The translations under genes and the position numbers were made by a program. The notes below the pieces were generated by a model, which did not search any database, had not been told where the DNA came from, and was given only the letters and a program-made list of their open reading frames with translations. Shown piece by piece: positions 1 to 64,000 of a stretch of DNA of 64,000 nt; the stretch's first letter is position 1; each line of letters starts with the position of its first letter. The stretch is taken from positions 1 through 64,000 of the forward strand of contig JALPMN010000644.1 in NCBI GenBank assembly GCA_024243835.1. The letters run 5' to 3'. This DNA is from Enteropsectra breve. Taxonomy: Eukaryota; Microsporidia.

Positions 1-1100
1 CTCACCATAGCTCGAACATAATTCTCTCTGTAAGCATCATCTAAAACATTTAAAGGGGTAGAAAGTTCTGTGCTTTGTGTAGTAGTCGTCATCTCAATTA
101 AATCTTCACTTGATAAATCTCGTTGCTCTAGAGTTTCTTCAAAAACAGGCTGATAAATGTTATCGCTTTCTAACTGAGGATCAGAAACAGTAGTCATTTG
201 CTCGGCAGAAATAATGTTACGGCCCTGTGGTATATTACATTGTCGCATACGAAAAGCCATAAAGGGATATTGGTTAATAGCTCTATGCCAGCGCATATTA
301 TACGAAAAAACGATATCTGGTAAGATGTCTATCCATTTCCAGTTTCCAATCCCTTCTAATGCTTTCGCAATTTTTCTTACTAGAGTTTGGTTTACTCGTT
401 CAACTTGGCCCTGATTTTGGGGATGTCGTGGCCTTCCTCTAACATGCATGATTCCCCACTGAGCACATAAAGCCTCTAGCTGCGAATTTACAAACTCTCG
501 ACCATTATCTGTTTGTATAATCTGAGGAGCACCTTCTTGGTATAGAATTGGTTTAAATGACTGAACAACTTCGCTGGCGCTTTTAGTTTTCATAGGATGA
601 GCATAAAGATATTTAGAGTATGTATCCAAGATGGTCAAGATCCATCCGTAGCCATCATTTTCATCTACATAGTGTCTTAGATCCACACAATCCATCCGTA
701 CGCGCTCCCACACAGTATTAGTTATAATAGGTGTGATAGCAGATGCACGAACTAATGGTTGATGTCTCTGGCATATTTCACATGCCCCTACAAATTGATC
801 GACATGGAGTCGCCAGATACCACAATATTGGCGCTTTAAGCTTTTATGCATAGCCTTTATACCGGCATGATCTGGGAGATGAATGCTTTTAAGAATAGCG
901 TTACGTTGGTCTACACTATCCAAACCAACTACTTCAAGTAAACTTGTTCCATGTATTTTAAACAGCTTGTTGTCTTGAAGATGAAAATGAGCTAACTTTC
1001 TTTTGTAATTTGCCTTTTGACTTTTGTTTATAGGAAGAGTTTCGTTTAATAAGAAAGCTTTCATCTCTTCTATCTCTAATATTGAAAAAGAATAGCGCAT
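1..1100 (-). CDS. Partial stand-alone DD35E integrase (Ty3/gypsy- or GIN-like)
   Basis: The frame is open from an ATG at 1100 to the left edge, about 366 codons, so the C-terminus lies outside the window. It has an integrase HHCC zinc finger (H78, H85, C107, C110). A catalytic core follows: D137 in a MDCVD context, D198 in QTDNGREF and E234 in NQGQVER, giving exactly 35 residues between the last two acids (DD35E). No reverse transcriptase lies upstream, where the sequence turns AT-rich and non-coding. This fits a GIN/Ginger-type DNA transposon or an isolated retroelement integrase of the kind often labelled KRAB-A domain protein 2 in microsporidia. The visible part has no frameshift, so it may be young or still active. 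The catalytic class is secure; the element type is not. Confidence 0.8.
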   Translation of the reverse strand, partial: MRYSFSILEIEEMKAFLLNETLPINKSQKANYKRKLAHFHLQDNKLFKIHGTSLLEVVGLDSVDQRNAILKSIHLPDHAGIKAMHKSLKRQYCGIWRLHVDQFVGACEICQRHQPLVRASAITPIITNTVWERVRMDCVDLRHYVDENDGYGWILTILDTYSKYLYAHPMKTKSASEVVQSFKPILYQEGAPQIIQTDNGREFVNSQLEALCAQWGIMHVRGRPRHPQNQGQVERVNQTLVRKIAKALEGIGNWKWIDILPDIVFSYNMRWHRAINQYPFMAFRMRQCNIPQGRNIISAEQMTTVSDPQLESDNIYQPVFEETLEQRDLSSEDLIEMTTTTQSTELSTPLNVLDDAYRENYVRAMV

Positions 1101-1200
1101 GGGTAGATATACAAAGTAAAATTTCCCGCCATTTTAATAAAAAGAAAATTTTTTTACTACCCTAGTTTTTTCTAGCTTTTTTAAATAAGTTGATTTTTTG

Positions 1201-1231
1201 GGTGTAAGATGTGGCCGGGTGTAAGATGTGG
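1201..1231. repeat. Short direct repeat upstream of the integrase
   Basis: Two copies of GGTGTAAGATGTGG lie three bases apart (1201-1214 and 1218-1231). They sit in the AT-rich stretch between the integrase and the MULE. They could be part of an element terminus, but no matching inverted copy is visible. Confidence 0.5.
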
Positions 1232-1247
1232 GTTCGACATTATATGT

Positions 1248-3218
1248 TGCAGCAAAACAATTCAAAATGCAAGAGAATGTGAATTATACTTTAAAAAGTT
1301 GCAGTAAAATATTAAAAAATGCAGCAAAGCAACAAATAATAGCTTAAAACCTTTTTTGTACATTTACGATCTGAGACCATAGTGTTATGCATAACTGTTT
1401 TAAATAATATTTAATCCTTTCCCAAAGAAGAATTTTTCGAAATTTTCTTTGGTCTCCCTCTCTTCTTATTGGCTGAGAGTAATGCCACCGTTACTATGTT
1501 AATCTTGTTAATGCCTTCTAAATAATTATAAAAATGCTTGCATTTTTTGTAAAATTAAAGCATGTGCATGTAACATCTTGATACGAAGCTAATACACTTT
1601 TTGCTGTTACCACTGAGATTGCTGAGTGTGAGGTTATCATCTGATTATAAAACTCAAATCGATTCTCTACGATCATATCAATAAGATCATCAACTTCGTG
1701 CTGAGTAATACTGGCTGAATAATAAGCAACAATGATGACTTTATCTATTTACAGAATTTTTTAGATAAAGTAGATCCCATATCAACAAGATCAGCTGAAT
1801 CGTATTGAATCTCAGTAAATGGAACATTTAAAACAGATCTCGAGTATTTATCCACTTGATCAATAATAATGCTAGTAGCAAGCTTAACAAATTGAAGTGC
1901 ATTAGACCTTTCCAGTTTGCATAAGTTTCTTTTATAGTACGGTTAAATCTTTCAAAAGCATTATTTGTGCTTGGCACAAAAATGCTATATCCTTTGTACC
2001 ACTTTTTTTCCAGATGAAAAGTAGTTAGTAGAAAATTCGTTGAAAAATTCAGCAGTGGTATTAAAAGCTCTCCACTTTTTCTGCAGCAAATCATATGCTG
2101 AGTCAAATATTATGGCAGAGCTTGATTTTTGGATAAATTTTATATCGTTACTAAAATCTGCCTGAAAATGTCTAGGTAACTTTGTTATATAATTGGACAT
2201 GTTTCTCCAAACATGCGCCCAACACAATGTTCTTTTAGTGCCTGGAAAGCATGTTTGCTGCATCTTTGTTATTTCAAGAGCACAATCAGCAACTACATTA
2301 TTTGGTGAAAATACAAAGCCCAAACTACAATAAAACTCTTTTAAACTATCCATGCACCAGATATAAGATCCTGTAGATTCTACTTCACAAATACAAATTG
2401 CAACCAAATGAAAATGCTTGTTAGTGTCGGTTGTTCCTATCACTACAACGGGATAACCTAGATCGATTAGTTTATAAGTTGCATCAATATGAAGGTGATT
2501 AATAGATCTGAATTTACTGATCAAATTTTTATGAGAAATGCAAATCCTAGGTTTTTGGTCTTTCAATTCAAGCTTTATCAAAAGATTCTCATTTTCAGCA
2601 AGGAGGCTTGCACACAGTGCTGTTAACTCTGTTGTGGTTTGCATGCCATTTAGCGCCTTACCTCTATGAATGATGGAAGAAATTTTATTAGTGCTTATAC
2701 TTTTACCTAATTTAAGTAGTCTTTGGTTAATTATTTTTGGCTTAAGCTTTAAAACATTATACAGCTCAAGGACTTCTTCTTTTATTTTAGTATTAGAAAT
2801 CCGAGCAGACACACCACAGTCTTGATGATGGTCTCCTAGTTTCTGAACCAAAAACTTCTGTGTATGAGGCATGTAGAACACTTTAAGCTTTGCATGGCAC
2901 TGTATTCCTTTGCTTGTTATACATTTGAATGAATAGCGCGTATATCCCTCGGCAACATAGGTATCTCTCTTGGACCATGTCTTGTCTTCAACAGATGTTG
3001 CCATTTCATATGTATCATATGTCCCTACTTCTTCCCATGTTGAAGTCGGCTCCTGCATAACGGAATAAAATTTTGCAATTTTTAATACAAAATTTAAAGT
3101 ACCGCAATTTATAATATTTTCCTGCACACATTTAATATAAAATTCATATTTTGATGCAATTTTAAAAAATTTTCTGCAATGTTGAAAATTTTCCCGCATT
3201 TTGTAAAATTTTCCTGCA
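1248..3218 (-). mobile_element. Decayed Mutator-like element (MULE) with imperfect TIRs
   Basis: Both ends begin TGCAG and carry related A-rich terminal sequence in inverted orientation, with spaced TGCA/TGCG motifs over roughly 65-80 bases (left from about 1248, right ending about 3218). They enclose a broken MULE transposase. The 9-base flanks at the proposed ends (1239-1247 and 3219-3227) do not match. So either the ends are misplaced or the insertion is old or rearranged. The right end abuts a gag-protease pseudogene, consistent with insertion into that retroelement. Confidence 0.55.
1411..3199 (-). pseudogene. MULE transposase, multiply frameshifted
   Basis: The main open part is 3199-1985, or 3058-1985 from the inner ATG. 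It has an N-terminal Cys/His zinc-finger-like region (FKC, QCHAKL, DHHQDC) and a MULE core including HIDATYKL, VADCALEI and CWAHVWRN. Homology then continues through at least three frame changes: a piece ending at 1828, a further segment around 1760-1600, and a SWIM-type finger. The SWIM motif CTCFNF...CKH is itself split by a frameshift near 1553. The C-terminus is a basic AT-hook-like KRGRPKK ending at 1411. The transposase is clearly inactive. Host transposons of this class are known from several microsporidia. Confidence 0.75.
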
Positions 3219-4210
3219 CGATAAATCCTTAACCCTTATTTTAAGCCCTAAGTCTGTTGCCTTGGCTTCGGAAATAATCGAGTGCCTCGAGACGGTATCT
3301 AAAATTATAGAAAGATTCTTGTCCATGTATGATGAAGATAATTTAATTTCACTAAGGTCCTCAATTTTATCTTGTATTAAAAACTGGTTTGGTTGCTTTA
3401 CAGCCTCATTGTATGAGCGTTTAGCTCGGCATTCAGCGTCTGAATGTCCACTAGTCTTATGGTATTTGCACCATTTCTTTGTTTGGGAGTTAAAATGGCA
3501 TAGGTTCTTTGAAAATGAGTTTCCTGGGATATCGTATCTTTTCTGAGTGGTGTACGTCGGGAGGGAAGCACGCAAGACTCTTCGTTGCTCGAGCCTTTCG
3601 ACTGCTTCTTTAATCGTTGTAAATCCTTGATCAACGATAAAATTCTGCTTGTGCGAATTCAGCCCTCGAATAAAGTATTCAAGATAATCACGTCCACGAT
3701 ATCTATCAGTCTTTGCTAAACATATTTCTGCTCTTGACATGGCCTCTTTAAGCCTGCTTGCATAAGTATAAAGATCTGGAAAATCCTTTGCAAAAATTTT
3801 TTTGGCTTGAAGGTCAGGGGATGGGAACTTTGTTGGACGAAAGAAATATGCTTGTAAGCTAATAAGAGCACTGCTGAAAGTCCTTTTACTGCTAATATTC
3901 CATGATATTCAGTATCCACAAGTACGTGAAGGAGTGAGTAGCCGTAGTCTTCTGTCCAGCCGCAGAGATAAAAGGCATTTTTAATTTCTGAGATCCAGCT
4001 GAAAAGATCTTGTGAATGGGGATGGAAAAGCTTGGAAAGATGGAACTTAAGGGGATCTTGTGAACCCTTAATGAAAGCTGTGAAGGTGTACTTAGTCGTG
4101 TCGGATGGAGTGAATGGGATAGTTTCCGGCGATGTATACATCATGTCGGACCCTCGGGGATTCCGAGCGGGCGAACTAAAAGAAGAAGAAGAGTACTTTG
4201 TAAAACCCAT
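3219..4210 (-). pseudogene. Ty3/gypsy gag-protease fragment, frameshifted
   Basis: An ATG at 4210 opens a gag-like reading that loses frame near 3870. It resumes in the frame of the segment ending at 3219, where the MULE terminus begins. Visible elements are a gag matrix/capsid-like helical region, a CCHC-like knuckle (CKYHKTSGHSDAEC) and the start of an aspartic protease. In the protease, the canonical DTG reads DTV in ILDTVSRHSII. The gene is broken by at least one frameshift and truncated by the adjoining element. It points left, so it is not the gag of the rightward pol that starts near 4270. Confidence 0.65.
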
Positions 4211-4269
4211 CTTTATTGAAATATTTTTCTTATTTATATTTTATAAGTTGATTGCTGATCGTTCTTAAT

Positions 4270-4810
4270 TTATTAGTGTGATATCAATAAGAGATTATGG
4301 CTGTAGAATTGCAGAAACATCATTAGAAGAGGTCGTGACAGCAGAGGTATCGCTGTTTACGACAGGGTCCATGAAACATATAAAAAACATAAAAGAAATA
4401 CTGAAACATCTTAAAAACGGTATTATCACGGAATCAAATAGCCCGTGGAGATCAAGAGTAGTCCCAATTATGAAAAAGGATGGCCCGATTCGTATGTGCA
4501 TTGACTATAAAGCTTTAAATTCAATAACAGTCCACGAAGCATACCTACTACCTAAAATCGATGAGCATATTGATTCTCTGAGCCAAGCAACAATATTTAG
4601 CTCACTTGATGCACTGTCAGGCTATTATCAATTAGCCGTTGAAAAGAAGGACAGAGAGAAAACTGTTTTTTCATGGAATAACACGCTATACGAATTTGTC
4701 AGAATGCTTTTCGGATTATCTAATGCCCCAGCGACATTTCAAAGGGCACTGGATCACATATTCAATGGCATCCGTGGTTCTTTGTAATCCCATATCTAGA
4801 TGACATAATT
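4270..4810 (+). pseudogene. Ty3/gypsy pol, left part (reverse transcriptase)
   Basis: The translation carries a linker, then RT motifs SNSPWRSRVVPIMKKDG, RMCIDYKALN, FSSLDALSGYYQL and FGLSNAPATFQR. One frameshift occurs near 4780. The catalytic box then continues in another frame as PYLDDII and stops at the left copy of a 9-base target duplication. The same RT resumes after the inserted Merlin element at 5813. The ORF has no credible start and the element is dead. Confidence 0.8.
4802..4810. repeat. Left target-site duplication of the Merlin element
   Basis: GACATAATT occurs here and again at 5804-5812. It encodes part of the RT box YLDDII, and fusing the flanks at one copy gives continuous RT sequence across the site. 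Confidence 0.9.
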
Positions 4811-5803
4811 GGACCATGGGGCTAATAGGCCCCAAAAACACTATAAAAAAATTTTTTTTTGAAAAATAGCCCTTAAAATGCCTTATCGAAGAATTGAGGA
4901 TGAAATTATTGATGAAATAATTGGAGACCTGAGGAAAAAGAGGGGTGCAAAGTGCACAAGATGTGGGCATTCAACAAAACAATCGCAAGCAAAAGCAGAT
5001 ATGTTTATATGCCAGAATAAGATATGCAAGCGAAGGTTTAATCCCTGGGAAGATACTATATTCTACCAGTCAAAGATTAGCAAAAAGGAAATTTTGCTTA
5101 TCCTTGAGCTTTGGACACAGAAAACTCCAAAAATAATATTGCATATGTTTTAAAACTCACAGAAAAGCTGTTTATTGTATTTTATTCAAGCTTTCTGCTA
5201 TCCTTGTCCCAAGGTACTATGGAACATTAGATAATGATTTTGGAGGAGATGAATGCGTAGTTGAAATCGATGAAAGTAAATTTGGAAAGCGCAAGTATAA
5301 CAAGGGTCACCATGTGGAAGGCGTGTGGGTCCTTGGAATGATAGAGAGATCTGCTAGAAAGAGAATAAAATTATATGTTCTTGATAACAGAACAAGAGAA
5401 ACGCTCGATCAGATAATTGGAGAAAATGTGAGCAATGATTCTATTGTAAATATTGATGGTTGGAAAGGATATAATGGTATGCGTTTCATTTTTAAACGTC
5501 ATGGAACAGTAAACCATTCTCTGTACTATAAGGATCCTACAACTGGTGTGCATACTAACACAATTGAGGGATCATGGCTAGGTGTTAAGATGCATATTCC
5601 TCCTAGAGAAAGAACTAAAGATAAAGTTCAGTTATACCTAGTGAGATATATGCTCATAAAAAATGCAATTGGACATCCATTCCTTGAATTATTAAAATAT
5701 TTATTCTAAGTATTCTTTTTTTTTTTGAAAGCACCATTTTAGGGGCTATTTTTAAAAAAAATTTATTTTATATGGCTTTTGGGACCTGTCGGCCCCCAAA
5801 GCC
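4811..5803 (+). mobile_element. Merlin/IS1016-type DNA transposon inserted in a Ty3 RT gene
   Basis: The element is 993 bases and flanked by a perfect 9-base duplication, within the 8-9 bases typical of Merlin. Its terminal inverted repeats are about 70 bases (4811-4880 and 5735-5803) and align nearly end to end. Shared blocks include GGGGC near the tips, CCCAAAA further in, and TAGCCC...AAAATG at the inner edge. The left TIR includes the transposase start codon. The interior encodes an ISXO2-like transposase with one frameshift. Confidence 0.9.
4878..5709 (+). pseudogene. Merlin (ISXO2/IS1016-like) transposase with one frameshift
   Basis: The first frame (4878-5153) carries a zinc-ribbon-like CTRCGH...CQNKICKRRF followed by the family-typical TIF segment. 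The second frame is open from 5155 to 5709. It carries VVEIDESKF, VNIDGWKGY and HTNTIEGSW, consistent with the DDE-like catalytic residues of this family. The two frames join by a single-base slip near 5145-5155, in a T/A run. The rest is full length, so inactivation looks recent. A shifted read-through product cannot be excluded but is less likely. Confidence 0.85.
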
Positions 5804-5812
5804 GACATAATT
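5804..5812. repeat. Right target-site duplication of the Merlin element
   Basis: This GACATAATT copy matches 4802-4810 exactly. It is followed directly by ATATTCTCT, which continues the interrupted RT coding sequence. Confidence 0.9.
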
Positions 5813-6283
5813 ATATTCTCTAAATCTATCGAAGAACACAAAAAACACTTAAAAATAGTTTTAAATAGATTAAAAGCAGCAAATGTTTCTCTAAACAAAA
5901 AGAAATGCAAACTTTTCAAACCGAACTGAAAATACTAGGATATAAAATCGGAAAAGGATATGTTCAAATTGATCCAGAAAAGATTAAACACATCAAAGAA
6001 TTTGGCCTACCTAAGACAATAAAATCCCTACAATTATTTTTAGGACTAGTAAACTACTGCAGAAACTTCATTCCAAAACTAGCAGAAACCACAGAATCAC
6101 TATACAACTTATTAACAGGCAAAAAGAAAAGCAGTGAGTCAACAAGTACATGAAATGAGGAAACAAGTACAGCATTCAAGCAAGTAAAATTGAAACTATA
6201 ACAGCATACAATAAGAACTCAACCAAAAATGAATTTTCAGTTTATCCTAGTCACTGACGCTTCATCAGATGCGGGATGGTGTT
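5813..6283 (+). pseudogene. Ty3/gypsy pol, right part (RT C-terminus and RNase H start)
   Basis: This resumes the RT interrupted at 4810: IFSKSIEEHKKH, KKCKLF, KILGYKIG, then the connection motif FLGLVNYCRNFIPK. In-frame stops occur near 6152 and 6200. The RNase H opening FILVTDASSDAGW follows and then breaks off abruptly at about 6283. From there the sequence becomes the C-terminal end of an integrase on the opposite strand. No LTR lies at this junction. Confidence 0.75.
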
Positions 6284-8947
6284 TCCAGAGTTACAGTCTT
6301 CCGATCACTGCTGATAGCTTGAATTTTCATTGGGCCATTCCATTTTGGTGCCATTTTCCCTTGTTCATTACTACGATGCCATACCAGTTGCCCTACCTTG
6401 AACTTATATAACGCCTGTCGATGCAGGTTAGCTATTTCTCTGCGCTGCTTAGCAAGTTTCAAAGATATGTCAATGGCTCGTGAGAGAAGAGTATGCTGTG
6501 GGGTAGGTATACTCATAGATGTACTATACTCTTAAATTAGCGTTAATGGCGAGCATCCGAGTGCACGATGCCATGCATGTTGAAGACGTTTTTCGGCTAA
6601 TTGTACTGCTCTTGTAATCCCTAAATTTTTAAATGCCGTAGCACAAACACTATTGGTTGATTTATGCGCTCTGAAATGCCATTACTCTGCGGACTGTATG
6701 CTGAACAGGTAAGTGGTCGTATGCTATGGTTTTGAAGGAATTTTCGAACGCTTTGAGATATAAATTGCCGGCCTTGATCGGTTAAGAATGTTTTTGGCGC
6801 TTGATGTTCACCAATCCATTTTGTTAAGGCTTTTATTACTTCTTCTGGTGTGATTGTATAGATGCAAAAGAATCTTGTCCAACGCGTGCAACGGTCGGTG
6901 ATCGTTAATAACCAGACTTTTGAGTGCGAATGCTGTCCAGGAAATTCAGAGGTTAATATTGGTCCCAGTATATCGCAGAAATGTCTTCAAATGGGACTGT
7001 AGATGTAATATCACCTGATAGGGCTCCATAGTTACACTTTGCTATTCTATATCTCTGACACTGTTGACAGGAACGTGTGATCTCTTTACATTTTTCTAGT
7101 AGCCCTTGTGCAGGAACCTTGTGACGAAGCGAGCGGTAAAGTGCTTGGCAGCCGGGATGTGCTAATTTCTCAAAATTTTCCTTGATTAAGTGGTCGAGCT
7201 GTTTAAGAACTGTCTCGTTTTTCTCTCCCCTTTGAATAAAGCAGCATCGAGATAAAACACCTGCCACTGAGTTTTCGGAACCAGGTTTGTATTTCATCAG
7301 GATATCGTATTCTGCTAGGACTAATTTCCAACGCTGAGCCCTGTTCGAGGTAAGCTTAGTAGAGGATAGCAAATTTATGTGGTCAGTGTGTACAGTAATC
7401 TGAGCATTAAAGATGATACTCTTAAAATATTTGACTGCCTCGATGATCGCCAGTAGCTCTTTTTCAGTGGTCGTATAATTTTTTTGTGACCTGGTGAGTG
7501 TTTTGCTAAAAAACCCTATCACCTTTTTTTGCTGATATAAGGTAGCGCCAAGTGTCTTGTCAGAAGCATCTGTATCGATGGAAAATGTTTGATTTGGATC
7601 TGACGTTGCCAGTAATACCTGCTGCTTTATATCCTCAAAATACTATTAACTATTTTTTGTTCTGTCTCAGTCCAATTAAAAGGAATTTCTTTTTTTGTTT
7701 GACGTGTCAATGGAAGTATTCTATCACTTAGCCTTTTTATAAACGGGCGGAACCAATTTATGAATCCAAGGAGGCGTAATAGTTGGCGTTTAGTCCGTGG
7801 TGTTCCAGAGGCTAGGCGAAATGATTCAATGCGACTAGTATCAGGACATATTCCTTCGCTGTTGATGATATGACCTAAATAGTTGACACTGCTCTCAAAG
7901 AAATGGCTTTTGTCAAAATTTAGTATCACATTGTTTGTCTTCAATAATCTTAAAACTTCTCTTAAATGTTCGCGATGCTCATCTCGTGATTGAGAGATAA
8001 CCAGAATATCATCTAAAAAAATTCGAACATATATAAGATGACCCAAAATTCGAGTGATGGTTCTCTGAAACACATGCGGTGTATTCATCAATCCAAAGGG
8101 AACGCGGAGATACTCATAGTGTCGATTTAATATTACGAATGCTGATACACGTTGGGCTTCTTCGCTCATGGCGATCTGGTGGTATCCCTGTCGAAGGTCG
8201 ATTTGGCTGAAGATTGTACTAGATGGGATACTTCTAAGCTCTTCAATTATATTTGGAAAAGGATAAGATTCTTTCACGGTGACTTCATTTAATGCCCTGT
8301 AGTCTACGACCAAGCGTATAGATTTGTCTTTCTTTGCAATGGCAAAGGCAGGTGATGCGTAAGCTGTTTCTCTGACAGGCGAGATGATTCCTTCCTTTTG
8401 AAGGCGATCAAGTTCTTCTAAAACGGCAGATCTAATTTTCAGAGGAACAGGATAAGTTCGTTTAGAGATAGGAATCATTGACGTTAACTGAATATCCATC
8501 ATGGCATGTGGAATCGGATATGTAGGATCAGTTTCTCGTTCATATCGTGCTAGTTCTTCTAGGCATTGCTGTTTATTATCATCTTCTACTCTTCTGAGTT
8601 GCCCAGCTTGATCGAATAATTGGGCATCAGGACTTTCCTGCCACGCTTGCCATCTTTCGCTGCCCATATAGATTATTTGCCCAGCAATTCTTACTGTTCT
8701 CTCTCTAAAGTCTATCTGTACCTCTTGATTGCTGAGGAATGTGGCTCCTAACAGAACTGTTTTAAGGTTGCCTTCAATTACCAAAAAGCGCTAGTGGAAA
8801 GTGAGCTAAGGGAAATCGAAAAGTTTAATAGCAATAGTGCAAGTACCAGTTACTTGGGTTTTTGAGCCATTGCCTAATCCAGCTTCGGGGTTTCCTCTCT
8901 GTGGTACGATTTCTAGCCCTAACTCCTTTGCAAGGTGATGTCCTATA
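6284..8947 (-). pseudogene. Second Ty3/gypsy pol (protease-RT-RNase H-integrase), broken
   Basis: Read leftward, the order is as follows. A protease end (GLGNGSKTQVTGT) carries two in-frame stops near 8800. The RT (8784-7627) has LVVDYRALN, FSQIDLRQGYHQI, FGLMNTP and FLDDIL. A frameshift near 7640 precedes RNase H (IDTDASDKTLGA, TTTEKELLAI, HTDH). Then come an integrase HHCC finger (HPGCQ, CQQCQRY), a frameshift at the first catalytic Asp (near 6960), TDQGRQF, SNGISER, and a C-terminal domain (VGQLVWHRSN...WNGPMKI) ending about 6284. The gag side is cut off at 8948 by a Tc1 element. It is a different, divergent family member from the forward pol to its left. Confidence 0.85.
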
Positions 8948-8949
8948 TA

Positions 8950-10556
8950 CAGTGCGCGTCAAAAGTTTAAGACACCCCTTATTTCGAGTTTTTGGCTGCC
9001 AATAGTGTACTACAGAAATTAAAACTTTCACCAGATCGTTTATTTTTACTTTTGCATTTGCTGCTTCTTTTCTTTTTTTCCAAGGTTGCATGAATCTAGA
9101 CTTTTGGCAAAAATAAGGTTTTTTGTCGCGTCAAAAGTTTAAGACAGGTAAGAATAAACACTTTAATTGTTGGATTAATATAGCTTATGTCTGTATTAAT
9201 CACGAATTTCAATATAAAAATTTAATTAAAATTTTAGGCATGCAAAATTATGATCGTATCTCGAGAGGAGATCGGCCAGTTTTCGACATTAATATTTAGT
9301 ACTAGCACCATGTGAGACCAAAACATCAATTATTCTTTCTCACATAGACAATATCAAGCTCTCCAGTATGTCTTTGCTAATGAGTTCCCACTCTTTTATT
9401 AGAGTTTCTTTAAGCTGATCGATATCATCAAATTGACGGCCATTAGCGTAAACCCGATGCACTAAATACCCCAGAGGTTTTCAATGGGATTAAGATCAGG
9501 AAAATAGGCAGGCCATTCCATGCATTCGATCCCATTCGCCTCCAGCCATGTCATATTCGATTTTGCAATATGTGGCCGAGCATTATCCTGTTGAAAAAGT
9601 GATAAGCCGTTATCACGCAGTGCGAGGAAAGGCAGCAAATGATTGTTTAAAACACTTTGGTACTTAATACCATCTATCCCTCCCTCCAGAAATGCAAGTT
9701 CTGACTTTCCAAAAAAGTCAAAGCATGCCCACACCATTATGCTTCCACCTCCAAAAGCTCGATGTGCTAAGACAGGAGAGCTGCTGCCAACTGCATGCCA
9801 ATAATATGCATATCCATCAGGGCCATCTAGATTAAATTTCTTTTCATCAGAAAAGATGGTGTATTTCCATCTTTCACCCAGGTCCATGTTGCGTTTAGCC
9901 CAACGCACTCGATCCGCCATATGGTCGTCGTTAAGAACAGACTTTGGTTCATTTTGCGAAGCGAAAAGCTACATTTATTTTTCAATATACGTAAAATGGT
10001 GTTATTTGACACCCTAAGACCAAACATTTCTTTTATTTTTGATGCCGTAATAGACTTATTTTTAACGGCTTTTAGTATAGCTGCAATTTGTCTGGCAGAA
10101 ATAACTGGTGGGCAACCAGAACGAGGAGTCAACCCATAATCATCGCTCTTTTTCAAGTAGTTCGCAACAACCGTCCTTGAGCGCCGTATTTTTGCTGCGA
10201 TGTATGAAATGGTCTTTTTCTCAGCAAAGAGAGCTTGAATTTCGCTCTTTTCAAAGGCATTGAGTTCTTTACCTTTTCCCATTATAAGGGTATAATATGA
10301 AAGTCAGAAGCGTTATTTTTGGCGGTAAATTTTAAATTTTATCAAAAAAATACCTTACCTGTCTTAAACTTTTGGCGCGGCAAAAAAGCCTATTTTTACA
10401 AAAAGTCTAAATTTATGCTAGCTGGGAAAATACTAAAAAAAGAAGCAGATGCAAAATTAAAAATAGGCATTGTCTTGAATATTTTAACGTATGCAGTGCT
10501 CTTTCGGCTCCCAAAAACCCGAAATAAGAGGGGTCTTAAACTTTTGGCGCGGACTG
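8950..10556 (-). mobile_element. Tc1/mariner transposon with IR/DR-type termini
   Basis: The element starts CAGT and ends ACTG, flanked on both sides by TA (8948-8949, 10557-10558), the Tc1 target rule. Each end carries two copies of the core TCAAAAGTTTAAGAC. Outer copies lie at the tips and inner copies at about 9127-9148 and 10359-10380. This gives long inverted repeats of about 180 bases of the IR/DR type known from Sleeping Beauty-like elements. It encloses a frameshifted transposase and truncates the leftward Ty3 pol. Confidence 0.9.
9340..10282 (-). pseudogene. Tc1-like transposase with two frameshifts
   Basis: The ATG at 10282 starts an N-terminal paired-like HTH region (FEKSEIQALFAEKKTISYIA, then a second HTH around NNTILRIL). 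Frame changes near 9970, inside the SLRKMNQ region. The catalytic part carries SDEKKFNLDGPDG, QQDNARPH and NPIENLW, the Tc1 DDE residues. A second frameshift follows directly after NPIENLWG (near 9465). The C-terminal helix continues to a stop at 9340-9342. Two breaks make it inactive, although the TIRs are intact and could be mobilised by a related source. Confidence 0.85.
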
Positions 10557-10558
10557 TA

Positions 10559-11885
10559 TTTATACTAAAATTTTGGTAGTAGATGGTGTAGAAAATTTTC
10601 TAATAATTGTATCAGGTCACAATAAATAACCTGATGTGGTGGTTACACCGCAATATCATAACATATTTATACTTTTTTGTGGCTTGGTTCCATTTTTTTT
10701 GGACAGCTGTCCGGCAACGAAACTTTTAATGAATTGACGTAGCTTCGCGGGGGTGCGTGGCCATAAAAAAGAAAGAAGTTGAAAACGGACAATTTAATTG
10801 TTGTGCCGTTGCTTCCTCGTGTCATCCGTACCCTTTCTGAGTTTTAAAAATTTTCCTTAGAAAAATTTAATTCTCGATCAGACCGGACCGAGAGTGGCGC
10901 AAGAACCAGGTGTTGTCGTGGACACGACATGAATAATTTTTGAATATAAAAGAGTTGTATAAATTTAAACATTTGTGCAGATATGCTTACTTTAAAAGTA
11001 TTGCAAATGTAAAGGTTTGATGAATAGTATTTGCAATGATAAAGGCAAAAATGGGGGTAGTTCTATTTTTTGGACAGAGTTTAGATTTTCTTCAAGGTTG
11101 CCAAAGGTATGCCAGAGAATAGGAGCGCGGGCCACTGCTACCCACCACAAGTAAATCTATTTACGTAAATTACATAGTATCCGGACTGGGTCATAAGCCA
11201 GGAGGCTGGACACTCATCTAAACAAAATAGTTTTGAAATATTTCTTTACTCAAAAAAATAATTTTTATTTTTACCTTAAAAATTTCGCTTAAACGTAACA
11301 CAAAAGCCGGCCCCAAAGTGTTCTATATAAGAAACTTTACTTTTAATTCAAATCATTAAATAAAGATGAAATACAAATGGGCTTCATCTTAAACAGCACG
11401 CCCATTATATGTACTTTAGCATTCGTGTAAAATTAAGATACGCAGTTTTTATTTGCTAGCTTTTAAATAAGCTATTTGATTGTATAGTGCTTTATAAAAA
11501 GTGTTACAGGCTTTTTTAAAAAGCTATGCAGTAGTTTTCATAAAAGTAAAATCTAGCCAAAAAGAGGCACATAAAACATGCGAAACTATAAAAACGATTA
11601 AAGCCTCAGTAAATAATACACCCAAATAGTTATACAGTCTCTTTGAATAGTATTCATGCCAATAGCTTTGATATAAAAGAAAAAACGGTGTGCTCCTGCG
11701 CTAGGAAAATGAACCAAACCTTGTCTGTTGAAAAAGATACAAGAGATAAAGCAATTTAATAAAACTACTAGTATAAGAGATATTTAAAATGCCCATAGGT
11801 ATTATGAATAAATAAAGGCCTTATCGAATAATTACAAGTTGAATGCAACGAATGCGGCTCCAGAATAAAATTCAATGCTTTATTT
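10559..11885. other. Unassigned spacer between the transposon block and the gene-rich region
   Basis: There is no credible coding frame. Patches of higher GC (about 10690-10920 and 11095-11220) stand out from the AT-rich surroundings. Two places share the string TTTTTTGGACAG (near 10697 and 11070). This may be LTR or untranslated-leader debris of the retroelements to the left, but no paired LTR was found. No rRNA or tRNA was recognised. Confidence 0.4.
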
Positions 11886-12140
11886 CTATATTATTTTTTT
11901 CGCATCTACATATCCTCCTACATATTCCTCTCCAATAAACACTGCCGGATATGTTACTTCAGGGACTTCGTACTCTTCTCGAGCATCGTATGCCAATTTG
12001 CTGTTGTTTAAGTCTGTGTATTTCAGCTTCTTTGACCTAAGCAGATCTCTCATTTTCTCACTGTATGGACAACCGTCTCTGGTTATGATTGTGATATTTT
12101 TTGCAATGATTGCCAAGGGAAGCATAAATGCTATTCTCAT
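11886..12140 (-). CDS. Small glutaredoxin, CPYS active site
   Basis: The protein is 84 aa. A hydrophobic N-terminus of about 15 residues precedes the thioredoxin-fold strand (NITIITRDGC). The active site is C24-P-Y-S, the monothiol-like variant of dithiol CPYC. The cis-proline region YPAVFIGEEYVGG is the glutathione-binding loop of glutaredoxins. The usual C-terminal helix is very short. It probably reduces disulfides or glutathione adducts. The hydrophobic start could be a signal peptide, placing it in the ER or secretory pathway, or simply a divergent first strand. Microsporidia retain glutaredoxins despite losing most mitochondrial redox metabolism. Confidence 0.75.
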   Translation of the reverse strand: MRIAFMLPLAIIAKNITIITRDGCPYSEKMRDLLRSKKLKYTDLNNSKLAYDAREEYEVPEVTYPAVFIGEEYVGGYVDAKKII

Positions 12141-12399
12141 TGCTCCAATTGCTGCTCGCTCTTTAAACCTTGCTTGAAACCTCTCCTACAAAATGTTTTA
12201 GAATGGGCCCTCACACCATGAGAGCAAATTCAAGAAAGGGCCGCTGTTTCAAAGACAAAGAGGTTGACATTCTCAAAGACAAAGACTTCGTAATACCAGT
12301 CTGCATATAAAACCACTTGAAGTGTAAAACTATGGAAAAAAATAATAAACTAAAAATATATCACAAAGCACGCTTAAATACATATACAATTTATTCACA

Positions 12400-12603
12400 T
12401 CATGTGCTACCCTCAGGTTTTGGTTGTTCAACAAGCGGGTTACTAGTAGTTCCATCCTTACTAAATGGCCACCATTGCGCGAAGTATGCAATAGCGAAGT
12501 ATGCCAAAACCATAAAAGCAATTCCGATCAGTACCGCGAAAAATATCTTTAGCCAATTTCTCACTGGGCTTTTGCTTTCAACTTTGAGCTCTGTATCTGG
12601 CAT
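12400..12603 (-). CDS. Small single-pass membrane protein, unknown
   Basis: The protein is 67 aa. It has a charged N-terminus, one strong hydrophobic helix (about residues 17-45, LKIFFAVLIGIAFMVLAYF) and a short polar Pro/Thr/Ser-rich tail. The start is supported by CCTGCA directly before the ATG and an AAATTTTATAAAA block upstream, as at neighbouring genes. It could be a small subunit of a secretory-pathway complex, but no family motif was recognised. Confidence 0.5.
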   Translation of the reverse strand: MPDTELKVESKSPVRNWLKIFFAVLIGIAFMVLAYFAIAYFAQWWPFSKDGTTSNPLVEQPKPEGST

Positions 12604-13119
12604 TGCAGGTTGTTTTATTTCTCTATTTATATTTTATAAAATTTATTTGCACCAATTAATTATCATCCTCAGCAGGTTTCTCCTATCACACATTTTTGAA
12701 GTTTTCCTTTCTAATTGAACGTTCATTGAGAATGCCACAGAGAACCAGTAAAAATATTCATTCTGATAGCATCCAATAAAAAATGTCAGGTACGTTTCAA
12801 TTTTTATGAAGCATTTATCTTCCAACCGTTTAACTTTTACTCTGATAGCACCCACTTACATTAAGGCATGCATGTTTCAATATTTCTTTAACAACAAAAT
12901 ATGGTTGCCTGTATATTTTATTTATATCGGAGTTCATTTTAGCCTTAAAACAAATGCAGAGAAAGACGTTTAAACTCTTGATTCAGAAAATTAAATCTTA
13001 AAAGCAAAGTAATCCGATACTTCATTTGATTGCTAATGCAAAAGAGCAAGTACTCATTAGTGCCACTGCGTCACTTAATGCACACTAAATAGGCCTAAAA
13101 TACTAATAATTTTTTTAAT
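12604..13119. other. AT-rich intergenic spacer
   Basis: No supported gene. An open stretch on the minus strand (12643-12855) lacks an ATG at its beginning and looks like chance. Confidence 0.5.
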
Positions 13120-13530
13120 TTATTGCTCAGTATGCTCATTTTCTGGTGCATTATCTGTCCTTTCGGTCGCCATGTATCTCAGATAGTCCAGCTTGCCCTT
13201 GAGATAAATAAGTTTGTTAAAGTCATTGGCCCTGTCCACAAGAGCCCGATGGATGCTGTCCACGCGCCCTACATCTTTTATTATCTCATAGATGCTCTCC
13301 ATGGCAGCAAGACGCTGGGGTGTGTCCAAAAACTCCACAAGCAGCTGAGCTAGTTTTTCTTTTTTCAGATCATTTAACTTCTTTATTTCCTCATTTCTCT
13401 CCGCTGACTGCAAGAATACCTGAATATATCCGATATCTCTATTCTCTATTGATTTTGCAAGTATTGTTTCCTCCATTTTCAGTCCCCTTGGCTTGTTTAT
13501 ATCCGGCAGATTGCCAATGTCTTTCTCCAT
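13120..13530 (-). CDS. Probable UTP12-domain protein (WDR43/UTP5 C-terminus-like)
   Basis: The protein is 136 aa and entirely helical. The C-terminal part (LAQLLVEFLDTPQR... and NKLIYLKGKLDYL) resembles the UTP12 domain of small-subunit processome WD proteins, where an L.GRLD.L helix is typical. No WD repeats are present, so if this is the right family it is a stand-alone remnant of a UTP-A/B subunit acting in pre-rRNA processing in the nucleolus. ATAACCG precedes the ATG with an A/T block behind it. The family assignment is tentative. Confidence 0.45.
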   Translation of the reverse strand: MEKDIGNLPDINKPRGLKMEETILAKSIENRDIGYIQVFLQSAERNEEIKKLNDLKKEKLAQLLVEFLDTPQRLAAMESIYEIIKDVGRVDSIHRALVDRANDFNKLIYLKGKLDYLRYMATERTDNAPENEHTEQ

Positions 13531-13906
13531 CGGTTATAAAAAAATTAAAAATTTTAAAATAATATTTTATCTCCAGAATTTGTGTTTAAACTCTTTGCTA
13601 ATAGCCAATATGCGCATGCTCGCAAAGTATAAAAATATTTTTATGATTTATTTCTTACGCTTGAATTATTCACCAAGAAAATTGCTAGGGAGAGGCTAAA
13701 TAAGTGCAAGAGATATCCGAAAAAGTGCAAAAATAAACAATAGATATGAAAGAATACTCTTATTTCCTTCGAATAAATAGTGAATCTAACATTAAAATTG
13801 TGTGGTGCCATTAATAATATAATGGATACATCAGGTGCCGTTATAAAACAGTATTTAGACTTCAAAATAAATTAAGTCTTCAAAAAGTGATTTAATAACA
13901 AAATAC
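13531..13906. other. AT-rich intergenic spacer
   Basis: No gene or structured element recognised. Confidence 0.5.
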
Positions 13907-14353
13907 TCACTCTCTGCTTCTCTTTATATTTGCATCTCTGTTTTTCTTATTTTTTTCTATTCTCTTCTGTTTTTCCCTTTTCAGCTCTGAGATGCTTTTG
14001 TCCGACTCGACCAAGCCTGCACGCATTTTCATATTCTCATTGCTGGCAGACCCCCAGCGAGGAAGAAACTTCTTTGCTTCTTCGCTGAACACACGGGCTG
14101 GCCTCTTTCTCTTCTTGATGCCCTTTTCCTCTGCGAACTTCTCCCATTTTGTTTTTACTTTATCCTCACTGAATATCTTGGGCAGAATATACGTTGTTTC
14201 ACTAATCTCGTGGACCAGATCCCCGTTCTTCCTTGTGGACTTGTTCATTTTTATTTCTGCAACGATGCTTTTCAGCATGGCCTGTGCTGTCGTGTTAATT
14301 GCTTCTGCTGGCTCATTTGTGGTGACTGTAAGATACTGCTGTATAATGCTCAT
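13907..14353 (-). CDS. RRS1: Ribosome biogenesis regulator RRS1 homologue
   Basis: The protein is 148 aa from the ATG at 14353. The frame extends upstream to 14533, but that extension is hydrophobic and unlike the family. The hallmark segment VKTKWEKFAEEKGIKKRKR is the conserved core of RRS1, followed by a Trp-containing RWGSASNE stretch and a very basic tail. RRS1 works with RPF2 to bring the 5S RNP (5S rRNA, uL18, uL5) into pre-60S particles. It is shorter than yeast RRS1 (about 200 aa), as expected for microsporidia. AAATTTTATTTTT lies just upstream of the start. Confidence 0.85.
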   Translation of the reverse strand: MSIIQQYLTVTTNEPAEAINTTAQAMLKSIVAEIKMNKSTRKNGDLVHEISETTYILPKIFSEDKVKTKWEKFAEEKGIKKRKRPARVFSEEAKKFLPRWGSASNENMKMRAGLVESDKSISELKREKQKRIEKNKKNRDANIKRSRE

Positions 14354-14633
14354 TTTGAGCGTGAAAAATAAAATTTTTTTAAATTTTAAAAAATGGCACG
14401 GAAAAAAGCAAAGAAGCCTCATAAATTTTGAGCAAACAGTTATACAAAATGGCATAGGAATGTAGAAGTAAAAACAACAAGAGTAAATCTTCAAGTAAGG
14501 AGTTATTCGCCGTATTTCATTACAGATATGCAAATGATAATTGCAAGTTTAATTGCTTCGTATGAATCAAATCAGAAGAATTAGAATACAGCGATAAAAA
14601 ATTAAGTTTGAGTATCTTATTAAAAAATGCGTT

Positions 14634-15572
14634 TTATCTATCGAAAGAAATGTACTCCACCAGGCCTAAATGATCTTCCCTTAAAATGCATCCTGCAATC
14701 CAGACAATATTGCTGATTTCTTGTTCCTTGAGTCTAAAATACGAATAAATGCATGATGAGCTGTTGAACTGGTTGAAAGATTCTGCATAGATTTTTAATT
14801 GGTTCTCAAGAATCGGATCCATGCAATTTTTAAGCCCGGGGTTTGAGATTTCAAGAACATTTCTGACATCTTCTGGGGATATGGCAGACCCCAGGCCCTT
14901 AAGAGTGTTTGTTGGTAGAGTTGCTGAAAGTGGGAAATATTCAGTTTTATTCTCCAAATGGCTGCCGTTGAGTGAAATTTCATAGACGAAGCGATTGCAT
15001 TCTGCCTCTACCACCTCTCGGAAGTATCCAGAGCTTTTTGCGTGGTACAACTCGAAGTAGTTTTTCAGAACTCTGCAGCACAGTGCCTTTAAATCGCATT
15101 TTTCTAGTGGATCACTGGGCATTTCAATATTTTTGAAAAAGCGCGCAACATGGCTTCCTCTTACGTAGAGTTTCTCTGCCTCGTGGAAGGTCTTGCATTC
15201 CTTGAGGCCTGACATTTCGCAGGGCCTTATTCCCCGTTCCTCGAACGCTTGCTCTTTGTTGGTGCTGCTGTTTCTGGAGTTTTCCAAAATACTGAAAAAA
15301 CGAATAATCCGATTATAGTCCTCCAGATACTGCAGAACCAAGAGATTGTAAGACTTAAATTCACCGAACTCATCAGAAACAGTCTGGACCAGCTTTGCCT
15401 TCAGCTCTGAGAGGCTGTGCACCGCATCTTCATCCACCCCGGAGAAAAAATGGCCTATTTTTACAACCAGCTCGTTAAGCGTTGTGCACCGGGCCAGAGA
15501 CTCATAATCGCAGGATTTTAGCAGATGATTGAATCTTCCATTGATATCAGCAATGATGAACGAGAGATCCAT
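14634..15572 (-). CDS. VMA6: V-type H+-ATPase subunit d
   Basis: The protein is 312 aa; the family is usually about 345-350 aa. The C-terminal signature EQEISNIVWIAGCILRE and the helical pattern throughout match subunit d (Vma6/ATP6V0D). This subunit couples the central stalk to the membrane c-ring of the vacuolar proton pump. In microsporidia the pump probably energises vacuolar and spore-compartment membranes. The start has CTCACC immediately before the ATG. Identification is firm from the C-terminal signature; the middle is divergent. Confidence 0.85.
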   Translation of the reverse strand: MDLSFIIADINGRFNHLLKSCDYESLARCTTLNELVVKIGHFFSGVDEDAVHSLSELKAKLVQTVSDEFGEFKSYNLLVLQYLEDYNRIIRFFSILENSRNSSTNKEQAFEERGIRPCEMSGLKECKTFHEAEKLYVRGSHVARFFKNIEMPSDPLEKCDLKALCCRVLKNYFELYHAKSSGYFREVVEAECNRFVYEISLNGSHLENKTEYFPLSATLPTNTLKGLGSAISPEDVRNVLEISNPGLKNCMDPILENQLKIYAESFNQFNSSSCIYSYFRLKEQEISNIVWIAGCILREDHLGLVEYISFDR

Positions 15573-16896
15573 TGGTGAGAAGTGTTTCAGAAAATAAATA
15601 TAATGGTACTTTAAAACACAAGAGTTTTTAAGCAGGGATTGTATAACTAGGGTAATGTAAAGTTATTTGGCTAACTGCCTACAATTAATTAAAATTATAA
15701 TACACAAACTCAAACTCTAATAAATTTGATCAAAATATATAATTTTACATTTCATATTTGGTATCTGCTGCTACTTGGAATGAATCCACACAAAAATGTT
15801 GTAATTATAAGGGCGGAGAATCTCTACTCACATAAAAGTGGATTGTATTTAATATGGCTGCATTGCTATCGATCAGAAAAGATAATTCCAGAATGATAAA
15901 ATTCTAAATAGTTTAGCAAACAAATAGTGCAATACTATTCAAGTAGAACAATGAATATTCAATGCTATTGCAAAATGACAATTATTCGCAACAAGAAGCC
16001 TAAAAACTAAGGTGCATACTCGTAATTATAGCTTTTCTATGATGTAGAAGCAACAAAATTGATATTTTAAAACATAAGCTGGATCCAATTAGATCTGTTC
16101 AGGGAACAAGGCTCTTTCTCTCTAAGTATTGCTTTTAATTGCTACATATGCAAATTAATCATCCGTGCATCTATTAACCCGGTCGATATAAAGGAATGAG
16201 TGTAATATAAAGAGAGCCTCTGATATATTGCCATTCGCTAAAGATTGAGTAAAGAAAACCCAATAAAAATAGACAAATATTTTTTAAACTCATTAATATT
16301 GCCATTGATGTACATCACTATAAATAAAAATTGGGCCAATGGGACTGATGCTTCAATTTGTTTAGTAAAAAGTAGATCAATTAAATGTCAAATAAAAATT
16401 TTACAATGATGATAAAACAATCATAAACAAATATCACTTGTAAAAATAACACATAGGCTTTTATAGCACTACTTATGTTACACACGTGCTCTCGCAGCAG
16501 TGACTCATAGAGATATTGGCCTTTTTTTCAAAAATACATGAATAACAAAAATACATGTATAACTGTCCATTGTTCTCTCCTTTATTTTCATAATTCTAAA
16601 AATAATATCTGCCCACAGACAAGAGCATGGCCCATATAAATCATAAATTTGATACAGTTATTACCATTGCTTCTTTGTATTTTAATTAAAAATTTTAATT
16701 AAAGAGAAGAATTTTAATTAATATATTTTAGCTTAAAATAAGCACAGACACACAGATACAATTGTAATAACTGTATCAAAATGCATCTTTAGTCTCAATT
16801 CTATCCTAGTATTTGCTGGCTCATTATTTTTATGTTATTATTGATGCTTTCTGCAAATGTTTCCTCTTATAAAAACTAAAAAAATTTTTCACCCCA
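15573..16896. other. Long AT-rich intergenic region
   Basis: No coding frame of note in 1.3 kb. It contains one perfect inverted repeat (see 16648-16780). Confidence 0.5.
16648..16780. repeat. Miniature inverted-repeat unit or hairpin upstream of the transporter
   Basis: TTTGATACAGTTATTAC at 16648-16664 is repeated in perfect inverted form at 16764-16780, about 99 bases apart. The match extends to 22 bases with one mismatch. The interior is A/T-rich and holds repeated TTTTAATTAA strings. It could be a MITE or a transcribed hairpin; no target duplication is obvious. Confidence 0.6.
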
Positions 16897-18156
16897 ATGA
16901 GTCTTAAATTGTCGAACACTGCCACAACAATCACACTGATGGTATCGACATTTGGAACAGGAATCCTCCTTATGCCGACGGTATTCAGGAAGTTGGGATA
17001 TGTCGCCGGAATAGCTGCTATTGTATTTGTTGCAGCCCTGAACTATTTTACGCTGTACTCCCTGGCGTACAGTGCACACTCTATGGAAGTGCCCAGAACA
17101 GCCAGCTTTACGCTTATAGCCAACACAATTTCGCCACTTCTCAAAAATGCTGCTGATATTGCGATGATCGGCTCTAATCTCGGTAACGTTTTCTACACTT
17201 TGAAGGCATTCCTCGATACAACAGAGTCTCTTGCTATAAATGTTTTTGGAATGGATGCGACTCATGGCATTAATTTCATGAGGATTGTGCTTGTAGTCCT
17301 TCTATCTGCGCTATTTTTCTTCTTCATACAGGAGGATCTCTCTGCGCTCTCCTTTATTTCTAATATCGTGGTAGTCAGTGTCGTTTACTATCTTGGCCTT
17401 GTTATCTACTTTGCGCTCGGACACGGAGTTGAGTTTGATTCTCTTACGAAATTCGACAAAGATGGCATTGACTCCGTTGTTAATATTGTATTTGCCTTGC
17501 ATGCCCAGTTTGCCTATCTCTCTATTTTTACGAGTATGAAAAGCAATAAGATGGCAGATGTGAAGAAGACACTGTCTATCGCTACTTCTCTTCTTGTTGT
17601 CGTTTACAGCTTCTCGGGATTTTTCGGCTACTGGGCCACCGGAAAAGTTATGAATGATAACTTCATTAAATTCCTGAATTCTGATGACGCAAAGCCGCTG
17701 GGTTTCTACCAGTCAATGATGAATCTTCCTATGGATAACAAGGGAATCTTGCGCACTATCCTTAATGTCGGCTTTTTAGTGGTCTGGTTTGGAGGCCTCA
17801 TTTTTGCAACAGCCCCGATCATCACCATCGTTTCTTCATGGGTGTCAGTTGGAAAGGCCAAGGTTGATCGCAAAATTGTGTCCTTTGGAATGTGCCTGTT
17901 TTATCTCGCCATGGGAATATTCCTAACATCAGGAAAAGCACAAATTGATTCTATTTTGACGGTATTTGCTGCCATATTCACGAATTCGCTCAGCTATGTC
18001 TTCCCAAGCATATTCATGATGTATGTGAGCCGCAGGGGAAGTGCCAACTATCTGATTTCAGGTTTCGCTATACTCTTTTCACTGCTGTTTGGTGGATTTG
18101 TGATCAAGAATTTAATAACCGAAATCCAGAAGAAGTCAAATGCAAAAATAGATTGA
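16897..18156 (+). CDS. Amino acid transporter (AVT/SLC38-type)
   Basis: The protein is 419 aa with about eleven hydrophobic spans. The N-terminal MSLKLSNTATTITLMVSTFGTGILLMP is typical of the Aa_trans superfamily first helix with its conserved G-T-G-I unwound segment. This predicts a proton-coupled neutral or cationic amino acid carrier in the vacuolar or plasma membrane. Microsporidia depend on such carriers to take amino acids from the host cell. The start is marked by CACCCC two bases before the ATG and AAAAATTTTT before that. Substrate cannot be inferred. Confidence 0.85.
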   Translation: MSLKLSNTATTITLMVSTFGTGILLMPTVFRKLGYVAGIAAIVFVAALNYFTLYSLAYSAHSMEVPRTASFTLIANTISPLLKNAADIAMIGSNLGNVFYTLKAFLDTTESLAINVFGMDATHGINFMRIVLVVLLSALFFFFIQEDLSALSFISNIVVVSVVYYLGLVIYFALGHGVEFDSLTKFDKDGIDSVVNIVFALHAQFAYLSIFTSMKSNKMADVKKTLSIATSLLVVVYSFSGFFGYWATGKVMNDNFIKFLNSDDAKPLGFYQSMMNLPMDNKGILRTILNVGFLVVWFGGLIFATAPIITIVSSWVSVGKAKVDRKIVSFGMCLFYLAMGIFLTSGKAQIDSILTVFAAIFTNSLSYVFPSIFMMYVSRRGSANYLISGFAILFSLLFGGFVIKNLITEIQKKSNAKID

Positions 18157-18510
18157 GTTTGAAAAATTAAAAATAATTTAGAATATTAAAATTTATTTTA
18201 GGAGTTTGTCCAAAGAATATATGATTTTATAAGTTAACTATTATCACCAAAAGCTTACCCATGAATTAAACATTTCAGTTTCTATAATACATACCCATGA
18301 TTACCAACAATCACGTATGATGTTAATATACATATGATGTTCATATGCTTGATCGTTTGTATTTATATCTATAAATGGTACTTTATCATGGGATAAGTAA
18401 AAATCAAATGAATGCATTATATATATTATTAGATGCAAAACAATGCAGTGATATTGTTTAATATTGTTTATTTTCGGTTAGATAAAGATAACAAAGATCC
18501 TTGAGAAAAT
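18157..18510. other. AT-rich intergenic spacer
   Basis: No gene seen. It is the upstream region of the interrupted gene that starts at 18511, with no CCC/GGG motif near that start. Confidence 0.4.
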
Positions 18511-18619
18511 ATGAAAAACAGAACAATTGCTAGGAGTGCTCTTACTACATTCCCGCAGGACAGAAATCTTAAAATATTTCTGGTTTGCGAGGTGGCCGGC
18601 GGCCTTGGGGACATAAACT

Positions 18620-18629
18620 GGGTCATAAA
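18620..18629. repeat. Left target-site duplication of the miniature MULE
   Basis: GGGTCATAAA here is repeated at 19264-19273. A 9-10 base duplication is characteristic of Mutator-type insertion. Confidence 0.85.
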
Positions 18630-19263
18630 GGCTGGCCCTCGATTCGCCAATTGGCGAATCGAAGCCACATTCGCCAAAAAATTTATTTGCCTCGATTCGC
18701 CAAAAATAGTGCTTTAAAACAAAAATAAAATACATATTTAAATAGTACTTTACGCAAAAACAGGCGGAAAACTTGGTTTAGTTTACTTACACCATATATT
18801 GCTCTTTAACTATACTAACTACTTAAATAAACAACAAAAATAAACTAACTAATTAAACTAATTACTTAAATAAACTAATTAAAACAAACTAATTACTTAA
18901 ATAAACTAATTAAAATAAACTAATTACTTAACTAACTATATAGTAAATTTATATTAACTAACTAATTATATAGTAAAATTTAATAAAGTTTTCCCGCTAT
19001 TTTTTACGTAAGAAATTACTAAACTTTTGAATAATTTGCGTATTATCTGTAAAGAGAAAGTCACTACATTTTCTGTTTTGGGACTTCCAGCTTACAACAG
19101 AACCTTGGCTGTCTGTCTCATTATAATTATAGTTTTCATGGATAAGTGATTCATTTCCTCTTTTACTCTTAATTATAAACATTGCGCCCATGTCGAATCG
19201 AGGCAAGATAAATTTTTTGGCGAATGTGGCCTCGATTCGCCAATTGGCGAATCGAGGCGGAAC
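18630..19263. mobile_element. MULE-derived miniature element with palindromic TIRs
   Basis: The element is 634 bases with about 72-base terminal inverted repeats (18630-18702 and 19192-19263) differing at only a few positions. Each TIR contains a near-perfect palindrome, CTCGATTCGCC-AATT-GGCGAATCGA, and a further CCTCGATTCG copy at its inner end. The interior is A/T-rich with repeated AACTAATTA strings and keeps a short FLYWCH-like reading frame on the minus strand. The 10-base target duplication and this remnant point to a deletion derivative of a Mutator-like transposon. Confidence 0.85.
18997..19191 (-). pseudogene. FLYWCH-like zinc-finger remnant inside the miniature element
   Basis: This 64-codon frame starts at the ATG at 19191 and reads MFIIKSKRGN, LIHENYNYNE, VSWKSQNRKC. 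The pattern (F...S.RG...L....Y.Y...W.....C) is that of FLYWCH or related N-terminal fingers found on MULE transposases. The second cysteine position is changed to Ser in W-K-S. It ends without a catalytic domain. It is probably the last trace of the parental transposase. Confidence 0.5.
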
Positions 19264-19273
19264 GGGTCATAAA
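19264..19273. repeat. Right target-site duplication of the miniature MULE
   Basis: GGGTCATAAA matches 18620-18629. It is followed by TATCTATGAG, which continues the interrupted coding frame. Confidence 0.85.
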
Positions 19274-20816
19274 TATCTATGAGCATCTGCAATCATTTCT
19301 TCCGTCGGATACTGTTTATACTTTTGTATTTTACGGGATAGACAGGACAAACAGGCCCTTCCTTGAGGAGCGGCTATTTGGGAAATGTGAAGAGCTGTTG
19401 TCACTCGACGAAATACCCAGTATTTGCTCTAAAATTTATGTGCATTCGCATTTTAATGAAGGTTTAAATATCAAGGGCAATCTTTCAACTGATCATAAGG
19501 TTGAAGGCAGCTCAAAGGCACCAAAAGAAAGCATTGAACAAACTGAGATATTAGTGCCTGAGCTATGTGGATGCGGGAGGGCTGTTGATGATAAAAACAC
19601 CATTTTTTACAGTGATGACTGCAAAAAGCACATTAGCATCGGCAGCTTAAGAAAACTATGCAAGGAAAATGATATTGTGATAGGCTTTAATCTGAACAGC
19701 CGGGAGATTAAAAGGGAGAATTTAGAAATAGACAATTTGCTGAGGGTGGGAGAGTATGAGGATGATCCATCCCTGTTTATGGTGGATTTTCGCAATAAAA
19801 ACAAAATAAATGGAACCATAAAAATAAAAGATGCCGATGAATTTTACTGTCTGCTGGATGGAGATAAAAGAGCCAGTTTTAGAATCGATTATGTCAGGGC
19901 ACTGCTTGGAGACCAGCCGTACTATTTCTGCTATTTGCACAAAAAATCTGTGGAGCTGTATGGACATGCGCTTCTCTATGGATTAAGGCATATTGTTCTG
20001 CTGGAAGAATACAAAAAAAGTAAAATTGATACACATGATGATTCACATACTACAGAGGAATATAAAGACACCCGTAATATGAATTGCAAAGAGAACAAAG
20101 TATGTGGCAAATTCACAAACAATACTATCAGAGTTCTTCTAAATGAAGAAAATCTGGAGGCGTTGCTTCCTTCTCTTTCTCCTCTTATTGATGCTCAGAG
20201 TAATTTAGCTTTTAAGGAAAATACCGTTACTTTTAAGATTAAAGGTAAAGAGAAATATATTTCTCTGGAGAGCTATAAAATACTGGGAAGGGAAGAATTT
20301 GAGTGTGTTCTTTTGGGGAGTGAAGAACTTGCCATTTGCACCGGGGACATGAGTCTTACGCAGGTGATATCTAGTGGAAGAATAGCATTCTACCAGGCAC
20401 TGATTCACAAGCTTCATTTTATCCGTGATGTTTTAATATTAAAGAATGCTACATCTGACAATAACCTGAAAAGCTCTAGTCCAAAGAATAATAAACAGTG
20501 TAATTTTAGGGAAGACTGGAGTGATCTGCTGCCATACGTTGAAAATAGTCTTGTATTGAAAAACTATCGGTTCATTGACAAGTTCACTGACGCGTGGTTT
20601 GAGCGCTACCAGGAGTTTTTAAAGTATAAACAGGAAGAGAACTTCCAGAAGAAGTTCTACAAGAAGTTTATGGAGATGCTGACAAAAAATTATAGTTGTA
20701 GCTGAAACAGTCTTGAACAATGCCATTCGAGTTAATTTGTTCATTGCTGTTAATTTATTCATCAGCGTGTTTGAACTATTAAAGAATTTATTCATACCAA
20801 TTATTTCCCCATAAGA

Positions 20817-21071
20817 ATGGACACAGCAGCGGCATTTCCAGAGATAGGAAAAACAGTAAAATGCACAGTAATAAAGGCATCATTCGGGCATGCCATGCTC
20901 AAAATAACAGAAGTAGAGAATCAGAAGACGCTCATTGAGTACAAGGCAATCATGAAGACAGCAGAGTTTTCAGAAGGAAATTACATCTGTGACAAGCTTA
21001 AGAGCGGGGATATCATTGACTGCATAGTGGTGGCGTATAGTGACAGTGGCATATGTGTGTCTCAGATATAA
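20817..21071 (+). CDS. Small S1/OB-fold protein, probable exosome cap subunit Csl4
   Basis: The protein is 84 aa. An OB-like beta pattern starts at GKTVKCTVIKASFGHAMLKI. The segment YKAIMKTAEF...YICDKLKSGDIIDCIVVAYSD follows the order seen in Csl4 (FRA.I...D.....K.GD...V.S..D). This would be the S1 domain alone, lacking the zinc ribbon and N-terminal domain, as one of the three RNA-entry cap proteins of the RNA exosome. ATTTCCCC lies five bases before the ATG. Other S1-type proteins are possible. Confidence 0.5.
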   Translation: MDTAAAFPEIGKTVKCTVIKASFGHAMLKITEVENQKTLIEYKAIMKTAEFSEGNYICDKLKSGDIIDCIVVAYSDSGICVSQI

Positions 21072-21416
21072 GGGAACATAAAGACAGCCGCCAAAGTTTA
21101 AAAGTGCAAATAGATGTCAATAAAAATAGCAATGAATTGTTTTAAAAAAGATTTACTTCTCTGTGCTAGATAATCTTAACATAATAAAGTATTTTTTGCT
21201 GCTATTATTAATATGAAATATATTAGATAGGTAAAGCAAAATTTCTATCATATAGGCAAATATGTATAATTTTATCATCAGATTTAAACAAAAAAAGTAT
21301 TTAAATTCATATGACATGCCACAGATATATAAAATACCTTTAAATACCCTCTCATCCCATTAATAATCTAACAAACTGTATCTTCATAAAAATTTGAAAA
21401 ATTTTTAATCCTCAAT
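21072..21416. other. AT-rich intergenic spacer with a start signal
   Basis: No gene. The final 45 bases hold AAAATTTGAAAAATTTTT followed by ATCCTCAAT and the ATG of the next gene, a clear AAATTT-type block. Confidence 0.5.
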
Positions 21417-23183
21417 ATGCCTTCTCTTTCAGTCAAAAAACGCTACTTAGAGACACTAATGCAAAAATCACTAGATAATTCGGATATAGAGAATATTTTG
21501 TTTGATTTTGGCGTAGAACTCGATGATATTTACGAGGAAGACGGGGAAACTATGTACAAAGTGGATATTGCTGCCAACAGATTCGATCTTCTGTGTGCCG
21601 AGGGCCTTTCCAGCGCCCTGCGATGCTACATGGGAGAGGGCTCCTACAGTGATGTAAATGCTGCTGAATCTGAGACTGTGGTGCATCGCTTCAGCACCCA
21701 CGAAAGATCTTCCATAGCCTGTGCGATAATAAGAAATATCGATCTCTCAGGAGAGAAATACGATTCTTTGATATCCTACCAGGATAAGCTTCACTCTTCA
21801 ATCGGAAAGAACAGATCCCTCGCAGCAATTGGAACACACGACCTTGAAAAGATAAAAGGCCCGGTCGTCTACAGGAGCACGCTGCTGAGTGAAATAAACT
21901 TTGTGCCTCTGAGAAATAAAGAAATTTCTCAAGAAAATTCTAGTAAAAACAACATCAATGGCAGGGATCTAAAGGCGCATTTTGAAAAAGACAAGAAAAT
22001 AAGCAAATATTTCGATCTGCTTTCTGATGGCAATAAAATGGTGAATTTTGCATATCTGGATGGCAATGCCTCTGAAATAATGTCAGTCCCGCCAATAATA
22101 AATTCAGATGCCACCAAAATATCCAGAGAAACTAAAAACATTTTCGTGGAAGTAACTGGAAATGATATCAACAAAGTAAGTACCGTACTGAAACTGATCT
22201 TGGGGAACTTCAGGGGCAGCAGCTGTGAGATCGTGGGTATTGTGGATCACGGCGAAGAGACACCAGAAAAGATAAAGGAAATTATTGCTAATAATGCTGG
22301 TTCTAGTAATATTAAAAAAGCCGAAGCAAATGTTTATAAAATAAGCACCGAACTCGTGGAAAAGCGCCTTAAAATAAAGCTGTCAGCCGCAGAGATAAAG
22401 GCACTGTTAGAGAAAATGATGTTTACAGTTGAAATAAGTGATAATAAAATACTAAATGTCTTCCCACCGAGCGTAAGATCTGACATTCTGCACGAAATAG
22501 ATGTTTCGGAGGATATTGCCATTGCCTACGGTTATAACAATTTTAATATGGAAGTGCCTGAAATAAACACTGTTGGCTCTGAAGATCCACTGAACAAGTT
22601 CTGCGATAAATTAAGGCAGGAGATGGCACTGTGTGGGTTTAACGAGGGTCTTACACTGACTCTTCTGAGCCGTGCAGAAAACTTTGTTGAGGGCGACTCT
22701 GCTGCTGTTCTCAGCAATCCGAAGTCGCGGGAGTACGAAGTGGTCCGTACGAGTCTCATGCCGGGGCTTCTGAAAATGCTGGCGAGCAACTTGCATGGGC
22801 GCATTCCTATCCGTATTTTTGAGGTTGCTGATGCAGTGCGTCTTTCAGGAGAGGCCGAGGGCGCATCGAACATCAGGCTGCTTTGTGCCCTCATTGCTGG
22901 GCGAACGAGCATGCTGGAGGAGCTGCAGGGCCCTCTGAGTCTCCTTATGGAAAAATGTGGAATTTCCAACTTTTCATATGAGCATATCAAGGATGAGGAC
23001 AGCACTGCCCCCGTAAGAGGAAAGTATCTCAAAAATCAGTGTGCTGAAATTTTTGTGAATGGAAAGTTAGTTGGTGATTTTGGAGTGTTGCATCCTGTGG
23101 TTTGTAATAATTTTAAAATACCGTATGCAGGAAGTGCTCTGGAAATTGATGTAGAGAAGCTGTTTTCTGAATTCAAGAAATAA
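21417..23183 (+). CDS. FRS1: Phenylalanyl-tRNA synthetase beta chain (cytosolic)
   Basis: The protein is 588 aa, full length for the eukaryotic/archaeal beta subunit. The N-terminus (SLSVKKRYLETLM, LFDFGVELDD, VDIAANRFDLLCAEGL) and IGTHDLEKIKGP are typical, followed by B3/4 and B5 domains. The C-terminal catalytic-like core has SNPKSREYEVVRTSLMPGLL. It forms an alpha2-beta2 enzyme with the alpha chain, which is not in this window, and charges tRNA-Phe. AAATTTTTAATCCTCAAT precedes the start. Confidence 0.95.
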   Translation: MPSLSVKKRYLETLMQKSLDNSDIENILFDFGVELDDIYEEDGETMYKVDIAANRFDLLCAEGLSSALRCYMGEGSYSDVNAAESETVVHRFSTHERSSIACAIIRNIDLSGEKYDSLISYQDKLHSSIGKNRSLAAIGTHDLEKIKGPVVYRSTLLSEINFVPLRNKEISQENSSKNNINGRDLKAHFEKDKKISKYFDLLSDGNKMVNFAYLDGNASEIMSVPPIINSDATKISRETKNIFVEVTGNDINKVSTVLKLILGNFRGSSCEIVGIVDHGEETPEKIKEIIANNAGSSNIKKAEANVYKISTELVEKRLKIKLSAAEIKALLEKMMFTVEISDNKILNVFPPSVRSDILHEIDVSEDIAIAYGYNNFNMEVPEINTVGSEDPLNKFCDKLRQEMALCGFNEGLTLTLLSRAENFVEGDSAAVLSNPKSREYEVVRTSLMPGLLKMLASNLHGRIPIRIFEVADAVRLSGEAEGASNIRLLCALIAGRTSMLEELQGPLSLLMEKCGISNFSYEHIKDEDSTAPVRGKYLKNQCAEIFVNGKLVGDFGVLHPVVCNNFKIPYAGSALEIDVEKLFSEFKK

Positions 23184-23444
23184 ATTCATTTGCTTTCTTT
23201 TATATTGAAGTCTACATCTTATTTTTATTCTAAAGTAAATATTACTCTTTTATTTTTCTTTAGAATAATACTAGTCTTTCAATGCACATTCTATCTATAA
23301 AAAATACATGATGGATTTCAAACATCTAATGTAATATAGAATCAAATTATGAAATTAATTGAAGTAAAATAACTCTTGGCTAAGGAGTATTATAAAAGAC
23401 GCCTTTTCTTTAAACAATTTTGAATTGCAAGATAAAAATAAGAT

Positions 23445-24590
23445 TTATTGTGTCTCCTTAAATATTGCATAGTGCCCATGGTGATACTGTGCCGTATAAA
23501 AATACTTCATCCACTCTATCAGATTATCCGTTTTAAATATCTCTGGATGAATCAATCTTTCTTCAACTTCCTCGATCTCTTCATTTGAAGCTTCCAGTTT
23601 CTCCTCTCTGCTCGCATTGAAATCATCAAATAGAATGTTCTTCAAATATAGATACTGTGAGGGGGCCTTTGGGATATGCTGCTCGGTATCGAATGCCTTC
23701 TCAAAGTTTTCTTTAATCGCGTTAGGTGAGTATTTGCAGAGAAGAACTGCAAAGGATATCATTTTTCTTATTTGGTGGAGCAGAAAGCTCTGCCCATGTA
23801 TTTCTACCCGCACATATTCCACGTTGTTTATGATAAATGGCTCAGAAACATTTATCTCCTTCATGTATCGTTTGTGGTCACCTGCAGCTTTTTTAACCGT
23901 AAAATTTTTATAGTTCTTGGTTCCAACATAAAGCATCATCGTTTCTCTGAAAAGCTCTGTATTTTTAGACTTAAACCCAAAAATATCTGAAATATCTTCC
24001 AGTTTGCAGTCTCTCATTATAATTTTCTTCTTCTTTTTTTCGGTAGTTCCTGTTTCAGGTTCATTTTTGCAGCTCTTGTCATTTATACCGCTTTCTGAGC
24101 ACGCCTCGTCTGCAGCCTCCTCGCTGCTTGAGGCTTCTACCTCTGCAGCCACTTTAAGATCCTCCGCCTCTCTTTTCAGATATTCACTGGTAAAATCTCC
24201 TTTTTCCAAAAAATATGTTGGCACGTAGTAGCGGTATATTCTGGAGCGTGCCAGTCTGTGCCCCGTGAAGCGCTTGGGAACACGGCATATTTTGTACAGG
24301 TGGATGCTGTGCTCCGCCAGTGTTGCCTTCAGCCGTGCGAATATCTCAGGGGTTGGATCGGTGTTTATTTTGACATTTATGACATTGAATGCAGCATGCA
24401 CACCCTTGTCGGTGCGTGACGAAGCTTTCATGTCTATCTTTGTGGGGATGTTGTTCAGCGGATTGAGGAGCTCATTCTTCATTAGTGATTCTATAAGAAC
24501 CTTTTCGATGGTGTGCAGCTCGTTGTTCCACTGAAGGCCAAAATACTTGGCCCCACTGTATCCGATAATCATTGCTATTTTTCTCTTCAT
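23445..24590 (-). CDS. PUS1: tRNA pseudouridine synthase PUS1-type (TruA family)
   Basis: The protein is 381 aa. It opens with the TruA-family strand RKIAMIIGYSGAKYFGLQWN, then the catalytic motif ASSRTDKGVHA with nucleophile Asp61. HGQSFLLHQIRKMI lies in the second half, as expected. An acidic, Ser/Glu-rich insertion at about residues 150-190 separates conserved blocks. It isomerises uridines in the tRNA anticodon-stem region and possibly in U2 snRNA. The ATG follows TATCCAC. Eukaryotic Pus1 and Pus3 are hard to tell apart by eye; length and insertion favour Pus1. Confidence 0.85.
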   Translation of the reverse strand: MKRKIAMIIGYSGAKYFGLQWNNELHTIEKVLIESLMKNELLNPLNNIPTKIDMKASSRTDKGVHAAFNVINVKINTDPTPEIFARLKATLAEHSIHLYKICRVPKRFTGHRLARSRIYRYYVPTYFLEKGDFTSEYLKREAEDLKVAAEVEASSSEEAADEACSESGINDKSCKNEPETGTTEKKKKKIIMRDCKLEDISDIFGFKSKNTELFRETMMLYVGTKNYKNFTVKKAAGDHKRYMKEINVSEPFIINNVEYVRVEIHGQSFLLHQIRKMISFAVLLCKYSPNAIKENFEKAFDTEQHIPKAPSQYLYLKNILFDDFNASREEKLEASNEEIEEVEERLIHPEIFKTDNLIEWMKYFYTAQYHHGHYAIFKETQ

Positions 24591-24915
24591 GTGGATATTT
24601 AAAGACGGCTATAAAAATTTTACTTGGGAAAACAAATGTGATTTCTCACATAAATATTTAGACATTTAATATGCGTATAATGGAGCATAAGAAACTTCAT
24701 GCAAGATTAATAGCATCTTAAATATGATAAGTTTTTATATATTTCATTATACGTAAATTAAATAGAGTATAAATAATATCATTGAACAATATCATTGAAC
24801 AGAATCATTACTCTTTTGGAAAAATACTATTTAAAGTCTATTTAATAATGAAATATATAATATTTTATATCTATACAGTATATACTTGATAATTGTTATA
24901 TTGTTTGCAACTTTA
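24591..24915. other. AT-rich intergenic spacer
   Basis: No gene or repeat of note; contains a short ATATCATTGAACA doublet near 24777-24800. Confidence 0.4.
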
Positions 24916-25089
24916 TTAATTTTTTCCTTGTTTCTCCTCCCTGCTCCTCAGACTGTGCGCCTGCTGATGGACAAACTTTCCTAGCACCCCGTACTGTGCT
25001 GTTAGCTCATCCATGTTCCTCTCCAGGCGCTGTATCTCCGCATTCAGCCTGTGGATATTCGCTTTAAGACTTTCTTCGCCACTGCCCAT
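24916..25089 (-). CDS. Small coiled-coil protein, possibly DASH subunit Hsk3-like
   Basis: The protein is 57 aa from the ATG at 25089. The frame is open upstream but has no earlier ATG. It is almost wholly a heptad coiled coil (LKANIHRLNAEIQRLERNMDEL), then TAQYGVLGKFVHQQAHSL. Size and this pattern resemble the tiny kinetochore DASH/Dam1-complex subunit Hsk3, but similarity among such coils is weak evidence. Codon use is like the flanking genes, and the start carries CCCCCTTT. It diverges from the SPX-EXS gene with only eight bases between the two start codons. Confidence 0.5.
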   Translation of the reverse strand: MGSGEESLKANIHRLNAEIQRLERNMDELTAQYGVLGKFVHQQAHSLRSREEKQGKN

Positions 25090-25097
25090 AAAGGGGG
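25090..25097. promoter_or_regulatory. Shared 8-base AAAGGGGG between two divergent start codons
   Basis: Read to the right it is AAAGGGGG-ATG. Read to the left it is CCCCCTTT-ATG. Each gene therefore has a CCC/GGG-type microsporidian start motif made of the same bases. Any 5' leader of either mRNA must overlap the other gene's coding start. Confidence 0.7.
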
Positions 25098-27080
25098 ATG
25101 GGCTTTGCACGCAGTATTAAAAGCAACACAGTGGCAGAGTGGAAAGACTTTTATGTGAACTACACGAAGCTGCGGGCCAGGATAAAGCACCGCGACTTCA
25201 AAAATGCGATGCACCAGGAAATGCAGAAGATCAACAGCTTCTACTATTTGCTAGAGAAAAAAGCAATAGACGAAAAAAATCAAATTTTTGACGATTGTTA
25301 TTCAGAAAATCCGAAGGAGAGTTTTGCGGATCTCCGGGCACAGACGGAGCTTACGGACGATGAGGTTGGCTCTAAGCGCATCAACAAGCACATGCTGCAC
25401 AAGATGGTAAAGGCGCGTATTTCTGATGTGAGTGAGACTGAGAATGAAGATACCAAGGCTGATGACTCATCGAACATCACATCACTGATAAGAATGCCAC
25501 GGGGCCTTACCCTGCGGAAGAAGGAAAAGAATCTCACTGAGTTTTTGCACAGCCTTGTAAAAATCATTGCGTATCGAGATTTAAATGCGTCAGCGCTGCT
25601 GCGTCTCGCCAAGTTGTATTCAGAGAAGCGCAGACAAGACACTTTTTATGAAGAGTTTTCAGAGAAGCTGAAAGCAAGCTACTTTTACAAGTCCAAGAAG
25701 GCAGAGCTGATTCGCATGGCCATCAAGCAGCTCTACCAGCGCCTCTTTGCCAAGAACGAGCCTGAAAAGGCACGAACGGTATTCAGACGCATCCGCCGCG
25801 GAAATACAACATCCGACTGGTCGTACATCGTGAGTGGGCTGCTGGCCGGGGTGTCCCTCGTGTGTGCCTATCACATTGAACATCCCTACGATGCAAAGAG
25901 CTTTTTCTTCTGGCCCGTGTTGCTTATTTATTTTGGATTTTTCCTCTTTGGGATTTGTCTCAAAATATTCAAGAGCACCCAGATAAACTACAAATTCATA
26001 TTTAATTTTGATGTCTGTTCATCTATGAACAATTCCCTCTACATGATATCTGCATCGATATTTATCTTTTCGCATGTGGTGCTCTCCAGCATCATAAGAC
26101 ATTTGTGCGGGAGCTATGAGATCAGTGATTCTAAAACTACTGATATTAAAAATAAAGAATATATCACTGAGAAGCAGAACCACTACGAAATGGTGTCGTT
26201 CCTCGTGCAGTGCACTATTTTCGGCCTGCCCATGGATGTCTTCTTCTACAACTCACGGCTGTATCTCTTTGGGGCGTATGCACATGCATTCTTCAAGCAT
26301 CTTTCAGAAGTGCGTTTCAGGCACTTTTATTTCATAGATGTTCTTCAGAGCTTCAGTTTCGTATTTAAACGGCTGTTCAAAACATTTGGTGAACGATCAC
26401 ACTACTATTCATACTCATTTATCGCAATATTCCCTGCGATACGAATCGTGCAGTGCCTCAGAAGATACAGAACCTCCAAGCTTGCCTTTCCGCACATTGC
26501 CAATGCCGTTAAATACATTCTGGCGATATTCCTGATTATTCTGCGGCTGTTCAAAAAAGAAATGGAATCCGGAGACAAACTCGGCCAGCGCATCAGGCTG
26601 CTGGAGCAGGTTCTGAGTGTTGTCAACTCCTCCTTTGGCGTTATTTGGGACTATATGATGGACTGGGTGCTTACCCGCAACAAGTTTGTCTTTCCCAAGA
26701 ACTTTTACATATTCGCCTGTGTTTATGACATTTTTGCGCGATTCTCGTGGGTATTTGGCCGCCACTACCAGAACAGCGAGGAACTGGGTGCCTTTGAGGC
26801 GATGGTTGAGGTGGTGCGCAGATTTATTTGGACGGTCATCCGTGTGGAGGTGGAGCATCTGAACAACTGTGACAAGCTGCGTGCCAAGAATGATATCGCC
26901 CTCACATCAGGAGAGCTGTTCTACAAGAAGGATCAGGAAGAGACAGAAGCAGCACAGGCGGAAACAGGAAACGAAACTGCCACTGAGACAGCAACGGAAA
27001 CTGAGAATTCAGAAACGGATGAAGGACGGGAAAAGGAGAGTGTTTCGAATGAGACTGAGCATGAGGATGACGAGATGTGA
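25098..27080 (+). CDS. SPX-EXS phosphate exporter/signalling protein (XPR1/SYG1)
   Basis: The protein is 660 aa. The N-terminal MGFARSIKSNTVAEWKDFYVNYTKLR begins an SPX domain (to about residue 190), which binds inositol pyrophosphates. Hydrophobic helices start at about 245 (WSYIVSGLLAGVSLVCAY). The EXS domain (about 370-585) contains FRHFYFIDVLQSF, AIRIVQCLRRY and VFGRHYQN-like segments. The C-terminus is a long Glu/Thr-rich tail. The family exports phosphate across the plasma or Golgi membrane. In a parasite using host nucleotides, it may balance phosphate. The ATG follows GGGGG directly. Confidence 0.9.
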   Translation: MGFARSIKSNTVAEWKDFYVNYTKLRARIKHRDFKNAMHQEMQKINSFYYLLEKKAIDEKNQIFDDCYSENPKESFADLRAQTELTDDEVGSKRINKHMLHKMVKARISDVSETENEDTKADDSSNITSLIRMPRGLTLRKKEKNLTEFLHSLVKIIAYRDLNASALLRLAKLYSEKRRQDTFYEEFSEKLKASYFYKSKKAELIRMAIKQLYQRLFAKNEPEKARTVFRRIRRGNTTSDWSYIVSGLLAGVSLVCAYHIEHPYDAKSFFFWPVLLIYFGFFLFGICLKIFKSTQINYKFIFNFDVCSSMNNSLYMISASIFIFSHVVLSSIIRHLCGSYEISDSKTTDIKNKEYITEKQNHYEMVSFLVQCTIFGLPMDVFFYNSRLYLFGAYAHAFFKHLSEVRFRHFYFIDVLQSFSFVFKRLFKTFGERSHYYSYSFIAIFPAIRIVQCLRRYRTSKLAFPHIANAVKYILAIFLIILRLFKKEMESGDKLGQRIRLLEQVLSVVNSSFGVIWDYMMDWVLTRNKFVFPKNFYIFACVYDIFARFSWVFGRHYQNSEELGAFEAMVEVVRRFIWTVIRVEVEHLNNCDKLRAKNDIALTSGELFYKKDQEETEAAQAETGNETATETATETENSETDEGREKESVSNETEHEDDEM

Positions 27081-27229
27081 GAGCAACATAATTCCCTTTA
27101 AAGCGTTGTCGATTGATATAAATTATAGATTATAAATAAAATCTTATAGTATAAAAAAGTTATTTAAATGTTTAATATATTGCATTATGATCTCAAATTA
27201 TAGGTATCTGAAGCCAATAATTCATTTTA

Positions 27230-27390
27230 ATACAGTAAAGTCATTTTAATATAGTGAATTCATGTTATTCTTATGAAAACACATTAGTTCAGTGAATTCA
27301 TGTTAATATAGTGAATTCATGTTAGCTTAATGAATTCATGTTATTTCAGTGAATTCATGTTAGCTTAATGAATTCATGTTAGTCTTTTGA
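27230..27390. repeat. Tandem repeat around GTGAATTCATGTTA
   Basis: Six to eight imperfect units of about 18-20 bases with the core TGAATTCATGTTA lie in the 404-base spacer between the SPX-EXS and aminopeptidase P genes. Each unit contains a GAATTC and an ATG. The rest of the spacer is AT-rich without genes. Confidence 0.8.
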
Positions 27391-27484
27391 ATTATGATAA
27401 AATATAGTCTTCTATTATTTATTTGCGAACTTAAATATTTAAATAAAACTTTATCAAGTCAAACAAATCGGTTTAACCCCTGGA

Positions 27485-29506
27485 ATGGCGAAGGCAGATA
27501 AATATAATGAATATAAAGAATTTGTAGAAAAGATAATGAAGGAACACAGCCTGGACTGCTATGTGACATTCACGGCTGACTGCCATCTTAACGAATACAT
27601 AGGCGCAGAAGACCAGAGAGTTAAGATGCTCACTGCATTTAGCGGATCAAACGGCACGGCGATCACATGCAGTGAGCCTGCCCTTCTTACAGACTCGCGC
27701 TACTACATTCAGGCGAAGAACGAGTCTTCGTATCCACTTTTTATAGGGACTCTTTCTGAATATCTAGTTAGAAAGGAATATAAAAGAATTTCATTCGATA
27801 CAAACTTTATCTCGGCAGCACGTTTTGCCCTGCTGGAAAAGAAACTGCTGGAAAATAAAATAGAATTTATTTCCACTCCACGGTGCATAACGCCTGTGTA
27901 CAGGCCGTCAAAATTGATAGATTTAGAACAAATCAGTCTGTCAGAATTCATAACAGAAAAATCAGCTGAGTATTTGAAAAAGCTGGGCTTTGACTGTCCT
28001 ATTAACAACAATGAAGGTACATGTTGCGCTGTTAAATGCAAAAATATGAAATATAAAAGCAATGGTTATACACATTATAAAAGCAATGGTTATACACATG
28101 ATAATGACGATGATAATAAAGATGATAATAAACATGATAATAAACATGATAATGACGATGATAATAAATATGATAATGATGCTAAAGACTTTAATGATAA
28201 TAGCCCTGAAAATGTTACAGGCTCCTTTTATCAAGAAAAAATACAAAAGATAAGAGAACTGTGTGAGGGCACCGTCATTTTCACTGAACTGGACACTATT
28301 GCCTGGATAATGAACCTGAGAGCATCAGACATAGAGTATAATCCAATATTCTATTCATATTTGGTGATATCAAAAAATAAAGTGATATTATTCACTGATC
28401 ATACAGTTGAAAATAGAAATGTTGAAATACGCAGATATTCAGATTTTTATCTCTATGTTGAGCAAATGGAGTCTGGAGATGTTTTTATTTCAGGAGACTG
28501 TCCACAGGCGCTGTATGCCGAGCTGTGCAAAAACAAATCTTTGAAAATCGAAAAGACTGAAAAGATCAGGATGCTCCAGGCGGTTAAAAATAATGTAGAG
28601 CTGATGGGAATGGCACTCGCATATTTTTATGATGGCATTGCACTCACCAATTTGTTTGGGCTTCTTGAGAACATGGATAGTTTCACTGAAGAAGATGTAG
28701 CTCAGTATCTGGAGAAAGAAAAAAGAATGTTCAAGGGGTATGTTGGCCCGTCATTCGAGACGATTGCAGGCTCAGGCGAGAACTCTGCAATTGTGCACCA
28801 CAGCTGCACAGCAAGAAGAGCAAAACTGAATGAAGTTCTTCTCCTTGACAGCGGATCTCAGTATTATTTTGGAACAACCGACACTACACGCACCGTGGTA
28901 TTGGCGCTTAAAACAAACGCGAACGAAAATATCGATATAAATAACAATCAGGCTGAAAGCAATAAAAATGAAAGCAATGAAAGAAACGAATATCACAGCG
29001 CAGTTAGAAAAGACTTTACTTTAGTGTTCAAAGGACAGCTGAAGGCAATGAATGCAACGTACGCGAAAGATGCAAAATTTAGTGAACTGGATCTGCATGC
29101 CAGGCACTACATGCAGCAGGAGGAAAAGGATTTTAATCACGCAACGGGCCATGGTGTTGGACACTTTTTGTGTGTCCATGAGGCACCGCCCACAGTGTAT
29201 CCAAAGAGTGAAGATAAAATAACTGAAAATATGGTATTTTCCATAGAGCCTGGATATTATCTGGAAAATAAATATGGAATCAGAATTGAAAATCTGGTAT
29301 TTTCTAGAAGGAAAAGCAATGAGATTGTGATTGTGAATATGACAATGGTGCCGTATCATTTGGCACTGATTGATATGGAAATGATGAACGAAGAAGAGAA
29401 GGAGTATTTGAATGAGTTTAATTCTTTCTGCAGGTGGCTGTTGGAGAGTGAAGTTAATGAGAATGGCCGTTCTTATCTGCTGAGAAATACAGAAAAAGTC
29501 AATTAA
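27485..29506 (+). CDS. Cytosolic Xaa-Pro aminopeptidase (aminopeptidase P)
   Basis: The protein is 673 aa with a creatinase N-terminal fold (TAFSGSNGTAI, LLTDSRYYIQA) and a pita-bread catalytic domain. Metal ligands are visible: Asp in LLLDSGSQY, Asp in GTTDTTRT, His in GHGVGHFL, Glu in SIEPGYY and Glu in RIENL. It releases N-terminal residues preceding proline, helping peptide salvage. Two insertions are unusual. Residues about 193-242 are a D/N/K/H repeat encoded by a GATAAT-like microsatellite, and a second N/E-rich stretch lies near residues 480-505 within the catalytic domain. The start follows AACCCCTGGA. Confidence 0.9.
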   Translation: MAKADKYNEYKEFVEKIMKEHSLDCYVTFTADCHLNEYIGAEDQRVKMLTAFSGSNGTAITCSEPALLTDSRYYIQAKNESSYPLFIGTLSEYLVRKEYKRISFDTNFISAARFALLEKKLLENKIEFISTPRCITPVYRPSKLIDLEQISLSEFITEKSAEYLKKLGFDCPINNNEGTCCAVKCKNMKYKSNGYTHYKSNGYTHDNDDDNKDDNKHDNKHDNDDDNKYDNDAKDFNDNSPENVTGSFYQEKIQKIRELCEGTVIFTELDTIAWIMNLRASDIEYNPIFYSYLVISKNKVILFTDHTVENRNVEIRRYSDFYLYVEQMESGDVFISGDCPQALYAELCKNKSLKIEKTEKIRMLQAVKNNVELMGMALAYFYDGIALTNLFGLLENMDSFTEEDVAQYLEKEKRMFKGYVGPSFETIAGSGENSAIVHHSCTARRAKLNEVLLLDSGSQYYFGTTDTTRTVVLALKTNANENIDINNNQAESNKNESNERNEYHSAVRKDFTLVFKGQLKAMNATYAKDAKFSELDLHARHYMQQEEKDFNHATGHGVGHFLCVHEAPPTVYPKSEDKITENMVFSIEPGYYLENKYGIRIENLVFSRRKSNEIVIVNMTMVPYHLALIDMEMMNEEEKEYLNEFNSFCRWLLESEVNENGRSYLLRNTEKVN

Positions 29507-29735
29507 ACGCTCTATATTAACACTATTTAATAAAATTATATTTTATTAATATTGTATTTTATATTCCAAACTAAATTATATTTTCCAAACCACTTTTTAT
29601 TATTCAAAAATTATATTTTATTATTCAAAAACTATTTCTATACATGTGTATTCATGTCTATAATATTTTATGTCATTTAGCGTTGTTAAAATTCTACAGT
29701 ATCATTGAATTTTTAAAATTTATTTTAATATTAAT

Positions 29736-31271
29736 TTAGTGATTCTCAGGTCTCATCGCAGGGAAGAACAGCACATCCCTGATGTTGGCTGCATTAGTCA
29801 GGTACATAACAAGCCTGTCGATTCCAATGCCGCATCCACCGGTTGGGGGCAGTCCGTAGTCCATGACCTGGCAGAAATCCTCATCCACAGGCATCGCCTC
29901 CTCATCGCCCGCATTTGCATCCTTTGCCTGCATCATGAAGCGCTCTCTCTGCACCTGTGGGATGTTCAGCTCTGTGTACGCATTGCACAGCTCCTTCGAG
30001 TTAACAAACAGCTCAAAACGCTCCACAAGTCCGGCCCTGTTTCGGTCGTGTTTGGCCAGTGGCGAAGTTTCTGTTGGGAAACCAACAACAAATGTCGGAT
30101 TGATGCACTGTGGCTCAATATACTCGCCAACAAACTTGTCAAGCACACGGCTGAGAGTCAAGGGCTTCTCCATCTTGAGATTCCTCTCTCCGGCAACTTT
30201 AATCAGAAGATCCAGAGTTTCTTGGTTTGAGATATTCTCGCCCGTTAGTTCGATATTTAATATTTTGCTGAGTTCCGTTAAAATATCAATTCTCTTGAAA
30301 GGCAGTGAGAAGTCAAGGGGAGTGGCACTGAGAGACTCTTCTCCACGCTTTGCAGGCTCGTAGTTGAACTTCTCAGAGCCCTTTATTTTAATGGCCAGTG
30401 TATTGAGAATCTTCTCAACATGCTCCATCATGTCCTGATAATCCGCATACGCCTGATAAAACTCAACACTCGTAAACTCAGGGTTGTGTGTCAAATCAAT
30501 GCCCTCATTTCTGAACTGCTTTCCAAGCTCATAGACCCTGTTGAATCCGCCAATAACCAGGCGCTTGAGGAACAGCTCTGGCGCAACCCTCATAAAAAGA
30601 TCCTGCTTGAGCTCATTGTGGTGCGTTTTAAAGGGCTTTGCTGCTGCTCCGCCGTGGATGCTGTTCATCATCGGTGTCTCCACCTCCATAAAATCACTGC
30701 CGTTCAGATACTCCTTGATGTAGTTTATTATTTTGGTTCTGTTGATAAAGCGCTCGCGGGAGTCTTTGTTTACCAGGAGATCCAGGTGCCTCTTTCTGTA
30801 AATAGTTTCAGGGTTGCTCAGTCCGGTCTTTGCAGAGGGAATCACCTTCAGGCACGGTGCCAGGAGAACAAGCTCATCGAGAAATACGGATGGCTCGCCG
30901 GTGCGTGACTTTCCACAGCATCCGCTGAAACCAACGATATCGCCTCTTCGGATGAAATTTGCGACTTTGTAGATCTTTTCATCGCCCTTGTTCAAAATAA
31001 GCTGCAAATCAATGCCGTCGCTTTCCACGGTAAAGAAAAACAGCTTTCCGTGGCCTCTTATGGCTGTTATTCTGCCGGCAGACTGCACCTTGTCCTCACC
31101 CTGTGTATTTGCCTCGTATTTATTTGCGGCGTTCTTTATATTCTCTAGCTTGTCTTTCACTTGATATTTGTGCGGGTATATCTCCATGCCTTCTGCAATT
31201 GCCTGTGCAATCTGCTCTTTTCTCTGGGCACTGAATTCTTCTTCTGACAGTTCTTTTTCAACCTTTGCCAT
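29736..31271 (-). CDS. KRS1: Lysyl-tRNA synthetase, class II
   Basis: The protein is 511 aa. A short charged extension precedes the OB-fold anticodon domain (SAGRITAIRGHGKLFFFTV). The class II core follows: motif 1 around FMEVETPMMN, motif 2 FRNEGIDLTHNPEFT, and motif 3 GGCGIGIDRLVMYLTNA near the end. It charges tRNA-Lys in the cytosol. Base composition is distinctly GC-richer than the surrounding spacers. AATTTTTATTCCAT precedes the ATG. Confidence 0.95.
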   Translation of the reverse strand: MAKVEKELSEEEFSAQRKEQIAQAIAEGMEIYPHKYQVKDKLENIKNAANKYEANTQGEDKVQSAGRITAIRGHGKLFFFTVESDGIDLQLILNKGDEKIYKVANFIRRGDIVGFSGCCGKSRTGEPSVFLDELVLLAPCLKVIPSAKTGLSNPETIYRKRHLDLLVNKDSRERFINRTKIINYIKEYLNGSDFMEVETPMMNSIHGGAAAKPFKTHHNELKQDLFMRVAPELFLKRLVIGGFNRVYELGKQFRNEGIDLTHNPEFTSVEFYQAYADYQDMMEHVEKILNTLAIKIKGSEKFNYEPAKRGEESLSATPLDFSLPFKRIDILTELSKILNIELTGENISNQETLDLLIKVAGERNLKMEKPLTLSRVLDKFVGEYIEPQCINPTFVVGFPTETSPLAKHDRNRAGLVERFELFVNSKELCNAYTELNIPQVQRERFMMQAKDANAGDEEAMPVDEDFCQVMDYGLPPTGGCGIGIDRLVMYLTNAANIRDVLFFPAMRPENH

Positions 31272-31410
31272 ATGGAATAAAAATTTTACAAAAATTTCCT
31301 AATACTGTTGGTGCATATAGAAGCATGAAACATATATTGCTATAAAGTTTAGAAGTTGTTGCAAACTGTGAGGTTTAATATATCTCCATGTAAAAATAAA
31401 GGAGAAAATT

Positions 31411-31494
31411 ATTTTTAATAAGACGCAGTAGACCTCATTGTTTTAATAAGACGCAGTAGATCTCATATTTTTAATAAGACATAGTAGACCTATT
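31411..31494. repeat. Three tandem copies of a ~30-base unit
   Basis: The unit reads TTTTTAATAAGACGCAGTAG followed by ACCTCAT-like sequence; the third copy is diverged. It lies in the 573-base spacer between divergent genes (LysRS and the gene at 31845). Confidence 0.8.
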
Positions 31495-31539
31495 CTTAAA
31501 ATACCAGGATAAATAAAATCCTAATCACAACAAAAATCA

Positions 31540-31636
31540 TAGTTATTACTAACATAATAGTTATTACTAACATAATAGTTATTACTAACATAATAGTTAT
31601 TACTAACATAATAGTTATTTCTAACATAATAGTTAT
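31540..31636. repeat. Five tandem copies of an 18-base unit
   Basis: The unit TAGTTATTACTAACATAA is repeated about five times with almost no change. It sits just after the previous repeat in the same divergent intergenic region. The remaining spacer to 31844 shows nothing but A/T-rich sequence. Confidence 0.85.
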
Positions 31637-31844
31637 ATAAAAATGAAATAACATCATCTTTGATGTGAGATTTATTTTTCTTTAGAAATATTGAATTGCA
31701 TTTTGAACTGTTAGCGCCTCCATATTTTATTAGATTTTTTATTCAGAGTGATTTAAATAACTCTCTTAGTTCTCCTTATTCCCTTTAATTGCCAGCAAAT
31801 ACTTCTAAAGAAGATGCTGTAATGAAATTCAATAACACTCGCCC

Positions 31845-32120
31845 ATGATATTCAAGTCGCTAGAAAAAATTAAAGATACCGAAAATAATAGGGTTTACTC
31901 GTTTGGGCAGATAAAGGAAAAAATAGGCCATTCTCTCTACACAGTTTCGTACAAAGACACTGTGTTTAAAATCCATGCTAATGCTAAGGGATTTGGAGAG
32001 GGGGAATGGATACGATTTTATGGATGCATTTCTGACGGGCAGATAGATGCTATTTACTGTGAATCACTCAGTGGGATGGATATCGGGGTGATAAGCAAGG
32101 CTGCAGACATAGAGTACTAA
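31845..32120 (+). CDS. Small OB-fold-like protein, possible RPA3 (replication protein A 14 kDa)
   Basis: The protein is 91 aa. A beta-rich pattern (VYSFGQIKEKIG, YTVSYKDTVFKIHAN, GEGEWIRFYGCISDGQIDAIYCESL) ends in a helix-like MDIGVISKA. Order and length fit RPA3 or another single-OB protein such as Ten1. RPA3 would hold the RPA trimer that coats single-stranded DNA. There is no diagnostic motif, so the name is a hypothesis. The ATG is immediately preceded by CGCCC. Confidence 0.4.
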   Translation: MIFKSLEKIKDTENNRVYSFGQIKEKIGHSLYTVSYKDTVFKIHANAKGFGEGEWIRFYGCISDGQIDAIYCESLSGMDIGVISKAADIEY

Positions 32121-32229
32121 GCTTTTGTGTCCAAGAATAAACTAGAGATAAATATTAAAGCACTGGAGATGAATAGTGTAAAGAGGCTTTATTTATATCT
32201 GCAGCACTGTGTTGTTTCATTTTTAGCAT

Positions 32230-32769
32230 TCATACAGAATTATTTATCTGTTTTGTTAGCTCTTGTCTGTATTTTTCAACAACATTTTCATCGTAGGAAA
32301 ATCCGCTAAGTTCACTAACTCCACAGGCAGCCATGGACAGTTCCAGAAGATGCTTATCGTCGAAGTTTGTGCAGAGCAAAGTATCCAAGTTTGCCAATGC
32401 TGCATTCATCATTTCTTTATGTTCAATATGATTTTTATGCCTGTTGTGCTGTATCTTGTAGTTCATTATGTACACAACCTGGGCATACGGCTGTGGAAAA
32501 TCCAGTTCAAAATCCAAGATCTCCAATGCCTCTATCTCCATTTTCTTTATCTCCTCGAAATTAAAATCTTTATACTGCGAGAATGTCTTTTCCAGAAAGC
32601 CATGCACATCCTCTATTTTGCAGCCGAGAAAGAGGCAGAGGTACATTAAGTTTCCAGATGATATGGCTCTACATAGCCTGTTGTAGAGCAGAAGTGCTGT
32701 TCCTCTGACTCCAAGGGGGAATCTATGATGCTTTGCCATTTTGAGAATTTCTTGTTTTATGCTGTTCAT
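32230..32769 (-). CDS. Cyclin-fold protein, cyclin H/C-like
   Basis: The protein is 179 aa with a single cyclin box: VRGTALLLYNRLCRAIS, LMYLCLFLGCKIED, then IEALEILDFELDFPQPY. The last is the typical E..IL..L.F.L....P boundary of transcriptional cyclins (H/CCL1, C). It probably partners a CDK acting on RNA polymerase II. The second cyclin fold is reduced. It converges with the gene ending at 32120. ATCCTTGA precedes the ATG. Confidence 0.7.
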   Translation of the reverse strand: MNSIKQEILKMAKHHRFPLGVRGTALLLYNRLCRAISSGNLMYLCLFLGCKIEDVHGFLEKTFSQYKDFNFEEIKKMEIEALEILDFELDFPQPYAQVVYIMNYKIQHNRHKNHIEHKEMMNAALANLDTLLCTNFDDKHLLELSMAACGVSELSGFSYDENVVEKYRQELTKQINNSV

Positions 32770-33123
32770 TCAAGGATTATTAGTAAAATGATATTTTGTC
32801 TTATGCCATTTTTTTATAATGCACTTTCATAAAGTTATAGTTCAGACCACTATATTTTAAAAGACATCTTTACATAAATAGCTTTTCTAAGCATTCAAAA
32901 TACGTTCATTTGACTAGAAAATAAGCTTAATATTTATATTAGCAGCAGCATTAAATTAAGTTTATTTTAAGGCCTGTACAATTGTATAATACTCCTGTTT
33001 GAATAAAAATAACACTATTTTAATTAAAGCTTCTTTTAATTCTAAATTAATAAATTGTTTATTAATAAAAATAACACTATTTTAATTAAAGCTTCTTTTA
33101 ATTTTAAATTAATAAAAATAACA
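32770..33123. other. AT-rich spacer between the cyclin and Rpt6 genes
   Basis: No gene; its left end is the cyclin gene's upstream region. A direct repeat occupies the right end (see 33003-33132). Confidence 0.4.
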
Positions 33124-33132
33124 TTATTTTAA
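33003..33132. repeat. 61-base-spaced direct repeat reaching the Rpt6 3' end
   Basis: About 50 bases (ATAAAAATAACACTATTTTA, then ATTAAAGCTTCTTTTAATT) are repeated at 33003 and 33064. A third, partial copy runs into the last codons of the Rpt6 gene (AATAACATTATTTTAAT). Confidence 0.8.
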
Positions 33133-34380
33133 TAACTGTCTCAGTCCACTCTCCTCATCACTCTGCTTCTTCATTATCTTGGAAACAGCCATCTCGAAAT
33201 CCTCCTGAGTAACATGCACTCGTCTCTCCCGCAGTGCAAACATCCCCGCCTCAGTGCACACGGCCTTGGCCTCTGCCCCGCTGCATCCAACAAGATTTTT
33301 GCTGATAGCCTCCAGATCGATGCCTTTTGTCAGGTTCATTTTTCTTGAATGTATTTTCAGGATCTCCAGACGGGCTGATGACTTTGGTGCTGGAAACTCG
33401 ATTTTCCTGTCGATTCTTCCCGCTCTAAGAAGTGCTGGATCTAAAATATCAATTCTGTTTGTTGCCATAATCACCTTTATTTTGTTGCAGGACTCGAATC
33501 CATCGAGCTGATTCAGAAGCTCAAGCATCGTGCGCTGAACTTCGCTGTCACCGCCCTTTCCGCCCTCAGTTCGTGTAGAGCCGATTGAGTCGATTTCATC
33601 CATGAAAATAATCGATGGCGCATGCTCCCTCGCCATCACAAACAGCTCCCTCACAAGACGCGATCCCTCGCCAATATATTTTTGCACAAGTTCAGAACCT
33701 GAAACTCTGATAAAATTGCATTTTGTGTGGTGTGCAACTGCCCGTGCCAGAAGGGTCTTTCCGGTACCGGGAGGCCCATAAAGCAGCACCCCCTTGGGCT
33801 GTGATATTCCCAGATTCTCAAACAGCTCTGGGTGCTTGATGGGTATTTCAATCACCTCTTTAATTTCCTTAATTTGCTCGTCAAGTCCACCGATCATCGC
33901 ATACGTTGAATCAGGCACTTTCTCTACCATCATAAGCGAGACAATCGGATCGATGCTCGTCGGAAGAATCCGGTGGATGTTCATCGAAGTGGCCCGCAGT
34001 GCCACCCTCACCCCAGCCTTAAGCTGCTCGTAGTCAACTCCCTCCTCAACATCAACGATGTACTTCCCATCGGGCTGTGTCTTGACAAGGCACTTTTTGT
34101 TTCCCATTTTCTTGGAAATAATTCCAACACTCGAAGAGGCCTCCTGAGAAATGGCTATTTCGTCTCGCAGCTCTCTGACCAGCTTGTTAAGTGCTGCACG
34201 CTCCTGCTCAAGGCTTTTCAGCTCATTTTCTACCTTCTTGGTCTCAGACTCCACATAGCACTGCTTCATCTTGTAGAAATTTTCACATATCTTTTCATTA
34301 CCAAACAGAACTCTTTCTCCAGCATTATCACTCTCCTCATTTCTAATTGCTTCATTGCTTTGCGTTTCTGTTTGTTGCAT
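33124..34380 (-). CDS. RPT6: 26S proteasome regulatory ATPase Rpt6
   Basis: The protein is 418 aa. It has an N-terminal coiled coil (about 35-80) and an OB domain ending in [37 protein letters not shown] sequence characteristic of Rpt6. The AAA+ module has Walker A GPPGTGKT (202-209), Walker B FMDEID (259-264) and arginine-finger region [12 protein letters not shown]. It is one of six ATPases unfolding ubiquitinated proteins for the 20S core. The usual C-terminal LWK-like tail reads RQLLK here. TTATTCCCCATCCC stands before the ATG. Confidence 0.95.
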
Positions 34381-34686
34381 GGGATGGGGAATAAAATTTG
34401 TTGTTGTTATAATAGAAGAGATATGAATAAGTGCAGTACGATATTATTAGAATGAAGATTGTATAACAGATATTTTAGCATTGCAAAGTAAAGTTGAATT
34501 GAAAATAATATTCTTTAGCTAGAATATTGTATAAAGCGGTTATAAAAAATGACAATTTACTTCATTATAAAATTATTCTAATACCAACAAGATATAAACT
34601 ATGTCATAAAGCTACTCTAAATATCTACTATAAAAAATTATTATAAATAATTAATGTAAAAAATCATAGAATTTACACCCCATTTT
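34381..34686. other. AT-rich spacer
   Basis: No gene. The last bases, TTACACCCCATTTT, resemble a start signal for the decayed frame that follows. Confidence 0.4.
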
Positions 34687-35229
34687 ATGGAAAATAAACT
34701 ATCACTATTCGACAAACTAGATTTTCGAAAGGATATAGTTAAACAGTTTTAAAATCTAAGTGATGCTATCAAGGCTCTGCAAGAAATCTTAAAATACTGC
34801 TATGTGAATCGCGAATTTTGCGACAGAAAATTCGTTTGGATAAAGATGCCACCAGAAATGAAAGTTTATCCTTCATAAAGATTATTTATCTTTCAAGAAG
34901 TTGGGAGAGACATGGGGAATGTTTTTGACTCTGCAAAATAGAATTGTAGTGTTTTTTACTTACCATGTACATGTTAGTTGCATTTACTAATGGAGTTAAA
35001 AGAATAAAATTATGAACACACGAGTTTATCTATAGATATTCACTCAAATAAAGAGCTGTTGTTGGGCAATGCACATCGTGTAAGCCAGGGAGGTATGTCC
35101 CAAGTGATTAATATCTGTAGATATTTGCAAAATCTTCAACTGCGCTATGATAGAATACAGGTGATACCCAAGCTAAATATGATGGATGATATTCAAGCAA
35201 AGAGAAAATATGTAATGAGTATTTGTTAG
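34687..35229 (+). pseudogene. Possible decayed gene with a preserved start signal
   Basis: An ATG at 34687 follows CACCCCATTTT. The frame reads 63 codons with one internal TAA (34750-34752) and includes LSDAIKALQEILKYCYVNREF and KFVWIKMPPEMK. A neighbouring frame continues LSFKKLGETWG. Further on, a frame ending at 35229 reads LLLGNAHRVSQGGMSQ, YLQNLQLRYDRIQVIPKLN. Base composition is higher in GC than the flanks. The pieces look protein-like but need one stop and at least one frameshift to be read through. No family is recognised. Confidence 0.35.
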
Positions 35230-35538
35230 ACGATAATAAACTATTTAATGGCTATGAATATAAGCTATTTAACGCTTTTAGTTTTTTATAAATTGCATGC
35301 GCTTTTAAAGTCTTTTCTGTCACTAAAAATTTACCGCTTATCCTGGAATTTAAAAACAAATGTATGACAGCATAATAAGGCGTTAAAATGGCAAATAATG
35401 AATATGTATTAATCTAGCTTGACTAATAACCAATGAATATCGGCTTCTTGTATGTATTCTAGATCATTTTGCTTGAAATTGTTTTTTGATCAATTTGATA
35501 AAACATGAGGGGAATTGTGATTGTAGCCAAGTGCTCCC

Positions 35539-36365
35539 ATGCTAACACCAAGGCTTTTCCTAATGCTCTGCAGAATCGCTGCTTTTAGCACAGCTGCATA
35601 TTACTATAGCGATCTAAAAGAAACATTCTTGGGAAGAAAAAGAGGAGATTCGGTCAGAGAACGTGCTTCGACAATAATTTCTATAGAAGACTTAGAGACC
35701 AAGCAGCTGTTCTGCGATGTTAAGGCGAACAGTGAGCTGTTTAATTCAGCAAACAAAGCATTCAGAAAAATCGAAAAGATCCACAAGTTTCTCAGTAAAA
35801 GAACAAGCGATGCAACGCATGAGACAGTGAAAAGAGTCTTTGCAAATTATACAGCTCTTTTTGACGCGGTTGGATTTAGCCCACACAGGTCTTTTCCTGA
35901 TGTGTTTAAAAACTGTGGGAACACAGCGCGTATTGAGCTGCTAAAAGACATCACTTTGAGAGTAAAAAACAGAGAGGCGCACATAATGCTGAACATCGTG
36001 CTCTACACCCTGTCGATGCTAAAGGCACGCAGGAAATACGGCAGCACTATTCTGAGCAATTCATTCGGATTGAGTGGCTACGCAAAAATATTGACATTAC
36101 TATCCTGAAAAATGAAATCTCAAAATACAACAGGCTGAAGGCGACACTTTCTGACTTTCACACCCTCCTCAAGATTTCAAAGAACTCTGGGCTGTTCCTC
36201 ACTTTCAAACACAATCGTGCAGTAAGTTCGTTTGCTGGAAAATACTATGATTTTTATTTGGAGGTGCACACAATGTGCCTGAGACTCTTTGAAACGATTG
36301 AATGCCTGAATAGTAAAATAAGAAGAATGCACTTAAACCCAGAAAAGAACAATGTTGGTGGCTAA
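35539..36365 (+). pseudogene. Unknown membrane-anchored helical protein with one frameshift
   Basis: The first frame (35539-36108) begins MLTPRLFLMLCRIAAFSTAAY, a likely signal anchor, and is helical throughout. Near 36020, protein-like sequence switches to another frame. That frame is open to a stop at 36363-36365 and reads IRIEWLRKNIDITILKNEI, LKISKNSGLFLTFKHNRA. Joining them would give about 275 residues. The break could be a real mutation, a sequencing error or a programmed shift. GCTCCC immediately precedes the ATG. The family is unknown and probably microsporidia-specific. Confidence 0.55.
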
Positions 36366-36551
36366 GCACAAGCCTAAAATAGTTTGAAATACATTCAAAA
36401 GATAATTAAATTCTATTTTAAAGAGGTATTTTTCTCCATAGTGCCAACCCATTTTTCAAGGCAGAATTTATTGTAGTTATAACTTTACAATAGAAAAGTT
36501 GTTATTCTTCAGTATAAACTCGTAGGGTTTATAATAAAATTTTATCCTCTA

Positions 36552-36974
36552 ATGAAAATTGTCATCCAGCATGTGGATGGCGCAACAGTGAGGCATGAAG
36601 AGGAAATAATCGCAAAAATAAGCAAGGGGGCTGTTTTGTATGTGGGATTTGAGCGCGGAAAAGAAAATGGCGAATTTGGAGAAATAATCAAACAGCTTGA
36701 CTTGCTTTTAGGGAGCGATTTCTTAGCCAATAAGAGCCTGCTGGTTCTGAGCCAGTTTACGTTATTTGGAAAATATACCAAGAATAAGCCGTCATTTCAC
36801 AATGCAGAGGAGCATGCGATTGCCAAGGACTATTTTAACCGCTTTTATGACCAGATCAAAAAATATCATGGACAGACTAATGAGCGTTGCGATATACAGA
36901 GGGGAATATTCGGATCATATTTGCAGATAGAACTTGAAGGCAAAAACATGGACCCAATTCTTGTCGAGTACTGA
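36552..36974 (+). CDS. D-aminoacyl-tRNA deacylase (DTD) subunit with SQFTL but no Gly-cisPro
   Basis: The protein is 140 aa in the DTD fold: MKIVIQHVDGATV, LYVGFERGK, then the active-site motif S67-QFTL-71, NKPSF (78-82) and GIFGSYLQIEL. DTD removes D-amino acids (and glycine from tRNA-Ala) mischarged on tRNA. The second signature, normally NDGPVT and forming the Gly-cisPro chirality filter, reads NMDPIL (132-137), so the glycine is absent. A second DTD-like gene 1.3 kb away (38304-38654) has the opposite set of motifs. AAATTTTATCCTCTA precedes the start. Confidence 0.85.
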   Translation: MKIVIQHVDGATVRHEEEIIAKISKGAVLYVGFERGKENGEFGEIIKQLDLLLGSDFLANKSLLVLSQFTLFGKYTKNKPSFHNAEEHAIAKDYFNRFYDQIKKYHGQTNERCDIQRGIFGSYLQIELEGKNMDPILVEY

Positions 36975-37119
36975 AGAACAATTAAAGCTTTTTATATTCG
37001 ATATTTTTTATTCATGGAAGAAGAGTGTGTAAATCAATGAAACTGCCTCAAACTTATAAAACAATACGTCTGTTTCTATCGATGTTAATTTAAACTTTAA
37101 ATTAGCAAAGAAAAAACAA

Positions 37120-37191
37120 TGGTTCTACCGAGATTCGAACTCAGATCGCCGGATTCAGAGACCGAAATGCTAGCCATTACACCATAGAACC
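37120..37191 (-). tRNA. tRNA-Gln (CUG)
   Basis: Acceptor GGTTCTA pairs with TAGAACC. The D-arm (GGTGTAATGGCTAGCA) and T-loop GTTCGAATC are standard, and the anticodon loop CTCTGAA gives CUG. The anticodon stem has one weak T-T apposition. There is no intron. The sequence is close to other eukaryotic tRNA-Gln genes. Confidence 0.9.
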
Positions 37192-37367
37192 ATAAAAAAG
37201 ATTTATAAAAAGGAATACATAAAATTTAGTTTTAGTTTTGTTTAAATAAAGCAAAAGTATAAAAATGAGTCAGACAAATTGTGATGCTTTGTATGCACAC
37301 GAGACAATGAAACACAAAGGCACACATAAATATATAACATTTAAGCCATTTAATAGCTCGTTGTCAT

Positions 37368-38117
37368 CTATACAAATATATTTTGGTGTTTTCTACGAAA
37401 TATTTTCAGCTTTTTGATGCATCCTCTCGGATCAACGATAAACTCCCTTGATGTACTTCTGCAGAGCCACAAAAACACGTAGTAGACATTGAGCAGCAGT
37501 GAAAACAGAAATAAAATGGCAATTGCAGATCTATAAATAACAGTGCTGACTTTAAAAATATCAGCAAAGACTTTTCTATTAAAACTGAGATTGACAGGTC
37601 TGGTTGAGAAAATTAAACTATAGCACATTACTCCCAGAAGACCAGAAAGGCTTAAAATATAGCAGTAGTAGGCATGCAAGTTGTTCTTGCCGATGCATGT
37701 CCCAAGTGCGCCGCAGTGGTGGTCCTTCTCTAAAATACACGCATTGCAAATGGTGCAGTGTGCAACTCCCCTTGGCCTGTATATTTCGCAGGAATCACAG
37801 TATTTTCTTAGTGGCTCCAGCCGTTCCATTAGAATGTGAAGCACCTGCTCACTTTCTAACAAGGATGGATCGGTCATGTTCTCTTCACTGGAAACACTAT
37901 CTGGGCACTCACCTGTTGAACCTGATCTTACCGTTCCTGGTGATGTAAGAATTACATTGTAAAGCGCAACGGTATTTACCATAATTAGTGTGAAACAGAA
38001 ACTGACGCGCTGATAAGTGAAATCGCTGCTTGCCAGGCAGTGCAGGGCTGACATGTACAGCAGAAGATGGAGTATCAGGCTAAACTTGTACCGACTCTCG
38101 CTTTTTGCTTCCCACAT
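37368..38117 (-). CDS. DHHC-type protein S-palmitoyltransferase
   Basis: The protein is 249 aa. Two hydrophobic spans (about 13-30, 38-57) precede the Cys-rich domain (C107-x2-C110, HCTIC-x2-C), which holds the catalytic DHHC at 132-135. Two more spans follow. The residues after DHHC are GALGTCIG rather than the common PWVNNCVG, so that part is diverged while the cysteine is kept. It attaches palmitate to cytosolic cysteines at ER, Golgi or plasma membrane. A CCCCC run lies about 40 bases upstream of the ATG. Confidence 0.9.
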   Translation of the reverse strand: MWEAKSESRYKFSLILHLLLYMSALHCLASSDFTYQRVSFCFTLIMVNTVALYNVILTSPGTVRSGSTGECPDSVSSEENMTDPSLLESEQVLHILMERLEPLRKYCDSCEIYRPRGVAHCTICNACILEKDHHCGALGTCIGKNNLHAYYCYILSLSGLLGVMCYSLIFSTRPVNLSFNRKVFADIFKVSTVIYRSAIAILFLFSLLLNVYYVFLWLCRSTSREFIVDPRGCIKKLKIFRRKHQNIFV

Positions 38118-38303
38118 GTTCTGTGGAGTGTTTCAGGTTTTACCTGTAAAAGGGGGTTATTTTAAAGATCCAATCAAAATATTCTATGGTATTCAAATAT
38201 TCTATGGTATTAAAATAACAAGACCACTTGAATATCAAAACATAATTTAAATCTATTTACTCCCTGTTTATAAAGACTTTCTTATATTCATCATAGTTTA
38301 GCT

Positions 38304-38654
38304 CTAAAAGTCCAAAATAAAGGTACAAGGGCCGTCATTCACAAACTTGAAGTTATCGCCTGGGGCAACGATATGAATATCTTTTATTTTCTCTGAAAAT
38401 ATGCGAATTATTGAATTTGCATCTTCTATCTGTAGATTTAACTGCGGCTTGAGGATCAGCGCATGGCTCTTTTCTGCAAGGCTTTCTGTCCAGCTTTCAT
38501 ACATTTTAATTCTGGCTATCTTATCTCTAATTCGTTCCATCATAGCTGTGCCCATGACTTCATTCTCCTTGTTCTTCATAAAAGCAACAGCTCCTCTCCC
38601 CACTGCACAGTTTTGTGTTTCTGCACTTGTGAACTTCTGCAGAATTATTTGCAT
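38304..38654 (-). CDS. Second DTD-like protein keeping the Gly-cisPro motif only
   Basis: The protein is 116 aa and aligns with DTD from the first strand (MQIILQKFTSAET) to the last, which reads FKFVNDGPCTFILDF. It retains NDGP (106-109), the Gly-cisPro loop that DTD inserts into the partner subunit's pocket. The active-site strand normally reading SQFTL is LKPQLNL here (68-74), and the following PSF segment is deleted. On its own it should lack a normal pocket. It is therefore likely a regulatory or completing partner of the DTD at 36552-36974, or a decaying paralogue. GAGCCCCTG precedes the ATG. Confidence 0.65.
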   Translation of the reverse strand: MQIILQKFTSAETQNCAVGRGAVAFMKNKENEVMGTAMMERIRDKIARIKMYESWTESLAEKSHALILKPQLNLQIEDANSIIRIFSEKIKDIHIVAPGDNFKFVNDGPCTFILDF

Positions 38655-38848
38655 CAGGGGCTCTTATTTGTCTTCATATTTTAAACTGTAATGCAGCCAT
38701 AAATAATATTAAAAAAGGATAAACTAATTCATCCACATTAAACACAGTTTATATTGACTACTATCAATATATTTTCATCCATGAATATTAAAGATTTATA
38801 ATTTCAGTATAAAAAATCTAATTTATTTTTGACTGAGAGCTTATTATC

Positions 38849-40447
38849 TCAAATATTTTTAAGGAGCATGTTAATAAGAATCTGCTTTTCACCATCAGTA
38901 AAATTGTTATTCAGCAGCCTGTTTGCTGCTATTAAAATATCATTCATTCGGCCCATCACGCTTCTCTTGCCCTTGTTCACAAGCTCGCCCCGCATCGCAT
39001 CTGATCCGGTGTAGAAGTTGCTCAAAGAGTCCCCATTGTTCTTCCACAGCTCGTAAATATCATCCCCAGCAGCAAAGCGAAGAAAATACTTGAAAATCAG
39101 TGACTGCACCAAGTTCGTTCTATCAAGACAGTCCATGCAGTTCACTCTGCAGATGACAGAACTGCTGGCTTTGTTTTCATCCAAAAGACTGTATAGCCCG
39201 CTTTTAAGCTGTTCCATATCGTGATTGTGCCCATTTACATCGTAGTTCAAATAGCTTATTTTGTTGTCTCTGCAAAGATCCCTGTACTTTTTGCTTAGCA
39301 TCCGTTCGTACTTTTTGTGTCCCAGCAAATCCACGGCCAGGATCTCCCCGTAGTTATTTTTCAGATAATCCATGTGCTTTTTGAACGCCTCATTGTTTTC
39401 CTCCCTTTCTCCGTTCAGAACAATTTTATTTGGTTTCATAGGCTCGTCCTGCGACCAAAACACAGGCACTGAGCCACGCAGAATTGTAAAATGAATTTTC
39501 TTTTTGTGGCATTCCAGCACTATGCTGGTCTCCACAAAAAACGAAACCTTCCCTTCTTCGTCTATGCCCCGGCTGAGCATCCTCGGCCCTATTTTATCGC
39601 TCGATATTTTTGAGATAATTTTGATTCCCTCGATTTTATTTTCAACCGGCTTATTACTATTTTCTTCTGGCTTATTACTAGCCTCAACTTCAGATGCTAT
39701 TCGTCGGGTCTCGAAATACCCACAGAACAAATTCTCAGCCATTAGAAAATCAGCAGCCTGGAGAGGGCCACTTTCATTTTTAGAATCTCCGCTGCAGCAA
39801 AGAATAATCTTCATTTTGTCGTCTCGAGGCTCACTAATAAAGTTCTTAATTATTTCAGAAAGCTTAATTTTGGCTTTTCTATTGAATTTAGTCTTTGGAG
39901 CTGGTGGCTCTGAAACAGGCTGTTGCTGTTTTTCCTGGGAAATGAGGCCCATCATCGTCTCTTTCATCTTTTTGTTCCACTGAAACTCTCCGGCAACCTC
40001 ACCACCCGTGTGATAAAAACTATTCTCTTTGATGAAAATACATATCTTTTCAGCCATTTCGCTTCTTTCTGAGCCACAAAGCGGGATGCAGCCCACTTCT
40101 TTGATTTTGAAAATCTCATTTTTGGAGCTGAAAATTGATCTGGTGCCTGGCTCTGTGTGTCCTGAGGCCGGCATCTTAAAACAGGGCTTTTCTTTAGCAT
40201 CATTTTTCTTTGAAGATACATTTTCATACTCTCCCATATCAGTGTCTTTGGCAATGTAAAACAAATAATATGATTCAAATATTTTTAAGACGCCCAGTAT
40301 TTTGGTGAAGCCAAAGCTTTTGAGCTCTGGGCTGGGGATTTCCTTGATGCTCTTGTGGCTGTCTCGGGTGATGAGCACCGTTCCTTTGGGGGTGTTGTAG
40401 TGCACATCGCCTGACTTGGTGCAGTAAAAGATCTGCTGGCTTATCAT
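38849..40447 (-). CDS. SAC1: SAC1-type phosphoinositide phosphatase
   Basis: The protein is 532 aa. The N-terminal SAC fold includes GTVLITRDSHKSI-like and EFQWNKKM sequence. The catalytic P-loop CMDCLDRTN (C-x5-R, about residue 435) follows, then LSNFYTGSDAMRGELVNKGKR. It dephosphorylates PI4P and related lipids at ER/Golgi. The two C-terminal membrane helices of yeast Sac1 are missing: the protein ends in a polar helix, so it may be soluble or recruited by a partner. TTTTGGCCCTGCAAA precedes the ATG. The central region has an acidic, Asn-rich insertion. Confidence 0.9.
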   Translation of the reverse strand: MISQQIFYCTKSGDVHYNTPKGTVLITRDSHKSIKEIPSPELKSFGFTKILGVLKIFESYYLFYIAKDTDMGEYENVSSKKNDAKEKPCFKMPASGHTEPGTRSIFSSKNEIFKIKEVGCIPLCGSERSEMAEKICIFIKENSFYHTGGEVAGEFQWNKKMKETMMGLISQEKQQQPVSEPPAPKTKFNRKAKIKLSEIIKNFISEPRDDKMKIILCCSGDSKNESGPLQAADFLMAENLFCGYFETRRIASEVEASNKPEENSNKPVENKIEGIKIISKISSDKIGPRMLSRGIDEEGKVSFFVETSIVLECHKKKIHFTILRGSVPVFWSQDEPMKPNKIVLNGEREENNEAFKKHMDYLKNNYGEILAVDLLGHKKYERMLSKKYRDLCRDNKISYLNYDVNGHNHDMEQLKSGLYSLLDENKASSSVICRVNCMDCLDRTNLVQSLIFKYFLRFAAGDDIYELWKNNGDSLSNFYTGSDAMRGELVNKGKRSVMGRMNDILIAANRLLNNNFTDGEKQILINMLLKNI

Positions 40448-40659
40448 TTTGCAGGGCCAAAATTTGCTCTAAAAGCAAGCCAGTAAAAAATGTACAGCAC
40501 TGAGAAGTAAATAAGTTTAAAAAGGAGATGTTCACTACTTACCCAATCTAAAAAATACTCAAATATGACATGTTTGATAGAATTCAAATGTGTAAAATAA
40601 ATAATTTTTAAGCCACACTTAAAAAAGTAACCAGAATTTATATTTTAGAAAATAAAAAA

Positions 40660-40732
40660 CACCCGATGCGGGACTCGAACCCGCAGCCCTCAGATTAAGA
40701 GTCTGATGCTCTACCGATTGAGCCAACCGGGT
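40660..40732 (-). tRNA. tRNA-Lys (CUU)
   Basis: Acceptor ACCCGGT pairs with ATCGGGT. The D-arm GCTC...GAGC, anticodon stem TCAGA/TCTGA with loop CTCTTAA (anticodon CUU) and T-arm GCGGG-TTCGAGT-CCCGC are canonical. It is intronless and 73 nucleotides. Confidence 0.95.
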
Positions 40733-41331
40733 TAAAGATATAATAAATGATCATTGAGAATAATAGCTTTGTAATTGGGAGTAAACTGAACGTAAAAATG
40801 AAAGGGCAATTGAACATTGATAGAAGCTAATCTTCAGTAAAAAATAAAAATAGTGATTTATCATATATTATAAGTATTAACAATAGATTGCTGGTTTAAA
40901 GGAGTATTTAATGACATGAGGGTAAAAATATAATAATATTGAACAATAAGTTTTAATTAAACTTTATTGGTGAAAGTTATTTCTAAATAAATGCCCATGA
41001 TTTTAGATATTCACGTTTAGTGATGTTTTTCTTTGGAAAAAACTTTAAACCTGTATACATATCATGCTCTCATCGTTGAAATACTTTGCAAGCAAAAGAT
41101 GCGATTTTTAAATTTGATTAAAAGACGTTTTCATATACGTTAGTGTAATATTGCTATTTCATAAACACTCTCTGTTTTAGTTGCGGTGCGATACCGCATT
41201 TAAATGCAAAATTCTACAGCTACAGCGACATCATAAACAATTCGAGTTTGACGATATAACCCCTAGATAAAGTCATTTTTTGTATAGCTTTGAATTAAAA
41301 ATTTTTAAAATTTAAAACAGCATCCCCTTTA
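40733..41331. other. AT-rich intergenic spacer
   Basis: No gene. The right end has AAAATTTTTAAAATTTAAAA, then GCATCCCCTTTA, the start signal of the next gene. Confidence 0.5.
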
Positions 41332-42249
41332 ATGTCTCTTACTGTTATCATAATCACACTATTGATTGTAGCACTTTGCATTACAGCGCTTGTAGTACTA
41401 TTTTTGAAACGCAGGAGAGACGAGAAAGTTAACAGAATTGAGATGCTTTATCTGCTGCTCAAAGAAGTATCATCAGTTGGAGAATTCTTGGACACCAACG
41501 AATTTGATGCAGAGAAGCAGATGTTCAGTAGAGCACTCAAGGCACTGAGGCAGATTAAGGAGTATGGCGTCAAAAAGAGCTCACTTTCCAACGAGGATAG
41601 GCTTGCACTATCAAAAGTATGCACATTTAAAGATGAAATAGGCTTGATGCTTAGTATCTACTATATTGAAACGATAATGTACAAACTGTATGAGGAAAAT
41701 ATGGAAAATCCCCACAATCCATTTAAACAGTTTAAAATAACCACACATGCTCATATCAAAAGCGAATGCGGTGCTGAAGACAGAGAAACTAAAAATAATC
41801 GTTTTATGGCACTTGCAAGCGTCAACACAGAACAACTCGAGAGCGCTGCAAATGCGAAACTTTTATTCACAGTAAGCCCTCTCTGCCATCTTAAGCCTTG
41901 CGATGAATGCAACAAGGAGGGATGCACATCTGACTTGGTTGAAAAAAAAATCATGCTTGATGGCTACGCATTAGTGGATCTCTCTACTTATGAAGAAGAT
42001 GGACGCAAAAAAGAGTACACGATTAACTCTTCATTTGTTCCTGAGGATTATGATGGAAAAGCTATTGGAAATGGCCCGTATAAAATAGTTACTACCGCCA
42101 GCAACTTTATGTTCCCATTTGGTTCCTCCAAGCCAAAGGTAGTAAGACCGGATAGCGATGGTAACTATAAGTTTAAGTTTTCAAGAGGAAAGAATATTTT
42201 TATTGTTATTCAGCGCTCACTGCTGAACAATGCGTTGCCTGCTATGTAA
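41332..42249 (+). CDS. Unknown protein with N-terminal membrane anchor
   Basis: The protein is 305 aa. Residues 1-25 form a hydrophobic signal anchor (VIIITLLIVALCITALVVLF) followed by basic residues (KRRRDEK), giving a predicted type of topology with the body in the cytosol if it is a reverse anchor. A Cys cluster, CHLKPCDECNKEGC, near residue 187 could bind a metal. The C-terminal third is beta-rich. No family recognised. CATCCCCTTTA precedes the ATG. Confidence 0.75.
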   Translation: MSLTVIIITLLIVALCITALVVLFLKRRRDEKVNRIEMLYLLLKEVSSVGEFLDTNEFDAEKQMFSRALKALRQIKEYGVKKSSLSNEDRLALSKVCTFKDEIGLMLSIYYIETIMYKLYEENMENPHNPFKQFKITTHAHIKSECGAEDRETKNNRFMALASVNTEQLESAANAKLLFTVSPLCHLKPCDECNKEGCTSDLVEKKIMLDGYALVDLSTYEEDGRKKEYTINSSFVPEDYDGKAIGNGPYKIVTTASNFMFPFGSSKPKVVRPDSDGNYKFKFSRGKNIFIVIQRSLLNNALPAM

Positions 42250-42708
42250 GGCGTTTAATTTCTATATTCATTAGACGAACAAATCGGAATAAAACAGTTT
42301 TTTAATTTATTGTTCATTTTTTCGTTCATTTTATATTTCATTCTTTCTATAATATTTTTAAATAACGATACATAGGCAAATGCTAAAAGCTAAAAGACAA
42401 TTTCTTCAGAACTCTTTGAAACACGGATAAACCAGCATCAGTTCAGCTATAAATTATCTGTTTGCTTATAAGTACCCTTTATAAGCACAGTACTGATTGT
42501 TTCAGGGTGATCAAAGAAATTTATAAATCAATTTTCAGAATAAAATTAAAAGCATTTCATCTCCTGTACATTAAGTATAAAATATCATAATTTATTTAAA
42601 TGAATAGTATCAATGTATGCCTGTCAACATACTTCTTTTCTAACTAAAACCTGGAAGCTGTTTTGAATTTGAAACTGCACTATAAGAAAATAAGGGGCAC
42701 TTTGCAGA
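42250..42708. other. AT-rich intergenic spacer
   Basis: No gene; nothing structured was recognised apart from AAGGGGC 15 bases before the next start. Confidence 0.5.
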
Positions 42709-43503
42709 ATGCTAACACAGCACATCTACATCCAGTTCAACTTCTTTTTCATGCAGTTCAAGGTGCCGGTGGTTCCAGTGCGTTCTGGACTTCTGAAACT
42801 CCCGAAGAATATAAAGAAGTATGAGAATATTGATATCACCAGCCAGATCGAGTATTTGAATGAGGAAGGCAAGGTTATTCATGAGAAGACGAAAGTGGAA
42901 AATAGAGATGTTGCTTTATTAGATGCAGGGAAGTACAGCTACTACCGGTACAAAGCAGCCCCGCCAGAAGAAAACAACGAGGATTCTAAGAATAACGAGC
43001 AAAATGAAACACAGGATTCTAAAGACAACACGGAGGATTATGAGACATTTATTGCCTCAAAGTATCTTTTCTTTCTTCTGGATCTTCCCAGTCTCAGCAA
43101 CTGGCAGATAGTCTTTGCCTACACAGAGTTTCGTTCAATCCCGCTGGCCGTGCGCCTGTTCTTCCATGTGCCCATTGTGCTCACTGGCCTGATTATTTTT
43201 GTCATACTGCTGACTATAGAACCTGAAATAAGCAAGAACAGAATACAAAAGGAAATAGACAAGCTTCCGGTGTATCGATACGACCAGCGATCGATTGGGA
43301 AGCACAAGAACTGCATTGTCTGCCTTGATGATTTTGAAAATGATGAGGAAATACGAATACTCGGCTGCTCACACTGTTTCCACAAGCGGTGCATCGACAC
43401 GTGGCTTATTTCGTCGCTGAAGTGCCCGATGTGCCGCAAAAGCATCTCGGATCTGGCAGAAACCAGGGCCTATGAGAGCTATCAGACCTATTATTTTGTG
43501 TAG
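42709..43503 (+). CDS. Membrane RING-H2 ubiquitin ligase
   Basis: The protein is 264 aa. An N-terminal variable region with an acidic Asn/Glu/Lys stretch precedes one membrane helix (about 148-170, LFFHVPIVLTGLIIFVILL). A C-terminal RING-H2 finger follows with C202, C205, C220, H222, H225, C228, C239 and C242. Together with the membrane helix this suggests an ER- or endomembrane-associated E3. Membrane helix followed by a C-terminal RING resembles PA-TM-RING or Hrd1-like small E3s. GGGGC lies just upstream. An inner Met (residue 15) is an alternative start. Confidence 0.85.
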   Translation: MLTQHIYIQFNFFFMQFKVPVVPVRSGLLKLPKNIKKYENIDITSQIEYLNEEGKVIHEKTKVENRDVALLDAGKYSYYRYKAAPPEENNEDSKNNEQNETQDSKDNTEDYETFIASKYLFFLLDLPSLSNWQIVFAYTEFRSIPLAVRLFFHVPIVLTGLIIFVILLTIEPEISKNRIQKEIDKLPVYRYDQRSIGKHKNCIVCLDDFENDEEIRILGCSHCFHKRCIDTWLISSLKCPMCRKSISDLAETRAYESYQTYYFV

Positions 43504-43590
43504 CATTCTAGAATATTAAATTAATTTAAGCTTAAAAGAAACACTTTTTCTGTCAATTAGTGCGATAAATTATTAGAAATGTCATTTTAT

Positions 43591-46125
43591 TCAGAACTGC
43601 TTTCTTTCAATAAGGTTTCTTATGAGAAACTCAGGCAAATAGCTGTTCTGAGTTATCAAGATTCTATAGAAATCATTATACTTCCGCTGTAAGTCATGCA
43701 GGAAGGAACTATTGTAAAGGGCCAGTTTTTCAAATAACTCAAGCTTGTCTAAGGCCCTGCACGCATCGAAATATGAGTGGCCGAAGTTATCCTCTATGCT
43801 CCGGAAGTCCCATTTTCTCTTTAGGTGCCACATGCGCCGTATATGCATATGAAGCTTATGGTACTCAAGAATATCAGAGAGCAGTTCCTTCATAGCTCGC
43901 CCGCTTGCAAATCGATGTCCATTGCATAGGCGCTGTATAATAAGTGACATTAGTGAAATTCTTTCATTTTCTTCTAAACACAGCAGCCAGATGTTCGCGT
44001 ACTCATATGGCAATTTCGTTCGAAGAATAGTACCAAATGTCCCACGAATAGTCAGTCTTTTCATTTTATGCACGATTTTAAGGAGCTCCATAATATCGCG
44101 TATTCTTTTCCCCAGACATACTCCTTCCTCCGCCGAGGCATCAAAATAGTGGAATATCGTGGGAAAAAACATCTGGAAAAATACTGGAGCATCTTTCGCA
44201 GACTGTACGTTCGAAAGGGATCCTATCGTTGTGGTTGCAAAGTGATTTCTTTTACACCAATTTACAACACTCTGCTCAGACAAACCCTTGAAAACATTCT
44301 TGTCTTTGACTCTATAAACAAGCATTCCGCTTTTTTCAAACTCCTTAGACTTAATAAGAGCTGCAACATGTTTCGAATACTCGTCCTTAAATTCTATAAG
44401 AGGATTCGTTGTAAAGTGCTTGAATATACTGGGGGATGCTCTGAGTGCTGCTATGTTTTCTGTCTCATGTTTTTCGAGAAGCAAATGCATGCAGCCCTCA
44501 ATTGGCGGAACGTAGAGCCGTGGAGGTATATTCAAAGTCTTAACAAATTCTTTGTAGAATTTAGCTGGGCACATGCTATAAATTTCACTCAAAATGGCTT
44601 TTGATGTCGCATATCGCAGAAGTATGGGAATATCCCTGATGGGAAAATACTGCCCTATCTTGTCAGGCATCTTGACTAGGCAGTATGACATAAAAAAGTA
44701 CTTCTGAGGGGTTTTTGAATATCTTTTCTCTAAAAAGAGCGCCTTCTTGAAAACCTCCAAGTAATGCCCCTGCGATAGTTCTGTATAACCAAGAACACTA
44801 TACCCAAGTATAAAATCATATATAACATTTGCAATCGTTGACTTAAGCAAATTCTCATTTGTTTTTTCTTTGGTTGAGAACAGGACAGACTCTAAAACGC
44901 TATTGTCATTCCCATAAAGTCCGTTTTCAAAATTAATGCCGTTAAATGCAGGGACGCACCTATCGGCCGATTGGAGACATTTCTTAAGGATAAAGTTGAA
45001 GAAAAAGTTACAGAAGGGCTTGCGCTCACGCGCGATAATGTAAAGAAAGGCGATCGATCTTCTAAAGGTGCGGGATGAGGCAATGTTCTTGTAGTTGTCC
45101 TTATTCTCAAGCTTCCTATAAAGTATTAAGGCTAATGCATCGATTCGCGGCATTAAGTTTTTAAAATCATAGGAGGTTATTGCCCCAAGGAGAATCGAAT
45201 ACTCAGACATAATAAGCTTTTCGATAAAGTTGTAAACCTGTTTTCTTGATGGCTGTGTCGCAAGGAAGGCCCTGACTAAATATTTTTCGCGAGTCCCTGC
45301 AATAATGGCTTTCTCCGATTGCTGATAGCAGTCAATAACCCTGAAAATATGTGCCTCAATTTCTTCGGTCGTTGTTTTTTCTCTTTTTATCAAAGCAACA
45401 AGATTTTCGAGGAAACGATACTTTGATGCTAAAAAATTAGGAGTGCTTTTAATGTATTTTTCTAAATGCGCAAAACATGTTTTTACTAGCTTTTCAGGGC
45501 CCTTGCATGAGAGAAGCAGATCTACTGAAATTAAAAGAATCTGTGCGTATGGGTCCTTCTCTTTTTTAAGAAGTAAACGAAGCTGTTCTAGCATGGGTAT
45601 ATCCAGTGAACCATCATCGAGAACTTCAACTAACGGCAATTGCATCATATAGGCGTAAATTGCAAAGCAGTCATAGTATGCAGGCGCATAAGGCTCGGAT
45701 GAAATATATTTTCTAATACATGAAATTAGGCCATCAATGCCAAATTTATGTAGAATGCCGCCGCAGCATGGAGACACACAGAATATTCCTGAATTGCTCT
45801 TATTTTCCAGATCTATAAAGTTCTGTATGTAGTTTCCTTTTACAAGGCAGCTATAGTGGCAGAATTTGTTGCAACTGCCGTTTTTCATACACCGTACGAA
45901 TATTTCTCCGGGAAGAATATTTGGAACTCTGAACTTAGGAGCAAGAGTCTTCCAGCACCTGTTGTATAGTTCCGATTCTACATTTTGCAGCGGTTTACGG
46001 CATACGAAGCAATTATATGCAGACGGCTGGTAGCCTTGTTCCATCATTTCATGCTTCGTAATGGGTGATATCCCATTATAATCACACTTTGTGTGCAGTA
46101 TCAGAAAGAATAAAAATGATAACAT
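43591..46125 (-). CDS. Large secretory-pathway protein, family A (Cys-rich N-terminus)
   Basis: The protein is 844 aa from the ATG at 46125 (only a TTG lies upstream). A signal peptide, MLSFLFFLILHTKC, is followed by a zinc-finger-like segment (CFVCRKP ... CNKFCHYSCLVK, then CVSPCCGG). The rest is a long helical body. It matches the protein at 49541-52195 in layout and in several blocks: a C-x2-C-x-KP start with a later H-x2-C, S..V.NWC, Y.ANI/AN.F, and an F-Y...P.....L ending. I take them as distant paralogues. Function is unknown; export or surface display is possible. No domain was named. Confidence 0.8.
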   Translation of the reverse strand: MLSFLFFLILHTKCDYNGISPITKHEMMEQGYQPSAYNCFVCRKPLQNVESELYNRCWKTLAPKFRVPNILPGEIFVRCMKNGSCNKFCHYSCLVKGNYIQNFIDLENKSNSGIFCVSPCCGGILHKFGIDGLISCIRKYISSEPYAPAYYDCFAIYAYMMQLPLVEVLDDGSLDIPMLEQLRLLLKKEKDPYAQILLISVDLLLSCKGPEKLVKTCFAHLEKYIKSTPNFLASKYRFLENLVALIKREKTTTEEIEAHIFRVIDCYQQSEKAIIAGTREKYLVRAFLATQPSRKQVYNFIEKLIMSEYSILLGAITSYDFKNLMPRIDALALILYRKLENKDNYKNIASSRTFRRSIAFLYIIARERKPFCNFFFNFILKKCLQSADRCVPAFNGINFENGLYGNDNSVLESVLFSTKEKTNENLLKSTIANVIYDFILGYSVLGYTELSQGHYLEVFKKALFLEKRYSKTPQKYFFMSYCLVKMPDKIGQYFPIRDIPILLRYATSKAILSEIYSMCPAKFYKEFVKTLNIPPRLYVPPIEGCMHLLLEKHETENIAALRASPSIFKHFTTNPLIEFKDEYSKHVAALIKSKEFEKSGMLVYRVKDKNVFKGLSEQSVVNWCKRNHFATTTIGSLSNVQSAKDAPVFFQMFFPTIFHYFDASAEEGVCLGKRIRDIMELLKIVHKMKRLTIRGTFGTILRTKLPYEYANIWLLCLEENERISLMSLIIQRLCNGHRFASGRAMKELLSDILEYHKLHMHIRRMWHLKRKWDFRSIEDNFGHSYFDACRALDKLELFEKLALYNSSFLHDLQRKYNDFYRILITQNSYLPEFLIRNLIERKQF

Positions 46126-46787
46126 TACCTGCAAAAGGCTCAAGAAAATTTTTTTTATAAAACTCCGAAAAAGCGTTAAGCAGCAGAAACCATATATTGT
46201 AGCCTGGTAACTGTAGAAAAAGAAGTTTTTGATATGGTAAAATCTTAAAGAACGCCATAATTAAAAACCGCAGGATCCAAAACAATTTCGTCTTGATGAT
46301 TACTGTGCTTGTGTTGTTTTCAGTTAATTTAACATTGCCAATATTTGATAAAAAATTTTTGTTACTGCATCGGTATGCGTTTAGTTGCTGCCTGTAAAGA
46401 TGAAGGATAACATCACTTAGTTAGAAAAATACAAATATCCCTTCAATAAGCCTTGTGCTTATTGTCGCAAAAGCGAGCTAGTCCTCTCCAACCGTGATTC
46501 TCGCTTTCCTTTCCGATGCTAATAAAAATAATATTCATATCACACAGATTTCATTAAATTAAAAAATTTTCGAGAAATTTTACCTGATGCATTTCGACTT
46601 TATACTACTAGGTATATTAATGAGCCGCGCGTACGCTACGTCAGTGCTCGACAATGAGCTTCTAACGCTCGCACAAGACTAAAAAGACCAACAAGTGATC
46701 TTGCTTAACAAAACGCATAATTTAAGCATTACTTATTTTCTTCTTCTAGAATCCCAATTACTCAGTTCTCAAATTGCAGATATTTAG
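46126..46787. other. Divergent intergenic region
   Basis: No gene in 660 bases between two divergent unknown genes. It contains AAATTTTTTTT on the left gene's side and a moderately GC-rich patch near 46620-46690. Confidence 0.4.
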
Positions 46788-48680
46788 ATGAAGCACAAAG
46801 AATATACACGACAAATCAACAGTAAAAATAATAGTCTTGCAAAAGATGAATCGCTAGATGGAATGGAATTTACCGAATCAAACCGCATCAAAAAAATGAT
46901 ATTGCCCGATTCTTTTGACATTGCGATGTTACATGAAATAATAAGAATGCGCTATGAATACGGTAGATTTACTGGGAAACATTACATAACGGATGAAAAA
47001 AAGTTACACGACTTGCTATACTTTTATAATTATTTAGATTTTCAGGCAAATATAAAGTTCACGAGACTTGGCGAACAGACTCTTCGAAGAACTGATGTAA
47101 ATGTAGATAGAAATACAGCGTTTGCAATAGAAATTGTGTTTAGTCTTGCCTCATACGGACGCTTGGATCATTACAAAAAATTACTAACGGTATATGACAA
47201 TATCGACACAAGTCTTTCAGGAGAACTCATTCCCGTTAAAAAAGATCTTAATTTAAATGTAACACCATGCAGTCTGGACAGAGAAGTAATACAGCTATTT
47301 AACAAACTGCCTATCGCGAAGGCGGCAATTATAATGGCCTCAATTAATGAAAAAAAAGATATTGTGGTAAAACACCCAGATTTTAAAATAATTCAGCGTA
47401 TATCGATTGACGAAAAAGCATGCACGGTGATAAAAGAGAAGTCTAATAATTATGAAATAGACTTAACCCGCATGCCAGTGTTTCGAGAACAGCCGGAGGT
47501 TTTGGTTATCATGTTGCCTGTTCATAATATCACAGAGTATTTCAAATTCATACGCAACTACTTGCGTTTGACAGATAGTATTGAGACTATAGAAATTATT
47601 TTTCATGATTCAGAGCGTATTAAAAAGTACAAATTCGGAACTGATGTAGATATAAATGTACAAGTCTTTATAGGATGGGTAGTCATGTATTTTCTTGCAA
47701 ATGAGATAGTTGATAAAAGACCGAAAATCCGCAACTTCGGTATATACGGGTATGATCAAATTGACAGCCGTATACTTGCCGCCCTCTCTCAAATCCCATT
47801 GCAAAGTCTTTCACTTCTTGGAGCAGATTCAATGCTCGATTATTTTTATATATTTAAGCTTTTCGATTCGGCAAGCCAGCTTAAGTCGAATATCCAGGAG
47901 TTTGCAGGCACATTTGGCGCAGCTGTTTTACTCAATCAGCTTGTTCCAGAAAGACAACTCAAGGTACTGAGGGTATCCAAGCATATGCAGTTTAAGAAAA
48001 CAAACATCAAAATGATTAAGGAAGATCCGTGCTATGACCGACTATCTGCGTATTTCGAGAACAGAGATTTGTCTTCACTTCCCATGGCATGCTCCGCTAA
48101 AGGTGCAACGAAAAAACTTGAAGTTCTTGAAATATTCGTATTTCCACCTGTTCCAAAGTTTTATTCCCCTGCGGACTACAATAAAACATCAAAAGCTAAG
48201 GCGGAAATAGCCAAAGAAATAACAGTAAGCGAAGATGAGATACAGCAAATGGTCACACTATGCAAGCCCTCAAACTTCAATCTAATTGATATTGATGTAG
48301 AAAAAAAGAACACGAATGAAGCTATTCTTACTATAGAGAACTACGATTTAAACATGACCAAACGCATCCTTAAAGAGGTGGATCTTATTAAGAACAAAGA
48401 TGTACTTATTATTGAGTATCTAAGACCGGTGTGCTTCAAGAGGTATTATACTCGCAGCCTGGAAAAGAAAGATCTAGTTGATCTTTTAGTTGGGGTGTTC
48501 AGAAAATGGATAGCGGAGGATAAAAGCGAAAAGCACATGCTTATTTTTAAAGTGGCAGAAACCAAAGTATGCGAATATTTCTGGAGGAAAATATTTATGT
48601 GTGCATGCGAAAAGCACTGGTCGAATACTAATTTCGAAAAATGGCTGAAAAGGGTTACTTTCATCAAGATTTTAAAATAG
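46788..48680 (+). CDS. Unknown, possibly LRR-like intracellular protein
   Basis: The protein is 630 aa with no signal peptide. The middle to end shows leucine-spaced strands (LQSLSLLGADSMLDYF, LKVLRVSKHMQF, LEVLEIFVF) suggestive of irregular leucine-rich repeats, a feature of expanded microsporidian families. The gene is AT-richer than the housekeeping genes nearby. It stands between the two large secretory paralogues at 43.6 and 49.5 kb. No CCC/GGG motif touches the start; the nearest CCC is about 35 bases upstream. Function unknown. Confidence 0.65.
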   Translation: MKHKEYTRQINSKNNSLAKDESLDGMEFTESNRIKKMILPDSFDIAMLHEIIRMRYEYGRFTGKHYITDEKKLHDLLYFYNYLDFQANIKFTRLGEQTLRRTDVNVDRNTAFAIEIVFSLASYGRLDHYKKLLTVYDNIDTSLSGELIPVKKDLNLNVTPCSLDREVIQLFNKLPIAKAAIIMASINEKKDIVVKHPDFKIIQRISIDEKACTVIKEKSNNYEIDLTRMPVFREQPEVLVIMLPVHNITEYFKFIRNYLRLTDSIETIEIIFHDSERIKKYKFGTDVDINVQVFIGWVVMYFLANEIVDKRPKIRNFGIYGYDQIDSRILAALSQIPLQSLSLLGADSMLDYFYIFKLFDSASQLKSNIQEFAGTFGAAVLLNQLVPERQLKVLRVSKHMQFKKTNIKMIKEDPCYDRLSAYFENRDLSSLPMACSAKGATKKLEVLEIFVFPPVPKFYSPADYNKTSKAKAEIAKEITVSEDEIQQMVTLCKPSNFNLIDIDVEKKNTNEAILTIENYDLNMTKRILKEVDLIKNKDVLIIEYLRPVCFKRYYTRSLEKKDLVDLLVGVFRKWIAEDKSEKHMLIFKVAETKVCEYFWRKIFMCACEKHWSNTNFEKWLKRVTFIKILK

Positions 48681-49540
48681 TAAATCCTATTTATAAAAAC
48701 GCTTCATGATTTTTAAAAGTGAAAAATGTCTATTAGGTATATAAAAGCCTTTTGAATAACCATCTTTATGCTAGTTGTTTTTGGCCACATCTTATTAAAT
48801 ATATCTCCGCTTTTAAAAGCCTGCCACCGCCTTCTATTTGTCTAATAAGAGATCATATCAAATTCTTCTTTCGATAATAAATATTAAACTGTAGGAATAT
48901 ATATTTGAAATATTCTTTTACAGCTTATAATTTAATTCATAGGTATTTTTGCATTAAAGCTCCAGCAACATTTTACAAATAAGAATGAATATTTAGAACT
49001 TCTTGTTGCAGGACAGAAATGAGAAGCAGGAAGGAATATTTACCAGGGAAGTATTCAAGAAGTTAGCAATTGTATTCTGTTTTAAAAAAATCATAACGTA
49101 TTAAAAATTTATTAAATGCCCATATAAAAACGAAAGCATTTTTCGGTGCATCAAACTCTTATTTATCACTTGAGTGCACTTTTCTATTTTTAAAGGTGCT
49201 ATCAAACACATTATGATTTACTTATAGTTCTCCTATACCTATATCAGGATGGTCTTGTGAAATTGTTCTAATTTACAAATATTTTGTTGTTGTTTACTTC
49301 AACAGTCTTTTTTTTTGATTGCAAAACTGATCGTTTCTATGATTTTATTTGAAAGGTATGATGAAACTATAGCATTCTTCATTTATAACTGAAGTTTCTT
49401 TCTAAATTCTACAGCATTGAACCAGGCTTCATGATAAGATAAACACTCTGACAAATCTTCTTACTCCACAATAGTAAAAGTAGCACAAATTAAAAATTTT
49501 TACCTAATTTAGGTCTAAAATTTTCTGAGCCCTTAAGAAA
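48681..49540. other. AT-rich intergenic region
   Basis: No gene seen. The right end has AAATTTTTACCTAATTTAGG and AAAATTTTCTGAGCCC before the next start. Confidence 0.5.
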
Positions 49541-52195
49541 ATGGATGCAAAATTCAAAATCTTGCATGCCATTTTTATCGCAGGTCTAATGCTGGGCGTA
49601 GGCATTATTGTTTGTGGCTTTTCGCCTCGCAGGTGTGGCAGAAATTTCATTAATCCTCCAAGATATCATTGCCCAGAACGGAGAAACTCATCTAGCAGTG
49701 ATGAACTTGAATCTATAATAAACGTTGAAAGCGAAATGAATAATTTCGACGATTCTATCCCATCAGATGGCTGTAATAACACAGACGGTGTGAGTTCAAA
49801 AAATGTAGATCAGACTTCAATAATGGCGCGTCACTGTGAGAAATGCAAAAAGCCTATGCATGAGAAGCTATTTCCTGTTTCTTTCGTATTGGAGAAGATG
49901 ATGGGCGTTTCCTTGTTTCCCTCTGAAAAACAAGATTTCATACTAACTGACTTACACGCAATTGTATCTTCCAATGAAGTCTCGTACCATCGAGATTGTT
50001 TTGTAAAAACCAGTTATGAAAATTCAATGAATAGGAATTTTGGAATGCTTTTATTCGAAGGATTATCGGGCAGGAATCCATCTTCTCTTAATGATGAAGG
50101 AATGGTGCTTATATTTGAGCATTTGACAAAGAGCACCAAATCATATGAATTTGCGTATATCTACAAACAACTACAAAAATCTAAAACCGATATCTTTTTG
50201 TTATTGGAGAGCAATAATCCAGACATTTCTTCTATTGAAAAGCTTAGAGAAAATATTGAGAAATGCAAATTTAAGGGGCGAGAATATTTGCTTGCAGGGC
50301 TAGAGTGCTATCTCCTTGAAAATGAAATGATTCTCGAACAGGATTTTTCTATTGAAACTGCTATGTGCAGCTACTTGAAATACTTTTTAGTAGATTCAAT
50401 GGAATATAAAATTGACACCTGGATTACATTCGCACATACAAGCCGCTGCGAAGAAATTATGAGAAAATCCATATTTACAATCGCAGAGAGCCTTAATAAG
50501 GATGAAAGAAAGCGTAACAGAACTTTTTTCGAAGAAATTCTGTATTGCTTTATTGATAGGTGTGGCTCTTTAAATGCTAAAAAATTTATTTTTAGCTGTA
50601 TGCTATCTAAGCACTATTATATTCTTTTCTGGATAAAAACCCCTTCTGAAAAACACAACCTTTCTCCAGCGCAGTTGAAAGCTTTCAAGACAAGGATCCC
50701 CAAACCCTTTGAACTATTGAGTACGGTAGAAAGCATCTTTAGAAGCAGCACCGCCCACCCTTTTTTGAGCGGGAGTATTGATGATAAAGCAAGGGCCATA
50801 GCACAATGCATAGGATTCAAGTCATTGGGTTTAAAAGGAAGTGATTTGATAATGTGTCTTATTTACATTAAACGAATGTATAAGTTCACTGAGGCAAGAG
50901 GTAATGGCAACCAGCAATTGGGTTATCGCAATGTAAAAGAATATTTAAACTTCTGCAAAAGCATTATTCTTTATCTCCTGGAAAATATGAATTTTATAGT
51001 TGAAGCCAAGCATCCTATTTTGAAGATCTGTATGTTTTATAATAGAAGGAATAAGCACAAGATGCACCAGAGCTTATTCCTAGCCCACTTAATCAGAAAT
51101 TTAGATCTCAGCCCGCAATCCAAGCGAATGAATAATGGGTCTTTCTATAGCCATTTGTCAAAAGAAGAATTTGATGAAATGCTGCTCCTAAGAGCATTAA
51201 ATTGCAATAACTGTGTGATTTTTGAAAAAAGAGATGTTTCGTTATACGAACAAGCTGATTTATCTCTGGCAAATGTGTTGGTTACAAATGGAAGATTGCT
51301 GAAGCTTGAAGCATTGGAACTTGTGACTCAATTTTGTAAAAAATTCGTTTCCCTTGAAGAGTACAGGCAATTTTTACATGATATTTGCTTTTCCAGACAA
51401 CTGCCTGAATGTACTTTGGATGAGAATATCTTGGATGATCTATATGATAGATCTAGGGGATATGAGCGTGCTGAAACAGGCTTCTTGCCCTTACTGCCAA
51501 AATTTTATACTTTGCTCAACTGCAAGAATTGGTCTGAAGAAGAAGTTCTGAACTGGTGTGAGAAAGTAAACTTTTTAGATTTTCTTCAAGAAAAGATCGA
51601 TACCAGATGTGGTGATAGCCCATTCCATTTTGTTAAGAGGCACTTTAAAATCCTATTAAAGTATCTACTGGATAAAACAGCAGATTTAACTTGTGTTAAG
51701 AAACAGGCTGAATTAGTTGTGGCATGCTGGAAGAACGTCTACTATGATGATTATGAGTGTGCTATAAAAATATTTGAGAAACTGGCGTCGGTGAGGAATG
51801 GATACTACCACGCCAACATATTTTTCTTAATGAACCGCAATGAACTTGGGTCTGCGTTGGCTGGACAAGTACTGAAAAAAATAGGCGATTCCAAGCACTC
51901 GACTGAAAGTAGTGTCTTAGAGACGCAGAAAAAGTATGTAAAATTTATAAGGACATGGGAAGAGACAGACTTGGTTTTAACAAGCGATTCAGATGAGCTG
52001 ATTGAAGTAGTAGACGCGGTTGTGGATAAACTAGCGAGAATCAAAGACACTCAATTAGACGGCATTTTTGCGGATTTTGTGATGCATGCTTCTTCACTCA
52101 ATGAATTCAGCAAAAATCAAAATGCCTTCTACAAAAAGATGATTGAGTCGTTAGACTTTATTCCTCAGGCAGCAGTGGATTTGTATGCCCAATAG
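49541..52195 (+). CDS. Large secretory-pathway protein, family A paralogue
   Basis: The protein is 884 aa. It begins with a hydrophobic leader (ILHAIFIAGLMLGVGIIVCGF) that is a signal peptide or anchor, then an acidic Ser/Asn-rich linker. A finger-like segment (C-x2-CKKPMHE ... YHRDCFVK) parallels the protein at 43591-46125. The long helical body shares blocks with that paralogue, including SEEEVLNWC, HANIFFL and the C-terminal FYKKMIESLDFIPQ. Family and function are unknown. TCTGAGCCCTTAAGAAA and an AAAATTTT block precede the ATG. AT content is high for a gene here. Confidence 0.8.
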   Translation: MDAKFKILHAIFIAGLMLGVGIIVCGFSPRRCGRNFINPPRYHCPERRNSSSSDELESIINVESEMNNFDDSIPSDGCNNTDGVSSKNVDQTSIMARHCEKCKKPMHEKLFPVSFVLEKMMGVSLFPSEKQDFILTDLHAIVSSNEVSYHRDCFVKTSYENSMNRNFGMLLFEGLSGRNPSSLNDEGMVLIFEHLTKSTKSYEFAYIYKQLQKSKTDIFLLLESNNPDISSIEKLRENIEKCKFKGREYLLAGLECYLLENEMILEQDFSIETAMCSYLKYFLVDSMEYKIDTWITFAHTSRCEEIMRKSIFTIAESLNKDERKRNRTFFEEILYCFIDRCGSLNAKKFIFSCMLSKHYYILFWIKTPSEKHNLSPAQLKAFKTRIPKPFELLSTVESIFRSSTAHPFLSGSIDDKARAIAQCIGFKSLGLKGSDLIMCLIYIKRMYKFTEARGNGNQQLGYRNVKEYLNFCKSIILYLLENMNFIVEAKHPILKICMFYNRRNKHKMHQSLFLAHLIRNLDLSPQSKRMNNGSFYSHLSKEEFDEMLLLRALNCNNCVIFEKRDVSLYEQADLSLANVLVTNGRLLKLEALELVTQFCKKFVSLEEYRQFLHDICFSRQLPECTLDENILDDLYDRSRGYERAETGFLPLLPKFYTLLNCKNWSEEEVLNWCEKVNFLDFLQEKIDTRCGDSPFHFVKRHFKILLKYLLDKTADLTCVKKQAELVVACWKNVYYDDYECAIKIFEKLASVRNGYYHANIFFLMNRNELGSALAGQVLKKIGDSKHSTESSVLETQKKYVKFIRTWEETDLVLTSDSDELIEVVDAVVDKLARIKDTQLDGIFADFVMHASSLNEFSKNQNAFYKKMIESLDFIPQAAVDLYAQ

Positions 52196-53103
52196 TTGTG
52201 TTACAATCGAATAAACAGTTTATTTAACTTTTAGCTATTTTAAAATATTGGAGAGCATTATTAAGTCAAATATACTTCCGGATTAAGATTCAAACTTGTT
52301 GAAGATATTTATGTTTTACATGAAATTCAAATCTTTTTAAATCTTTGACTGAATAAAATATTGAGAAAATTACTTTATGAAAATAAATTTTAAGTTCCCA
52401 TTTATTTCGTTTGCTTTCGATGAGAGAATTAATAGAACATTGCTTAGCGCTATTTGTCTAACTCTTGTATTGCCGCTTTTTATAAAGACTCAAGAAGTGC
52501 AGTCATGCTTAACACTATTTTCCTTGCTTGCTGTAATTAAAACATAATTATAAGCGTATAGCAATATAAGCAATTATATTTATTAAATTATCCTTATGTT
52601 TACTTTGTCTTGCGTTAATAATAATCAATGCGCGTTTTTAAATTTATTAAGAAAGGTCCTTAGAAATAATAGACTCCTGATATCAAATGCCCAACAAAGA
52701 ACTCAGTTATATAGCTTGTAACTGTACTTTAATCATGGATAAAGTATATGCCATAATTAATTTTGATCAAATGGTCTGTAAGTATTTTGTACACATTTTA
52801 CTTTTTTAATTAGCAGACAAAAATGCTAGCTCTATTTGAAAAGTTTAATTTACATTTTTAAGCTGCATAAGTGCAATGCAAAACAACAAACGCATTCTTT
52901 GGAATACAAAATTGCCGTTAAAATACTGGTCGCATGCCACACATAGAAATGATGCAAAAACTAAAACAAGTAAGTTTCATTAGTACCGTTTCTTTCGTTT
53001 TTTCACTAAAAAGGACATTTGTATATTTAAAAGGCAAGATGCATCATTCAAAAATGATTATGTTTCAAAATTTATGTTTATTTTGGAAAATAAGCATGGA
53101 CCC
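52196..53103. other. AT-rich intergenic region
   Basis: No gene or repeat recognised; about 0.9 kb. An upstream in-frame ATG for the next gene exists at 53074. Confidence 0.4.
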
Positions 53104-53553
53104 ATGAAAGAGCGAGTATATAAATCAAAATTCAGAAAATGCACCAACTGTTATGTAACATCGACGCCGCTGTGGAGAAAATCAGTGATCAATAAGGCGC
53201 TTCTCTGTAACGCCTGCAGTCTCTATGAGAAGGCCCATGGAAAGCCCCGTTCCTTCTTTATTGGGCAACAGTTTAATTTAATTAAAAAAAACTCAAAGAA
53301 AACGGCGAAAAATATTTTTGGTAGTGAGCATGTGCCTGCAGTATTTTTGCCAGACATGTCGCTCATGAAGTTTTATCATAAAAATATTGCCGATGGTCAA
53401 CAGAATGGCACTAAAAGTAAAAGCAAATTCAAAGATACTGACAGAGACAGGGACAAACAGAGGAAGATGAATTTTGCACACTCGCAGTATTTGGAGATAT
53501 TAGCCCTTTCTGGGCTTCAGGACCTCAAGAACCTCTGCCGTAATGACTTTTAA
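53104..53553 (+). CDS. GATA-type zinc-finger transcription factor
   Basis: The protein is 149 aa from the ATG at 53104, chosen because GGACCC touches it; an in-frame ATG at 53074 would add ten residues. One GATA finger sits at the N-terminus: C13-x2-C16-x18-C35-x2-C38 with STPLWRK and LCNACSLYEK, followed by a basic tail. The x18 spacing is the less common type known from fungi. The rest is basic and low-complexity (TKSKSKFKDTDRDRDKQR). It should bind (A/T)GATA(A/G)-like sites. Target genes are unknown. Confidence 0.9.
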   Translation: MKERVYKSKFRKCTNCYVTSTPLWRKSVINKALLCNACSLYEKAHGKPRSFFIGQQFNLIKKNSKKTAKNIFGSEHVPAVFLPDMSLMKFYHKNIADGQQNGTKSKSKFKDTDRDRDKQRKMNFAHSQYLEILALSGLQDLKNLCRNDF

Positions 53554-53902
53554 TTAAATAATTAATTTTTTAAGTTAATTAAGCAGAATTAAAGTTCATA
53601 AACGTTGAAAATTAATACCGAAATAACAAGGTTAATATTGCCTCATTAAAATTAAATCCTACATTCCCTTCTACACTCATTCCAAATCGTTCATGCCGTA
53701 TTTAACATTTAAGAAAAATTAAAAGCTTTAATTAAATTCATTTATCTTACCTATACGATTCTTCTCATATGATGCAAAATAAATAACTCTTTTTATTCTG
53801 TGCAAACAAGACTAAATCTCAACGCAAACACTGCTGGCAGTTATTAAGAATCCAAAATATTCTTACTTTAAGTTTCTATTTATTAGTGTTGTAACTGAAT
53901 AA
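53554..53902. other. Convergent AT-rich spacer
   Basis: Lies between the 3' ends of two genes; nothing recognised. Confidence 0.4.
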
Positions 53903-54727
53903 CTATTCCTCTGAATCTTCGTTTTCCTTATTTGCATCATCGATGCTCTTAAGCTTTTCCATTAGCAATTTGCCTTTAGCGGCCCAATCAGAAGGAGCTG
54001 CTTTTTGGTATTTTAAGTCTCTTAGTCTGCAGTACAACATAAAAAACGGTCCATCAGGATTAATCTCTTCAAGATCACCACACACATCATAAAGATCCCT
54101 CGCATTATCCACTACCACCTCTATTTTGTTTAGATATTCATAGGGCCCTCTTTTGACGAAGATTCCCTTTCTAAATCCCAAATTATAGTAGTTCTTAGCA
54201 GCCACAAACATATGATCCGTCTTGTACGAAAGATGTAGCGTTAGAACCGTGTCATCAGCAAGTGACATGCTTTCTTTTAAGTCTTTTATTGCGCCCAGCA
54301 TCAGCATCTGAGACTGCCCCTGCCCCCTGTATTCCTCTGGTACCATTATTGTGTAAAATGAAATATATTTAGTCTCTTTTCTGTAATCTGCTGTAAGTCT
54401 TGGCACACTTCGAGAAACTGGCGCATACTCCAAATTGGCCTGTTTGCCATTTCTGAACCGCCCGAATCCCTCCACCCCGCTTAACACAACGACTTCACAG
54501 TGTGCAACCAGCTTATCCCCATCCAGATACATGAAGATATTCTTTGTCCAGCTTGAGGATAGTGGATCGTAATGTGGTGGGGGAAAGAGCTTATAGACCT
54601 CTTCGTAGTATCGTTCGTACATTGTGTATGACTTTACTCCGCCGGTGCATTCCTTAATGGCTTCAAGCCTGTATCTCTTGCTGGCAGCTGCGCCAAGTGC
54701 TCCCAGGATCCATATGAAAAGATGCAT
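53903..54727 (-). CDS. GNAT-family acetyltransferase with a signal peptide
   Basis: The protein is 274 aa. It starts MHLFIWILGALGAAAS, a good signal peptide. The GNAT acetyl-CoA motif reads IMVPEEYRGQGQSQMLMLGAIKDL (R-x2-G-x-G/S type). A strand pair before it and a late NYYNLGFRKGIF, which is motif-B-like, support the fold. An acidic tail ends the protein. GNATs are usually cytosolic or nuclear, so the leader suggests an enzyme of the ER lumen or one that is exported. The substrate is unknown. TTTTATTGCCCAG precedes the start. Confidence 0.75.
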   Translation of the reverse strand: MHLFIWILGALGAAASKRYRLEAIKECTGGVKSYTMYERYYEEVYKLFPPPHYDPLSSSWTKNIFMYLDGDKLVAHCEVVVLSGVEGFGRFRNGKQANLEYAPVSRSVPRLTADYRKETKYISFYTIMVPEEYRGQGQSQMLMLGAIKDLKESMSLADDTVLTLHLSYKTDHMFVAAKNYYNLGFRKGIFVKRGPYEYLNKIEVVVDNARDLYDVCGDLEEINPDGPFFMLYCRLRDLKYQKAAPSDWAAKGKLLMEKLKSIDDANKENEDSEE

Positions 54728-54953
54728 CTGGGCAATAAAATTTTAGATCTTGTTTTACAAAGACATTTAGAACAATGCTTTATTGTCGAAAGAAACAAAA
54801 GCTCTATATTAAAAGTCACATTTAGTCAACATGATTTTAAAAACATATTTTAAACTTTATGGTAATTGTTCAGTCCCGAATAAATCTTACATGCAACTGA
54901 GCGGTAAGAAAAAGCATTTGTAGTGCAGGCATCAAAGATTTATTTGCAATTAA

Positions 54954-55712
54954 TTACTCCCTGACATCAGTTAATTCACCTTTCTTGAGCTTTCTTTTCA
55001 GGGACAGCAAAATATAAGCCATCCAAATAACATGCATCACAACGAGCCCACAGAGACAAGCCAGTATGACAGCTCCATCCCAGGCCAGGCCTTTCTTCAC
55101 TATAAACATGAATGCTGGGCGCACACAAAAATATGGGTAAATAACGAGGCGCGAGACTGCGAAGGTGAGTCCGAAAAACCCAAAAAGACTGTCTGCAATA
55201 GCAGCCCTGTTGCAGTAAATAAGCACCTTTCCAAACTCGAGAATCGGATCAACCCACGAGTGCACGAAGAGAATGACAACACCGAATCTAATAAAGCATG
55301 GCTGGAAGGACAGAAATAGCAAAATAAGCGTAAAAACATGGTGGCATGCAAGTTCCCATTCGTCTTTAGTGGCTGGCTCTGTTAAAATGCCAACAAGCTC
55401 TGTGATATAAAAGGCGAATGATTTGGTGTAGTACGAAACAAATGCCTGCGGCAGAATTGCCGGTCCCTGCCCGTATGTTTCAGGTTTTAGCACCCAGGGC
55501 TGGTTGATAAGCACCAGCAGGCCATGGATAAAATCTGTGGTGAAGTAAATGAACTTCCAGACCGAGAACTTCATTCTTATTTTCTTTATTGGCTTTAGCT
55601 TCTGTGCCTCTTTTACATTGTGGGTTATGAGCCTCCCTAGTTTTGGTGTCAAAAATGATTTTAGCATTGCCATTATGAACATGTAGAGACATATTTCTAC
55701 TGCTGCCTTCAT
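54954..55712 (-). CDS. Ceramide synthase (LAG1/TLC domain)
   Basis: The protein is 252 aa from the first in-frame ATG at 55712; the frame extends to 55790 without an earlier ATG. The TLC domain has the Lag1 motif with its histidine pair (DEWELACHHVFTLILLFLS) and the downstream Asp motif FVHSWVDPILEFGKVLIY. Six or so membrane spans fit an ER enzyme joining fatty acyl-CoA to a sphingoid base. The C-terminal KRKLKKGE basic tail is cytosolic. It is shorter than yeast Lag1 (411 aa), mostly at the N-terminus. No CCC/GGG motif is at the start. Confidence 0.85.
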   Translation of the reverse strand: MKAAVEICLYMFIMAMLKSFLTPKLGRLITHNVKEAQKLKPIKKIRMKFSVWKFIYFTTDFIHGLLVLINQPWVLKPETYGQGPAILPQAFVSYYTKSFAFYITELVGILTEPATKDEWELACHHVFTLILLFLSFQPCFIRFGVVILFVHSWVDPILEFGKVLIYCNRAAIADSLFGFFGLTFAVSRLVIYPYFCVRPAFMFIVKKGLAWDGAVILACLCGLVVMHVIWMAYILLSLKRKLKKGELTDVRE

Positions 55713-55951
55713 TGTGTATTGAGTCCTGTATTTTAAATAGAACAGCGGACGAATGAAACTAGTAAATGAGCCAATAAAAAACAATATTTTTCAATTATTT
55801 GTTCTATTTCTTTATTCAGATACATCTGTAAAGAAGGCAGATTTAACCTTATTGCGATGTAGCATATAATTTTATTCTAGAAAAAATTAGAGCTATGAAA
55901 ACAAGAGCATAGTTATTTTCATTATTTAATTGAATTAAAGAACAGGTTTAT

Positions 55952-57124
55952 TCACAGATACTTCCAGCTCCAGTAAGGCTCAAACTGCAGCGGTGTTGTT
56001 TTAGTGGAAAATTCATAATCGATTTTAAGAGGGGCATATCCAAAGAACGTGTTGTAGTTAAGAAAGCCCAGTGTTTCAGGATCAGGATCTATGTCTTTCA
56101 GTGAAAAAATCTCTTCTTCTTTCTCGTGAGGCAAATAGACAATCCCGCTGGCATTAGGGTCCATCCGCTTCAGCTGCCGCAGGTTTTCATGGGCCTCGTA
56201 AAAAGTCGGATCAATTGCAAGGGCGTTCTGGTAGTACTCGGCTGCATCGGAATAGCGCTTGGCCCTGAAGTAGTAGTTTCCGTAGCTCAAATAAACGAAC
56301 TCGTTGTGCCCGGTGGATTTCAGTGTCTGGTCAAAATAGTACGAACAATCAACGCTGAGCTCGGCATTTTCAAAGCCAATTCTCCCAAGAATATATGAAA
56401 TGTATGGATCAAGCTTTCTATCTGTTTTGTGTGCTAGTATTTCTTTGAAGGCTTTGGTTTTGTACAGAATATAAATATGCAGCCGCTTCAGCAGTCCCGG
56501 GCTATTGTCTTTCGGGAAAGTGGTGTGCGCCATTAGCGCCTCATGGAAATTTCCCTTCTTAATTAAAATATGCAGGTCTTCCAGACGGATAAGCATGTTT
56601 ATCTCGTATCCCCCTGGGACCGCAAGCATTCTCTCCAGATACTCGGTTGCTGAGTCCAGAAACCCGATTTTCTTTTTAATGTTTACCATTGTGAAAAGCT
56701 GATGGATGTGTGTGCGTGTTAGTTCTCGTTTGGACTCGATGGAGGCACCCAGCTGCGTGAGTGCAAGCCTGGGGTAGCCTGAAAAGGCATTCCACATCGC
56801 AATCACCCCCAGTGCATAGTTGTCCACTGATGGAGAAAATTTAATATACTTTTGCAAACATTGGTAGCTCTTCTCAGAATTGCCAGAGTAAAGGTACTGC
56901 TCGCCGCGGATGAGATAGAGGAGCGGTGTTCCCCGCGTTATGGCGTTTATACTGGCAATTATGTCGTTTATCGCCTCAAAGTTTCGTTTCTCGAATGCTT
57001 TCTGATACTCGTAGTACAGCCGCCAGAGAGCCTCCATATTTTGTTCGTCTTCGCCGCAGGGATCGTGGACAGGCGGACACGACGGGTTATCCATGTTGGT
57101 ATTGAGCTCATTTTCTACCGACAT
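55952..57124 (-). CDS. TPR protein, possible CYC8/SSN6 co-repressor
   Basis: The protein is 390 aa with about eight tetratricopeptide units. Clear ones are YALGVIAMWNAFSGYPRLAL, LFTMVNIKKKIGFLDSATEY, LSYGNYYFRAKRYSDAAEYY and NALAIDPTFYEAHENL. Order and spacing recall the TPR core of Cyc8, which binds Tup1 to repress transcription. APC/C TPR subunits are the alternative. The C-terminus (GFLNYNTFFGYAP, PYWSWKYL) is unlike either. TTTACCCCCTC lies 12 bases before the ATG. Confidence 0.65.
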   Translation of the reverse strand: MSVENELNTNMDNPSCPPVHDPCGEDEQNMEALWRLYYEYQKAFEKRNFEAINDIIASINAITRGTPLLYLIRGEQYLYSGNSEKSYQCLQKYIKFSPSVDNYALGVIAMWNAFSGYPRLALTQLGASIESKRELTRTHIHQLFTMVNIKKKIGFLDSATEYLERMLAVPGGYEINMLIRLEDLHILIKKGNFHEALMAHTTFPKDNSPGLLKRLHIYILYKTKAFKEILAHKTDRKLDPYISYILGRIGFENAELSVDCSYYFDQTLKSTGHNEFVYLSYGNYYFRAKRYSDAAEYYQNALAIDPTFYEAHENLRQLKRMDPNASGIVYLPHEKEEEIFSLKDIDPDPETLGFLNYNTFFGYAPLKIDYEFSTKTTPLQFEPYWSWKYL

Positions 57125-58219
57125 GAGAAATTATTGAGGGGGTAAACACAAATCATTTCAACTGAAAATTTTATAGACCAAATAAACAAAAATTTTATTA
57201 ATAGGCTTTATTAAAAATGTCTTAATACGGGGCATATTGCCCATGAATTGCATGCAATAGCGTCTTTTCTCGGGCTCTTTCAGCCTATGCTGCTGTTCCG
57301 CCTGACTTAAAATTGTTCTCACTGATCAGTTGGAAAATTTTTTAAAAATTTTAAAATATTATTTGTCAAAAGCCTATCGAAAATGAAAAATAATCCGTGT
57401 GTGCGTCTCGTATGCCAAGAAATAGTATTTGCATGCAAATATTGAGTTCTTTAAGTAAAATTTCGTGTCTTGGTCTTTTTTCTCTGTATTTTGCACAAAA
57501 TTTTATTTTATGGTGAAATTAAAAGCCACTTAACAAGTAAATTTAATTTTGCCAATTTCTGAATAAATTCCCATTTAAATGAGTAAATGCATGATATTAA
57601 GCGAGAAACCAGAAGAGCCAATACTATAAGAATTAGACAGAGTAGAGAAACTGTTCGTGATCATTTTTATTTTGGTTCTTCTTGTAAACATGGCTTTTTA
57701 AATTTTTACTGCATTCTCTCATCAAGCCTAATTAAAGCAAATTTCCTTAAAAATTGTAATTAAAATATGTCTTGAAACCCCAAAAGAAATTATACTTGTA
57801 GTATTGCCTATTGCATGCTTTTAAATACATCCAGTGGCATATCTACACGTGTTATTTAGTGCACATGCTAGTTAAAGCAATTTAGCAAGCATGCATCTAC
57901 ATTCCTTTAAATCAAAATGATTGCATTGCAATTAATTTATGAGCATAATAACATTTTAATATAAATGTGTTTATTTGCACGTGCCCCAAATAGTCTATAA
58001 ATCTATGCACTTCATTTCAATGAATAGGTAGGATGCTAATTCAAAAAGCCAAACTCAGATAAGAAAAAACGAATGAGGATTTCGCGCTAGAGGTTTTAAT
58101 AAAGTTTATTTAATTTTCATACAAAAGACGGCGTGCTGATTTCTTTTATTGTCTTTTTTAGCAAAGTTTCTTTGGCAGCAAATCATTTAGTTCTGTAGAG
58201 CCCGTAAAAATAATTTTGT
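57125..58219. other. Long divergent intergenic region
   Basis: About 1.1 kb, AT-rich, with no frame worth calling. It carries AATTTTTTAAAAATTTTAAAAT near 57337-57358. Confidence 0.5.
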
Positions 58220-59230
58220 ATGGAGGAAGATAAAGTAAATTCCAAGTGCAGCGAGCATACGGGTCCCATTTTATATAGAGCTGATGATACCACAAAATCA
58301 GAGGAGTACCAAAAGCTAAAAGAAGAAATAAAACAGCAAGACAGAGAGCCGTTTATAAACAGGCTGATTGAAAGCTATGCAGATCCAGCGAATGCTAAAC
58401 AAGATATTCATATGAATATCATCAAGCGGCTCTGCATAGTTTTATCGTATGAATCTCTGAATGAAAACCAATTTTTAAAGCTAGTTTTGGTTATAGCACT
58501 TCATGTATCGAAGGATGCTCATAAATATCCGGGCATTGCAGCACTAGCCCGTATTCTCTCAGCCGCTGTATTTAAAAAAGATGATTTTGACTTGGCATCA
58601 AATGGTTTCTTCCCAGTGCTCAGTGAGTTCCTTCCAGACGAAATAACGGATTGTATTTCTACGAAAGTAGAGAAGATAAAACTTAAGACTACAAAGAAAT
58701 ATGCGGGCACGATCTACGAAAATGCTGAGTACGTAAAAAATGACATAAGTTTTATGGAGAAAAAATACAATCCGCATTTTATTCAAGAGGCATATCAGAT
58801 GCTGCAAGAGAAAAACAGTCAAGAGGAAATTCTTGCTGCTCATATGAATTTTGCGAATATCCTTGACAGGACGAGCGAATGGCTTTTAGATGCGTTTTCC
58901 GATCAGATTTTCGAAGAGCTGACTCGTCTCAGCACGCCCGCACTTTATGACCACCAAAGCGCATCTCTCGCCGCCTTTGTATTTAAACGGACAGCCTTCT
59001 GCGACAAGCTGATTGACATGTTTTTCTGCACTGATTTTGAAACAATGCAGCTCTTTATTCTTTCCACCCTTGGAATCCTTCACGATAAATTCGATTTAGA
59101 AAATAAAGTTGCCCATCAGGTGAAGTTTATAGAACGGTTCCTAGAAACTGAAAAAGAATATTCAAATGTAATAAAACAAGAGATAAAAGACTATGTTGAG
59201 TGTGGAATGAAGCTAATTAACATGCAATAA
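58220..59230 (+). CDS. Helical-repeat protein, possibly a short TEL2 homologue
   Basis: The protein is 336 aa and all alpha-helical. The stretch LTRLSTPALYDHQSASLAAFVFKRTAFCDKL... FFCTDFETMQLFILSTLGIL resembles the conserved TELO2/TEL2 segment (a leucine-rich repeat pair, then ...L.A.L...P...Y....F....S...R..IL..L). TEL2 is an HSP90 adaptor that matures PIKK kinases such as TOR. It would be about half the usual length. The assignment is a hypothesis. GAGCCCG lies about 18 bases before the ATG. Confidence 0.5.
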   Translation: MEEDKVNSKCSEHTGPILYRADDTTKSEEYQKLKEEIKQQDREPFINRLIESYADPANAKQDIHMNIIKRLCIVLSYESLNENQFLKLVLVIALHVSKDAHKYPGIAALARILSAAVFKKDDFDLASNGFFPVLSEFLPDEITDCISTKVEKIKLKTTKKYAGTIYENAEYVKNDISFMEKKYNPHFIQEAYQMLQEKNSQEEILAAHMNFANILDRTSEWLLDAFSDQIFEELTRLSTPALYDHQSASLAAFVFKRTAFCDKLIDMFFCTDFETMQLFILSTLGILHDKFDLENKVAHQVKFIERFLETEKEYSNVIKQEIKDYVECGMKLINMQ

Positions 59231-59310
59231 AAATATTAAAGTATCTTTCAAACGCTTTTATTATCTGGTGAACGCTTTTATTTCCTGCCGGCTTCTATTA
59301 AAAATAGTGC

Positions 59311-59616
59311 TCATGACTGCACCGTTACTTTGTACGCACATTTTTCGCATTTATAGAAAACGGTCTGTCCTTCATCTGCTGATCTCAGCTGTGCTGTGTT
59401 ATAAATCATTTTGTCATGCCCGCAGTTGCTGCACTTTTTGTCAATCAGTGCCCCCTTCACCTCAACGTGCTCCACTTTCTCTAAATGGACAAACTCGACT
59501 GAAGACACCATCTGCGGCATATTTTCATCGGTCTTGACGGCACCGCATCTTTTGCATACGATTGGCTCTGACACCAGCAGTGGATAGTGTATTACGGTCC
59601 CGCATTCACAGAACAT
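59311..59616 (-). CDS. RPA12: RNA polymerase I subunit A12.2
   Basis: The protein is 101 aa with two zinc ribbons: N-terminal C-x-C ... C-x2-C (MFCECGTVIH, IVCKRCG) and C-terminal TFIIS-like C-x2-C (CSNCG) ... C-x2-C (CEKCAY). The acidic hairpin RSADEGQTVFYKC is present. The -GQTVFY form is typical of the Pol I subunit rather than Pol II Rpb9 or Pol III C11. It supports RNA cleavage and proofreading during rRNA synthesis. AAAATTTATTTCAGCCC is immediately before the ATG, an excellent example of the local start signal. Confidence 0.9.
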   Translation of the reverse strand: MFCECGTVIHYPLLVSEPIVCKRCGAVKTDENMPQMVSSVEFVHLEKVEHVEVKGALIDKKCSNCGHDKMIYNTAQLRSADEGQTVFYKCEKCAYKVTVQS

Positions 59617-59828
59617 GGGCTGAAATAAATTTTCACTTTTTAAAAATTATTGTGGGCTTTTATTCACAAGTTTTGTAGAATTTTAAATGAACCCGAGCTA
59701 ATGGCAAATAAATTTAACTCCATTTGTAAAATGTTGTTCATCCTGTAGTCCTGTCTTAAGGAAACCTCTATATTTAGTGCAAAGAATTACTATATCGGAG
59801 TATTATAATATATATTTTTATATTTTGA

Positions 59829-59911
59829 AGCATCTTGGCCGAGTGGTTAAGGCGGTCGACTCAAGATCGACTTCTCAGACGAGAGCGTGGGTTCGAGTCC
59901 TGCAGATGCTA
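59829..59911 (+). tRNA. tRNA-Leu (CAA)
   Basis: Acceptor AGCATCT/AGATGCT pairs perfectly. The anticodon stem GTCGA/TCGAC has loop CTCAAGA (anticodon CAA). A long variable arm (TTCTCAGACGAGA) and T-loop TTCGAGT are present. It is 83 nucleotides with no intron, although tRNA-Leu(CAA) often has one in fungi. Confidence 0.95.
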
Positions 59912-60163
59912 TTTTATCATTTTAAAGCTGAATATTTTTTCACTAAGATACATATAGAATGACTGGGCCAAAGACTTATTTAATGCAAAAAATATCCAAT
60001 AAAATTTAAAATTAACATTTTAAACTAATGCTGCATATAAAAGATATTCACAAAACGAGTCTTATGATAACATTTATATTTATAAGCCTAATTTTTGAAT
60101 TTTAGAAATATATTTAAAGCGAATGAAACTACATGCTATAAAATGCTTTTAAATAAATAATTT

Positions 60164-61756
60164 TTAATAGATTCTTCTGATTACTGATTTTTCAGGCGTA
60201 TCTTCAATCGCAAAGTTAATTTTCTTGGCCTCATCTCTCACCACATCAGAAAGCTTAAAATACAAACCGGCATCCGCCTTAGAACGTGCGGCCTTTCGCA
60301 CCGCTGCCCTAAAGCTGTTCAGCAGCTCTGCAAGCTTCTCCTCCTGAGATCCTGCGTCCTTTGTTTCGTGCTTCAATCCAAATACTCCAAGCATCTTCTT
60401 GATGTAGCTGTATCCAACACTTAATACGTCAGAATGCACATCCTTCATTGCCTGGTTAAGCGATGAAATAAGCTCTAGCATTAATTCAAGTGCCTTTGGT
60501 GTGTTGAAATTGTTCAGCAGTGCTGAATGAACGCCCTCTTTAGTGGCATTGATTTTAGCTCTGATTGTTCTGTCCATTTCGCTCAAAGACCCCTTGTCAT
60601 TTCTCTTGATATTCTGCTCTACGTTTGAAATGAAATTGTAGATTTTCTTTCTAGTTGCCTCGGCCTCTACCAACTGGTCCTTGTCGTAGTTCATGTCGCG
60701 GTTCCACTGGTGCTGTAAAAACAGAATTCTCATGCCCTCGACTGAGACTTTCTCAAGAATCTCGCCGATGGTCCAGAAGTTCTTCAGAGACTTGGACATT
60801 TTGAGTCCGTCAATCTTTAGATGCCCAGTGTGCCAGAAGTAGCTCACCCACTTCTCGCCAAAGTGTCCCTGGCACTGGGCCACCTCGTTCTCGTGGTGCG
60901 GGAAGGCGAGATCGATGCCTCCTGCGTGGACATCAAGCTTTGAGCCAAAAATACTGGCTGCCATCGCCGAGCACTCGATGTGCCATCCGGGTCTTCCAGG
61001 GCCCCATTTGCTCAGGTATGTCGGCTCGCCCTGCTTAGAGGCCTTCCAAAGCACGAAGTCTTCCTTCGATATCTTCTCCTCAATCGCCATCTGCTTCAGT
61101 ATCTCGCTGATGTTGTCGATCTCCTCACTCTCCTTTGGCATCTCTGCTGCCTTAATATCGTTGCTGTTTTTAATTTCGTTGCTGTTTTTAATATTCTCGT
61201 TGCTGTTTTTAATATTCTCGCTGCTGTTTTTAATATTCTCGCTGTTCTCAGCTTCCTTGGCAACTGTTTTTGGGCGCAGAAGATTGTAGCTGAATTCAGC
61301 CTTGTATTTTTCAAGATTAAAATAAATGCTTCCATTCGACTCGTAGGTCAATTCACGGCTCTCAAGCTTCTCAATAAAAGCCAGTATTTCCGCAATATAC
61401 TCCGTCACGCGTGTGGTGTAGTCGGGCCGGAGGACATTCAGTCTGTCCATCTCGGTGAAGAACTCGTCCTCATATTTGTCAGAGAGCTCATTGCAGCTGA
61501 TATTGCGCTCTGCTGCGCGTGTTATTATTTTATCATCGATGTTTGTGATGTTCATTACAAGCTCTACATCGTAGTTAAAATAGTCTTTTAAAACTCTTCT
61601 TATTACATCGAAGGAGAGGTATGTCCTTGCATGTCCGATGTGTGGGGAGTCGTATACTGTCGGCCCGCATATGTACATCTTTATTTTTCTTCCATCCTGA
61701 AGAACTAGTTTTTCTGCTTTCTTAGTCAGAGTATTATAAACAACTGGTGTTTCCAT
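60164..61756 (-). CDS. CRS1: Cysteinyl-tRNA synthetase
   Basis: The protein is 530 aa, class I. The zinc Cys30 is in YICGPTVYD, HIGH lies at 39-42, and WHIECSAMA carries the second zinc Cys (262). FPHHENE has further ligands (287-289), and KMSKS is at 319-323. It charges tRNA-Cys. Residues 171-200 are a low-complexity insertion of about four heptads (SENIKNS/NENIKNS), encoded by a 21-base tandem repeat. It lies on the edge of the connective domain. TTTTTACCCCT touches the ATG. Confidence 0.95.
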   Translation of the reverse strand: METPVVYNTLTKKAEKLVLQDGRKIKMYICGPTVYDSPHIGHARTYLSFDVIRRVLKDYFNYDVELVMNITNIDDKIITRAAERNISCNELSDKYEDEFFTEMDRLNVLRPDYTTRVTEYIAEILAFIEKLESRELTYESNGSIYFNLEKYKAEFSYNLLRPKTVAKEAENSENIKNSSENIKNSNENIKNSNEIKNSNDIKAAEMPKESEEIDNISEILKQMAIEEKISKEDFVLWKASKQGEPTYLSKWGPGRPGWHIECSAMAASIFGSKLDVHAGGIDLAFPHHENEVAQCQGHFGEKWVSYFWHTGHLKIDGLKMSKSLKNFWTIGEILEKVSVEGMRILFLQHQWNRDMNYDKDQLVEAEATRKKIYNFISNVEQNIKRNDKGSLSEMDRTIRAKINATKEGVHSALLNNFNTPKALELMLELISSLNQAMKDVHSDVLSVGYSYIKKMLGVFGLKHETKDAGSQEEKLAELLNSFRAAVRKAARSKADAGLYFKLSDVVRDEAKKINFAIEDTPEKSVIRRIY

Positions 61757-62203
61757 AGGGGTAAAAATTTAAAGATCTATTTATATAGCAGAAGTATTAC
61801 AGAAAGATGCACAGAACTATGATACTCCATACGGCATAGTGTAGATCAATAAATACATACCGAATATATAAAATTATCTCTTTGTTATACTTATTTTGTA
61901 ATCTTATTCAGTCAAATTTAATTAAAATTTTAATTAACGAATTGCAAAACATCAAGAAGAAAATTTTATAAAATATAAACAAATAAGATGCATCATCTTT
62001 TATTGTGCTATGAGTAAATAGATATACTGGTGAGTATCATTTGTATTACGGTGTAATGTGTGTTTAGTTATAAAAAAGTCTCTACATAACACAAATAACA
62101 AAATTTGTTTATTCTTGTTTTGCAAAATTTTAATGATCTTTCCAAGTGATAAAATAATATCTTAATATGTTAAATGAATCATAGTTTATTTATTGAACAG
62201 ACA
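61757..62203. other. AT-rich intergenic spacer
   Basis: No gene seen. Right next to the CysRS start there is TAAATTTTTACCCCT (on the minus strand). Confidence 0.4.
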
Positions 62204-63259
62204 CTACTTAAGCGCTTTTATCTGCAGAATTTTATTTCCGTATCTTTTGTAGTCTCCGGGTGTGCAGAAGAGTATTTTGGTTTCGTCATTCATTCCGAAG
62301 AGCGATGCTCCGAAGAAAGCCACATCAAGACTTTCGTTATACAACACAAACTCACCAAGGGGTGCCCCATGTGTAGATGAAAGATATTCCTTCAGCAGCA
62401 CAGCAAGCTGCTTGTCTTTAAACAGCGATCCGGCAAAAATAATCGCTCCGCTCGTTCCCACCTTTCGCAAGTTGTGTGTTTTGCGCATTTCAACAATTTG
62501 GTCAAGCATTCCGTACAGCTGCTCCAGCGCTTCACTGCGTATTTTTGTAACTAGTGCGAATATCTCTTGCATTTCATTTTGTACTTCATTTTGTACTTCC
62601 CTTTGTACTTCCCTTTGTAATTCACTCTGCACTCCATTTTGTATTTCAGAATAGAATTCTTGAATCTGAGACACATCATCAATACCAAATATGATTTCAG
62701 CAAGCTCATCTATTCTGTTTTTCATATTTAAAGACAGAGGCTCCTCGTTTGAATTACCGTGTCTTAAGCACCCGCATATTTCACTGTACAGCTTCTCTCT
62801 TATGTAATTTCCTGACAGAGCGGATGGATGCAGCTCTTCAAGCACACCCTTCACCACCGCAGCTGCATATGACGACTCGTCCCCTGCGCTCAAAACTGTT
62901 GCACTAGTCTTCCCGCTTCCAAATATTTCACAAACTGCACTGTTGATAACAAGAAAAGAGCTGAAGATCTCTCTTTTAAATACATCCCTGGCAACTGCCT
63001 CACTGAGTTCGCTGCTTTCATTCGCATTTTGCACAAGCAGCAGACTATCTGTTTTTAGCAGGCTTCTTTCCTTTGCCAAAACTGAAAGAACTGCCTCCAA
63101 AGAAGATTCCAAGCACACAGTGCTATTTTTCGACACACCTGATATTTTTATGCTTTTAATGGGATGAAAGTCGCCCGTGTATCCGATTTTTATGTATTCT
63201 GTGCCCAGCTCTGCAATCATCGTGTTGGTGTGTGGCGAAACATAAGTCATCTGAGGCAT
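62204..63259 (-). CDS. Divergent actin-related protein
   Basis: The protein is 351 aa from the ATG at 63259 (only GTG upstream). Actin-fold blocks are visible: MIAELGTEYIKIGYTGD (phosphate-1-like), LLLVQNAN, FLVINSAVCEIFGSGKTSATVLSAGDE (phosphate-2-like), GAIIFAGSLFKDK (adenosine-like) and VAFFGASLFG near the end. Key nucleotide-binding residues are degenerate, so ATP binding is doubtful. It is likely a nuclear ARP of a chromatin remodeller or a dynactin-type ARP. An insertion near residues 205-230 is a (Q-x-E-V-Q) repeat coded by a tandem DNA repeat. Confidence 0.7.
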   Translation of the reverse strand: MPQMTYVSPHTNTMIAELGTEYIKIGYTGDFHPIKSIKISGVSKNSTVCLESSLEAVLSVLAKERSLLKTDSLLLVQNANESSELSEAVARDVFKREIFSSFLVINSAVCEIFGSGKTSATVLSAGDESSYAAAVVKGVLEELHPSALSGNYIREKLYSEICGCLRHGNSNEEPLSLNMKNRIDELAEIIFGIDDVSQIQEFYSEIQNGVQSELQREVQREVQNEVQNEMQEIFALVTKIRSEALEQLYGMLDQIVEMRKTHNLRKVGTSGAIIFAGSLFKDKQLAVLLKEYLSSTHGAPLGEFVLYNESLDVAFFGASLFGMNDETKILFCTPGDYKRYGNKILQIKALK

Positions 63260-63447
63260 CTGAGACACTGATAATTTTTTTAGAAACTATAAATGTATCT
63301 TGTTTTTAAAATTCAAAAACAGCAGATGAATAGAAAGTTTAGTTTAGCTAGTTTACTTTATTATTGCAAATCTTACAAAATCTACTATTCAACAGTCATA
63401 TTAAAGAGTGAATGTTAAAATTGCAGAAATTTCAGTATTTCACCCCT

Positions 63448-63690
63448 ATGAAGTGCATCGACAAAATTCTGTGCTGCTTCATTGCTGTGTCACTCATGGG
63501 CTATATTTTCATGAAAATAAACCCACTCTATAGCATGATAGTCCAAGGACTGCTCTTCGGTGTGTATTTGTTAGGTATTTCTTTCTATGATGCTATGAAT
63601 ATTAGAATTGCAGACAAAAGAAAGATTGAGAAATATCAAAAAAAGATAGAAAAGATAAGGGAGAAGGCTAAGCCAAAGACTTCTTTTTGA
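63448..63690 (+). CDS. Small two-helix membrane protein, unknown
   Basis: The protein is 80 aa from the ATG at 63448, which follows CACCCCT; an upstream in-frame ATG at 63412 lacks the motif. Two hydrophobic helices (about 6-24 and 28-48, with a short turn) are followed by a strongly basic helical tail (KRKIEKYQKKIEKIREKAK). The layout recalls small ER complex subunits such as signal peptidase SPC1, but no signature is seen. Confidence 0.6.
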   Translation: MKCIDKILCCFIAVSLMGYIFMKINPLYSMIVQGLLFGVYLLGISFYDAMNIRIADKRKIEKYQKKIEKIREKAKPKTSF

Positions 63691-63793
63691 TTGCATAAGA
63701 TAACTATTGTGCTCAGATGACTATTAAAATTATTACTAATTAAAATCTGATAATAACGAAAAATATATGTACTGAAATGCTTTCAAAATCTAT

Positions 63794-63982
63794 TTACTTG
63801 TCCTTTTTGAATATTCTTTCGTATTTCTCTAACTCTAATTTCCGTATAAGCAATGCCTTTCTAAGGCGGAAGTCGAGGGTCTTTGCACGCTCCGCTATGC
63901 TCGCATCAATCGTTCTGTTGGCGCGTACGGTGGGTATTTTAAGTGAGTCAAGAAGCCGCTGTATCTCCTTGAACGACTTCAT
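63794..63982 (-). CDS. Small basic helical protein, unknown
   Basis: The protein is 62 aa and helical with a basic tail (RLRKALLIRKLELEKYERIFKKDK). The ATG lies 18 bases from the right edge, so its upstream signal cannot be assessed. Codon composition (GC-richer than the spacer) favours a real gene. It could also be the end of something longer if an upstream frame joins. Family not recognised. Confidence 0.5.
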   Translation of the reverse strand: MKSFKEIQRLLDSLKIPTVRANRTIDASIAERAKTLDFRLRKALLIRKLELEKYERIFKKDK

Positions 63983-64000
63983 TTCACCTCGGTTCTTTTT

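Follow-up and report, generated by a model that had tools for sequence, protein, structure and literature searches.

Known D-aminoacyl-tRNA deacylases (DTDs) are homodimers in which one chain carries both motifs of the active site. The PfDTD pocket combines the SQFTL motif of one subunit with the NXGP(V/F)T motif of the other, and Thr90 is tethered to Thr152 across the subunit interface; the Gly-cisPro loop, reported to be invariant among DTDs, proved essential in both enzymes tested (PMC3845328, in the part of the paper available). According to the same part of PMC3845328, G149A, P150A, F137A, and A112F abolish the activity of PfDTD, and equivalent changes abolish that of E. coli DTD; the S87P, Q88A, F89A, and T90A variants remain active, S87A is partly reduced in PfDTD, and Pro is also found naturally at position 87 in DTDs. 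Arg7 has been described to lock the loop of its own subunit, and ATD, which has a Gly-transPro arrangement, to have gained activity on L-Ala-tRNA (PMC5802732, available part).

The closest known systems include DTD/DTD1 (PF02580, TIGR00256), ATD, and the N-terminal editing domain of archaeal ThrRS. ADAT2/ADAT3 is an obligate heterodimer with one live site, in which one subunit is catalytic and the other completes the site, but its fold is unrelated to that of DTD. No DTD counterpart of such a one-site heterodimer was found in the literature searched, which included the available parts of PMC3845328, PMC5802732, PMC13273367, PMC6321566, and PMC7017984, and the sole "heterodimer" in the available part of PMC11295145 is PheRS; to this extent, the literature agrees with an earlier note on this DNA, which knew of no described DTD of this kind.

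Two DTD relatives in one window

The window, i.e., the whole stretch of 64,000 nucleotides that was analysed, is part of a 3.96 Mb assembly of 155 contigs, the SSU rRNA of which is microsporidian (RF02542 match at full length, 882 bits, top of its clan). Protein A (140 aa; MKIVIQHV...LVLSQFTLFG...NKPSFH...RGIFGSYLQIELEGKNMDPILVEY), encoded at 36552..36974 on the plus strand, is by its sequence clearly related to DTD; its acceptor pocket is intact, and it has no Gly-Pro loop. Its PF02580 score of 75.5 bits (E 7.1e-21) exceeds the gathering score of 25 bits, and its TIGR00256 score of 53.5 bits falls below the 101.5 equivalog cut-off of that model, which was built for bacteria and archaea.

Protein B (116 aa; ...ALILKPQLNLQIEDANS...APGDNFKFVNDGPCTFILDF), encoded at 38304..38654, is read on the minus strand only, as the plus-strand frame at this place contains stops; it is a very divergent DTD relative in which the Gly-Pro loop is present and the adenine-stacking Phe is absent. 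It reached 15.8 bits with PF02580 (E 0.018), below the gathering score, and had no match to TIGR00256. The full-length alignment of B with DTDs beat 3000 of 3000 shuffles and 222 of 222 real-protein segments (z 6.5 and 6.6), and this bears out its kinship to DTD, which the earlier note had presumed; because the local HMM scores were weak (4 of 5000 shuffles scored at least as high as B, and 14 of 5000 with a profile that included A), it is the global alignments that carry the case. The top scores of B were with vertebrate DTD1, and its identity to a Plasmodium DTD was 22/114. A search with the B sequence against the PDB gave weak unrelated matches only (best E 0.39), and a single-sequence AF2 model was uninformative (pLDDT 35), with two PDB matches at E 9.6.

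Two other identities of B were considered and rejected. A chance ORF was ruled out by coding bias (A, 0.266 bits/codon; B, 0.212; 24 long ORFs, mean 0.169 and lowest value -0.056) and by ORF-length statistics, as a Markov sequence of 64 kb should hold 1.1 ATG-ORFs of at least 116 aa and 48 were observed. ATD, a candidate prompted by the PQ of B and by its ending, was set aside with a global z of 2.9 for mouse ATD versus 9.3 for human DTD1; unlike ATD, B has PQLNL rather than PQATL, NDGPCT rather than TNGPYTH, and Lys rather than Gln at position 7, and A has SQFTL rather than PQATL, no GP, and His rather than Gln at position 7. PF04414 (DTD2/GEK1-type) was absent from the Pfam matches of both proteins at E up to 10.

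Pocket and loop residues in proteins A and B

On the plus strand, A carries the SQFTL motif (PfDTD positions 87-91) at 36750..36764 and, by alignment, the KPSF segment (positions 100-103) at 36786..36797 and the equivalent of Phe137-Gly138 at 36909..36914, a pair to which the available part of PMC3845328 assigns adenine stacking and the 2'-OH. Phe137 and Ala112 are both kept, as are all three residues at 103, 112, and 138, positions that lie below the invariance cut-off used here; Leu in place of Met141 is the single miss in the pocket of A itself. Where the family has NDGP, or close to that position, A has NMDP (36945..36956, plus strand) and no Gly-Pro. MAFFT sets GKNM, not NMDP, in the NDGP columns, whereas a 2-residue gap lets the N and P of A match these columns, with D standing for G; Gly-Pro is missing under both alignment readings.

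In B, PQLNL (38433..38447, minus strand) falls on SQFTL in three alignments (profile, human pairwise, and 39-row), whereas a 5-row alignment instead sets KPQLNL against KPDFHL; the pocket of B is damaged under both pairings. APGD (38355..38366, minus strand) stands at the family's xFGx in the 5-row alignment, so that Phe137 is missing, position 137 being Pro in this alignment and a gap in another; Ala is aligned at 112, and the KPxF loop is absent. The loop that a partner subunit would borrow is present as NDGPCT (38322..38339, minus strand; NxGPVT in the family), with Cys at 151. The motif inventory of the earlier note (SQFTL and PSF kept and NDGP gone in A, NDGP kept and SQFTL and PSF gone in B) is thus confirmed, with the refinements that the NDGP columns of A may hold GKNM, that B lies on the minus strand, and that the pairing of PQLNL depends on the alignment. 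One step in it needs amending: PQLNL by itself is not decisive for loss of the pocket of B, since activity can survive the replacement of SQFTL side chains. The absence of Phe137 and of the KPxF loop makes the better argument, and Phe137, which the earlier note did not mention, is the more telling loss.

Both N-x-GPVT and SQFTL were present in all of the 80 DTDs, bacterial by title, that were retained of 356 matches in genome contigs, and S87, Q88, F89, T90, P101, F137, N147, G149, P150, and T152 were invariant in alignment A4 across its 37 canonical rows. For a tally, the 30 columns in which at least 35 of the 37 canonical rows agree were assigned, post hoc and with the finding already known, to the subunit's own pocket (n=8; 87-91, 101, 137, and 141), to the lent part (n=7; 7 and 147-152), or to neither (n=15). 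A keeps 7/8, 0/7 (2/7 with the small gap), and 10/15 of these residues, respectively, and B keeps 2/8, 5/7, and 5/15. By the hypergeometric distribution, A is depleted in lent residues (0.0008, or 0.043 if the 2-residue gap makes N and P kept) and has an excess of pocket residues (0.047), and for B the enrichment in lent residues is only suggestive (0.068) and the shortage of pocket residues is not significant (0.28), although the counts are non-independent because each loss is mostly one or two contiguous stretches. The cross-subunit pair Thr90-Thr152 survives solely as Thr90 of A with Thr152 of B. Position 7 is His in A and Lys in B, so that Arg7 is gone from both. A also lacks 11 alignment columns before the SQFTL strand (ENGKxxxSVxD-like; gap at 36726-36731, residues 59/60), and B retains a Trp-containing version of this segment, WTESLAEK, a further complementary difference.

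A candidate composite site and competing explanations

Like DTD/DTD1, the two proteins together have the SQFTL/KPSF/FG pocket (A), the NxGPxT loop (B), a predicted cross-subunit site, and probably the fold, for B according to an alignment-driven model; unlike DTD/DTD1, they have pocket and Gly-Pro in separate chains, with Gly-Pro absent from A and Phe137 and the KPxF loop absent from B. Since mutation of the Gly, the Pro, or the adenine-stacking Phe abolishes both PfDTD and E. coli DTD, A/A and B/B dimers are both predicted to be inactive; with A/A lacking the lent loop and B/B the adenine pocket, only a site that combines the A pocket with the B loop would be complete. From the sequences, the DTD alignments, and the split of kept and lost residues, all of them observed, we infer heterodimerisation, activity, and substrate, and propose as a plausible but tentative reading that A and B form an obligate heterodimeric D-aminoacyl-tRNA deacylase with a single composite site per dimer. 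A would provide the pocket, i.e., the SQFTL strand with the oxyanion hole, the KPSF loop, Ala112, and Phe137-Gly138, and would bind A76 of the tRNA, and B would lend its Asn-Asp-Gly-Pro-Cys-Thr loop in trans, capping the pocket and rejecting L-amino acids. The reciprocal site, made of the B pocket and the KNMDP loop of A, would be dead, so that an A/B dimer would have one whole site and one dead site.

With the same reserve, it is conceivable that in a microsporidian lineage DTD, a chirality checkpoint that is otherwise homodimeric, has become an obligate heterodimer of a pocket subunit and a loop subunit. If true, the distribution of pocket and loop over two chains would be a natural dissection of how the DTD site works, the change from a homodimer to a one-site heterodimer in a eukaryote with a reduced genome would be an unusual case, and the finding would bear on whether mistranslating parasites still police the chirality of amino acids. 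Consistent with a split enzyme, B has diverged very far and yet keeps the lent loop, which would have no obvious use unless a working pocket exists elsewhere; each protein seems useless alone by the known rules, yet each is open, coding-biased, and in possession of much of the half that the other has lost. Also in its favour are the counts of kept residues, the surviving Thr90-Thr152 pair, Lys at position 7 in B where A has His, the lack of a third DTD among the matches reported in the assembly, and the editing domains described below. The change of Met141 to Leu and the 11 missing columns in A, as well as the loss of Arg7 in both proteins, argue against it.

A split enzyme is also called into question by the chance that, if each copy randomly lost one half, complementarity would arise half the time, and by the very long end branches (3.73 changes per column for A and 7.87 for B), which also fit relaxed constraint. 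Both observations would also suit two decaying relics in a mistranslation-tolerant parasite that is losing DTD function, with the differing halves accidental, as would reports that microsporidia lack a LeuRS editing domain and that Vavraia culicis mistranslates strongly (PMC7017984, available part). We nevertheless regard such decay as unlikely, given that both frames are open with a coding bias above the mean of the 24 long ORFs, that a CCC element lies directly ahead of the ATG of B, and that A retains nearly the whole pocket. Moreover, judged by its genes, aminoacyl-tRNA editing is not generally lost in this genome: the tRNA_SAD domain is kept in genes matching AlaRS (416 bits, below the 457 cut-off) and ThrRS, and a 1133-aa frame contains a PF13603 (LeuRS-type editing) match (G000:C28:11188-11604; positions 52-181 of 185, 34 bits), in contrast to the loss of LeuRS editing reported for microsporidia in that part of PMC7017984. 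A deacylase of the PF04414 type was not reported in the assembly.

It also appears improbable that A is active by itself, in a homodimer whose loop has been rebuilt as KNMDP and whose stereospecificity has perhaps changed, and that B is a DTD-fold pseudoenzyme in another role. While A has the whole pocket except Met141, and the Gly-transPro of ATD, with its L-Ala-tRNA activity, sets a precedent for altered loop geometry (PMC5802732, available part), ATD still has Gly-Pro, loss of either residue is fatal in the G149A and P150A mutants of PfDTD and their E. coli equivalents (PMC3845328, available part), and the kept NDGPCT of B would be left unexplained. Finally, a sequencing or assembly error in the loop of A, with A then being a normal DTD homodimer and B a degenerate copy, is very unlikely, as, although by eye the loop codons could derive from a Gly-Pro stretch with two nearby offsetting indels and another frame at this place reads His-Gly-Pro, this would take two errors that cancel out within the space of a few codons, the in-frame tail ILVEY is by eye closer to the family's last strand than that of the other frame, and His7 and Leu141 are separate departures in A.

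Ancestry, relatives, and genomic setting

In the tree, B was nearest to vertebrate DTD1, unsupported, and a clade of A and B was neither supported nor rejected (p-AU 0.258). As the tree decides neither way, the two proteins may stem from a gene duplication or from two separate DTD lineages. Of the interpretation in the earlier note, the loss of a different half in each protein stands, with the residues that matter united only in the A-pocket/B-loop combination, and the derivation of both from one duplication is a possibility. A recent duplication was considered and rejected, as no repeat detected between 35500 and 40500 links the gene for A with that for B.

In the assembly, A was the sole match reported by a PF02580 family search, which missed B, so that another gene as divergent as B could be overlooked; within this scope, and with a search with B that gave only B, no third DTD-like gene was found. 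Codon sites resembling N-[N/D/S]-G-P-x-T numbered 4 in the assembly besides B, versus 3 in a reversed-pattern control, and lay in frames of 23-37 codons. In the protein collection, the relatives found were B itself for B (3 candidates) and A itself and one Streptococcaceae DTD for A (9 candidates); a profile built from A and the Plasmodium and human DTDs gave 7904 matches among 7992 candidates scored, and the named organisms among the 120 listed of these 7904 were vertebrate, Plasmodium, or Hepatocystis. No relatives of A or B were found in viral contigs. A microsporidian relative of either protein, or any relative with both losses, was found in none of the protein collection, viral contigs, and genome contigs, an absence that says little because the search depends on shared exact words. 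DTD seems to occur in microsporidia, as a Nosema ceranae gene is annotated as D-tyrosyl-tRNA deacylase in an expression table (PMC13273367, available part).

The A and B genes lie on opposite strands about 1.3 kb apart, separated by genes for tRNA-Gln and a DHHC palmitoyltransferase, and do not form an operon. Of the 24 long ORFs, 13 have an AAATTT element within 40 nt upstream of the start codon (background 0.061), and 11 have a CCC element within 20 nt upstream (0.099 at random places); window ORFs that exemplify these elements are at 16897, 33124, and 60164, and the sequences upstream of A and B are AAAATTTTATCCTC and GAGCCCCTG, respectively. Two long ORFs, at 49541-52195 and 46788-48680 (plus strand; 884 and 630 aa), had no Pfam match at E 0.001. 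The window also contains translation genes for a tRNA pseudouridine synthase, a class II synthetase (D/K/N type), and a cysteinyl-type class I synthetase (23445-24590, 29736-31271, and 60164-61756, all minus strand), as well as three tRNA genes at 37119, 40660, and 59829.
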